Shown here: piece by piece, positions 1-64,000 of the stretch
How the letters are laid out: each line of letters starts with the position of its first letter
Position numbering within the stretch: position 1 is the stretch's first letter
Assembly: GCA_037389465.1 (NCBI GenBank)
Contig: JAZARR010000175.1
Location: forward strand, 2,294,001 to 2,358,000
Direction of reading: 5' to 3'
From: Baylisascaris procyonis
Taxonomy: Eukaryota > Nematoda > Chromadorea > Rhabditida > Ascarididae
DNA: 64,000 bases
The notes under the pieces: model-generated
The model's input: only the letters and a program-made list of their open reading frames with translations
Told to the model about the DNA's origin: nothing
The model's database searches: none
Position numbers and translations under genes: made by a program

Positions 1-2485
1 AAACTGTATTGTGTTCGATTCGATTCGATTCGATGAAAAAAATTTTCTGAATGAGTTGATCGCCTTAAATCTATCAGCAAATATATGAACGCAAAAACAA
101 CTGGAAAGACTTCTTGAGAGGTATAAAGCAGTTGAGTGAACACCGTTGCATCGTTGATGCAAAGGTACATGTGGCCAGCGCCTTATGCACCACTTTGAAC
201 GAATTTCACTTGATTCAAGGATGAGAGGAACCAAGGAGGTAGTAAAAGAGCTTAAGTTTATTCGAGGACGGAATTAAACGACTTTTGCAATGGTGGTCGT
301 CCAACCCGATCTAGAATTAACTCATCTTCAATTGGCGATAGGTCAAGTGTGGCGCTGCTCTGCTCATGCCCTGGACTGGAGTGATTTAAACTAGACTCCT
401 AATGAGGCGCAGAGGACAATAACATTTTCAACCATTGAAAGTCTTAATTAGCCAGTATTTTTCCGCCTGATTCTATTCGCAGCCGCTTTGGAAAATTTGG
501 ATTTTTTGTGCACAAACATTTGAAACATGTGCTGATTAGTAGCGCATAAGGGTAGCGCTATTCTTTAATTTGCTCAAGGCTATTCTCTGCGTGCGTCTTT
601 ATTTAACGACGATATAGAGGCTTTTTTTCGGCACTAAATCAGAGAGATATATGATCATGCGTCAAGATTCAGTGCATAACAACTGGCCAGTCTACAAAAT
701 TGCAAAACGCAGTACTAACTTCATATATGTATAAAAATTATCGACGCAAAATTTAAAGCAAAGTGAAAATGAGTACAGAATAAGTTAGAAGCACTTGCAA
801 GAGCCGATCATAACAAAAAACAATCTGTGAAGCGTGATTTGAGCGATAGAATCTCAGGATCAGGTTTTTTTTAAACCGAGCCTTATATAAGCGAAATTCG
901 TGATAGAACACTTTGAAAAGTTGGTTCAATGGTTTCGAGTTTTTAGACTTAATTCAATGATTTCGAGTTGTTAGTTCACCGAAACAGATCATAACATTAG
1001 ATTTTGGAGTATCATCAACTAGAGTGATCATATTCTCGCTGAAATAGAATAAGTCTGACAGCATACGGATTCGCAAGTTTCCTTTTACTTTTCCGAAAAG
1101 CTAACAATCCGGAAAACGGAAAAATCCACGCACAGACTTATAATAGTTTTTACGCAGAATATAACAAGTTGTCAAGCCCGATATTTATACACTTTGATCG
1201 AAAATTACAAAGCGTTTCAGCCGAAAAAATGTTCATTGGTGCGATAAAGCTGTTTTGAAATTAAGCCTAGAGTATGCTTTTATTTTGCAACCTCATTGTG
1301 AAATGAATGAAACATATCACATCAACATTCCTTAATTCAACAACCATATACACAACAAAACTTTATCTTATCCTTCTCTAAGTTTACAATATTACTTTCT
1401 AATCTCTTTCGACTCCTCTTCGAATTTATTTATTCCTCTCTAAATTCAGTCCATTCGTCTTCAAAGTTTGTCTCATCCTCTCTGAGTGAAGCCATTTCTT
1501 ATAAACAAGCAAATAGATGAATGGTATTTAATTGTTGAACCTACCCTTCCAAGCCCACTTGCTGTGCGATCAACCATAATATGCCGAACGAAGAGCAGCA
1601 AAGTGGATGTTATAGCAGCACAAAAGATTACCTGATATTTTTTCATCTGAAATTATATGCAACGTTCAACTTACTGGCACATCGTTGCAATTACCGTTAG
1701 CAACACTCGAATATCGTTTCTCACCAATAAAGTTCAAAGATCATAGTGGCGATCAACCATATTAATATTCACGATAAAAATGAGTAATGCTCACAAAGAA
1801 AATACGAAGTTGATAGAATGGGAAAATGGTCAAATGCTCAATTTCGGATGAATTTTTCGTTCGCTAATCAAATTTGTTCAATAATTAGTGAGTTTTCGTT
1901 TATTTTCTCAACTTTCAACACTTCGAAGAATTGCTATTTAACGTTTAACATTAAAAAAATGGAAATATTGCCAAATTTTTAGTGAGAAAATTGCTTTAAA
2001 ATTTTTCAACATTATACTTCGAAAACGTCGAAAATTCGATATATGAGAGTGATTTGAAAAAAAAAAAGTCTTTATGGTATTTTCGATCAATAAAGATTGA
2101 AAACAAATAAATTCAAGCATCAAATAAAGGAAAAAAAATGAACACCAACAAAAAATTGAAAAGGCATAAAATGCTAGAACATCGAATGTAAATGATATCT
2201 ACGCATCATGAGCATACACAACTCAAAGATCAAAACCCCATTAACAACATTTGAATAAAGAGCGGTTTGTAGCATATATAATTTGAGAATATACAAATTC
2301 AAAATATAAGCCACAAGAGCGATATTCAAATCGTGATGACAGTTCAAACGGAAAAAAGCCCAATTCATACGATATGTTAGAGAGGAACTACGAATAATTT
2401 TAATACTAGAAAATCAAATGGAATTCGAACCTTACACATTTACTGGACGCAATTTTTGAATATTCTTGGCAACTATATTACGATC
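1..2485. other. No supported gene
   Basis: Short interrupted frames only. 230-420 is richer in G+C and could be a decayed repeat, but no domain was recognised. Confidence 0.5.
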
Positions 2486-2666
2486 TTAGCTTAACCGAAT
2501 CCCAAAGGTGCAATCCTTAGAGAAGGACGAGGTAAAAATAGACGGCACAGAAGGAATCTCAGTGAAAGTAAACTGAAGCTTGCTTAAAATACGCTCTGAG
2601 ATCCATTCGAAGTTATTAAATCGAGGAAGTTTTATTAGCACCGGAAATTGAACGGAAACATTAACA
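2486..2666 (-). CDS. Possible terminal exon, unknown protein
   Basis: After CATAG the frame is open for 59 codons, with VQFPVLIKLPRFNNFEWISE and LQFTFTEIPSVPSIFTSSFS, ending at TAA. It lies 190 bp downstream of the exon-like segment at 2825-2977, but the intron phases do not match. The plus strand is also open over part of it. Confidence 0.22.
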
Positions 2667-2824
2667 CTATGTAGTTGTTGATTAATTGGTTAAGTAATAG
2701 ACAAAGAAAGCGCGACAAAATTCAATCTGCAAAACCAGATCAAAATTTGCATGGGATCTATGTTTGATTTCAACAAATCTGTGACAATGAGATCATTTAT
2801 GAGAACGTTTCGATCATCAGCTAA

Positions 2825-2977
2825 TCAAACGATAGATCCACATCCGTTTATCTTACGCGATAAAAATCTATGCGATTTTTTAACGTCCAGAATCTCGCGT
2901 TCTACGTATGTTTCACGCGTCTGTGACGTTTCACGAACCTTCACTCTTCTCAGGGACTTCTCAGTAACCTCAGCTAC
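2825..2977 (-). CDS. Exon-like segment, unknown protein
   Basis: Follows a CAG acceptor (2978-2980) and reads VAEVTEKSLRRVKVRETSQT then RETYVEREILDVKKSHRFLS. It either ends at a GTAAGA donor (exon 2857-2977, 40 codons plus one base) or runs on to TGA at 2825. The charged composition suggests a coiled or cytoplasmic segment. Its codons are richer in CG than the flanks. No partner exon could be joined in phase. Confidence 0.35.
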   Translation of the reverse strand, partial: VAEVTEKSLRRVKVRETSQTRETYVEREILDVKKSHRFLSRKINGCGSIV

Positions 2978-2980
2978 CTG

Positions 2981-5900
2981 ACGACATCAGATCCAATAGA
3001 TGGACCAGCTTTCAAAGAATGGATGTGACAAGAGAAGAGTGATATCTGTTGAGTATGGAGTTGTTAGCGAGCAAACCGAAAGTACATATGATTCTTGAAT
3101 ATATTCAACACATGGCTGTTTAGATTTTCAATGTAGTCAACAGTATTTATATATGTGCAAATTTTGGCAGATAGAATGATGGTATATCGTAAGCGCATTT
3201 CGATATTGTGATCTAGGTAAGCAAATAAGCGGCTTTAATAAATTCGGAGAAAGAAGGAATAGTTTTCTAAATATTCTCTCTCTAACTCCTTACACATTTG
3301 ACCTTTGACCCGATGTAGGCCATCTATTCCTTACCGATCATCCTAAATGTCATTACTTAATTAATGTAAAAATTCTATCATATCATCATCGAATATTATA
3401 TACAAATAGCGATGTAATAATGAGAGACAACTACATTCTACAATGAAAAAAAAAAATTCTCAAAAGCGCAAAGACTAGATTCGATGCGTCATATTCAATT
3501 TAAATTTAACAATCGCTCGCAAATAATCAACAATAGAATTTTTTATTGAGTTTTTTGTCGAATTTTTTATTGAGTTTTTTTCTTTTTTCACTACAAAATG
3601 AGTTGAAAAAATTTGGACATTTTATATTTTTTAAAGATTTTATTTCAATTTTTATTATTTTTTTAAAGACTTGATTTCAATTTGTATCATAAATATGCGT
3701 TACAATAATGAATTTTACAATGGTAAAAAAAATGAAATATTTATTTATGAGTGCAATCAATGAAATTCTTTTCAGCAATCATATCATTGATATGAATTTA
3801 TACGTTAAATACATATACGTAACACCGCATGCATATGTGCAATTCAAGGAATCATCCATGAAATTTGCATATTACCTGAAAATAGTACTCTAAAAGGGTG
3901 CAAACACACGTTTACAGAAATTTCTTATGCAATACTATCCAATAAATTATTAGACAAGGTATTTTTTATTTTATATGAAAAGTAAATCATTGAGATACGA
4001 GTATATAACAAAATTGTGGATTAGCAATGAAAATGTAAAGTAAAAGATTAAACTTTGATACATATAAAGTAGAATATATTGCATAATTGTAACGCCCATA
4101 AAGCTATTCAACGTACTTTCACGCAGCAAATCAATAAATACGTTTAATATCTTATCATGAATATTATAGAGTTTTATTTAAAATAGCCATCAATATCGCT
4201 AATTTCACCTGCATATTTTCGCATAGGTGTCAGATGGAAATCGCTAGACAAAATCATTTCTAATAATATCTGTTTCACTGATGAAACAAATTAAGAAATT
4301 GCTAAGCCATCAAAGTTCAGTTACTTTCTTCCCCGAAATTGACACTGAAAAGGTTTCTTTCTTTTTCATTAAAAATTTTCGAAACTTCGAAAACTTTCAT
4401 CCATGAAAGAAAGCCTATTCAAATTGTGATTCATTCTCATAAGTGCAGAAGGATTCACATATGAAGTTTCTCTTTTCAATGAGAGAAAATCCATTGCGAT
4501 GTAGTCATATTTCATTGAAAATATGCAAATTCAACAAATTTTTATCGATCTAAGTCGCTTATAGCGGATATAATCAATATTTGCCTCTTGCCGAACGTAA
4601 TCAAGTTGCTTGAAAAAATTCAGTGCGTATACAGTTGTGTATACAGTTGGCTTCATGGATTTATTTAGACAGCTTGCATTGGTATTCATATAATTGATTT
4701 CGTAACTCTCTCAAATAAAATATTCAATTGTCAATAAAGGCACAACGAATTATTGCGTTTTATTTGGATTAAATAATTAAACAAATATTTTCCTTCGTAA
4801 AGGATCCAAATTCGATGTCATCCATATTGCATAGTCGATAGGCATGATTAAGGAGGCATTAGGCTACTTGAACTAAAGTGTTATTAGAAATTGAGTGTTA
4901 AAATATTTCTGCATTATAAAAATAAAGCAGAAAGTAATAAATGCTTATATGCTATCATGTTATGCACAACTCCTTTGATTTTCAGGATTATGATAAATGG
5001 TGATATGATACATTTGAAACAACAGAGGCCATTTAAGTGAAGACATTGAATTAGGCAAGATGTGTTGTTGGTGATGCTGATATGTTGAAACTTTTTCTAG
5101 CCTATATTGGTTCTTTTCACTGAAGAAGGATGAGTGACCACTGCAATTGCAAGGATTTTTCAGCACTTAGCCTTTGGATAGGTAATGCATTTGGTGGGAT
5201 CCTATGTTGTTTTCTTAAAGATGTTCTTTGTCAAATTCTCTAGGTTTTTCCATGCAGTTTTGAGGGAAGGAATTTTTTCGCGACTAGGGACGACGAAGAG
5301 TAAAGAATGAAACAGATGGAAGGCAGCGAGAAGATTGCAATCATCTAAAAAAAAGCTCAAAAAGTGCAGAGGTACTAGTGCAGATTCTTACAATTCCGCA
5401 ATGATATTGTTTAATCTTTCTCAAGCAGTGGTGAACATGGAGAAGGTAAAGAATGGAACTCATAATTTGGGAGGGGGCAGGATGGAATCCTGAAAATTCG
5501 CAATCCTCGAGCACATCAACAAGACGCAATAACGCCACTATTAGAGCAATTTATAATGGAAATTGGAATGCGCGAAGGAAACACGACAAAAAATGCTGAC
5601 AAAGTTTGAATAAAATACTAGAGTGTCTATTGTAAAAAATTTCAGTCAATTCTTCATTTTTTCTAGACAATTTATTCGTTGAGGCCAATCGAAATAACAG
5701 ACCTAACGACGAGAGTGGCTTTGCTATGCATCGATAGCACAAAAGTTCTTCATATTGTCATAAATAGGTGGCTAGCCTGCAGTAGAAGCTTTGATATGCT
5801 TTTTATGCCGGTGGAGAGGGGGGAGGATCGGAAGAACTTGAGGGTGACAACTCAAGAAATAAAGCAAACCTTTTCTTCATACTTTTAGAGGAAGTTGTTT

Positions 5901-7350
5901 CAACAATCGAGTCAAAAAAGCATCTTTTATAAAAAAAAAAAATTCATTGAACTAGTAGTAAAAAAAAATCCCCTTCACGATGGAGTGCGATATAATTGGA
6001 GATAATTAAGTACTAAATGAAGCAGGAAAACCATACTGAATGAACTGATACGATATGTTCTTTTGTGATTCCACTTATCAAATCAGCCGATTCCATTAAT
6101 TGCCAATAAATACTAAAATATTAGAATAAAATATACAAAACACTCTTAATTTGATCGCCCGTATAGTATATGTGCTATAAAAATCTTTGTTGTTGTTTTT
6201 TTTTTTGAATATTAACGTCATAAAAAATACAAATGAAGGAATGATAAATTATAATTGAAAAAAAAATCCACATAATTCAGCAGAAAATTTTTATTACAAC
6301 AAAATAAATGCAAGCAAAGATGCTTAAAAACGCATCGAACAAAGAAATATTGTGATTCTTCTTCAATATTGATTCATTTGGTCAATATTCTCTACACTAT
6401 AGTGAGATTCCACAACATCTTCGTTGTCATGGTCACTCACATATTTGTGAATAAAACATCCACCTAGCCACATAGTTTGAAGCTTTATGTCGGATGCGAT
6501 GGGAACCATTCGATTGATGCAAAATGAATTTTCTTTGCACCTGTTTTGTTTGCATATTTGATTTACAAACGGATATGCACAACATATTCAGATACACATA
6601 CATACATACACAAAATCTATAAGTAAGCTTGTGCACATGTGAGTGCACATTCTCTTCCAGTGGACTGAAGTTATGAAAGTGTTTTATACACGATCGCAAT
6701 TTTATTTCTCACGTCTAATTACGATACTATTCAAGAGCTTAGTGGGCAACAATTTTCTCTTATGTAATATAATTATCGACCTTTTTGATGATCGAGTAAT
6801 AAGAACAAAATAAAAAATCTAAAAAAATCATTGGAAGCACATAGTGGTGAGAGAAATATGAAGTATATAATGATATGGGATAAAGTAAATAGAGAGATGA
6901 AATGGATGAAAAACGAGAGCTGCGATAAATAAACGCTAGATGAGAAAAAAAATGGACGAAAAAATGCAAAATAAACAAAGAGGGAGAGATGTAACGCTAG
7001 AAAATTTGTGTGTTGATATGAATGATGGAATTTTTTATGTTCTTTTCGTTGAAAGCGAAACTCATCTCGATGATTAAACAAAGAAAATCAAAAAAACATA
7101 TTATTTATTAGATTTTATAAAGTACAAATATCTCATTTTGATTGATTTGTTGAGTAAACTATATAAAAAATGTGCATAAGATGCTTGCAACGTTAATTCG
7201 AAAATAGAAGAATGCTTCTCGAAAAAATTAACTTTTATGACCATACATTCATTTTCAGACTTCTCGAAAATCAATGCCCTAATACAACGTTATCTTTTCG
7301 AATTGATCGATCGTTATTGTCAAAATGCGACGCATTGATGACATTTCTAT
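2981..7350. other. Non-coding or unresolved
   Basis: AT-rich with poly-A/T tracts. Short frames at 4960-5166 (minus) and 5679-5888 (plus) have mixed composition but no splice context or family I recognise. Confidence 0.5.
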
Positions 7351-7572
7351 GTGAATTTATCACTGTTTAAGATGAAAATGCGTCATAAAGTTTCAAGAAT
7401 GGATCATAAAGAGCAATTTTATAGTGAGAATAATCGTTTCGATATAGAATCATCGAATAGCATATTTGAACGGAGCGTATATTATTGGCGAAAAAATATT
7501 CAACATTACGAGATGTTGTTCTTAGATGAGCAAAACATTCCTGAAAAGCATTTCTCAGGAATGTTTAAATAG
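7351..7572 (+). CDS. Hypothetical 73-aa charged frame
   Basis: ATG to TAG frame containing RMDHKEQFYSENNRFDIESS and HYEMLFLDEQNIPEKHF. Rich in E, K, N and Y, with no hydrophobic segment. Its stop lies at the start of three direct copies of TTTAAATAG (7563-7590). Alone in a gene-poor stretch; not recognised. Confidence 0.2.
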   Translation: MNLSLFKMKMRHKVSRMDHKEQFYSENNRFDIESSNSIFERSVYYWRKNIQHYEMLFLDEQNIPEKHFSGMFK

Positions 7573-7590
7573 TTTAAATAGTTTAAATAG

Positions 7591-9500
7591 TTTCAGGAAT
7601 GTTCAAATAGGAGAGTTTAAAAAAAATTAATGAATTTATGGAAATTTAAATGTTGCAAATAGTGCATTGAATTATGTTCATTAAATTGCAAACAAATTCA
7701 ACTTCGATGATATTTCAGAAGTAAATGAAACTGATTTCTTATGTCTCGTAGTAAGAGTTTGAATTGCGATATCGTCCATCCCCCTCCCGTTCCCTCCCAA
7801 TTCCCCCATAAGATCTCTAATTACTATTATTGATTTGACGAGAAGTTGTGTGTTGACAATTTTCGTAAAGATCGCTCTCGATTGCAGTAGAAAAGCGTTT
7901 TTTTTTTAAGAAAGACTTGTTCAAATGCATTAAAGTTGATAAACGTTTATGAAATCTCAATAAATCTTTGTAACGCATATTTTATTTCACTCATTAGCAA
8001 AATGTCCTCGAAAAAAGTATTTAAAAACAACAATTGTATTTTGTATGACATTTATTATTGCCAAATAGAATCTCTTTATAGTAAATAATAAAATTAATTG
8101 AATAATTTCAAAAACTACTTTATTTTATATTTACGCGATTGCTTTTTTTTCATATATTTATATTTTAATTATTATGCACATTTATAAATGTTAGCCGAAT
8201 ATCGATTTATTGAATTCTATTTAATTTGTCTGCTATGAAATATGAAATTCATTGAAAATTTCTATAAAATTACTCCTGATAGTATTCCATGCCTTTTTCG
8301 TTCATAGAAACTCCCTCAAGTACTCGCAATTGCCAATAAATATGCAAAATTTTGAATTGAAATTCAATATGCAAATTTATTTCATTCACGTTTTAAATTT
8401 ACTTTCACAATTTATACTGCAATTCTAAACGACGGCATATTAACGATAGAATTCAATGATTGTATTTCTTGTATACGATAAGCGATGTGATTTATTATAA
8501 TTGTCACTTCCGATTTTTTCTGGAACACCACCTGAGCACACAACACATTATTGGAATAACAAGAGCCAGAAGCCTATAGGTAAAGTGCAAATGCCCGAGG
8601 CTATAAAAGATCAAGGTTATTCGCCATCTCGATAGATGTGGATGATCCATGCATAGTATATTCAGATTAACTATGATGCCTTCATCCCCAAATACGGTCT
8701 ATGGACTATCTGTCCATTGGGTGATGAAGAGAAGCGTAACATTGTTGAACTCTCTTATAATAAACTTCTTAAGCGCATCCTTTTTCGGCGCATTGATTTC
8801 ATCGTATACGAAAATTGATATCATCACATTCAGATGTGAAACTTTTTAAGCAATAACCAAAAGCCTACAGGTAAAATGCAAATGGTTTAAAGTTTATTTG
8901 CCTTCTTGTTGGTTGAGGATATTCCATGCATAAAATGTTAATAATGACGGAAGAAATTTTTGATGAGTTCATTGATCGACTAAAGTCGATCAAAAAAAAA
9001 ATGCAAAAATTTTTGCGAATGTATAGAAAGAGGAAGAAATTTGTAGCAATAAGCTTATGAGCAGGTGGAACGAAAAGTTTTTTTTTTTTTTTTTAAATAA
9101 TTCACATAAAACAAACCGGTTCGTCGATGATACTTGCGAAACTATAGAAACCACGTAGAAACTTTGCAATTCTACGTTGATTATCAATCATCATCTCACT
9201 AACAAGTTGCAAGTGCTAAAGTTTATTTTATATGCATTAAAAATTCCAGATGTACAATTAAGTTCGCCAATAGAACTCTCAGGATCAATAAAATCAAACA
9301 CCAGCGATAAGCATTCATATCACGAGAAAATTTTCACCTTCAGGCAATGACCTATAGCAATGTCACTTCAACGTACCGTCAATGGTGATGCGTAAATTGA
9401 GATTTTCTCGTATAAAAAAATTATACCATTCATAATCTGCATTTGTAAATCTGTAATACACATCATGCTAAGTTAAGTTTCATCGCATGAATGCATCGGT
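7591..9500. other. Non-coding; diverged direct repeat
   Basis: Two diverged copies of about 90 bp, at about 8560-8660 and 8850-8940, share AGCCTA, GGTAAA, TGCAAATG and CCATGCATA. Otherwise nothing supported. Confidence 0.4.
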
Positions 9501-9767
9501 CTATCTGTCCGTCGGGTAGCAGTTTATACAATCAGTTAGGTCGATGCTAAGGCTACAGTACTTAGTAGATACAATTTGCGTCATACGATACCCCCTGAGG
9601 TAATATTCATCCGCTTCAAAAGCACCCAGAAGATTTAAATATGCACAATTTCCATACTTGCAAAAGATTTTGCGCTCAATGGAGTCGTATTTTACAACAG
9701 CTCCATTGAAATGAGTGGGACAATATGTCACCAGCAAGAGCGGTATGAACTTCAGGAAAGCCCTCAT
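9501..9767 (-). CDS. Hypothetical small secreted cysteine protein (88 aa)
   Basis: The start MRAFLKFIPLLLVTYCPTHF is a good signal peptide. The mature part has KIFCKYGNCAYL and YCSLSIDLTDCINCYP: five cysteines after the signal and one within it. A single uninterrupted frame ends at TAG. It lies about 1.4 kb beyond the RRP5 poly(A) signal on the same strand. A neighbouring minus frame just upstream (9825-10121) carries a second hydrophobic start. Family not recognised. It could also be one exon of a longer gene. Confidence 0.35.
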   Translation of the reverse strand: MRAFLKFIPLLLVTYCPTHFNGAVVKYDSIERKIFCKYGNCAYLNLLGAFEADEYYLRGYRMTQIVSTKYCSLSIDLTDCINCYPTDR

Positions 9768-9824
9768 CGAACCAGTCGGTACCAAAAATGATCCACAAAT
9801 ACTAAACTATTCTCAACAATATAG

Positions 9825-10121
9825 TCAATAAACTATTCCAGATTGATCAGAATCAAGCTTTCTCATAAATTTGGCCAAAGAAATTGTCCCAAGATGCACT
9901 ACAATCAGTAGCAAAATATATGTAAACATTTTGAAGGCATTCGCATAACTATAGCCAAACCTATAAACTCGTTTTATGATATATGCTATACCTCTTTTTT
10001 TTGGCACGAATCTAACTTCGTTGATTTTCTTAAGTGAATATTGGCCAGCAAAAAAAAAGACACACAAATAGGCGTATATCAGGCGATCGGAACATAAAAT
10101 GTTCGGCAAATTGAAATTCAT
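9825..10121 (-). CDS. Hypothetical 98-aa frame with two hydrophobic segments
   Basis: Contains RLIYAYLCVFFFAG and MFTYILLLIVVHLGTISLAK. The inner methionine would start a signal-peptide-like sequence of 35 residues. It stands directly before the putative secreted protein at 9501-9767. The AT-rich codons make chance openness possible. Confidence 0.2.
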   Translation of the reverse strand: MNFNLPNILCSDRLIYAYLCVFFFAGQYSLKKINEVRFVPKKRGIAYIIKRVYRFGYSYANAFKMFTYILLLIVVHLGTISLAKFMRKLDSDQSGIVY

Positions 10122-11161
10122 GAAAACATATAAAAATGAAGCGTTTTCATATTTGTGCGAGCATTCTCAATTATAATATGGAAATATTTATTGAGGGCAT
10201 TATTCAACAACAATTTAGATTGTATCGATCGTCCAAGTGGGAATGCTCTGATCGATTCAAAAGCGTACATCACTTCAATTCCCTTTATAAATAATTCAGA
10301 TTATATTCTTCTTTTTTTTTTTTTTTATTGTGCGATTCAAATGTAATGCTAATAAAATGACATATATTTTGCAAGCAATAAGATTTAATAAAAATTCATA
10401 AAATAAGAAAATAAACAACAAACACAACGAGGGAAAATTTCACAATTTCCAGATCGTAGTAATAAATTTTCTTAGAAAATTTTTTTCCGCAATGAAAAAA
10501 TTTCAAAAAAAGTATTAAAAAATTTTCAACTTTTTCAATGAGGCAAACAACTCTTCATTTAGCTTATAAAACTGAATAACTATACGAGATGATTGATAAA
10601 ATATAATACGAAAAGCGAATGCATTATCTACGTAAAATAAAAAATTATTTGTCGGATGCAACAATTGCTAACAAATTCAGCGCCTGGAAATTGAACATTT
10701 TCCTCCCCCCCCTTCTTCCTCTCCCCCTCAGAAAAATAAATATCTCATCGCAGATGCATTTAAAATTGAACATTTAAGGCGGATAAAATTAAAAATTCTA
10801 AAATCTCGAATATTCACCAACTTTATTTTGCCCTATTTGCTATCGTTTCTGAAATCATCAAAAGCGATTAAAATTTCAATTTACATTGAATATGAATGAA
10901 TTTATGAAATCTATAAAAAATGATAACAATAATAATAACAACAACAATAATAAAAATGATAGCAATTAAAAACAATTGCTATACGACAAGAAAAATCAAT
11001 TCTTCATTCAAACATATCAAAAACAATAGAATTTTCGGATGTGTAAATACGAGACAAAAGAAGCTACAGAATTCTACAACTTGACTGCGCCTTTCTCGGC
11101 GATCCTCTCTCTCTCTCTCAAAAAACTTGAATATTTGAGTGTTCGATTGGAATGAAACCGG
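10122..11161. other. Gap before the RRP5 3' end
   Basis: AT-rich, with poly-T (10311-10326), a C-rich tract (about 10704-10728) and imperfect AAT/AAC repeats (10926-10960). No gene seen. Confidence 0.6.
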
Positions 11162-11167
11162 TTTATT
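11162..11167 (-). promoter_or_regulatory. Candidate polyadenylation signal of RRP5
   Basis: An AATAAA hexamer on the minus strand (tttatt on plus) lies about 160 nt beyond the RRP5 stop codon. It is the first such hexamer downstream. The sequence is AT-rich, so chance occurrence is possible. Confidence 0.45.
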
Positions 11168-11324
11168 CCCGACAATAATGCCTAATTATTTAATTAGACT
11201 TATAAATCGAATTAAAAAAAAAAGTTTTCAACAAAAATAATATAACGAATGATGAGCAACAAATGAATGTAATAGTAATAACAACTAGAAAATAAAAAAA
11301 ATTAAACCATATACAACGCATGTT

Positions 11325-14300
11325 TTATAGATCCATCTTTTCAGTGATCTCTTCAATATAGTGCACAGCACGCTCTTTCACCTGCAAGAAAAATTATTAA
11401 AGTATCTTTAAAAAAATACACTTTGACAATCCAACAACGAGATTCACTCAACATATACGGTCGGACACAGATATATAGCGCATAGATAAATTTATGTGCA
11501 GAAAAAAAACTACAAAATTGAATGAATGAAAACATACTAATTTTTGTTGTTCCTTGCTGCCATGTTTCTGTTCCATATGAAGCCATTTTTTGAAGAATGT
11601 GCGCATATTATGTGTGCCGAGATTGATCGACGTCACACGTTCAAATACTTGCCTAGAAATCATTCTTCATGGGCCAACAACAAGTCAACAAATAAATATA
11701 AATATAAACACATAAGCATATAAATATAAATATATAAATCATCGTCGAAATATATAAAATATAAAACATACCTTGCTTCATTAATCTTATTGTTTTTGAT
11801 AAGCATATCGATATACACGGACCATACATCCGCTTTGCGAGGATATGCACTAAGAATGCTCTCAAAGAGGGTTTTGCCTTGTTCACTATCTCCAAATTTG
11901 TATTCCATCTGCGCAAATCGATTGATCACCATCACATCTGCATAAATATAATCTTAAAATCGCTGTTTCTAACCAATCACTGAACAATATGCTAAATTAA
12001 CTATCATCAATGTCGAAATTCATATAGTAAATCCTTCGTAAATATGCCAACTATAGCAGCATTGCATTGAAGCATTTTTAATATTTTTGGCAAAGGGAAA
12101 AGAGTTTAGAAGAGAAGAAAGCGATTTTCACATTGCGTAATATGGAAGAGAAGGGGCATTATTATCTCCCTCTTCAACAATTCAAAATCAACCAATATTT
12201 TGGCAATGCATTTTCTAAAATTGCTTCATCAGCAACCTTAATTGAATGCTGAGTGTCGATATTAACCATAATTTGTTGTTCATCACTTTGCAATGCCGTT
12301 GTGTATTTTTCATGCCGCAATACTGCGATAAGTTTTTTTAGGGATTCTATGTTTTCAAGTTTATAAGCAATAAATTTTAGGTTTATTAAAAAGCGACTGT
12401 AATAACGAGGTTTACAGATAGCCTTTTATGGGACATAGGCAATACTGCTAAAAACTGCTCTAAAGAGAAACGATTTTTATATGTTTACAAATATTAAAAT
12501 GATATTTGGACTCGTCTGCTTGCGAAAAACCCCCTCGGCAATTTTTGGCATTTTTATATAACCATGAAACCAATGCAAAATATCGAAAAAGAAAAACAAA
12601 GTCGATGAGAGTACGCTAATACCGGAAATGACCATCTCTTTTCTCTCAAAGCATGTTGATCGAGTCTGCATCGACAACCTCGACATAGAAGTCCGACTAA
12701 CTTAGCCCAAATTCACTAACTTACAACTTAAGATTTAATATCACCTAGTTCACTTTCGATGTGAATTATTCCTTTATGGCCATAATAATTCAAAGATGGA
12801 CATTTGAAGGCATAATAAAGGTAAAGGTTGAGATATTCACAAAAAAAATTTACGATGTTTTTGGGGAAGCGATTTAGTTGCTCTCTTTAGCAACTCTCTA
12901 GCCTTATCGAAACGTTTCGTTTGCATAAGATGTTGCCCATAGATAAACCAAACATCGAGATCCTCTTGTCGGAATTTCTTCAACATTTCTTCTAACAGCG
13001 TATCCGCTTCCTGAAAAAAAAAACATTTTCAAATATTGCAAATAATTAGATTTTAACAAATTGGGCAACTGAGAAGAATCAACTAATCTCACAGCCTTAT
13101 TTACGATTTACAAGAACCATTATTTTACGAAATATATTTACGTGGAACACTACACAAACCTCCCCACCCCCACCACCCTCCTCCCCTGAAACTGACTACA
13201 GACATGGCTGAGACTAGCGCCTTTAAGATCATAGGACCATTTCAATTGTGAGAAATGGCCTTTTCATTTGCAATATAAGAGTATATCAGGAAATTCTCAT
13301 AGATTTTCTATCCATAAGAAAGGAACTTCTATGCATAAAATATACGTAGAAGGATTATTCAAATAGTAATAAGCAAATGAAAGTAATAATCAATAAACAC
13401 TTATACGATTGTGATTTATTATTTCAATGTTTAATAGCTCTTAAAAGGGAACATGTGAGGATGAAAAGAAACACGGAAATATAGATATTCCAAAAAATTA
13501 CCTCGATTTTGTGGGCATTCTGATAGATTCGTACCATTTGTTTATACATTTTAAGTGCATCACAATTGCTGATTGCTCTTTCAAAAATCGTTCGCAATGA
13601 TTCGGCGGTACCAAACGATAATTCCAAATTAAGATATGCGATCCAAATATTAAAAATCTCATCCTCTTCCCTGAAATTTATATTCACTTAGCAGACGATT
13701 CATACAACTATAAAGTCCATCAGAGTAAAATCAATGAATGACAAGCAATTGCTAATATAATTCAAGCAATAGCCTATAAAAACAAATCTCAATTTGCATC
13801 TTCAATTGCGCCAATCTTCACAATTTTGCTAGTGACTATCATAACCTTAATAATAAAAAATATTTTTAATTTCACATATTAAAGTTGGCAAGTTCCTGTA
13901 GTAGAATTGCAACAATTCTCTTTTTATATCAGTAGAGCCTTCAAAATTCGATTCGTTCCAAGAAAAATAATAGAAAAAAACCGGAATAATAAGACAGCGA
14001 GAAATCTCATCGGAAAAAACCAACCGGAAATTGATGACATTCAATGCTCTCTCAGCGATTGCTCTTGCTTTATCAACATCCTTCTCACTCACAAAGAACG
14101 ATATATAACTGCAATTATGATGACGTCACTTTATATGGATTAAAAGCATTGTTTTATTTATAAAATTAACCGAGAAAATAGGTAGAACAGTGAAAAAAAA
14201 TTAACTTAAAGAGCTAATATCTGTCTGAGTTTCCGGCAACCCAACTCAACATCTTATGCTTAGTTTTAGATTATAAAAGTCAATACAAGTTACACGCTCT

Positions 14301-14838
14301 ATGATTTCAATGATTATATAATAGAATGAAGCTCTAATAATATTCACTCTACTATCATCTTTGCTTCTACCAACAATTATTTTGGTTTAAAAAGCATATC
14401 AAAATATCTCATTTCGAAATAAAATAGAACATTTGACTATCTAAATACCTCAATTAAATGTACGATTATTTTTATTTGTTCTAATCTAAATGCAAAGAAT
14501 CATTCATTATAAACTAAAATCTTTTAGTCAAATGACGTTAGTGGTTTCCCTTCCAAACCAATCCCAACATCGACGTTCATTCAGACAAAAAAAAACCAGA
14601 ATAATTGATTTTTCTTTTAAACTATTTTGTAATTTTTATAAAATATTGCTAAAAACCGAGAACAATTTCAAAAGTAATCAAAAATTTTTTTACCGTATCC
14701 AAAGATGCGATGAATTAGGACTTCCTGTCAAGAGTCGATCAAAATCTTCCTGTGATGTAGGTAATATACTCGTATCGATTAATTTTTTTTCACGTTCAAT
14801 TAATTCTTTTTCTCTCTCCACTTCACGTTCTTTTTTCT
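11325..14838 (-). other. C-terminal HAT/TPR module of RRP5
   Basis: The last seven exons encode about 270 residues of half-a-TPR repeats. They start with the charged KKEREVEREKELIEREKK helix and the family motif SQEDFDRLL then SPNSSHLWI. The repeats follow: KARAIAERALNVINF, IWIAYLNLELSFGTAESL, VWFIYGQHLMQTKRFDKA, RFAQMEYKFGDSEQGKTLFE and FFKKWLHMEQKHGSKEQ. In yeast Rrp5 this half, with the last S1 domains, supports 18S rRNA production. Order and spacing match the human protein. Just upstream, exons 29-30 (residues about 1492-1615) are a low-complexity K/S/E/D-rich linker, also as in other RRP5 proteins. Confidence 0.9.
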
Positions 14839-17800
14839 CTGAAAAAAAAAGACGTTAACTATGCTCATATGGACAACGTGCACCTTTTTACAGTAACTCT
14901 TGGAGCTATAAATGACGTCACTCTCTAATATATTCATTGCGAAAATTTTTATAAAAAGAACTGTCATGAAAGCATATTTGCAAAAAAAAAACAAAAGCAA
15001 AAAAAACAATAATAGAGCATCTCTGGCTTCTCCTATTTAATGAAATATTTTCTGCGGATTTTAGATGGCGATAAGAAGATTGCCCACTCCCGCAAAGTTA
15101 TAAATCATCGCCTCTAGAAGATCTAGTCCAATTTCAAGTTATCATCCCCATCAATTTATCACTTTCCAACCGAAAATAAATCCAGTTGGAAAAAAAAATT
15201 TGAGGAAACTCAGAGAAATAAAGAAAAGAAATGAAGATGCACTCATAAAATGCCATAGAGATCTCATATTTCAATGTGGAAAGTATTTGTGCTTAATGCC
15301 TAAAAAAAAATGAAATATTTTTGCTAGAGATTATCAATTAATAATTACTATACTTTTTGTTGATAACTAATAAGTAGCAAAACTTTTAAAAATATTTCAA
15401 CGGCTAACTTTTTGATTTTTTTATTTTCTCATCTCCTTCAACCGATTCCGTATTTGTTGCATCTATGCTCTCGTTCAGAGTCGTATCATCTTTCGTGGAA
15501 TTTTTCTTTATTGAATTGCTATCGCCAATCTCCTCTTCATCTTCACCGATTCGTGCAACTGCCACCAAATCGGCAGATGTGAATCCACTCAATGACCAAT
15601 CCAGACCAGGATCATTCACCTCAATATTCATCATCTTCTGATGCTTTTTTAAATATTCAAAACATCGCATCAAGTGGGGATTAAATTGTTTATCCTCAGC
15701 TCAATCTCCTTCCTTCACTACCTTCATTCTTGTTGAAGGTTCGTGTCGTTTCTAACAGTCGTGATATACAACTTCTAAACCTTGAATTTTTAAAACCTAA
15801 GAGGTTCTCATGAGTATGACTTAGGTCGACACCGAGCACAACAATAAATGCCTTGTTAGCGAAGTAAGATGACAATAAAACGGAAGAGGAAATAGCACAA
15901 CAGGATTCAAGTGGTCACTCATCATAAGAACATGGCCCTGTTTTTTTTTAAATATCATGGAAAATACCATAAGAAAAAAAAACTAGGAATAAAAATTTGA
16001 CAGATTGCAAAGAAAACGTCTGAAGAAATTTCAAAAAAAAACAAGCGCAATTAAAGCAAAGAAACCTCTATTGTAACAGGCTTTGCGATGAGCGATTTGT
16101 CTAACGATCCATTAAATCCGGCCATTCTTGATTTCTTTCGCGCTGAAACCATTCCACTTTCTGATTCATTGCTTGTTGTACTTATCATCCGTTTTCTGCC
16201 TTCTTGCTCTTCTGATGACGTCATTTTCTGCAATTTTTATCTTCAACACAATGAGATGAAAATTTTCATTTTATTTCCAATTAATTTAGTAAAGCAAATG
16301 CTGACTATGAATTTCTCATTAATAATCTTCAAAGAGGCTTCAGAAAATGATTTAAAGTGCAATACGAGATTGGCCTTGCAAAAGATGTTGCAGCTGATCG
16401 ATGTATAGAATTACTCTCACGCTTTCGAAGCTTGTTTGTTCCTCTGATCTCCTTCCTCATCGTTTCGACTGAGACTAGCTGGGGAATGGGGGGAGGGTGA
16501 GGGAGGGAAGGGAGGAAGGGAAAGGGGGATAAGCGAAATTTAAAATCGTCGTAACTTGCGCTCACGATGTTGTATGATTGAAACCTAGACCTAGCAACTG
16601 CTGGAGAATTGCATAGAGGTAAATTTATTTTTAAAATATCATCGAGTGTATTTCTTCCATTCCATATTCAATTAACTATCAATAATATCAGTTCATTTCC
16701 TATATGCAACCTATTCGCAAGTGATAAGGGCGCACCATTATGTCATTCTTCCTATTCAGCGTAGTTATGAGGGTTCAATACCTTCGTATATACAACCTGG
16801 AGGACATATGCGCCATCCCTATTACGATCGCGCGAAGCCTTTTCTCTCACAAGCAATAAGTTTTCTTGGCTATCCTCTCTTAATTTAGCGAGATAATCTC
16901 ATCAATGTTTGCAAGGATGTTGCGCCTTCTTGCAAGTGTGATAATCTCATCAATGATACAATCCCTACACATAGTGTGCCTTCTACTGGTACAATTTTCG
17001 GGGAAAACAGTTGAAGGAAATTACCTGAATAACCAAAAATACATATTTCCTGTTATTTGTCCCCACCCCCCTCCAAAAAACAGTGATTAAACCTTTCATT
17101 TCAAAAAGGTCATGTCGAAATGAAGTTCTTGCTTGAAAAATCGTAAAAACTTTCTGCTCATCATTGAAGTGAATCGTTAAAAAAACTTTTACGGCTAAAA
17201 GCCCCGGTGTTTTTATTCAATATTTACGGTATAAATATTTTTGCAAGAGCTTCGCTAATTTTTCATGAAACAAACTTAAGCATAAGAAAAAGCACCTCAT
17301 CAACGTGTTCGACAGCAGCCGCTCCCATATACAATAACCTGAGACCACCATCAGGAAAGACATGAAGAACACGAACGGTGATCAACTGATCAAGCTTAAG
17401 ATTAGCTATTGCTCTGAAAACATGCGAACTTATCTATGAGAATCTTTTATTAAGAAATCGTTTCCAGAAATATGAATCCCTTTATGAATAAAGAAATCCT
17501 CGTCATACTGCGTTTATTTAATCGTTTCTTTATATGATATAGGTGGCGAAGCAATGCGTCAGGAAAAAAAGAAGAGCACATGGCGATGAATATGTTAATG
17601 TAATGGGCGTCTTTACTAAGGAAAATCTGACAACTTTAAAGAGTTTCACATAGGAAGGAGGAAATCTATGCAATCTTCTAATTGTGGGCAAAAAAATTGA
17701 TACGTATAGAACCTATGAAGGTGTCGATATATTTGAATGAATCTTACAATGCAAATCGATCCTGAAACCCCGAATGTGAGTCTATTAACTTTTGTGGATA

Positions 17801-20800
17801 GAAAATTGAAAATTATTGTTGTAAGAATAAAACGAATAGAGACATAAAAGTAAAAAAATTAAGGCACCATTTAAAAAAAAACGGAAACTACGATCGTATT
17901 ACAAGAACTACTACTCAAAAAGAATTGACTAAATGAAGCACTATCAACAGCAAATGAAAAAAAAAATCTTCACCCGATATGATGAAGACGAAAACAATAA
18001 TTAAATTACAAATTAAAAGATAATATAGGTTTAAATACCTTCGTTGCTTGATACGTCCCATAATACCTGGACCCACCTCTGCATAGACGTGTCCATTTGT
18101 TACCGAACTTACAAACGCTTTCAGCAGTGTATTCTCCTTCAAAATTATATATGGAATTATTGCAGCCAATTAAACAAATGAAACGTTTGTAGACAAAAAA
18201 ACGCATACAAAGGTTTCTAAATAGAAACCAAAAGGCACAAATCAAGAAAAAAGAAACCAATAAAGCAAAGGAACAAAAAAAGAAACGATAGTAAAATATA
18301 CAATTCTATCTATCGCATATATAATCAGTGAAGATTAAAAATTCATACCTCTCATATTATACGCATAGCTAATAAAGATAAAATTCGACCCATACGACTT
18401 TATATGTGAATCATTTTTAATTTTTATTTCAAAACCAATCACAAACACCCAAAATCCCTAATAAACTTATAGGCAGGGAACACCACCATCACTAATATTG
18501 TATATTCGAGGGATGTTCGAGCATATATTTGTAACAATACACTTTAAAACTTATGTAGGATTAGATTAATGTTATGAGTAAGTAATAGTATTATTTATGG
18601 TACGTTAAACTATAGTAGAAAATGACTTATAAGTAATAAATAGTAAATCAGCAAAGTGACAGTAATTAATAAATAAAGCTTTGAAGAAGTGATATCCTCA
18701 AAGATAATATTGGAGAGGAGAAAAGAGATAAAAAGAAAGCAATACCTCAATATCAGTTGCATTTCGGATGAGTGCACTGCTGCCATGACTTTTGCTCTTT
18801 GAACGCCAACATTCATAGCGTGACTCACTTACAGCCAACCATCTGCCATTTTCCTCATCGAATCGAAGTACGTAAATATAATAGACCGGAAATGCCTTTG
18901 TTTATTTAACGTTTGATAAAACAGGTGGTGATGAAACGAGGTGACAATCATGTCCCCCCCCCCCCTCCCCCCCAATCATTATTACCCCCAGCCCCACGAC
19001 GGGAGTTAAAGGGATAGGAGAGAAGCAACCTGCCACTAGCTGCAGTTACTCACCTCACAACTGACTGCCCACAAGTGACACTCGAAAATCCAAGCTCAAA
19101 ATTAGCACTGAGAAATGCAGACCAACAACTGAACAGATAGAGGAGGAGGAGCTGCCCACTGCGTGGCAACAGTATTCATATCGCCCAATATTCAAAGCAA
19201 TTCCTGCCATTTAAATATCGGAAGTGGCATTTTCAGGACGTTTTTAGTTCATAGTTGACGATCTACTAATTCATCCTCCTCGTCCCAATCCCTCCTCTTA
19301 CCATGCCACATCTACAACAACTACTTATATAGCTAAGAACATAAAACCTACTTCATTAAGAAGAAATGCTTGTAGATCTTCGAGTGCATGTCCATAACGA
19401 TCGTTGACACCAGTTGGTGTTATCACTGCCCGCTGACTATTTGTCAAAGCAAAAACCACTGAAGCTGGCGATTGCGTTTTATTAATTACACGTCCTATCA
19501 CCCGCTCATCCGGCTTTACCTCCTGCAAGTTGAATTAGCTTTCTGCAACAATGTTTATAAACTGAGAGGTGCATAAGGTATTGCATCTGCATCAATGAGT
19601 GTTGCATCTGCACCTTTCTCACCGATCGCCTTCTCTATGGACATCCTTTCCATCTCATAAATGTGCCCTTCTGCGTTCCTGGGCTTTCCACCAGAACTGG
19701 GAAACTGAGCTCGTTGAAACAGAAATTTATTCGCTATTTTAGCATTCCTTTCATAACTTTTCTTTTAGACTTACAACGAAGAAGCTCAAGAAGAAGAAAA
19801 AAGTACGGACAACATTGTGGTTTTTGATTTATCTTTGCTTATCGTAGATTTTTTGGCGACAATTGCATGCATTAACGGCCTTGAAACTATCGCCTTTACT
19901 TCTTGCACTATAGCTGATTTACTCAAACGAAGACTATTTTCTCCGCTGATCTACCGCCTCAAAGTCACTCGTCTTACGATTCTGGACTTCCAGCGCGAAA
20001 GTCCATTTCAGTGTGTCAACTAGAGCTGATAGTAAGGACACAAGCTGCTCATAAACGAGCAAGTTTAATTCTAAAACGATATATTTAGATCACTTATGAT
20101 CTATACCATTCATTGGCTGATCCATACCATTGCAGCCCCTCCCCCACCTCCACACCCACTAGAGTTCTGCGTTAGCAATGGTTAGCAGCCATCTCTGACA
20201 TCATTTATAGCTATTTTTGACCAATTTATCGACTTTTCAGCCGTGAAGATCAATCGATTCGACGCATCGCAGTGATCGCATAACATGATAATAACAGCGA
20301 TAAAACTATGAATGGTAAATGAAGAAGGGATTTAATGAAAGAAAGAAGAATATGAAAAAAAAGAGTTGGACATTAAATATACAACTTAAGTTCACTATCA
20401 TATGCATAATTGTGTGCAAATAGCTGAAAGAAAAAAAAACATACATTACTATTTTCGACGATTGTTAGCTCGAGGCATTTCTGTTGTCGTGATCTACGTG
20501 GATTTTTAGCAGTGTTTACACCGATCACTCTTGCTTTCACTACTTCACCTGGCTCGAATGCGGTATCGATCAGCGCCGAATCGGTATCTGTTGGATTCAA
20601 CATCTGAAATTTGCTTCAGCGTATAGCGAACTCGAACAGGTTAAACTGAGATTAGATAACCCCCTTCTCATACAACGGTCAAGCACTGAAGAGCAGCTCC
20701 CTTTCAAGCTTATCTTCACATATTCATCTCCAAATAAACAGACTTCCAGATTGCACTATTTCGAAGGTGGTCCGTCTGTTTCATGCACCTTTTTATAAAT

Positions 20801-23800
20801 CCGCTAATGCTTTCTCATCCCTCGACGACGATAAAACAAGAAACCTTTGAGTACAAGACTATCGGCAAAATATGAAGCAATGACTTCATATTTCCACATA
20901 AACAGGATCAAAAACGGTGACTAAGAGGTCAAAAAAAGATTGCGCAGGTCTTATATTATTATCCTCTTCAATGCTGAAAACTTCCGATGCAGAACAAAAT
21001 TTCGTCACAATTATATCCAATTCCAGAAACTCGAAAAACCTTCGATAGTTCCCGATCGAATAGCGAAAAGACTCCAACTTTATTCAGAAATTTTGGAGTT
21101 CCGCGATGCCCAATGTCGCCAACACTATCACTGACGTCATTCACAATGAATCAAATCAGATATTTTAATATCGATGATGAATCGTCGCGAATAGACCCGT
21201 AGATGATACTCTAAGCAATGAGATCAACGAAAATTGAATCAATTAATTACAACTAACCAAATTTCCTTCACCTAAATTTTGCTTTTGAATAATTCCCGCC
21301 GAGATTGGTGATGCTTCAACTTGTAATATACCACCGACGAGTGGCTTCTTAACAAATACGGTGACCAATTCGCCGTGTACGTAATGTTGTTGATAGCCCA
21401 ATAAAGATTGTTTTTTCTTCTCTTCAGCTAATTTCCATTTTCGCATTGTGCATTCGGCCACTCGAACAAACTGAAATTGATAAAAACCACCTCTTAAAAA
21501 AAACAATTTAGAATTTAAAATAATAAAATAATAAAAAAAACCAAATTTAAAAAATTGATAAATAATTTTTTAAACCTCTAAACACCATAGTACAGTTAGA
21601 ATTAAAATATAATAAACAACGTGTACAACTAAATAGCATTAGGCTAGTAATTCGGAGATTTTAAGTGTAAGTAACAAATCCTTGACATAGAGACCATTAT
21701 TCGACCCGTTGAAAACAGCCAATTTACTATATTATTCATACTTTCGGTTATATATAAGTAAATATATGGCAACAATAAGCACAATATCTTTCAGGGATGA
21801 TTTTTTTTGAATGAATTTTTTCACTCAGAAACCGCTATCGATCAAAATCATCTAACGTTGCAATCATTTTTGAAAAGCAAAATTAGCTTACGGAAATCGA
21901 AAAAATTCATCGAGAAGCTTCCGACGAATTTCAAACGATAAAAACTGCCGATAAGCCATAATTTTGTATTTCGCATTCAATTAAATCAAAAAAAAAAAAA
22001 AAAACTAAAGAAGAGAGATTTTCTCAACGAAATTTCTTGCAGAATTTTTCTTTTTTTTTTTTAATTTGTAATTCCCGATTCGAGACTTTTTCGTTTTAGA
22101 GGACAAATAACAATTCGCGCATATTTTAAAATATTTAAAAAAAAAATCGAATAATAACCGATGTGATGCTTTTATTATCGTCGTTCGGTTTTTTCTTTGT
22201 TGGTTTTGATAGATCGATTTTCGGTGATGATGTAATTTCTTTTATTGAACCAAATGAAATCACTTTCACGTAAATATTTTTTGCGATTTTCTCACGAAGA
22301 AATTTCGCAATCGGATATCGTTCATTTTCCAAAAGTGTTTCGTCCAATTCGGAACCATGTAATCGACCTAAATTTCATTAGTATGTCTATCAAAATTGCT
22401 GATATAATCGAGTAAAAATTTTGAGATAAGTTGAACAAAAAAAATACATATTTACATCTCAACTTTATGAATATATAAATTAAAATTTTTGGTTTACTCT
22501 TCCCGTACGTTCCCCTTTCTCCGTCTTCCAATTTGCAAAAATATGATAAATATGCAGATCTTCAAGGATCTGGCAAATCCACGATACAAGTCGACTGCCT
22601 ATTGATCTTCTCAATGACCGCATTGATGCTAAAAAAAACATCAAATCTGTTTAAATGTATTCCCTTGTTCAACACTTATTAAACGCGAACAATAAAATCA
22701 GTTAATATAGAGAATCCATCCGTTCGAATATTTTTTCACAATAACCACAATAAAAATTTTACTAAAATTCAATTTTTTTTTCGAATTTTTAGCGGAAAAT
22801 AATAAAATTCGATACGCCAATTTTAAATTATCTGTTAAAATTTCAAGGATAAATGATAAATGGAGATTTTCCAAAAAAGTAAAAGATAATTTTAATAAGA
22901 AATAAATATGAAAGATTAGCTGATATGATCGTGAATTCTGTAATTTCGCTAATGAGAGTAATTGGCCGCAAAAATTGTCAATGAATAAAAAATTATGAGC
23001 ATTAATACATCGAAATCCTGAATGTCCGACCACCTTTTCCATAAAAATTCGAAATTTTTTAAGAAAACTTTTTTAATAAAAATCAATTTTTTTCGCCATC
23101 AAATTCATGTAAATCGCAAACTTACCCCCTTCAGAAGGCATACGAATAGAAATTCGTATGCTCTATAAACTCAGTTATTACTAAAAATTCTTTTTTTTCA
23201 ATCTGTTAGATTACCGTGGAAGATGCTAGATCATCCCAATGGCATAAATTTCACCATATTTCAGCACACTAACCTCAATGTTTACCGACAAGAAATTTTT
23301 GCACAGACATGCAGACATAAACATACACAGACACAACGTTATCATACGACACTTTACATATGCAAATGCAAATTTGTAAAGGATGATAAAAGAAGGCGAA
23401 TTTCTACCTATATGTAATGTCTCAATTCTTTCATTTTATAGCTTTTGAAAGAAAATGAGTTCATCACGTGATTATCACGTGACCCAGACATTCAAATTAT
23501 ACAGTTCAGTTTATATAATGTGAAATCAATTGCAATATTTACTGCACAATTGATGCAGAACATATTATAGCGATCATTCGCAATGAGGAAAATATTACCA
23601 AGAATGCCTCCGGGCAATTCAAGTTCGATTGCGCATGCCGATTGTTTACCCCTCTTCCATGGTCCAATCACCTTCGCCGGGTACATCATAAACGGTTTCA
23701 CTTTCTTTGACGCCGATTCAACGCCACATTTCTTCTTCTTTAAATAGAAAAAAAAAAACTTCCAATTCATAACATAAAAATAAACGTGAAGTCTTCTATA

Positions 23801-24049
23801 AACAATTATGCAACTGGTTGATCAGTGAGTTCAACAAAAGACGCTATTGTGCTGTCGACAAAGAAAGAAACGTGACAAAAAGTGAAAAGCATCAAAACTA
23901 ACAATTCAGGCACACTTTAAAAAAAACTTAGCAACCTAACAAACTCTTTTCCTCATATATGTTCGACTTCATCTTTAACAGACGGCAATATCAAATAGAT
24001 GCCGAATTGCCGCACATCACAGCCAATACCATTCAACAATTGTACTCTG

Positions 24050-24089
<40 letters not shown>

Positions 24090-27000
24090 AATATCATCAT
24101 CAAAACAGAATGCAGCACCTGTTTAGTTTTCATCTTCGCAGAAAGCAATGCCGTCGCAAATGCAAGATCCCCTTCAGCCAATCCGATAAGCGTCGAGCCA
24201 CAAAACTGCTTTACTGCCACTTTGCACATTGCGCCACATTCAAGACGTCCTGAAATTCCCCAGCAATCGTTCCCCAATGTTTGTTCGATCACTCCATAAG
24301 ATGCTTTTTTCTTTAACAGCATAATTTTTAAGGTAAAAAGCTTAATCGATGAAATAAAAGTCTATATAAAAAAAGCCAATCCACTACCACTTACGGCCAA
24401 TCATTTAAATATAGATATCATTCAAGAATTTATGCAAAAACTGATTTAGAATAGCATATCTTAATCAGTGATAATATTAAAACTGATAAAAGTCTATCAA
24501 TATGATCTTTCATATTATAAAGACAGAGATCAAAACGCACAATAAACTCATCCACAGACAACATCCAGCAAAGAAAAGAAGGAAATAAAAGAATGAGAAG
24601 CTGGAAAAACGAATTTGAACAAAACAAATTTTGTTAAACAGAACAGAAAATAACTAAAAATCTGGTAAAGGGGCAATTAATGTCTAGCTATAGTGGACGA
24701 TAAATGATAGAATTATGAAATCTGTACAGTCTCTTGCCGATGTGGAATCTGAACTAAAGTGATTTCCCCTCCCCCTTCTCCATATCGTCGAGAAATGTTC
24801 TCTTAGTTTATGTTTTCTCTTAATTTTATAATTATAGACTTAGAAGATAATGCTGTGAAAATATACTGACCGGCTGGTGGTGAAGGTGTAATAATATTTG
24901 GATGAAAACGAGATGGCAAGTAGATAACTACTCTCTCGAAACTATCTCCCGTCGTAACAGTGGCTATAAAATCACGTTTGACAGCAGCTACACGTACTTC
25001 CACCTCGTTGTTTAGTTCAACTTTTCTGCGCTTCGTATCGCCCTTCTGAAATATTCTCTTTATCCAAACTATATTTGATGAGGTTTCATTTTAGAATAAC
25101 ATTAAAAACTACGAAACATGCTGGAAATAAAATTTATTGATGAAAAAATTGACATCAATAAATATAGTACTGAAAGTATCATTGATTTAAAATGGTATTT
25201 TCAGTACTACAATGATACACTTTGCTTTTACAACTCTTTGCCACTATAAACTTTTATCAGTGTTACTATTAATGATATAATGGTAGATTTTCAATTAGTG
25301 GTACTTTCAGCAGTATTTAGTGCTGATGAAAGCATTATTATTTGAAAAAAAAAAAATCGATAAACGAGAGAGATCGAAATCCTGAAATTCTACTCAAATG
25401 AGTTTGATTTAGATGATCAACCCTTATTTCTACTATACTTCAACTACTACAGACATTTTAGATGCTGAGACTATGAAGATTATAAAACTAATGCAAACAT
25501 GTATCGATACCACCTCCACCTCCCCCCTCCCCTCTTTCATTTAGGAATTAGCATTGAGAGGGAAATAATTTTTGTTATTCTCAGCATATTCTTCACGGCT
25601 AAAGACTAAAAACAATTATCCGCAAAGAAAAGTAATAGCAATTGAAGACATAAAATTTGTCGATGGATCTACGCATTTATGAGAGTAAATAAAATCGAGC
25701 AGGGTTTCCATTTTTCTTGAAAAAAAAAGAAAGATTCCAAACGTTCCGTAAATAATCCTGCATAAATGAGGTAATTATTGATTCTTAAAATAGTTACGAA
25801 AATTCGCTTAAAAATCCGAGAAAGTTCTGGAGTTGGACCTTGCTAATAATTTCAAAAATTTTTTAGAAATCAGCTAACAAACCTTCTTTTTGGCCGAATG
25901 TAAAGTGCTCTCTTTGTCTTCATCGAAAATATAGAATTCGAGCTCACATGAAGGTAATACAACGTCGAGTAGCAACGCTTTTAGTGTTTCTCCTTTCTGA
26001 ACGCTTTTTTTTCTTACATTCAGCAACACATATATAATCTTCTTCTAACATAACATAACAACAATTGTTTTCTCTTCAAATGTATGATTGGTTTGATTCT
26101 ATAAAATAAAATAAATTGCAAGTAATAAACGATAATTTAATATAAAAGTGGATAAACTCTTATGGACTTTAATATGAATATTGAGCCATGAAAATTACGT
26201 AAATGTGGAAAAATAAAAAATAAAAAGATAAAAATAAAAATATAAAAATCTCTGCTTATGAAAATTGATGCAGTAAAGAAATATTGAATCTTATTCATAA
26301 GAAATATAGTTATAGTTCACGAGTGTAACAATGCAAAATATGCAAATTTAAGAAAAATCAACAATCGTTCTATATATAGATAAACCTTAAAACCATCGAT
26401 GACTATACGAAAGCAATAAATAATAAAACGTTTCAGTCATAATCAATAAACAATTTCTGTTTTTCCCTAAAGTAAAGAATTTGTTGAAAAAATTCTTCGA
26501 AATTCCCTAACTGATATAACAATTCAAGGAGTTTACGCATTCTAAACTATCCATCTCGTCAACGAAATCACTACTACTTCATATTAAATTACGAATAAAA
26601 TAGATAAAATTTCAATTTCCGGATGAAATTTCTGTACATCGATATATTTGAAGAAGTCAAAACATAAAATAATAAAGAACTCTCCAATAGGCAAAATATT
26701 TGCCCGTAATTCATTTTATATAAATTTCCTAAAATGGATCAAAATTTACGTCGTTTGGAAAGCATTATTATTTCAAGCAAATAAAGCAGTAAGATGGAAC
26801 AAACTCTTACAGTGTATTTGCGTTCAGGGAAGTTGCCTTTTCTAGCATAACCTTTCAACTTTTGTTCACTCCACTCCACGGTGATCGCTTCATTCAAAGG
26901 TAGCACAACCGTTACATCGACACAATCTCCCAGAGATGGCAACTGCTTTCCACCATCTAAATTTGCCGCACACCATTCCCAATCGGCGATCGTATATTCC

Positions 27001-30000
27001 AATAAGCGTAATCCCAACGAACACCAATCTTCTCCTTCATCCAATTCATAACATAAAGGCGGCTGAAATATAGATCATTTCGTCCAATCTGCTTATGACT
27101 CGGCTTGAATAGAAAAAGAGAAATGCTTTTAGAAAATAAAATTTTAAGCAAAAATGCAACGTTAATAAGAAATATTCAAATAGGTAATCCCATCGTTTCC
27201 ACTTTTCTTCGTTCTAATCGATGGAATTCATCAACGAAGGAAAGACAATAACAATGATATCAATGATATATCAATGATAAGCTATAAGAAATAAAAATTA
27301 TTGGTCATTTACAGGGAAAAATTACACCTAGAATAAGCTCATTTAAAATATTTGAAATTCTACGAAAAGTATGTATTCCATTTTTCAGGTTCAAAATTTA
27401 TCTAAAAGAAGTGATGCTATTTTTCCCTCTTTCGCAGTTATTATTTCGTCGAAATTTAATGAAAAACTAGATTGATATCGTTCAATGAAAAAAATAAAAT
27501 GAAGAAAAATAATTACATTTAGAATCAACGAAAAACGTTTTCTCTCGAAATCCAATGAAGAAACTCGTGCCAATACTGTTTGCCCAATTTGAACCTCGTT
27601 TTGAGCATCTTCTTCTGAAATGAATTAAATCATTTCTTTTCAGAAACAAAGATTATTCCCAATTCCTCCCTCTCCTTCCCACCTCTCTCGCTCATAGGAA
27701 TGCAACCACACACATATATGTGACCTTGACTGATTATTACCTCTTCTATCGAACGTAAAAATTAGCAAAAATTCGAAAATTTCACTTTCAACTTTATTTA
27801 AATGAGTAAAAAGATACATACGATCTGCAGAATCGACGATAAAGCGTGCCGGAGCAACAAGGGCCGATCCGCCAACTAGCTCAACAAAGTAACCCATTTC
27901 CGGGTGTCGCTGTGTAACGGTTCCGCAGACAAGTAGTCCCTTAGATAAGTCATCTAAACTGCTTATACGCGGATGTCTTTCCAACCAATCGATCACAAAC
28001 CTTTTACTGCTCACCTAAAACAGTAAACAATGTTTGAATAATACAATTTATTCAAATATAAGTAAAGTCACCATAAAGTTGTTTCACGTACCTATGTTTG
28101 TATGCTGAGTAAGAAACTGACAACTCTAGAATAGAACAAAAAGGTTTCTTGTTCGTTTCGAACGTAATGTATTGTCTCCCACCTCTCCAATCCATAAGTC
28201 CTTCTCCTCTGCCCGCTTCCACAAATTGCGAACCACAAAGGCTCTTCCTCAAATACAAGCCTTTGCCACCCTAATTAAATTATATACGGAGATAAATGAT
28301 TGCAAGCGATGAAAAATTATACTCATACCATCCCGCCCAACCCTTTCACTCAATCATCTCGGACAAAACGCCTATAGTTAGATCCTTGAGTTACATGCTC
28401 ATGCTGTTTTCATGCCGTTGAGTGAAACCTGATGATATCAGCACATCTTAAAGTCGAAACTGTGAGCGAAATGCGATAATTCAACTCGATAGCAATGACT
28501 GCAGAGGTATGAAACTGAAATCGAGGTAAAAACTCCAAAATTAAATTAATAAAAAATAAAAGAAGTATACCTTAATAATTCCTGCCTTTTCGCTAATCAC
28601 AGTAACTTGTGGAATTTTAGATCCAATTTTAAAACAATCCGTTAATGTATCAACTAATGGATCCAAAGTGTCGCTAAGCAATTCCAATGCCATTGAAGTC
28701 TGAATTGTACCACCCTGCAAGTTTTGATATAATTAATGATGGAATCAGAACACATTAATGAAGGGGTCTGCTGTTTCGATGCCATAGCAACGAATGCTTA
28801 GAGGCAATTTTTGATTGCTTTCTAACAGCGTACCGCCGCTGCCGAAACCTTGAAAAACCTCATTCACTAAATTATAGGTGACATTTCGCACATTCTAAGC
28901 TAAAGACAGGAGACTGCAAAACATTTGGACAAGAGAATTGAAGGAGTGTGCCTTGAAGACCACTTAAATTCGGAGGCTTCGAAACAATAATAATTCGTCT
29001 CTGAAATGGGAAAACCTTTGAATGGGAAGTTGTCAGCATAAAGCTCCGATGTACCCCATTTCATTCTTCGATATCTCTAAATAATTAAAGAGGTCAGAGT
29101 TTGCTCCTAACAGAGAAACCGAACTCTTGTAGTTTGCAATTGAGAGACCACCCATATCGATGCAAGCAACTTGATTGATCACCATTGGTCATAACTGTCA
29201 GTGACAAAGATGTAGCCGGAAGCAGACGGGATCGGAGACAACTGACATCTTTCTTTTGCATCGCAATTTTAGGTAAGATGTCACGAAAGGAGATCGCAAG
29301 TAATAATAAAGAGTAAAACGACAAAACATGAGACAGCAAACATTCTCAAACAGATCGACACCCAATCCCCCGAAGATAAGACTTTCCTGACGCTTCCAAT
29401 GAATGTCATTAAAAATTACCAATTTCTTGCCGAGATGAACGCTGAGATCGAGTCTCTGTCCTTGCTTCGTACCAGCTATCACATGCGAATTTCCGGTTAT
29501 GGTTGCTGAATAGCACAAAGGGGCATCTTTCCCTTGCATGAACGCCTTAAATTTACTAACTCTGCAAAACGGTATCGAACAACAAACCACTGTGATAAAT
29601 GAATGAATAAGAAAGCGTGACAAAGAATGCTCGTTACGATATGTGTTTTAAAAGCACCGTATAACACTCTTAAATAACTTCTTATAACAATAATAAATAA
29701 TAAAATATGCTTATGGTCGCTTGCCGTAATAAAATCGTTCATAACGACCTAATTCGATTTTTTGACCGCTTATAAAACCATTAAAAAAGATTTACTATTC
29801 TTGAGCAATATGGGCATAACACTCAACTGCGTGGTTGCAAAATGAATGCGAGTTTTTGGGCATCTTTATAAGGATCCGATTATCCTAAATCATAAGGAAG
29901 TGGTTTTTACTTATAGATCATTTTGTATCAGATCTTTAGGGGTATTTACATTTTACAGATTCATGATCTATGGGGATATATTTAGCGCAGAGGGATTAGG

Positions 30001-33000
30001 GTAGTTTAGTTGGCGGTTCACTGACAAGAATGACTTAGATTTCAACAAAATCACAATATAAAAATGATAATAACATAGCCACAACGTTCGACCGCCAACT
30101 CCCCCCCCCAGTCACACCGTTCGACCGCCACCGCCCCCCCCCGTCACAACTTTCGACCGCCACCCCTCTACCCCTTCCTCCCTCCCTCTCCCCATGACCT
30201 CAACCTTAAGCTAGACAATTATTGCAAATCACAATGAACAAACATTCGAACGAAGAATGGTAGTATCGGCGGTGAGTGAAGGATCGGCGACCGCAACAAG
30301 CATACGCTGTCTTTCCACATCCACACTTCGTATGTTCACTTGCACTGTGCATCCCAATCTTAACATTAATTTTGCACCATTTTGCAACGATAATAAGCTT
30401 TGAATATAACAACTCCATATGATATCATCCATCCTATAGCATAGAGAGAGTGATTTCTTTAAAATATTGTAAGAATTAATTCAGAGTACAAAAAGAAAAC
30501 GTCAAATAAAACATTAAAATGCAAAATTTTCAAGAATTTTAACTGCCTAAGAAAGGCGATATATGAGTTGGATTCTTCAATGTGAGCTCTAATTGTAAAA
30601 CGATTTCGACCATCTATAAATGCGTTATCATAAATGATTGATATGTGATATGCTAATTTTAATACTTATGTGATAACATTTATATCCGTTATCGTCATAG
30701 AAAATAATTATCGCAATCACTATTACTTCAAAAATTAATTGTCTTGCAAATTTAAATTTGAGATTCGAAAATTTTAATTTGAAAACAAGAAAGATGCAGC
30801 TTGAATTTATTAATTCGTTGTTCACTTACTGAAAAATAAGTGATATTCTATTCACTCAGAATAAACACTACTAATACAGTAAACATATGCTAGCAAAACA
30901 AAAAAAAAAGCTTTATAGTAAACGATATAAACTGAAAATATCTTTCATGAAATCGAAAAATTATTGAATTTTATTTACTAATCTTTCAAAGAGTAAAATA
31001 CCTATGCATTATCGTTATGAGAGCGTTTGCCTTATGTAGCATTTTCAAATGTGTTCCTATGAATATAAGTTATTTTGATTAAAATTATTCATTTCGTTTT
31101 GTGCGGTTGTGACGAAGAGACATTAAATAACTAAACCATTAACGACTAGAATATCAATTCCTTAAAAAAAGACGATTTCTTTCGAAAAAAATAAAATCTA
31201 TTACTTTAGAACAGATAATTTTCGACGATAACACCTCTCCCCTTGAGGATATTTGCTGCTTTCTCCTTCACTAATTCTTTCTTTAATAAAAATTAAAATC
31301 CCACCTTCAAAGGACGTTTATCGTTAAATCTATCACATGGGGAAGGGGGGGGGATTAAACCTAAAAGCATACAAGAAAAAGAAACAAACTTGACTTCTCC
31401 CAATCGCGCTGCTTCTTTCGGAAACATAAATGCACGCACACCGCCATAAAACCCAATTAATAATCCCCCATTCTCATGCTTCGCACGCACATATCCAAGT
31501 GTCACTGCACCGATATTCTCGGCAGAGTAGTCCTTTATGAGTTTATATTTGGTATTCAGTAATGATGGCTTCGATGTCAGTATCAGACGATGTTTCAACG
31601 CATTTGCTTCTAGTATTCGACAATCCAACATTTGTCCTGAACAGCAAATTCTGAGTGAAGTAAACAACGAGGCGATTCTTGGAGTAGCTTCAGAAAGCCA
31701 ATTACTTAAGATAAAGCCATCGCAAAGATCAACTCAATCCAACGATCTTCACTATGGCCAAAAGTAATGGCGCAAATGGCCTATTGCCTTATAACTGTTA
31801 CAGCATGAATATGTGTTGCTTATATAGCAACACTCCTCACTTGAACGATGCAGGCACTCTATATTACAATTATATTACAATTAGTGAACACTATTAGGCA
31901 TCTAAATAGGTGTTGTTCTATTATGAAGGTAAGTGAGTACGGCATCGTTATTGAAAGGAGTTAAAATCTGTTAATGGGAACTAAGAAATCAAAAAGCAAA
32001 GAGATTGGATTATATAATTACAGCAAGTGAAAGATGTAACTCACTACTTATGGGCAATTTAGATGAAACACATGAAGCGAGGTTGAAATATCATGAGAGA
32101 TGTGAAAGCACCGAGCAGAAACTTCAGATGCTTCGGATCACATCCTTTGGCATTTTAGCGCATGCTTGTTGCATCTTGTGGGTGGTGGGGAGAGTGGGAA
32201 AGAGGAGGAAGAGGGAGGAAGCAAATAGAGGACAGTAATGTAAAATAATAAATCATACCTTTGGAATAGTGTTTTTCGATGCGAGTGAATTGTCTGTCGG
32301 CAATATGTGCCAATGGGATGAATGCTGAGATCCGGTCGTAGACTTTCATACCTAATCCATTCGCTTTGATAGATTCAATCTTTGCGCGTATTTTCTCACC
32401 CGGTACTGCATCCTATAACTTGATATATAACGTTCAAAATCAAATCCCTCCCTAACCATTTCTCAGAAAATCTCTATCAAACAACAATGCGTCTTTATTA
32501 AGATTTTCGCATAAGATTTTATCCAGACCCGTAAATGGGAAATTTGATCGGTTATTTTAGAGGTAAGTGTCAATTAAGGTAAATAAGGTGTCACACGGAT
32601 AAAAGCAGGAATACACTTGTGCGCTTCGCCATAACATCCATCGAATGTTTTCTATTCAAATCTGAATAATAAACAAAAGATGAAAGAAAACTGCATATTA
32701 TAGTTTATATAAATGTACTTCTAAGAGCCACAAATATTTCGTAAAACATGAAATGAGATGGAAATTTGCTTCTTTCTTTCGTTCATTGCCTAAAAGAAAT
32801 TCCTTTCTTCTCTTCTTCTACCTTTATCAGCCATTTCTTTAATACCGCTTATATGATTATCTACCTTTATCAGCCATTTCCGCCGAATTGTTTATATGAC
32901 TCACTAGCAAGATCGAAAGCAGTAATACTCAGTTTTAAAAAAATGTGGTGAAAACGCCCCAATAAATAGGCAAAAAAAGCTGCTCACCACTAAAGAAACC

Positions 33001-36000
33001 ATCTTTTGCGCGAATATCTCTCTCTTGTTTGATACAACCAATTGTCGTTCAATCAATTTGTACGATATTACTCGTACTTGATGCACTGAACCCGGCTTAT
33101 AGGCATCCTTCTCTACAACGAGTTTAAATATAACTTAATATCATAGATGAATATCAATCACCTATTTATATACATTCTTCAATTATGTTGATCAGTGGGG
33201 AAATTCGTAGAAAACAGCTATCAACATTAAATATTATAGATTAGGCAAATATATGAATTATCCTAGCTAGATATGGCTATTAAATCGGCTTCATTCAATA
33301 TCAATGCCGTTCATCCACTCATTGAATGAATGTGTGTTTACATTGATGATGACAATATGGAACTTTCGATCCAATAAATTTGTGCAAAATTACTTCAATT
33401 TAGAAAGTAATTTTTAGCACGCGAATTGAAGGCGATGAAATGCTTCATCGATGAGCGAAAATCTTAGTGCAGAAGTGATGGAGAGGAAGAACAAAGAGAA
33501 GAGAGAAGAGTGGAGGGAGATGACGGAGGGGGAGTAATCTGAAGTGGAATCGGTGATATTTGTAAAGTACAAAATGAGGTGCTATTTGTACACTATAGAA
33601 TATAAATATTTAAAAAAAACTTATATTATAAAGGTTACAAAAAGCATCATTACAAACCATTTGCGTTTTGTAGATGCGATTTTGTAGCGTATGCACTAAC
33701 TAACGATCCCCTTGGTGCATCATCCAATACTAGATCGAAATAGACGTTACCATACTTGTCCACTTCACTTACCTCACACAACACTTTGTCACCGATCGCT
33801 ATTCCCTTAACATTTCAATATTTAGTGAAAGCAACACACACAACCTGGTCGAACAACGCATATGTTTATATATACATATGCACATGCAATAAGATTGACT
33901 CAAATGGTTGCAAAAAAAAAAATTTTGTACAATACGAAGTAAATCGGTAAGGCCTTCAAAATAAAGCAATTAGCACAAAAATCCATCGCAAAATTTTCAA
34001 AAAAATCCTTTTTTCATTCAGTTTTTTCCTACCCTCGCCCTCTTTGAAGATGGCTTAACCTAGCAATAATACTCTACCACCATAACACCCACCATAATAC
34101 TCTAAATTAAGTCACAAGAATAAACACCATTCTTATGATGATGATAACAGAATACGATTATCACTGGGCCCATTCTATCATTCCCTAATCTCATTTGAAA
34201 TGAAAAACTGATATATCTTCAAAAAGGAGGCGAAGTTCGTCAGATTACAATATCAACTTCCCCTATAGATGCTTTAATAAAAGAGCTCTTTTATGGCTGA
34301 AAAATTTCTCGAAAAAATTTTTGATATTTTCTGATAAAACGGTTTTAATTTAACCGTGATAAAAGCGTTGTTTTTTCTGCGACATTTAAAATTGTTTCTT
34401 AATTTTAATCTTTTCCCTTCCACTTCTTAGTTGGCCCTATTCACTTCACTGAACCCGAAATTCACCTCCTTCCAGAGATCTATAAATAAAATGGTAGATT
34501 AGTGGCTAACCTCAAAAGTGTTTCGTTTCTGTGGCTTACTAAGAGCAATGACATCTGGATGTGCACTTAGCACAAGCATTTGACTATTCTGCTGACAGAA
34601 CATCACCACTGCTCGAATACTTCTTACCAATTTCGTTAGGTCATGTCTCAAACGAGGAGGCAAATGTTGCTTACGTATAAAACCTTTTACACCTGAAAAA
34701 TATTCAACATAAATCAACACTGTAAGCAACATATTGCAATAATGCTAATAAATATTCAAAAATAAACAAATAAATATTCATCTTCTAGGCTACTTCTTAA
34801 AAAAATGAGAGAGACTGCAGTAATATTATCGTAAAGTTAACTGAGATAACAGATAAACCAACAAACCATTGCCCAATTCAACGTAAACACCATGAGTTGT
34901 TGCTTGTATTGGTTCGACTTGAAGAATTGTTCCAGGCATTAGCATATTCAGATGTAATTTTTGCACTATTCGTTCATCAAGATTTTCCACATCAGGAATC
35001 GCCGATACATTGACCACTCGACCCACCTTAAATATTCATCTTTACAATTAATATTTTTATAATCTGCTATTAATCTTGATCTTGACATAAAAAACTTAAC
35101 GAATATTTACTACTGCTTAAACCTTTCCATGCTTTAGAAGCTGCTCACAGGAAATATGTCTAGAAAGTTTAGCATGCCTTCACTTTCACCTTGATCAACG
35201 ATACGTGGATCCTATAGAAAGACCTCAGATGCGTGAATAAAATGATAGGTGAACAATTTAAATCCAATTAAGTTGCAAGAGGATAATCGTGTAACACTGA
35301 GCACAAATGACCCATATCCGAGTGCATTTCCTTTAGTGGATATAAAAATGGCGATGACTGATGCATTAGAACTAAAAAGATACCGTAATGCGAAAAAAGC
35401 AAGAATAAAAACCAAACAAGTATACAGTATGGATTTTCAATTCTGATATAGTACTCAAGGATGTAAGGAATTTAAAAGCACATTTTCTCTATGATAAACA
35501 ATAAAAAGAATACTAGTACATATTCCTCACTAATATTATATTTAATTGTGACCTCTGTGAACGATGAATGACGCCTGTATCTTTAATTTTTGAATCCAAT
35601 AATATTTACATCAGAAAATATTCAATTTAATCAAAAAAAGGATAATTTATATCCAAAATAAAGAACTATAAAATTAAGCGATCTATCAATTGACATGAAT
35701 AAATGATAAATAAACTTCAATTGAATAAAGAATTCACTTTGCCAATTGCTGATAGATGCTGAATACGTATCAGCAGAACCTGTCCACGAATCAACGTTTC
35801 CATATTAATATATTGAGGTAATGCTGAAGACGGCAGAAAACCTCTCAACTCACAAGATCGTAAACCAAAATTGATAACAACACCTGCAAATATTATTCAT
35901 AAATAAAACAAGGTTCATCTATAAAGATTCGTCATTGCAATATTTTGTATGCAAATGTTTCAAAAAAATATTATAATATTTTCTTGAAACATTATCTTTT

Positions 36001-39000
36001 TATTAGACGTTTTTATTAGACATTTTAAACATTATTTTATTAATCTCTTGCATATTAATTGTATCATATTAGAAATGTGATAATATAAAAATGCGTTTAT
36101 GCTAATTTTATGCTTACTTTCAGTATACAATATAACTTACTTTCAGGATAATACAAGTGCAAAAATATAACAATAATTTCAGTAATAATCATGAGTAATG
36201 AAATTTAATAATGTCAATAAATAAAAAAAAATAATAATTTCAATAAATATATTTTCATTTCTATTTTAGTGAACAAGAGATCAGAAAAAAAAAATAAATG
36301 CAACGGCTTACCTTTATCCTCTACACTTTCAACGCTACCATTCAAGACTAAACCGTTAAGCAACGATGATGGCACAAGATGTGCGTTAACCACCGATGGA
36401 CAACAACTGACCACCGCTCGTCGAGTGCCGCCGCCTTGTTTTTTTCCTTTTGAATCTACAACTCCAAAAAATTGCTTACAAATATTTATGATACGAATAT
36501 TTAATAGTGAAGAAAAACGAATGTGACCATATATCGGTGCAATATGTAAATTTAGCAATTTGTTAACACCTCCGATCCCGTATGACACCGATATTTTAGC
36601 ATTGTTTTTTTTTTTGCTTGAGGATTTTTAAGAAATAAAATAAATATTCTTCTTGATTTGAGAGCATTCATTAACTCGTTTCTTTTCCTTCAGATCACGC
36701 ATTGCAGCGATTGCTCTCGGCTATAAAAATTTTGGAAGGAGAGGAAACAAGCTCACATACTTTTGATGATAATAATAAGTAAGATAAACAGATGATGCTT
36801 TCGATCATGAGTCGATTTTTCTAAGCAGTGCTATAAGCTCTTTACATCATGAAGGGGGGAAGGGGGAGGAAGAGAGCTGTATGGATGAAAGGTGGAACAA
36901 GATGGAGGACAGGTACTGAAAGGAAGATTTTGAAGGAAGTACGGAGATAATGAGAAGGAACGAATGGGCAAAATTTTCTCTCTCACATATAAGGTCTATA
37001 AAAAACTAACGGCTTATAAATTCATCAATACCACACACAAAGAAAAAAAAACAAGACCAAAGCTTTTCTACACAATCGGCAGATATTATAGTAAGAAATG
37101 CAAAACATATAATATGCAGAAATGTGAGCAAATGTTTTAAATATTTCAATGAAAAAAAAACGATATGAAAAAAATTTATAAATAAATAAAAATTGGAAAA
37201 AAACCTGTTGCATTAGCTGCTCTAAGTACTTTATAGGCAATCATTTGGCCAGCTACAAAGATATCGGCAAGCGTGAATGAGGATGATTTCAATGTAGCGC
37301 TAAGTTGATCACTAATATTAGTGGCCGGCAATGTGACCAATATTCCATCAGCCGATTCCAACTCCACACTATCATCATAAATCTGTAATAAGATGGTAAT
37401 TTAAATAAAATATGTAATATTTTAAAGATTAGAGAGTTATTAAATTCATCATAGTCTCTTTGTTTACTTAAAAATGCATTTTTGACTCGACAATTAACTC
37501 GTCAAGAAGCAGTTTACCCAAATTTCTATAGAAGGGAAAAGAAGAAAGAGACAGATGAATTTGCAGTATTTGGACTGCTAAAAAACATTACAAGATACAA
37601 AAAAATCTAAAGAAAAAAGCTGAAATAATAATTTAAAGTGAAAAAATAAATGAAACAATTCGATCACCTTCATTCTCCTCCCTATTACCTACTCAGCTCT
37701 AAATTTGTAGAAATCACATGCCGTTTCATACAAATTACCTCTGTCACGAAAGAGAATTTATTATTAAAATTTGAAAATAATGAGCGAAATTCTTGAATTT
37801 AAAAGGCATAACTATCGTGTTAAGTTTTAATTTTTTTTCGCGAATAAAATTTGTTGCAGTTCCGAGAAAATATGCAAGATCAAGGATATGTAAACAAATA
37901 CATTCGCTTTCGGAATAATTAATCAGTATTGTTTTGATAAGAAAAGCAGGATGAGATTTGAATTGAACCCGACTGGAGTTACAAGCACGAATGAAAACGG
38001 ATTTGAACCCCTAACCATATGAAAACAGATCAAACGATGTCTTAGTCCCCATAGCCGTTGCTGGTGGATTAGATCCCAAAAGGGACCCAAATAGGGCTTT
38101 ATCCACTCATATCCATTAAATATATTACGTCCGTCTTGACGCAGAACTCACAGAACACGTATTTCGATTAGCTAAAGAACTTCAGAGGGTTAATCAACAA
38201 TTGACTGCAAAGCAAATTTGTGTGCTTGATTACTAAGTGACATGAGAGGTTGGCATTCTAATAGGCGGAGTGATAAGCTGGCTGATAGCTGAACTTATCA
38301 AGGAGCTGCAAAATTTGAAGGTAGGTGCACCTTGAAAAGCAAATATGATAAGAAATAACCTCACGAACAACACCTAAGCCAAGAACTCCTTCAGTTAACA
38401 GAGATGGATTGATTCGAGTATGCCATACACCTGCGAATTGCGTCCATTTCGATTCACTTGTCTTCGGATCGACTTCATTACTCACGTCCCGCTTGAAAAT
38501 CAACCATGCATATACCTCAGGAGAAAGTCTATTAATACATGGAATGAAGTGAAATCGAACTGCTTGGAACTTCATAATGATCAAAGAAAGATGATGCGTT
38601 CTTTCTGTATCTAGGCGTTTTATTTCCGCTTATTGGATGCAAATGAACAAAACTTTGTTTGGTCGATAGCTGCTTGAATGTGTAACGGAAGTTTCGATGA
38701 AAATGAACGCATTTCAAAAGTCTCCGTCGATTATCGATCTAAGGAATTTGGTGAAAATAAAAATTTTAATCCGCAAAATTCGATCTGAATTCGGTTTCTA
38801 ATCACTACTTGGCCGTTCGGCTATCATCACGATCGGCTATATATTCTATGCATAAAATAGCATGGATTCTAAGTGAGAGACTATTACATTCACCCATTTC
38901 CCATTCCATTAAAGTGGGGATGAATAATATGGGTACTACAAAATGCTTACATTAAATTGATCTTTTAAATTACTTCGAATATTTTTTATTGAGAAAACTG

Positions 39001-39102
39001 GCTCACCTTGCGTTTACGAGTTTTCGATGATTTGCCGTCCGCTTTGCTTTCATCGAAATTTTTCGCACCTCCTCTTGGAAAGTCGACTTCTAAATCTGCC
39101 AT
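11325..39102 (-). CDS. RRP5: RRP5/PDCD11 ribosome biogenesis protein (37 exons, complete)
   Basis: Nucleolar protein of the pre-ribosome. In yeast and human the family acts in both 18S and 5.8S/25S rRNA maturation, using tandem S1 RNA-binding domains and a C-terminal HAT/TPR module. The start MADLEVDFPRGG matches the family N-terminus; the C-terminus has AYPRKADVWSVYIDM and ends EITEKMDL. Exons in transcript order: 39102-39007, 38491-38360, 37382-37205, 36455-36312, 35883-35738, 35026-34867, 34692-34511, 33805-33658, 33112-32988, 32412-32259, 31636-31390, 30433-30233, 29561-29420, 28714-28571, 28014-27822, 27614-27517, 27062-26811, 25996-25883, 25045-24871, 24303-24119, 23737-23599, 22367-22159, 21470-21258, 20603-20445, 19522-19352, 18895-18746, 18136-18039, 17413-17296, 16227-16066, 15619-15409, 14838-14694, 14108-14025, 13670-13502, 13010-12854, 11937-11772, 11652-11538, 11381-11325. 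Total 5739 nt, with every junction in phase: 1912 aa against about 1870 in human. The least certain junctions are 30233/29561, 24871/24303 and 22159/21470. Introns run from 119 to 1231 bp. The C. elegans counterpart, from memory, is let-716. Confidence 0.95.
24051..24086. repeat. (TA)18 microsatellite
   Basis: TA run in an RRP5 intron, 33 nt beyond the exon ending at 24119. Shorter TA runs are at 53837-53861 and 57377-57414. Confidence 0.97.
30078..30175. repeat. 33-bp repeat with C9 runs, three units
   Basis: Units at 30078, 30111 and 30143 share GTCACAAC, TTCGACCGCCA and a C-run. It sits in an RRP5 intron, so the pre-mRNA would carry runs of nine Gs about 30 nt apart. Confidence 0.9.
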
Positions 39103-39118
39103 TACACTACTGAAAAAA
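39103..39118 (-). promoter_or_regulatory. Probable spliced-leader acceptor of RRP5
   Basis: On the minus strand, a run of T followed by CAG lies 7 nt before the RRP5 ATG (AG at 39110-39111). No in-frame upstream exon is visible. An acceptor this close to the start codon is typical of SL trans-splicing in nematodes. The inference is that RRP5 mRNA begins with SL1 and has a 7-nt 5' UTR of its own. Confidence 0.7.
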
Positions 39119-40041
39119 TAATAATAATAATAAAATAGCCAAATAATCGGTTAAATAATTATATCGGACGGAATTCGAATAAAATTAAAATTAATAAGAT
39201 TATTTCTATGCAAAAATTTGTTCATTAAAAGCAAATACATGAAACAAGCGTGAGCAATATACAACATATACTAGCACAATTTGTGTTTTTTACTTTTTCA
39301 TTCATAATTCCTCGATCGACTATATAAAGAATCGTGAAAATAATTCAATGACGCTAAATTAGGTTTCAGTTATATAAATGACTAGAAAAATTCAGCACCA
39401 ACAGCATACCAAGATAGCCTTTGCTTCGATGAAGCAAAGTTTGTTAATAACAAACCCATCTATTTGCATAAACTCGCTGCTAACGGCGAACCGAAATGCG
39501 CTCATATACCCGCAGAAGAGTACGCAGTGTTACCGTTATCTGCACTTCGGGCAAAGCATTAGCCGTATGGGCTCATAGAAACCACCCTTAAAGTAGAAGT
39601 TTGCATGTTTTAATCTTATTTAATTGCCTAAGAATGCCAAATTATGAGAGCTTTAACAAAATTTTACTTCGATTTGAATATTGGAAATTATTTTTCTGGA
39701 TCGTTTTGATACGGTAACGACAAACTCAAATATTAGCTTATTTATGCTGTTGTACACTTCAGAAATTGTTACTTTTCATGGTAACATATTTCAGACTTCT
39801 AAATATGCAAAAATTGAAATGACATATTTTTGCACTATTTTAGTAAATAAATATCGTGAAATATAATGGGATCTGGGATATTTTATTGTCGCATTAATGC
39901 GGCGGATAAAAGTTGATTTTCATTTTTCATCAACAATTCAAATTTTATCTCTCGAAATTGTTTCAATGATGTGCATTTTAACTGAAGATTTTGATAAATT
40001 CCAGGCCATTATTGCTTGAAATATTTTTCAAAAATACCTAC

Positions 40042-40195
40042 GCCCTTTTAGAAGCAAATTCAGATCGTAAAATCGACAGACAATCATAGAAGCACATAGA
40101 CGGATGCAAGTCGATTCGCCCTTCCTTAGGTTACTGCAGTAGGTGTGTAGATCTTGCAAAGACAGCATCAACGCTTCCATATCGATGTACTGTTC
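40042..40195 (-). CDS. Orphan internal exon, unknown protein
   Basis: CAG acceptor, 51 open codons starting EQYIDMEALMLSLQDLHTYC and containing RLCASMIVCRFYDLNLLLKG, then a GTAGGT donor. Splice signals, codon use and composition all look coding. No partner exon was found between it and RRP5 (start 39102) or in the 0.75 kb before the inverted-repeat element. It may belong to a small gene, or be a relic exon. The resemblance of QYIDMEAL to QYINMETL of RRP5 exon 5 is too short to mean much. Confidence 0.4.
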
Positions 40196-40366
40196 CTGAT
40201 GTGTTCAAAAATACAGTATTCAAGTTCCTTGTTGGAAAATAAACGGAAAATTTTTTTATCTGAGGATCATATCTGAGTTTTTATGGTTGGCCAATGAAAT
40301 GATCTTTGGAATTATTAAAAGAATCATCAATTTGGCAGCCCTTAAAGAAAATAATAATCTGCACGG

Positions 40367-40630
40367 TTGGCAACAAATGAATATTGTAGATTTTTCATCT
40401 GCAATATCCTCTCCACGAAATTTCAGAAAGAAAAAAAAATTAGAGAGGAAACAATAGTGTTGCTCGCTTTAGAGGTACCAATAGGCACAAAAATCACCAT
40501 TATATTAAAAAATCTAGCGGGATTATTTACTCTTGAGGAACTCATCAGATGCTTTTTGCTAACTAATATCATGCTTATCAAGAATGAAATGCAAAAAAAT
40601 CCAACATTTATGAATCAATTTTACTGCTAG
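40367..40630 (+). CDS. Hypothetical 87-aa frame
   Basis: ATG to TAG frame with KEKKIREETIVLLALEVPIG and LFTLEELIRCFLLTN. Composition is protein-like, but there is no homology that I recognise, and flanking splice sites were not evident. It lies between the orphan minus-strand exon and the inverted-repeat element. Confidence 0.2.
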   Translation: MATNEYCRFFICNILSTKFQKEKKIREETIVLLALEVPIGTKITIILKNLAGLFTLEELIRCFLLTNIMLIKNEMQKNPTFMNQFYC

Positions 40631-40811
40631 AAAAACTCCAGCAAATAGTCAATGGAAATCAAAGAGCAAAACAAGCAATGATTAAATATTACAACCTTAA
40701 AAAATGTCGGTCGAATATAGAAAAAATAACAAAAAACATCCATATAAATTCATTCTAATGGTTGAAATATACAAATATCGTTTTCAGTGTAAAATTGCAA
40801 AACACAGCACA

Positions 40812-41510
40812 TGCAATTTTAAACGGCGGCGGTCGTTTAAAATGCAAGTGACTGTGAACGCTAAATGAAAGCGAATAAAATCCACAATACAAGGATCAAA
40901 ATCTGTCAATGTATTAATCGCATACGACAACTGCAGCGCATCGCGATAAAATCATTAACATCAAAAAATCATGAATGCGGAGTAAGGATGTCGGAAAATT
41001 TGTCGAAAAATTCAGACCATTCGATGTAAACAATGAAAGTCATCCACCCAAAAGATTCATAGCAATTCTCGAAGCGGTGCACATAAGTTGTGTTTCAAAT
41101 GGCGGCCGCTCACTTAAAACATAAGCAAATGTGCACCACTTGAAAATCCCAACGAAAGACACCCCAATTTATCATTCTACCATACCCAAGATGTCACTGA
41201 CCACTATAAGAGGCATATGTGCCACCATCGGAGCCGTAATAACGAAAAGACCGAGCATCAAGACTCCGCACCATGCACTGCTGAGAGAAAGACAATTGCA
41301 AAGGATGAATAAGCATCAAATAAAGCAATGACACAACAAAAAGAAATGAATTCAAATCAGGACTCCTTTAGAACTAAAACAAATGCAAATGGGAATAACA
41401 GCTGAAGGGATGGAAGGAGAAGATTCAGCTATACACTGCAAATTGCAAACAACAATGCAATCAAAGGCGTTTGTGCTTTAAATAGCGACGGTATATTTGA
41501 AGCACAAACG
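40812..41510. repeat. Three AT-arm hairpins with GC-rich loops
   Basis: Three inverted repeats follow one plan, an arm containing TTTAAA or a variant around a GC-rich core. The first is 40812-40825/40834-40846 (loop GCGGCGGT). The second, imperfect, is about 41088-41124 (core GGCGGCCGC). The third is 41468-41481/41497-41510 (loop containing GCGACGG). The second lies in the left arm of the element and so recurs at about 44583-44620. Confidence 0.55.
40950..41404 (+). repeat. Left arm of the long inverted repeat
   Basis: Pairs with 44305-44732. It contains GGCGGCCGC (41101-41109) and a 66-codon basic open frame on plus (41131-41331) containing KMSLTTIRGICATIGAVITK. The same frame occurs on minus in the other arm at 44377-44568. 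Confidence 0.9.
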
Positions 41511-41850
41511 AATGTGAAAATATGTGCAGATGCAATGCAAAATTCATAAATTGCAATGCAATATATCATGGTTGCAAACAGATAACATTCATTGATCACA
41601 TAACATAGAGATGCGAAGCAATCAACGACTAGTGAATGAAGATTTTTGACAATTACTAGCCGAACGCTCATAAAAATATGTGCCACATATTTTTCAGTAA
41701 ATCTTCGAAATTCTAAACTATTAAAGATTTGCAGTTAGCTTGAAATGACCCTCTGAAATCCACTAAACCGTGACTGCCTTATCACCTCGCATCATCCTTG
41801 AATAAAACAACATATAATTCTCAGCGAATCTAACAAAAAACAACAACACA

Positions 41851-42030
41851 ATGAGGTTGTTGAAATGTCCCACCGATACGTTGAAATCCTTTGCGAAGCA
41901 ATCGTTTGAAACAATCTGCGCCCTTCAGCCGGTTCCGTCACTTGGCGCTTTCACTGCTTATTCCACCGGAAGGTATCGAACTGACCATTTCCGAAAGCTG
42001 CAAAAAACCTTCGAACACTTCGTTGAATAA
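41851..42030 (+). pseudogene. Coding-like frame in element interior (59 aa)
   Basis: ATG to TAA frame starting MRLLKCPTDTLKSFAKQSFE and ending KLQKTFEHFVE. The mixed composition and near-neutral codon GC differ from the A/T-saturated DNA around it. It may be a fragment of a captured or decayed gene. I do not recognise the family. Confidence 0.3.
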
Positions 42031-42395
42031 TGTAAGAAATGTTGCAGTCCGTAATTAACATAAATGCGTAGAACGTTAAGAACGACGATTCCTTCTCCAT
42101 CCCCATTCTCCCCATTCACAAATCTCAAATTTCACTAACGGCTTGAATATGAACCCGAGTATATTGAATTCTCTAGAAGTGCACAACATTGCCCAATCGT
42201 TTCCCATCGATGCCCGCCATTGCAGTGGTTACTAATGACAAAAAATGTCGCCATATCTCAACAACATATACTAAGAAGGATAAAAAAGATTGCAAAGGTT
42301 ATTCCCTGATGCCAAGCATGTTCAGCATCTTTTTCTATGGGGGAGTTCCATGGAGCAGTCCTCTCAAGGTTCTGCTAAAAACACAAGTTGACTAG

Positions 42396-42716
42396 GTGAA
42401 ATTATCAGAACTCGCAACTCAGAAGCAAATCCAGTATGGGAATCATCGATCAAATTTTTACAAAATAGTGAATTGCGCAAAGCCTGCTGAACAATCCCTT
42501 CGCCATGTGATACGAATGATCCAATCTGCACCAGGAAGAATTTTTGAAGGGAATGCTTCAAGTGAAGTATTCCAAATCTTTAAACGACCATCAGAATTTA
42601 GAAGTCAACATATAAGAGTACGATCACTTACTGATTTTATTCATGAGTCGTTTACCAATGTCGGCGAACACATCTCGTCTTTGGCAATCCCACAGACTCG
42701 TCGACTCCGAACGTAG
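42396..42716 (+). pseudogene. Coding-like frame in element interior (106 aa)
   Basis: The longest frame inside the inverted-repeat element. It contains SLRHVIRMIQSAPGRIFEG and RSQHIRVRSLTDFIHESF. No transposase catalytic triad or zinc finger is visible. It overlaps an exon-like frame on the other strand (42656-42771). Function unknown. Confidence 0.3.
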
Positions 42717-42771
42717 ACTTCACAGTTCTTCTTCCGCTGGACGTCGAAACCCGATATCGGCGTCACATCGA
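42656..42771 (-). pseudogene. Exon-like segment in element interior, minus strand
   Basis: Begins after GAG, reads DVTPISGFDVQRKKNCEVYV then RSRRVCGIAKDEMCSPTL over 38 codons, and ends at TTG before a GTAAAC donor. Another acceptor, TTTGCAG, lies 15 nt upstream. It has the look of an internal exon with four cysteines. Product unknown. Confidence 0.3.
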
Positions 42772-43455
42772 CTCATATACTGTCCTGCAAACAAGTTAAT
42801 CATGCATTGCTTTTTCCGCACTCATCCTAATGTCCTTCCATAATAGAACCGTCAGTGACACTGACCACTTCCCGTTGTCCCCTATATCAAGCCGAACTCA
42901 TTTATAATTTGTACTACATCTCGTTCGCATGATTCTATCAACTGGTGGAAGTTTCCTGAATAAGGAATAAATATCCTACTTGATGGTTCTCGTAAATAAA
43001 AATTAAATGATCGTGTTCTCAATGAAACGGAAAACATCATCATCTCTAACTTGCATAATTTCTACTAGGTTTTGTGCTCCCTCTCAACCAATTCATGAGA
43101 ATATTATGAAATATTTGGTTGGATAGGCAGATCAGTTATCATGAACAACACCAACTACCATTGATAAACCTCTGCCAGTTCATCGACATTGGATAGGGCC
43201 ACACCTGCTACAGGCAATATCCTGTGGTCTTCATGTGCTCAAGTTGTTGTGAGCACTTATCCGAAAAGATATCCATCCTTCGGATGGAAATCACTGATCG
43301 ATTTCCAGAGTAAAAAGCGATCTCATTCATGCTAGCAGACGCTCCCGCCGCTGAGCAGCAAATTTGCAATTGCATCGAAACATCTAGTATGAATGAAACC
43401 AACTTTTTACGCTCAACCAAAAGGCGGATGTATGAGTCATGGAATAGTGTAGGAG

Positions 43456-43926
43456 TTGGACCTTCATCCAGGACATCTCAAACACTACACACCAAATATT
43501 ACCAGATTCTTACGCACCAGATTTCATGCACTCAAGGAATACCTACAACCTGTCCGCCTACGACCAGCCGATAGAGATTATGGAAGTGAACGATCCATCC
43601 AAAATCCTCAGCTGATCTTCGTGTCCTCCCCGATGTTGGAAGAGGGTTTTGAGAACACGGTAATAAAAAATAGGATCAGCCTAAACTTAGCTGCATGAAA
43701 TAGCAGGAGTCGACGCATTCGGACTGAAGGAGCCTCAGAATCCGATCGACGCACTGATGATGACAACGAAACTGTCACGTCCACTAGACGCAACATTTTC
43801 CATCACGTTTGCCCTTTTTCTGGGCATACCGCTGACGACCTTCGATTCATGGGCACTGGCACATACTTCAGCCCAACGTACCCATCATTCAGTGTTCAAG
43901 TGAACTCGTCAGATGACGGTACATAG
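43456..43926 (+). pseudogene. Overlapping coding-like frames next to the hairpin
   Basis: Two plus-strand frames run together: 43456-43698 (containing RFLRTRFHALKEYLQPVRLR) and 43699-43926 (containing RRTDDDNETVTSTRRNIFHH and GTGTYFSPTYPSFS). The second lacks an ATG at its start and ends within the 42-bp hairpin. The pair may be one decayed coding segment broken by a stop. Unrecognised. Confidence 0.3.
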
Positions 43927-43974
43927 CCCAACGTACCGTCATCTGACGAGTTCACTTGAACACTGAATGATGGG
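43881..43974. repeat. Perfect 42-bp hairpin inside the element
   Basis: Arms 43881-43922 and 43933-43974 are exact reverse complements separated by the 10-nt loop ATAGCCCAAC. The words CAACGTAC occur both before the left arm and across the loop. Both arms read PSFSVQVNSSDDGT on their own strand. This looks like a recent templated inversion (fold-back copy) inside a coding-like stretch. Confidence 0.95.
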
Positions 43975-44304
43975 CTTGTACGTCTGTCTTTATATACCCC
44001 CTTACCACGGTTGAAGAGTTTGCCACCCAGATCATTTCGAAGGCACTGAAGAAAAGAGTTGTACGCTGAAACCGATAGATAATTCGATAGATGAGTGATT
44101 TGATAGGAGCACAATGTAGAAATATTAGTGTTAGGTCAGACTATAGTAGATCTAAGAGATTATAGTAGATCTCATGCTCCTGCACTTGTGGGTAAGTGCA
44201 CTGACACTCAGTGATGTGGTGTTCGGCGCCAGAATCATATCTCGTCAGCGACCTACTAAAGGCTGGTCTCCTATGATCTCATCTATTTTCATTTGCAGAA
44301 TTTG

Positions 44305-44732
44305 CAGTTGTTATTCCCATTTGCATTTGTTTTAGTTCTAAAGGAGTCCGATTTGAATCCATTTCTTTTTGTTGTGTCATTGCTTTATTTGATGCTTATT
44401 CATCCTTTGCAATTGTCTTTCTCTCAGCAGTGCATGGTGCGGAGTCTTGATGCTCGGTCTTTTCGTTATTACGGCTCCGATGGTGGCACATATGCCTCTT
44501 ATCGTGGTCAGTGACATCTTGCGTATGGTAGAATGATAAATTGGGGTGTCTTTCGTTGGGATTTTCAAGTGTCACATTTGCTTATGTTTTAAGTGAGCGG
44601 CCGCCATTTGAAACACAACTTATGTGCACCGCTTCGAGATGACTTTCATTGTTTACATCGAATGGTCTGAATTTTTCGACAAATTTTCCGACATCCTTAC
44701 TCCGCATTCATGATTTTTTGATGTTAATGATT
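44305..44732 (-). repeat. Right arm of the long inverted repeat
   Basis: Reverse complement of the left arm, without its 24-bp insert. On the opposite (plus) strand it is also open from 44293 to 44514, with SFRYYGSDGGTYASYRGQ near the end. Neither reading is recognised. Confidence 0.9.
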
Positions 44733-45060
44733 GTGCCGGAAATTTGTAATGCTAATTTCTTTCTGCATTTTTAAAATTGTTTTAGTTGATAGAATTGTTT
44801 CCTTCATCGCAGTACGCTACATTTGTCTGATGCTATTAGTACATTGACAGATTTTGATCTTTGTTTTGCTGCGGTTTTTCTAGCAGTTAAATTGATTCGT
44901 AAATGATGCATTTTTTGCATTTCATTTTTGGGCTTAATTAGAGAGAAGCTTGATGTATTGGTTGCAAAGCGCGGGTTTCGCCACGCTCATATCCGCATAG
45001 CACTTAGCAGCATTACAGTGACCTGGACCTTGTGCCTTGCATTAACAGAGCTCGCCGGCT

Positions 45061-45062
<2 letters not shown>

Positions 45063-45136
<74 letters not shown>
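45063..45136. repeat. (AT)37 microsatellite
   Basis: Uninterrupted AT dinucleotides just outside the right arm of the inverted-repeat element. Confidence 0.98.
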
Positions 45137-45138
<2 letters not shown>

Positions 45139-45540
45139 CACTGATCTTTTGAGGAATTTTTTCGAGATTAGCCGTATAATAGTGATGAACATAGAAGATA
45201 AAAACATTTTTATTATTCATGAGGACAATTGATCAATGACGTCACAAGTGATAACCCGCAATTATTTACATAAAGCATAGAGTGAATACATCAATATTCT
45301 ATCAGAATTGAACGCAGCATCTTTTCTCTTTCTAGTCTTCGCTTATCTAACTCCACATATGCAATGGACATGATTGAATGAGGATATATGAAATCTATCT
45401 TATCAATTCTATCCAGGGTATAAGCATTTAAATCTTCGTTTAGTTATGTATAGCTGGAGGGACGCAAAATAACGAAAAGATAAACGTATGTTTTTCGTTT
45501 CTATTTCTGTGTGGTTTTACAAAATTTGCATTGTAAATAC

Positions 45541-45632
45541 ATGTCTGTCTATTTGTCTGTCCGTCTGTCTATCTGTCTGATAATTTCACTTCGAGAACCA
45601 CTAATGTTAGCGCTATGAAATTTGTCACTCGT
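45541..45632 (+). repeat. TCTG-microsatellite-linked dispersed repeat, copy A
   Basis: An impure GTCTGTC run followed by ATTTCACTTCGAGAACCACT and ATGAAATTTG. The same arrangement recurs at 52883-52963, so the family moves or spreads as microsatellite plus tail. Confidence 0.6.
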
Positions 45633-46091
45633 AATTTTCTTTTCAAGATGACTTTATATATCAGCATTCAATTTAATATGTAAATTTTGAAAATATTTAT
45701 AGGCACTTAGAAATACTCAAATATTTGCATATTCAATATCGATCGAGACACATTTTACAACTGGTCAAGTTGAAGAAAAAACAAAACAAACCTCTTTCAG
45801 AGGATTCATAAGAGAAAGCATTGTGAGCAATTAAACAATAATAATGCATAATTTCTTATCAGTTTAAAGAAACGAGTAATACGTTAATCACTATTGCAAT
45901 ATACTTCATATATTTTTCTACTAATTAATATTTAAATTATATATGAATTTAACGCCTCATTGATGACCAGAAATGAAAAAAAAAAATTTGCATTTTAGAA
46001 ATTTGTATTTCAATCGAAAAATCACCCATCTCAGGATAATAAATTAATTCAATTTTACAAAAGAAATTTTTTTTACTCCGATTAAATTTGG

Positions 46092-49000
46092 CTACGCTCC
46101 AAATTCAGGGCATTTTTGTTTTGTTTCCGGGAAAAATTTATCCATACGTTTTCGAAAAAGTTCAATAGCATTAGTGAATTGTGAACGAGAGCGTTTTTGA
46201 AGTTTTTTTGTTTCAGATGTATCTTTAATTGTTTTAATACCTCTATGCACCATAAACATATCGTTGACCAATACAAATGTGTAATTCTGTCGACACATTT
46301 CCCAACGCTGAAAAATAAAGGCTTTTATCAATTTAGAGTCTGTGTGCACGGACTCTTTTCTTTTTTTTTTCATTATTTTGCAAGGAAATGATTCAATAGC
46401 TTGCAATTTCTTTTTTTTCAACCTCTTTTTTCTACTATCGATTTTCTAGTATCATGAAAGTTAGCAGAAAAAAATTTGCATATTATCCAAATATTTTAAT
46501 GATCCCAATTTTACAGATTTTCTAATTCGATAACAATCAATGTTGAGATAATATATTTTCAATAATTGATGAAACTAACCCATAAAAATTGTTAAATATT
46601 GAAATTTTTTTTCCTGAAATATGAAATTCGCCGAGATTTTTTAATATCAAATTCAAAGAAAAAATTTATTGGTGTTATTTCGTGTGGTCAAAAGAATTTT
46701 TTTTTCGAGGATTCTGGATATCTCGATCACAAATTTAGATTAGATATGCAAAATTTTATGCAAAATTTATTTAAGTTATGTAAAGAAAAAAGCAGTTTGA
46801 TTCTTTAAAAAACTTGTTCTATTTTTTTCTACGTTTTTTCTTCTTTTTTTTTTTAATGGAAGAATTCGAAAAAAAAAACTCACAAGGACAGTATTATCGC
46901 GAAGTGAAAATGGAAAATTTTCATCATGAAATGGAATGGTATTCAATGAAACGAATTGAGGTTCCCAATCTCTCCTCGAGAATCTGCAATTTTTTTTTTT
47001 TTTGTGAATGCATAATTATGTTTTTTTTTAAATTACTTTAACCGTAGGACAGCTATATTAAATATAGTTATATGCAATACATGTAAACATAACATATTCA
47101 TCTTGTAAGATATGCGTAATGTGCATCATCTAATAAGGTGGATTTCACTAGGCGGAAATAATTTATGCAATTTGCTGATTATATGTCGAATCGAAAAATC
47201 ATTAATAGGCTAAAAGACACATATCAAATTCAGGCTTATTACAGAGTCGTTCAATTTTTTATCTTACAAAGTACATTGTTGCTATAGAATTTTGAAAATG
47301 CATAATTTCTCTACAGCCAAAAATCGGACATAATAAAAAGCTTATTTTAACTCTTAGTTTCAAGTTTTTTTTCCCGAGAAATTTCGTTTTTAAGTTTCGA
47401 TCGATTTTCTTGGTGTTGATGAATATTGAAATCTTAACGCTCTAGTAGTCCAGTGGAAAGTTACACGATTGGCAAGTGTTGATAATGTTTTACCTCGGAA
47501 TGGAAAATGAATAGCCGATTTAGCCCGGATTTTTATGGTGATGGAAGAGATGGCGAGGGGGAAGGGTTTGAGGGGATAAGGGGGCGAAAGAAGGGATGGA
47601 GAATAGAGAAAATGAAGCGTATAGCCAATCTTCAATAGTCTGCGTTCTATGTGATCATCATAAAGATAACCTTATCGATTATCGAAATCAAATAAAAAAA
47701 TATTTTATTAATATAAGTATAAATATAGATAAACTTACGGTAATGTTGTACTGAGAGAGGCTTTTGAATTATCGACTGGATGATTAAACCAATCAATTAA
47801 ATGTGGAATTTTATGAGCATTATGAGTGAATTTCGCATGAAATTCCACTACCATACCATCGAAGAATAATTTACGTAAAGTGGATTTATCACGTGGTAAC
47901 CTCAAAAATATTTATTTAGATAACATCGAAAAATAAATATTTTTCGATGATCAAATTTATAAACAATTCGACATTTTCCCATCCACTTATCCCAACTCAC
48001 CCTCCAGCTATGTCTGCTGACTTTCAATGGGCTATTTTTGTTTATGAATGACTTATCAATCTTCAGTTGGATGCTCTAAGGTATGCATTGTCATCACGGA
48101 TTTCAGAAGATCTGGAAGTAGCGCAATAGATTTGAGGTAGAATGAGTGGACATTTGCTTATTGAGGTATAGTGAGTGAACATTTGCTTACTGAGGTATAG
48201 TGAGTGGACATTTACTTACTCAGGTCTACTGAGTGGGCATTTACTTACTCAGGTCTAGTGAGTGGACATTTACTTACTCAGGTCTGGTGAGTGGACATTT
48301 ACTTACTCAAGCCTAACGAGTGGACATTCCCTTATTGAAATGTAGTGGGTGGACATTTGTTCGTGCGAAATATAGTATGAAGCGAAAGTATTTGAAAGTC
48401 TCTGAGTAAAGTCGAAATCTTTATCAAAAAGTGTCACTATGGTTCAAATATGGTAGCAGCATTGAATCATACTCAAGTTGTTGGAACATTTGAATTAGCA
48501 CCCATAGCAAAGGTGTTCCCATTCCAGACTCAAAATTAGCGAAGGATTTCCGACTTCTTTATTCATGGAATTTGGTGGACATATATGCACGATACCAAAG
48601 ATATTGTAATATAAGAAAAAAACTGAATATTCCCTCCTCAAAGCTATCACTAATTTTATAAATAACCTCAAAATTTAGATGTTAAAATTATTTTATAGGT
48701 GATATTGTATGCAAATTTGCATACATTCACCTTATAAGAAAAATTTGCATTAAAAAATTTGCATAGAATTACCTTTGAACGGTATCGTTCACTTCAAATA
48801 TTCGAAAGACGAGTGCAGTTTTAGGATTTTTGATAAGTTCATCATTAGCTAATTTTCGCATTCGACTTTCGAAGCCTTTCGAAAAGATAAACTCATAATC
48901 ACCAAGTAATATATATTTCGAACGTACCAGCTGCAAAAAAAAAAATTACCTTTAGAAATTAGCATTTGAATGGCGCACTAATTTATGCTAATTTATGTTA

Positions 49001-50775
49001 ATTAAGTTGTTTTATGCATATTTTAATCATTATCAATTTCAATGAAACACTCGTGAAAATGCATTAGCCGGCCAGAGAGTACCACGCGTATAGCAATCGT
49101 TTATTTTTTACGATGTTCATTTCAAAGAATAACGCATAAATACCGTATTTCCGTATTTGCTAAGTAGATTCCCAGTTACTATAAAATCCGGTTGATCCTA
49201 AACAGGAAAAGATATTGGGGATGGCTTACTTACCTATGAAGGGAAATCGCTTACCCTCCCATATAGACCATAGATTAATATGTTTGAAAATAGCCAAGAG
49301 GCAGTTTTTTAAGATAATATTCCATTATGAAACGAAAAATTCTTTTGCCTTTTCATAAGTCGCCATAAATGATATAAGCAGTGAGATGGAATATAACCAT
49401 CAGAAAAGGATTGTTGACAAAATGCCATCGTTATCTAAATTTTTTTTGCATAGATCATTCACTATTAACATTTGACTTGAATGCCATTGAAAAAAAAATA
49501 TTTATCTTGATTATAATAAGGATTTTGCATTTTTGGATCACATATATTTCCGTTGCAATTTGTTACGTTTTGCAAAAATAATCAATTTAATTGATTTGTA
49601 TTATTGCTCCTCATTTCAGCGGAAATAATCCATCAAGAACGTACCATTCGTGCAACATTCCGTGCTACATTTACTGGATATTTGCCAATTGTGTCTTCAT
49701 CATAAAGTGACATCACCACATCCATAGTACATCCATTTTTCGATCGAAATAATAAATGCGCACTAAGTTTTTTTAAGACCGAGCTCGGAAGTTGCGACAA
49801 CTAAAAGTGTTCTTTTTTTCTAAATGTCATCATAATGATGTGCATTTGTGACATTGAAGAGAAAAATATTTCCGATGTCGATAATATTTTTGAAATGTTT
49901 CATTTATTTCAAAGATTTTCACTTTTTCTTCCGTTTTTTTTTTCAAAATTTACCCTTATTTGTCACAACATATACTATACTTTGAAATGTCTATCATACT
50001 CGTTTCATAAAGATCGCTTCATTATATTTCTTTCTCAATTCAGCTGTAATCTCTTTTTTTTTCTGGTACGTTTTCTTACTGAGACAGCACAAATATGAAG
50101 CATTTTATTCTTTGATTTGTTCAAGTATACTTAGTAAATCAATGAAACTCATGTCGGAAATTGTCATATTCGAATGTCTGGGCAATCATCTGGCCCATTT
50201 TTTTGCGAAAAGCATACAAGATAAGTCACACTTGTCCATTTACCCTCATCCACTGGTTATTTTTCTATGAAGCATCCTTAGTTAATTTGCAACCTTCGAC
50301 AGTCTTTTGTTGCTCGACATTCTTCACACTCATTCAAACGTTCTTTAAACATTAATTCGAAAATAACCTCCGAAATTGTCCATCTGCGCCTTAAAATCGC
50401 TCTGAGAACCAATTCATGATCTGATTTTTGATTGTCTACGGTGTTGATGTGTTTAATGCTCCAAAGTGCATAAAGGTATGATGTTTCTTGAAAATTTAGC
50501 TATTTTACAATAATATGTGTTGCTCTGGACTTTTGAATCGGGTTTTGTGCTTTTACTTCGACAAAAAAATTATGAAGTATTATCCAGGTAAATTAATTCA
50601 GACCTCCAATTTGCTTCCACAAGCTCCTACATACAGTACCGAATTTTTTAAATGGGTAAACAAGTGGACTCAGGTTAAATCCTATTATATAAGCATATGC
50701 GCATGGAATCTTGACTGAAGTTGCAAATAAGTGAACAACGTTATGAAGAGAAAACCTTGCTATATCAGCAAACGG

Positions 50776-50858
<83 letters not shown>

Positions 50859-53491
50859 AGTAGAGCCATAATTGCTAACGCAGTGGGTTTATCGACATTT
50901 CTTTTAGGTATCGGAACAACTGGTTGATTACCTAATGACTTGAGCAAGTGAAGAAGAGAGATGGAGTCATATAAACTGGCAGTCATATAAGCTTTATAAT
51001 AAATTGTGCTATAGGTGGAAATTATAACCGCCAAATTTTATAATTCTATTTGCACTGTTTCCCAAGTTAAAGCTATTGGACAGATAAGCAAATATATGCA
51101 ACAATTAGGCCGATATATGCATATAATAGGCAAATGTACATACATATGCGCAGATATGACATTGCTATAGTGAACCTTTTCAAAACGAAACTTCTTCTTT
51201 TAATTGTTATCAAGTTCGCATCACTTTACAACCATACCTATAAAATTGAAAGTGAAACAGATGCGCATTGCAAGTTAGTTTTTTTATAAAATTACTATGT
51301 GTGTTTACTCACTAACGCACATTGTGTAACATCATGAAACATGAGTAATAACACTGTTGTTTCGCAGACACATGATCGATATATGTAATAGTATAACAGT
51401 GTTTTGGTTATGACCATATGATACGTCGAATAGAGATGGAATAATAATTTATGCTGACTAGTGGAAGTTCTGCCTGAAGGATGGTTTAATTACCCAAGTT
51501 TGAGCAATTAATGCTGACTAGTGAAAGTTCTGCCTGAAGGATGGTTTAATTACCCGAGTTTGAGCAATTTATGCTGACTACTCAAAGTTCTGCCTGAAGG
51601 ATGGATTAATTACCCAATTTTGTGGTTGATGTGCAATGAATATGGCACAAAGAGCCGAAACGTCAGCATAAATTATTATTCCATCTCTACTTGACGCACT
51701 ACATGGTCATAATCAAAAAATTATTATACAATTACATTATGAAACAACTCTAAAATTGTTGGAAAAAAGGTAGCATAACAGGTGAATCAACTGACCTTAT
51801 ATTGAATTTTATGAACGTTTGGAAGTATACCAACTGATGGAATAACAATCGATAATGTTACTGGTCCTTCCCATGCATCCACCTGAATGATCACTTATCC
51901 TTCGAAATTAATATCCATTTATTAGCATTTACATAAAATTCTTTCAATAAATATTAGTAAATTAGCAAATATTAAAATGTAAATGAGTATTTTTTTTTTC
52001 AAAGGTGATATTCTTAATGGATTATAACTTCGCAGTTGAAAATGCTTGCTTTAGCCCTATCGACTATGATTTTAAGTTTGAGTGCGAAGTAATTTTTTCA
52101 TTGTTTTATGCCTTTTTTTCAGCATGTCTCTCATTTGTCATTAAGTCTATTTTCGTTTAGAAATAGCTTTTGTTAAAGTAAAATGTTGGTGTGATTTATT
52201 TAAAATTGTTCCGTTGAAAGTAATATTAGATGCTTGAAACTGTGCTGTATGATCGAAGCAATGGACATTTGCGCTTCGATAATTTGCATCACAGAATGGC
52301 AATGGTTTCACGTTAAATAGGAAGGTGAAATACCTTTCCGAATATATTGTTGGAATCCAAAAAGTGCATTATTAAGAAATTCTTTCATAGGTGGTTTTAT
52401 TTGATGATAACGATAACGTTTAAAATTCAATGCGGCAAAATTGTATGGTTCTAATCATTTAGTTGCTCACCTGTTCAATAATTCTATGATCGAGAAGATC
52501 GGCACTTATGTGTACAACAAGTGTTATTCTTTCGAATATTTCCATACTATTTTCTAATAAACTCTTTGTCATATACGGTAAAATACAGTAATCCTTATAA
52601 GTAAGAAATCTAAAAATCATCTTTATTATACTGTACAAACTTTGAAGAGTAATTTTATAGTACAATTAAATATGTTATGATATGAGGCTATTTACTATTA
52701 TCGAATACTATACTGTCACGTATAACATCTGAATTTATCGCTTTTGATTTAATTTCTATCTAATTAGATCTCATAGTCAAATTGTTGTAATTATGCGTGA
52801 TATGCATGCATATTATGTAATGCAATGTTTTGATGCACGTTAGAATTTTTAAATTATAACGACGATATATCTTTGCCTATGTGTTGTCTGTCGGTCTGTC
52901 TGTCTGTCTGTCTATTGGGCAACTTCATTTCGAGAATCGCTGACGTGAAGTTAAGAAATTTAATATGCATAATGTAAGAGATATGATCATCTCCTATACA
53001 TTGATAAAATTTCAAATATGTTTAAAAATATTTGAAAAATGAAAAATATTTCCATATATTCTAATAATTTTTAAAAGATTTATTTGAGTTTCAATCGGAT
53101 CAATCGAATTTTGATGAAATTATTTCAACTTTTTTTTTATTATTATTGATTGATTAGATGAGCGAATTTGAACATATATATCATTTCTATTTCTGTGATA
53201 ATCTTTTGCAGTTTCTTCAGCACTATACCGTTCCTTATCGTTTATAACCCCATCTTGAACGGATAGAATCTTAAATACGCATTTTTATTATAAATATATT
53301 TTTTTTTTAAAAAGTAATCCAAATAAATATTTTCTTAAAAATTTTAAATTTCAAAAGAGTAAACAATATTACTGTAAATTATCGTCGATAGCAGAATTGC
53401 AGAATGCCGGCATATCAAGACTACATATTGTGAGTATTGTAGAGATTGTTAGGAGAATAGTTACAATCGCCGTTAATACCGCTTTGTGCAT
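46092..53491 (-). CDS. GT49 glycosyltransferase (B4GAT1/LARGE-like), type II membrane protein
   Basis: Family 49 glycosyltransferase. Human B4GAT1 and the second domain of LARGE add beta-1,4- or beta-1,3-glucuronic acid to O-mannose glycans in the Golgi; the substrate of nematode members is unknown. Exons in transcript order: 53491-53373, 53269-53229, 52609-52471, 51882-51796, 49800-49645, 48930-48773, 47900-47739, 46983-46884, 46307-46092. About 390 aa (human B4GAT1 415). Residues about 4-24 form a signal anchor (VLTAIVTILLTISTILTI). Then come QDGVINDKERFLTYKDYC, the strand ITLVVHISADLLDHR, WEGPVTLSIVIPSVG, YPVNVARNVARM, the nucleotide-sugar/metal site LLGDYEFIFSKGFE, RDWEPQFV, and the C-terminal VHRGIKT. 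Junctions from exon 2 to exon 9 are in phase. The exon 1 to exon 2 join is off by one base: either a microexon or start was missed, there is an assembly error, or exon 2 is skipped (exon 1 to exon 3 is in phase). DYE stands where DxD is usual. Confidence 0.9.
48134..48365. repeat. 29-bp minisatellite, 8 copies
   Basis: Exactly eight 29-bp units of the type GAGGTATAGTGAGTGGACAT then TTACTTACT, diverging at both ends. It lies in the GT49 intron between exons 6 and 7. Confidence 0.95.
50780..50856. repeat. (AT)38 microsatellite
   Basis: Uninterrupted AT run in the GT49 intron between exons 4 and 5, 0.6 kb from the SL1 repeat. Confidence 0.98.
50922..50947 (+). repeat. Possible diverged SL1-like relic
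   Basis: GGTTGATTACCTAATGACTTGAGCAA resembles SL1 plus the CAA that follows it in the tandem units, allowing a small indel: GGTT, ATTACC, AA and TTGAGCAA are shared. It lies 0.5 kb from the SL1 array in the same GT49 intron. Chance similarity in AT-rich DNA is possible. Confidence 0.3.
51402..51718. mobile_element. Foldback (MITE-like) repeat carrying tandem SL1 copies
   Basis: Inverted repeats of 57 bp, left arm 51402-51458 and right arm 51662-51718, match at all but about seven positions, and all the differences are transitions. Between them lie three tandem 60-bp units (51448-51624) and a 37-bp tail containing CCGAAACGTCAGC. The whole sits in the intron between GT49 exons 4 and 5 (49801-51795). 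No open frame or target-site duplication was recognised, so the mobile nature is inferred from the architecture. Confidence 0.65.
51448..51624 (+). repeat. Three 60-bp tandem units each ending in spliced leader SL1
   Basis: The period is exactly 60 bp. Each unit is about 38 nt (ATGCTGAC, then GTTCTGCCTGAAGGAT) followed by a 22-nt SL1. Copy 1 (51483-51504) reads GGTTTAATTACCC then AAGTTTGAG, a perfect match to canonical nematode SL1. Copy 2 (51543-51564) has one change (CCCG for CCCA). Copy 3 (51603-51624) has three. Each copy is followed by CAATT or GTTGA instead of a GT splice donor, and no Sm-site-bearing SL RNA body follows, so these are not functional SL RNA genes. Confidence 0.9.
52883..52963 (+). 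repeat. TCTG-microsatellite-linked dispersed repeat, copy B
   Basis: GTCTGTC run, then ACTTCATTTCGAGAATCGCT and AAGAAATTTA, about 70% like copy A. Located in the GT49 intron between exons 2 and 3. Confidence 0.6.
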
Positions 53492-53546
53492 TTCCAACGA
53501 ATCATCGGCTTTGTGTGCAAACGATAAGAGATTATACTTCGCCACC

Positions 53547-53554
53547 CTGAATAA
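53547..53554 (-). promoter_or_regulatory. Splice acceptor in the GT49 5' leader
   Basis: TTATTCAG on the minus strand, 55 nt before the chosen ATG at 53491. It may be the SL trans-splice site or the end of a 5' UTR intron. The frame is open between it and the ATG, so a longer N-terminus from an upstream exon cannot be excluded. The signal-anchor helix begins right after this ATG, which favours it as the start. Confidence 0.4.
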
Positions 53555-54955
53555 TTTAGCAGCTATAAATTTTAATTTTTTAGCTGCAATAGTTGTACTA
53601 CGATTACATAAATAGGAAGGAAGTTATGAAATTATTAAACACATAATAGCCAACTAGATAAACACTAACCCAATGCGTAAGTTTTATACGCCAGTTTTGA
53701 CCCGACCAGTTAATAGACAAGTACAGATACATAGATACATTGTTGTGAGAATATTGAGAGCATAAAAATATATGGAAATTTTTGAAAAAAATAAATTATT
53801 ATTGAGCCTAAAAATATATGGAAATTTATAACAGTTTATATATATATATATATATATATAATTTAAATAAATGCATATTGCATTTATTTTCTCCCCCGAA
53901 AACTTATGCGCTTCAAATGGTTGAATTTATGATGCTCGAAGTGCGTAGCAATTGCGCTGCAAATAATTCCTTTCACTTTCGATACGCAACGATCTCTTCT
54001 TTTCCGGAGAAAAGAGGAAGTTTCCACAATACCCCTTCTTTTCCACCAGAGAAAAAAAGAAAAATTTCGACGGTTATATTCATCTAATGGAAAATGAAAC
54101 GCTTCATTGTTCCTAATTTATAAGCGCATTTAATGCATTCCTCTTTTTTTTGCTAAAAATACGATCATTTAAAAGTGAAAAGAAAACCACTAAAATTTTC
54201 AGACTAATTTCAGCTAACTGAAGGAAGTTCTTAGCACTTGATTTTTATGCATTCTTACATAATTAAAGTTAGAACACCTCACATAACTTTCTTTAGCACT
54301 TGCACAACCAGCCGGCTGGTAATAGTGGAAATTTTTGCAAAACTTCACATATTGTGTCATCTATTCTGAGTCATTATTATACTAAACAACACTCAGAAAT
54401 TTTCACGTATTATTTTGTGCCATTGTGGATATTCCAATTGCCAATGATTAATTAACCATTTATGCTCTTAGATTAGGCTACTCCACTATGTGTGGATAAA
54501 TCTCGTCGAGAAAAATCCACATAAATCTATTTGCTGTAAAATTTTATTGATTAAATAATTAAATGAGATAATCAAATAATATAATAGATAAGTGCTCGAG
54601 AATGTTTACGGTTAAGAATATCATCAAGGATTATTCCAGTGTTACAATAAACATCGTTCGCATTTATTTGAATCGATAAAATCATAAACAACTGACTTGG
54701 AAAGCAAAAAAAAAATTAAAGAATGGAATAATCAAATACGATTCAATTCGATCTAGTCGAGCCCTTTCGTATGATGGAAATAACCTGTCGCGACGAGTGC
54801 GCAGAAAAGATAGATAGAGCGTAAACGAAAAGAGTAAATTAGGTGCATTACAGTGAAAAGAGAGGTATTCGTATGAAATTCGATGGAAATTCGAGGTCGG
54901 AATTATTAAGTTCCTTTAAAATACGAATTATTTTCCGTTATTCGAAATTTTAATC
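53555..54955. other. Upstream region of GT49
   Basis: Presumed promoter side of GT49 and 3' side of the unidentified gene. It contains a short TA run and two small frames (to 54087), none convincing. No recognisable promoter motif. Confidence 0.5.
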
Positions 54956-55196
54956 TCATTTACTTAGATATTGAATTCGAAATGAAAAAAAAAAATTGAA
55001 ATATATTACAGTTGAGATGACAATGTAAAAGTAATAGTAACGAATATTGTCTGAGAGATGATGGGCCGTTGCGTTCGGGGACAAATTGTGAGAACGAACA
55101 AAGCGAATGGGCGCGGAAATGGGCCGTATTGATGCACGCTCAAATGACGCGTAACGAGGTGCTGCGACAAAATGCATAAATCGCTCTTCAAGCCGA
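54956..55196 (-). CDS. Possible last exon of the unidentified gene
   Basis: After GTGACAG the frame RLEERFMHFVAAPRYASFER continues through SIRPISAPIRFVRSHNLSP to a hydrophobic tail (YYYFYIVISTVIYFNFFFSF) and TAA. AATAAA-type hexamers on the minus strand follow at about 54663 and 54543. This patch has noticeably more G+C than its surroundings. Two other frames are also open (one on plus, containing QSEWARKWAVLMHAQMTR), so strand and frame are uncertain. Confidence 0.3.
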
Positions 55197-55575
55197 CTGT
55201 CACATAGGTGCTATTCTCGAAATAAGCATTTCTCGATGAGTGATTAATCCTTATATAGCATGTGTTCTTATATCACTTCATTAACATCAACTAGAAAAGC
55301 ATGACTTTTATCGTTGATCAACGAATCTGATTTTGAAAGATTCGGACAAATAAAAGGCTAGAGAAGCCATTGAAATTTCGCGAAAGATTTCATTTAAAGC
55401 ATCTCGTCGAGTATCAAATATGATCTTAGCCATTTTTATGGGACATTTTTTTGATCACTTTATGCGAAAAAACACCATCTAAATCTTTTTATGCAAATGC
55501 TGTATTCTTATAAGAGAGTGAAATTAAGTAACTGAAGTCGATTCATAATAGCACCTCCATTCATAACGTCGAATT

Positions 55576-55850
55576 GCCTATAAGGCATATTGAGGGCAAG
55601 ATAGAAAATGAGCGATAATGAAATAAGTTAGATCAGATGATTTGCTGGCCTATAAGGCATATTGAGGGCAAGATAGAAAATGAGCGATATTGAAATAAGT
55701 TAGATCAGATGATTTGCTGGCCTATAAGGCATATTGAGGGCAAGATAGAAAATGAGCGATAATGAAATAAGTTAGATCAGATGATTGCTGTAAGGGTAAA
55801 ATGGGCGATAATGAAACAAGTTAGGTCAAATAATTTGTTGTAAGGGTATG
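55576..55850. repeat. 72-bp tandem repeat, three full units plus partials
   Basis: Units begin GCCTATAAGGCATATTGAGG at 55576, 55648 and 55720. The first two are almost identical, the third lacks one T. A shortened fourth unit lacks the first third. None of the frames is open through the array. Lies between two exons of the unidentified gene. Confidence 0.95.
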
Positions 55851-56990
55851 TGAAAATATTTGAAAGCGATGCTCTAACTAAAATAAATAATTTTAATTTA
55901 ATCGAAATAGAAATTGAATAGTGAGTATCGATCAATTTTTCAGGATATTGTTCTTATCCCGAAAAAGGATATATCGACTTATCTCTCTATCATTTCTTGC
56001 TTCGATGAATAAAACAAAGCAACTAATCGAAACACTCCTATATATTCACTCATTGATCACCCACATTGATCGACAAAAGACTATCATTTAGGAAAATCTT
56101 AATAAAACGTTCAATCCTTTTTTAAAGTATTTTTATTGTCAATTTGCAAATAGTTGCATTGACGATGAGGTGTTAAAATAGTGAATTACATAGGGAGAGT
56201 TGATAGATTATTCATGGATTATTTTAGAAAATAGATTCATGGATTTTTTCATGGAATATTCATGGATTTTATCGATGAGGAAATTCTATTCAGTTATATG
56301 AGACACGCAATTGCACTTAGAAATGCATCGACGTTAGGTCGACAAATGAGCGGAAATACTCCTCGAAAAAGAGAATAAACACACATTACATAAGAATGCG
56401 TTTTTCTTTTAAATATTGATTGAGCTATGAAAATTATTTCGAATTTTTTTTTTTGCAGTTTTTTTTTTTAAATTAGTAAATGGATAATGCGCCATAATAT
56501 TTGGAATGATATGCCAATTTTAATTTTCCTTATTAGATAAATAGAAAAAATTATGACAAATAATTTTTAAAAAAATAGTATACTAATGCACTCATATTTT
56601 CACTTATCCATCTATTCCCTAAAATTGTCCACAATTTATTTGAGGAATTTAGTTGAGAAATAGAAGTGATCAGAGTGAAAATAGTGAAATGTTCATAAGA
56701 GATTTAATTTTATGCCCTTTTAGCATTCAAATTATTCATCAATAAATAATTGTTGATATTTTATTTATCTATCAAAATTTGAAACGAATTATTGTCATTG
56801 AAATATTTTAGAGAATTTAAATTATTTTTGCACCGATTGAATTTTATAAAAATTTTGTTTTTACTATAATATTTAAATGACAGTCGAATAAATTATAAAA
56901 AAAGGAAAGTATTATACTTGCATATTACGTTTTTTATTGATATTTTATGAGAGCGATCAATTCGGTGGGCGAAAAATGAAAGCGTATGAC

Positions 56991-57070
56991 CTACCGATTT
57001 GTCCGGTTCGCTTCTTCACTTCTTCCGATTCGATTGTTTGTAAAAAGGGAACTGAGCGGCTAAAAATTCC
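56991..57070 (-). CDS. Exon of the unidentified minus-strand gene
   Basis: ATTACAG acceptor, then GIFSRSVPFLQTIESEEVKK and RTGQIG. There are two possible donors, GTAGGT (exon ends at 56995) and GTCATA (ends at 56991). With the second the frame continues into 55196 as GQIGSRLEERFMHFV. Clearly coding by composition. Family not recognised. Confidence 0.5.
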
Positions 57071-57276
57071 CTGTAATATACATATTACGAGGTAAATTTG
57101 AGTGTTAGCAATGCCGTTCAGGATTTACGAGTTACCTTCAAAGATGATATAGAAAGTCTTGTTGAGGTGTAGATAGTTGCTAAGCAAATATCTAAACTCT
57201 AGCTTCAATTTTTTTGCAAAGCTGATCTACAAATTTTTGCAAAGCTGACCTACCTGTCAGGTAAATAGATGCGAAG

Positions 57277-57371
57277 ATATAAATATAAATATAAATATAA
57301 ATATAAATATAAATATAAATATAATTAAGTAATTAAATAAATAAGCAAATAAATAAATAAATAAATAAATA

Positions 57372-57414
<43 letters not shown>
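57277..57414. repeat. Compound ATAAAT / AAAT / TA microsatellite
   Basis: A hexanucleotide ATAAAT run (to about 57323), then an AAAT run (57334-57374), then TA (57377-57414), suggesting successive expansion of related motifs. Confidence 0.95.
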
Positions 57415-57418
<4 letters not shown>

Positions 57419-58574
57419 TTCACCTCGTCATAATTTCCTCTACAATGCGCATTTGTAAAAATGCATTAAATATCTAAAAGCAAATAAAAATTATAAGTGA
57501 AACTATAAAAATACAACACTTTTCAAGAAGTTCATCGAACATTGTTGATAGATTTTATTAAAACGTTTCATTGAAGTGATTGTTTGGACATCAATCTTCA
57601 CATACACATTTGTCCCACAAACCAATTTAAAGGTCATTTTTGATACCCAATTCATCGTTATTATTTGTGAATCCACTTAACCGTTTATATTCGCCCATTC
57701 TTATTCTTTTATATTCAATAATTTCAATGCTTTACGTTCTGCTAAATATATGGGAATTAAAGTCAACGTCTATTAAGTTTCTAATATTTATTTTAAAGAG
57801 TAAACTGATCGCTGAATTTCATCTAAATCTTATTCATATATATATTCATTTAGTCACTATTATTATGTCATATATTAGTAAAATTATATTGCCAACTTAC
57901 ATATAGATATTTATTATTATTATTATATCTATAACATAAAAAACAATGAGTGGCTTAACCGAATTGAATCAAATTTAGCTACTTTTCATATATGCCACAA
58001 GTGGATTATATTCGCCTTAAGCAGAAGGTTATAGCTTTGTTTAATGAAAAGGTTTTCAGAAGGTACAGTAACGCTACCGTATCGAATATTGCATCACACA
58101 CCGAGTGAGGAATGTCCTATTATTAAATAATGATGAATTTTCAAAGTCACAACTTATTTAACGTTGAAATTTCAAAAATTGAAATTCCGAAAAATTCAAT
58201 TCAGCTTAAAAATAGGAAATTTTCCAAATAATTCATTCGTATAGAAAAATATATGACATTAAAGAAAATAGTTTTTAGATATCTATAGAAGGTGATAAAA
58301 TTATCATTTATCAATTTTTTCGAAACAGAAATAATAAAAATAAAAGTAATAGAAATAATAAAACTAAAATCAAATAAATATTTCGACGTACTAATCTAGT
58401 AGGCTATATTTATAACGATAGATGAAAGAAAAAGAAAAGAGAAAAAAAAGCTTTCATTAAACATTTGATTTGAAAGCGACGAATATTGCAAGATAATATG
58501 AATTATGCAACATGATTGTATGGAAAAATAAAACTGGTTGATAAGCGATACATTTGTGACGTTCGTTCTTTAAT

Positions 58575-58595
58575 AAAAAAAAAAAAAAAAAAAAA
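58575..58595 (+). repeat. A21 homopolymer
   Basis: A-run followed by GAAGAAGAAAC. No retroposed gene body or target-site duplication is seen 5' of it. Confidence 0.9.
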
Positions 58596-58810
58596 GAAGA
58601 AGAAACGATTTAAGAGAGAATCACATCGAAAGGAAAGAAACTTTTTTTAGCAATTGATGAAATGAGCGATAAAACGCTCATCTTAGTGCGAGGGAAAGTA
58701 CGTTGAAAACGACAAATTCACGTATGAAATTTTGATGAAATTTAAAGAATGCATCTTTCTTATATATCATTCACAAAGATAGAGATTACTATAAGAGTAC
58801 GCCAATATAT

Positions 58811-58838
58811 GGGTGGGGGAGGGGGTAGGTGGGGGGAG
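58811..58838 (+). other. G-quadruplex-type G-rich tract
   Basis: GGGTGGGGGAGGGGG then TAGGTGGGGGG fits four G-runs with short loops. It lies in a long intron-like stretch on the strand opposite the unidentified gene. A longer, looser purine G tract is at 16479-16528. Confidence 0.6.
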
Positions 58839-61557
58839 TGTTGCATGAGAGCGAGGTAAGGAAAGATGAAGACGTGAAAGAGAAGGAATATCGTCTTATA
58901 AAGGAATATCGGAGAGAATTGATTAAAGAAGCAGCTAGCAAATTTTTATGAAGAAATAATTCACTCATTTAAGCAATTATAAATAGAGAGAGAGCATCAA
59001 ATTCTGCTCTCATTGCATTCATAGATAATCATGCTTTATATGAATAAATCATAAACTTGCTTAGCAAAATCTGTTTCCAAATTTAATGCGCAAAATTTCC
59101 AACTTTAAAGATATCTAGTGCGATAATTGCGATGAAAATACACCTAAATGAAAATTACAGGTTGAGAATTGAGAGGATAAGAGGACCAAGAAAAGGATGG
59201 AAGAGGAAAAATGAGAGGAGATGAGAAGAAAAAACTTAGAGAAGAAGGTGTGGAAGTGAAGCACAAGGATTGGAGCCATCTTTCTACCCGAACAATGCAT
59301 TGTTATGTGGACGTTCTTTCAACGAGAGAATATTTTCTTCTCGTCAAGTAACAGAAACTTCAAATCGCTTTTAACGTTGATTTTCCCACCCCGCTGAGTG
59401 AAAGATTTTCTAAAATTTAAATGAACATAAAATATGCGACATTATTTCTGTGGAGAGGAGGAGGGTAAGGGGAAGGAGCAGGCGAGAAATTTCGATATAG
59501 GCAGCAGAAAGCACTTCCGAGAGTCAGTAACAAACTGGCATTAAAAAATGTAAAGAAAAACATGATAACGAGAGTTTTGTTTAGTGGAGAAGCGATGAAA
59601 TACAGCAAATAATTTGATGCCTTAAGGAGAAATATTATACTCAGTGGGGTTAAATGAAAAATTGTTACCATAATAATGCGTCGAGTTTATTCATCAACGA
59701 ATTTTTAAGGGTTTTTTTTTTCTGGAAGGTCGGAGGAGGTGATGTGATGGGATGTTGAATTTAATCCTAAGCAAAAACAATGGAATTTTCTGGAAATATT
59801 TGCATGCAAAAATTATGCAACTTGAAGCATAAATGTTGACAAAAATTGAAGCATATTCGATCGATGCACGATAGCGTTAAGTAAACTTCATAACGTTTGA
59901 TGGACGGATAACACAACCTTTGCACCAAGGTAAATATACACTACATCAGGTAGCACATCGAAAAAAAAAACAATGTCGATAGAATTGAACTGCTTAGCAA
60001 TTTTGAATCAATTGACTTCTAATTTGCAAGATTTCTGATAGATCTCTTTTAATGAACGATAATCGATATGTAAGAAAAATTTACATATGCAAATATCGGT
60101 GGATTTTCTTTTCTAAGAAAAATTAGCCTTTATAAGGTTAAATATTCTTGTTTCTCATCGCTGTAAACGAATGCAATTTGCCTCGATCTTTTGTTTGCAG
60201 GTGTACAAATGCTTTCTATTGAAAGTGCAGTAAAAATGTGCATAAGCTGGTACATATAAATCTCTCGTCCAATCCTTCCTACCGTTATCCTTCATTCAAT
60301 CATCCCTTTTTCCCTTTTCCTCACTTCTTCATCCCCAATCCACTCAAAGAACTTCATTGAAATAAATTTTTTCAAAAATTTCTCTTCCTCTGCTTGTAAC
60401 CACCCATCCTGTAATCAATAAAAGGCCGTTTTATCGGCTTGTTCAAAGTATTCTTATTGATTTTCGAAAAAACACGATACGCAGCGCACTCAAACCTTAA
60501 ATATTACCAGTGAGTGCTTTAAAGCTTTAAATATTGCCAGTAATTGTGAACATAAAACATATAAATAGGAAATGCTAAAATTCAGCTAATATGCAAAAAG
60601 AAATTAGAACTTTTATATAGTTATGTGAAAATAAAATATTTCATTTTAAAAATATTTCAATGATTTCATCATTGAAATATTTTTATTCTCAATTAGAAAT
60701 TTCTCTCATCAAACACTCATCAAACAGTTAGAAAAAAAAATTTTTTTTTGTTAGGAAGATACGAAAAGAAACAATAATTTAACTACTATGAGAAATTTTT
60801 TTTTCATTTCAAGGCGGAAATGAGTGTTTTCAAATTCATCGAGACTGAAAGGAACCATTATCCCATTCGTATGGATGAACCGGTTTATTGTGATGCATTT
60901 ACTTGTTTTCTTTTATTCGTTTTATGTTTTCTTACTGATTTGACAAAGAAAAAAAAATGAAACATTCATTTCTCTTCAATAAATATTATGCAAAAATCTT
61001 CTTGTAATCATTCTTTTTTTTCCCTAGAATATCATTTTTATAGATGGAAAATATTTTTTGAAACGAAGAGTAAAAAAATATTACGAAAAATTCAATTTTC
61101 TTTTTCGAATTTCGATAACTGAACCAATCACGCAACCAAATTCGAAAAGGAATTTTTTTTTTTTTTTTGAGGAAATATTAAAATTGTCGAATCGCTGTTT
61201 TCTAATATCAATTATCTATGGAAGGCATCAAAAAATTGATGAAATTTCAATGAACTATCAATCAAAATATTTCATTGTGATCGTCTTTTGATTATCCAAT
61301 ATTAGATGCACTCCTGAAAGTAGACAAAAAATTCACTTCAAACAAATATAAACGATCGACTTAAAACATAAAAATGAAATCAATTTTATAGCTAAAAATC
61401 GAAGAGCGAAGTTATGACTGCATGTGAACTAAGCTTAATCGCATAAACTTAGTCAATGAAAATAGTTGAAAAATAGGGAAAAAATTCGCACAAATTGGTT
61501 AAAATGGTAAAATGATGCGAAAAAATGGCGAATTGAGAGAAATAAGATGGTGATATT

Positions 61558-61716
61558 TTAGCGAACCGTCCGTAATATCACTATCAAATCGAAAGTAATA
61601 GACGGGTAGAAGTGCAACACTTCTGATAGAAAGCAGTAAACAAACAACGATAATGCTCGATAACGATCTACTATTATCACATAGAAGAATTCGATGTTTT
61701 CGCGCATATTCGTCAT
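61558..61716 (-). CDS. Possible exon or small frame with DRY motif
   Basis: A 52-codon frame with RENIEFFYVIIVDRYRALSL and FLSEVLHFYPSITFDLIVIL. The VDRYRAL block after a hydrophobic stretch recalls the end of TM3 in rhodopsin-type receptors, but nothing else supports that. A second frame of the same DNA is also open. No convincing acceptor was seen. Confidence 0.22.
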   Translation of the reverse strand: MTNMRENIEFFYVIIVDRYRALSLFVYCFLSEVLHFYPSITFDLIVILRTVR

Positions 61717-62508
61717 TTTTCATTTCGTCATCTCAACCAAACGCATGTTTTCTTATTTTCGACTTTTCTAATAATAATAGTGTTTACATTGCGAGAAAAT
61801 CCCACATTATTGCGCCATTTTGCATATAACTAAGCATATGTCGATGATAAATGATTTTTAATTATGTCAACTGATTTATTTTATTTATATTTATACTAAA
61901 TTTATTCATTTATTTTATTTTATTTATACAAAAATTTAAACAAGAAGTACAATAACGTCGCATAGAAATGGCACTATGTAAGCAGCATTAACGAATAAAC
62001 AAAGCGAAATAAAATTTCATAGAATAAACAAATTCGATATTCGTGATGAATGCAATGGAAACCGAATATTGTTTATATCATGTGGAGTGGAGCTAAAATC
62101 AACTCATCAATACGAATAATTCAGAACAAATATATGACGATAGCCAATTTCTGGATGATAAATTCTTACGGAGACAATTGTGACCAATTCAGAGTTACGA
62201 TTTTTTTAATACTAATATAAGAAATGTAACGATAAACCCTCAAAAATGATGAAAATTAAAATATATTTATATAGTCAATTAGAGTAAAATCGATTAATTA
62301 TCCATTGATTATAGAATATTGAACATTGTATGTCGAGAAGGAATTGAATTCGTTACATAAATAAAATTATAAGAAAATGTGATGTTAATTTGCATATCAT
62401 TAGTAATAGCTCAGTATTTAAAAAAGAATTTCGACAATCATCGAATATGAAATTGAATCAAAATTTACTAAAACGAGGAAAAAAAATTGCTTAAAAATTC
62501 ACACTTAC

Positions 62509-62601
62509 CGGAAACAATCCAAGTAGAAGAAAACTTATTTTCAAATATGAAAAATGATCAAGCAATAACCTAATATCTTTGCTAATATATTGATCGTTCG
62601 T
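62509..62601 (-). CDS. Exon with a membrane-like segment, unidentified gene
   Basis: GATAGCAG acceptor, 31 codons TNDQYISKDIRLLLDHFSYL then KISFLLLGLFP, and a strong GTAAGT donor, phase 0 at both ends. The last dozen residues are hydrophobic. It joins in frame to the 57-kb exon, giving LLLGLFPGIFSRSVPFLQ. Confidence 0.5.
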
Positions 62602-62731
62602 CTGCTATCGAAATAATGAAAGCAGCAATTAGAATTTAATTTATGAATTTAAAATTTGAATATTTCTATATTTACTTAAAAGATATTTTCAAGTGGGTTA
62701 TTAATGAAATGGAAACGGTAGAACTACTCAC

Positions 62732-62786
62732 ATAATGAAATGCATTATATTTTTACGATAAGAATATTGTTGGTAGAGGCGTAAAT
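62732..62786 (-). CDS. Possible short exon of the same unidentified gene
   Basis: TTCAACAG acceptor, then LRLYQQYSYRKNIMHFI, then GTGAGT donor. A second reading in phase 0 (IYASTNNILI before GTAAAA) would join both neighbours in frame. The choice cannot be made by eye. Confidence 0.3.
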
Positions 62787-63496
62787 CTGTTGAAAAAAAA
62801 AACGGGACAAAAACGGCGTTCATTAAAGTGAATTAATTATTGCATTGTCATTGTAATAGAAGGTAATTAGAAAAAAAGAAGAGAAAGTGAATCGAATTAA
62901 ATGGGGAAAATAGATTTTCATTGATGACAAATCCTTTATAAAGGTAATTAAATTCTGCAGGTGATGAGGATCTTACTCAGATAAAATTACACCACCATAA
63001 ATGAGCAACGTGTTTGAGACGAAAAACTTAAGCGTCCTAAAATTCAAAATTATTGTCTTATAAAATTTGCATTTCTCGTGACTTTTAAAGGAAAAGATAA
63101 AGTTGGTTGGGAATAAGGAGAAGAAAAGGAGAGAAGGAGAAATGAGTTTACGGGGATTTATTGGGGGGAAAGCAAATTTGGGAAATAGTTGCATATTAAC
63201 AGGCAAAGATTTGAAAAAAGAGTTGTTTTTGTATGAAATAATGCTTGAAAATTGACTGAAAGATAGTTGAATTTTTACTGAATATTATTCATTTATTTAA
63301 ATAGATTTTATAAACGAAATATCGGAAATGTTATAGATCTAATAGATGCTTGCGGTCGAGTAGCACTTTCTGAAGTGCTTAATTAAGGGGATTTTTCGAT
63401 TGCTTTCTTGAATGGATGAAATGAGTTGATGATGATGAGAATTTTGTAAAAAAAGCGCATAATGCGTATATGGTTGACAAAACGGGTCCGACATAC

Positions 63497-63604
63497 TAAA
63501 CAATGCTGGTTTTTTGCAAATTTGCCAACTTGATCCAATAATTGTATAAGTGCTCAGCATGAATGACAGAAACATGTCTCCTGATGGTTTCCATGAAATT
63601 GTAG
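63497..63604 (-). CDS. Exon of an unidentified gene (partial, runs off window)
   Basis: Acceptor TTTAAAG, then 35 codons (YNFMETIRRHVSVIHAEHLY and NYWIKLANLQKTSIV), then donor GTATGT. Coding character is strong. It is probably part of the same minus-strand gene as 62509-62601 and 56991-57070, with its 5' part beyond 64000. An earlier GTTTAG donor would give phase 0. Confidence 0.45.
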
Positions 63605-64000
63605 CTTTAAAAAAATGTTATTTATCTGGATCTGATCGGTCGAGCAAAAATTTGCACAAATAAATATTTGCATAAATGAATCCCCTCAGATCATAAAGGA
63701 TATGGCGAATCATAACCAAAGCGATCATATTGTAATAAAACTTAGTTTGAGGGGTCACTTTAAATATAGAATATGCCCCAAGTGCACGAACTGAGATTAC
63801 CGAAGAAAATGACGTAAAATTATAAGGACAAAGATGGCATTATAATAGGAATATGCAAAGAAATTACAAAATTTGCATACGAAACAATCATAAATGGGTA
63901 TGTTTATTGAATATTTAATTAGTTTAACATTCAGTTTGTGGAAACATGGCATGTTTGAAATCATTTTGCATTTTGATCATATGTAACATCCGATGAGGTT

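Follow-up and report, generated by a model that had tools for sequence, protein, structure and literature searches.

Penelope-like elements (PLEs) canonically combine a reverse transcriptase with a GIY-YIG endonuclease, and in the available portions of the report on the Anolis element PAc, the element's protein cuts and extends both target strands and reverse transcription starts at two adjacent internal sites (PMC11167929). For the head-to-head palindromes of rotifer Penelope elements, the available text of the original study favours self-priming on an antisense template and does not exclude a sense template (PMC3846280). Integrated spliced leaders have been described beside other retroelements. 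According to the accessible part of the Brugia malayi study, 120 of 316 SL1 places lie outside SL RNA genes, 60 of these 120 fall within 1 kb of PAO elements, and the authors propose that expressed elements received leaders, which then entered the genome along with them (Foster et al. 2020, PMC7181701). A leader found at a head-to-head junction bears on how PLEs integrate, as it can be joined only to sense RNA.

Results

An SL1 array within an insertion with inverted arms

We analyzed a 64,000-nt stretch of Baylisascaris procyonis DNA, referred to here as the window. A sequence-only reading had reported three SL1 matches spaced 60 bp apart, and these were confirmed: no further match within 3 mismatches occurred anywhere else in the window, and 100 dinucleotide shuffles yielded 0. 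Tandem Repeats Finder placed the array at 51446-51622, with a period of 60, 3.0 copies and 92% matches. The array lies centrally within an insertion of 397 bp (51342-51738), whose arms are inverted and which has a target duplication of 8 bp; the parts are listed below.

51334..51341, no strand: left target-site duplication, ATGAAACA, with its second copy at 51739-51746
51342..51458, minus strand: left arm, reversed, reaching the long (tail) outer end and lacking the first 37 nt at its inner end
51459..51482, plus strand: filler of 24 nt, from left arm to SL1
51446..51625, plus strand: three 60-bp units, in each of which 13 nt from the end of the left arm and the 24-nt filler precede SL1 and one further nt
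51483..51504, plus strand: SL1 copy 1, exact
51543..51564, plus strand: SL1 copy 2, one change
51603..51624, plus strand: SL1 copy 3, three changes, the arm-joined copy; putative former splice junction at 51624/51625, as in other SL1 copies
51625..51738, plus strand: right arm, with the short outer end
51739..51746, no strand: right target-site duplication, ATGAAACA

When the two arms were compared by BLAST with a 159-nt arm query, query positions 38-158 matched 51458-51338 on the left at 93.4%, and positions 2-113 matched 51626-51737 on the right at 91.1%. The insertion is old and has no ORF of its own, its content being arms, filler and SL1 only.

A genome search allowing 3 mismatches located the filler together with the start of SL1 at 3 places, and since all 3 are in the window, the tandem triplication is private to this copy. 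The 60-bp unit had been put forward as a repeat family to be searched for across the genome, and it proved to be confined to the window. SL1 copy 3 adjoins the right arm and therefore holds the original junction, and from this arm boundary copies 1 and 2 appear to be the added ones. The sequence-only reading had also taken the decay from copy 1 to copy 3 to give the array a direction. We rejected any such age order, because the most changed copy is the one at the original junction; the differences between units (3/60 between units 1 and 2, 8/60 between 2 and 3, and 7/60 between 1 and 3) fit ordinary decay.

The bases following SL1 copies 1, 2 and 3 are CAATT, CAATT and GTTGATG. As the earlier reading had observed, none of the copies leads into a GT donor and SL RNA body, and the window gave zero Rfam matches at gathering score. 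In principle, a repeat could have captured part of an SL RNA gene, or the match could be a coincidence, and the SL1 of the array is indeed identical to that of the SL RNA genes in this genome. However, those genes continue with GTAATTCC, while the PLE copies continue with the arm, SL1 being bounded exactly at the exon end, and the chance expectation is 0; we regard this explanation as barely credible.

Three other tandem arrays are present in the window: 29 bp x 7.4 at 48143-48358 (Tandem Repeats Finder), 72 bp x 3.0 with an overlapping 49-bp form at 55576-55848, and a C-rich array of 33 bp x 2.6 at 30080-30164.

SL1 elsewhere in the genome

SL1 had been expected to be confined to SL RNA genes and the ends of mRNAs, an expectation that does not hold here. 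The genome carries 981 exact copies, many of them in retroelements. SL RNA sequence (GTAATTCC) follows in 263, exact SL1 with family sequence accounts for 133 places of a family A and 32 of a family B, and 22 copies run into the exact start of the PLE arm; the remaining 531 lie outside those classes, with a family C and other arrays among the candidates. An exact SL1 match in a nematode genome may thus often be retroelement DNA.

Within families A (L002, L003, L005, L006), B (L007, L008) and C (L041, L042, L045, L054), SL1 is inside long terminal repeats. The bases preceding it do not end in AG, in contrast to the PLE acceptor described below. Tested members of families A and B have the BEL/Pao domains DUF1759 and DUF5641, with rve below cutoff. 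As for the SL RNA genes, those at L039 (C89:531500-533600) form a 5S rRNA-linked tandem array of ~1.1 kb, a second run on contig C89 begins at 2.62 Mb with a period of ~0.87 kb, and among the matches listed (100 of 263) all places where SL1 continues with GTAATTCC are on C89.

Two classes of arm that meet at one base

We searched the genome (272.8 Mb, 293 contigs) with 51390-51730 and obtained at least 102 matches, 40 of 300 candidates being scored. Apart from the self-match, these fell on the arms and on the stretch joining SL1 to the arm; the two exceptions were gapped, matched at 76-77%, and spanned the left arm and filler up to SL1. Arms with SL1 are therefore the dispersed family, and the triple repeat is not part of it. 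A pattern for the arm only was found at 165 places within 3 mismatches.

Copies that retain PLE sequence have a 3' splice acceptor, GAATTT(T)CAG/CTTGG, in front of the arm. Nematode 3' splice sites usually read TTTTCAG, and trans-splicing places SL1 on such sites. The fetched loci held 80 distinct arm instances: SL1 was present in 36 and upstream sequence ending in TTTCAG in 21, the arm was truncated in 12, and 11 belonged to none of these groups. The arm base at which SL1 ends is also the one at which the acceptor ends: when offsets from -4 to +5 were tried, the best was 0 in 36/36 SL1 instances, and TTTCAG was present in 21/21 acceptor instances from the same 80. Stricter removal of near-copies left 56 nearly complete arms (33 SL1, 18 acceptor, 5 others), and the subset from the arm-only search, which is blind to SL1, comprised 30 arms (14 SL1, 12 acceptor, 4 others). 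Genome-wide, within 3 mismatches, there were 58 SL1-arm places and 33 acceptor-arm places (31 TTTTCAG and 2 TTTGCAG), where the first pattern favours an older subfamily and the second a younger one. SL1 thus occupies the acceptor position of unspliced sister copies, as a retrocopy of trans-spliced RNA should.

A template switch, in which the reverse transcriptase left the PLE RNA and continued on the SL1 end of another mRNA, SL1 never having been spliced to PLE RNA, would account for the filler and for the microhomology at inner junctions of some copies, but such a jump would not land on the acceptor base in every SL1 instance, and we consider it very unlikely. The sequence-only reading is partly supported. 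Sister copies with a splice acceptor exactly at the SL1 position support its core, in which a trans-spliced transcript returned to DNA by reverse copying and was amplified locally; the SL gene fragment, the separate repeat family and the direction of the gradient found no support.

The parent element

The ORF upstream of the acceptor carries RVT_1 in L098 (536 aa, E 1.7e-11) and L099 (431 aa, E 6e-12), above the Pfam cutoff. A GIY-YIG match was found in a following frame of L099 (E 0.00077; 20.2 bits, below the Pfam cutoff of 22.6) and in L089 (E 0.0075), and the Pfam search reported none for the 536-aa ORF of L098. The endonuclease part has at least 144 genome matches. A protein search returned 88 relatives whose precomputed domains are PF00078, PF26215 and often PF01541, many having RT and GIY-YIG, the named ones mainly from Haemonchus and Ancylostoma. 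The arm family derives from a Penelope-like element with a reverse transcriptase and a candidate GIY-YIG endonuclease, and the window copy is a non-autonomous derivative of it. L099 contains an inverted insertion of ~2.56 kb with a 13-bp target duplication. No PLE copy with a complete 5' end was seen, which, like the GIY-YIG score below cutoff, counts against the PLE-retrocopy reading.

An endonuclease piece gave zero matches in a plasmid collection, as did two ORFs in NCBIfam. Hammerhead ribozymes have been reported in the terminal segment of other PLEs, although to our knowledge they are not required of every PLE. One was suspected here from GGCTCAAAGAGCCGAAACGTC, but L099 2540-2800 had no Rfam match up to E 10. 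At relaxed E, Rfam gave 19 microRNA matches in five family loci, all below gathering score; 18 coincided with the long palindromes and the other (mir-1277 in L010) with a TA repeat adjoining the element, and we took them as chance.

Integration marks are common to both classes

Flanks sharing at least 8 bp were found in 23/34 head-to-head pairs, compared with 4.1% of mismatched pairs, and flanks sharing at least 10 bp in 19/34, compared with 0.4%. By class, at least 8 bp was shared in 11/20 rows with SL1 and 12/14 without. Three SL1 rows (L014, L020, L035) duplicate others, and without them the figures are 10/17 for SL1 rows and 22/31 overall. Two observations count against a PLE retrocopy: a target duplication of at least 8 bp is missing from 9/31 deduplicated pairs, and among nine SL1 loci with a single arm, drawn from the search with 51390-51730, only L027 and L028 share a flank of at least 8 bp.

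After duplicate rows had been removed by hand, the outer ends were unequal in 30/31 pairs, one falling between arm positions 90 and 125 and its partner at position 135 or higher, with L013 as the sole exception. SL1 was present on both arms in 3 of the 31 pairs, on one in 15 and on neither in 13. In 11/15 pairs with one SL1, the second arm is missing its inner end and abuts the first arm's SL1, while the second arm is complete in 4/15 (L011, L025, L034, L063). Target duplications, head-to-head inverted arms and the combination of one long and one short outer end therefore occur in both classes, and the family shows the features expected of PLE insertions, namely terminal segments that are inverted, a tail confined to one of these and variable target duplications.

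Inverted arms and target duplications are also what a DNA transposon or MITE with terminal inverted repeats would leave. Against this, the duplications vary in length (8-14 bp), the point at which inner ends are truncated differs between copies, some copies have a single arm, the outer ends are unequal in nearly all pairs, and arms of this family border reverse-transcriptase ORFs, which makes such an origin highly improbable.

Single or repeated capture of SL1

It would also be conceivable that trans-splicing captured SL1 once and that an SL1-headed mini-element then multiplied from its genomic copies, with SL1 as an inherited 5' end or even a promoter, much as in a SINE. A single clade of all SL1 arms was not rejected (p 0.07), which counts against the PLE-retrocopy reading, and L018, L031 and L067 have a common SL1 variant that ends in GCG (not GAG) and is followed by GTTG. 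This variant may be an inherited change or may come from a variant SL RNA, and it leaves room for some inheritance. On the other side, in L017 SL1 is joined to an arm of the young PLE subfamily, within the starred acceptor clade (99/92), and the tree needs 9 label changes, at least 2 of which are forced by starred branches. SL1 decay (positions 4-22) was 29/570 sites, or 5.1%, and arm decay 197/2665, or 7.4%, in two sets that were not fetched by exact SL1; three loci that were so fetched are biased to intact SL1 and were excluded from these sums. Because SL1 decays nearly as fast as the arms, there is no sign of its upkeep for a function, and the idea that selection kept it is unsupported. We hold a single capture to be improbable.

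At L016/L062, two successive SL1-like sequences lie on one arm, which may reflect a template jump at the RNA 5' end.

Discussion

The SL1 array is very probably part of a non-autonomous PLE retrocopy, made by PLE enzymes from a PLE transcript that had been trans-spliced to SL1. Because the SL1 and acceptor classes share both the junction base and the integration marks, PLE RNA was most likely trans-spliced to SL1 and afterwards retrotransposed. As judged from the sequence, the acceptor would have been used in PLE RNA, with SL1 joined at TTTCAG/CTTGG just 5' of the PLE terminal segment. Splicing there would have removed everything upstream of the acceptor, reading frame included, to give an RNA beginning SL1-CTTGGTGTGC or SL1-CTTGGTTGC. 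The PLE reverse transcriptase/endonuclease would then have copied the SL1-headed RNA into a new site. The product would be two head-to-head cDNAs within one target duplication, as in ORF-bearing PLE copies, one ending at the long tail site and the other at the short site. We infer that the two cDNAs, one primed on each target strand, would run toward the SL1-marked 5' end of the RNA. In the window copy, the left cDNA would have been truncated and joined through the 24 nt of filler, and the 60-bp segment (left-arm end, filler and SL1) would have been duplicated twice, either during insertion or later.

If this is true, trans-splicing can reduce an autonomous element to a mobile copy that has no ORF. 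We would go further only with as much doubt as confidence: SL1 may be a natural end-mark of PLE integration, in which case the templates of PLEs would be spliced sense RNAs, with a cDNA primed from each target strand and the two meeting at RNA 5' ends, and with no antisense self-priming, and trans-splicing may keep spawning a non-autonomous PLE lineage.

Integrated leaders associated with retroelements are already known from the available accounts of Brugia Pao and Schistosoma elements. In Brugia malayi, as here, genome-integrated SL1 accompanies retrotransposons, but the PAO element there is an LTR (BEL/Pao) element and not a PLE, and the accessible portion of that report makes no mention of a sister class with an acceptor at the base in question (Foster et al. 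2020, PMC7181701). In the portion of the Schistosoma mansoni work on transposable elements available to us, a genomic leader exon is likewise read as reverse-transcribed trans-spliced RNA; it concerns six of 32 genes, and its authors do not exclude chimeric assembly (PMC5832876). Dinoflagellate retrogenes, as far as the available text goes, also carry a genomic leader that is interpreted as reverse-transcribed trans-spliced RNA, although these are host genes, unlike the PLE here (PMC12014239). The apparently new part is SL1-headed PLE copies with acceptor-bearing sisters, for which our searches of open-licence PubMed Central listed no precedent.

The nearest described systems are endonuclease-bearing PLEs. 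In the available descriptions, Adineta vaga Penelope (PMC3846280) and Anolis PAc (PMC11167929) join a reverse transcriptase with GIY-YIG, as the PLE here may do, and rotifer Penelope resembles it in having terminal segments that are inverted and of which one bears a tail, as well as duplications (8-10 bp in the rotifer) and head-to-head palindromes (PMC3846280). The available text on the rotifer and PAc elements does not mention a spliced leader, nor does that of PMC3846280 mention trans-splicing, whereas SL1 is present here. Since only sense RNA is trans-spliced, SL1 would mark the RNA 5' end, and the SL1-headed head-to-head copies point to a sense template in PLE integration, in contrast to the antisense template of the rotifer model as given in the available text (PMC3846280).
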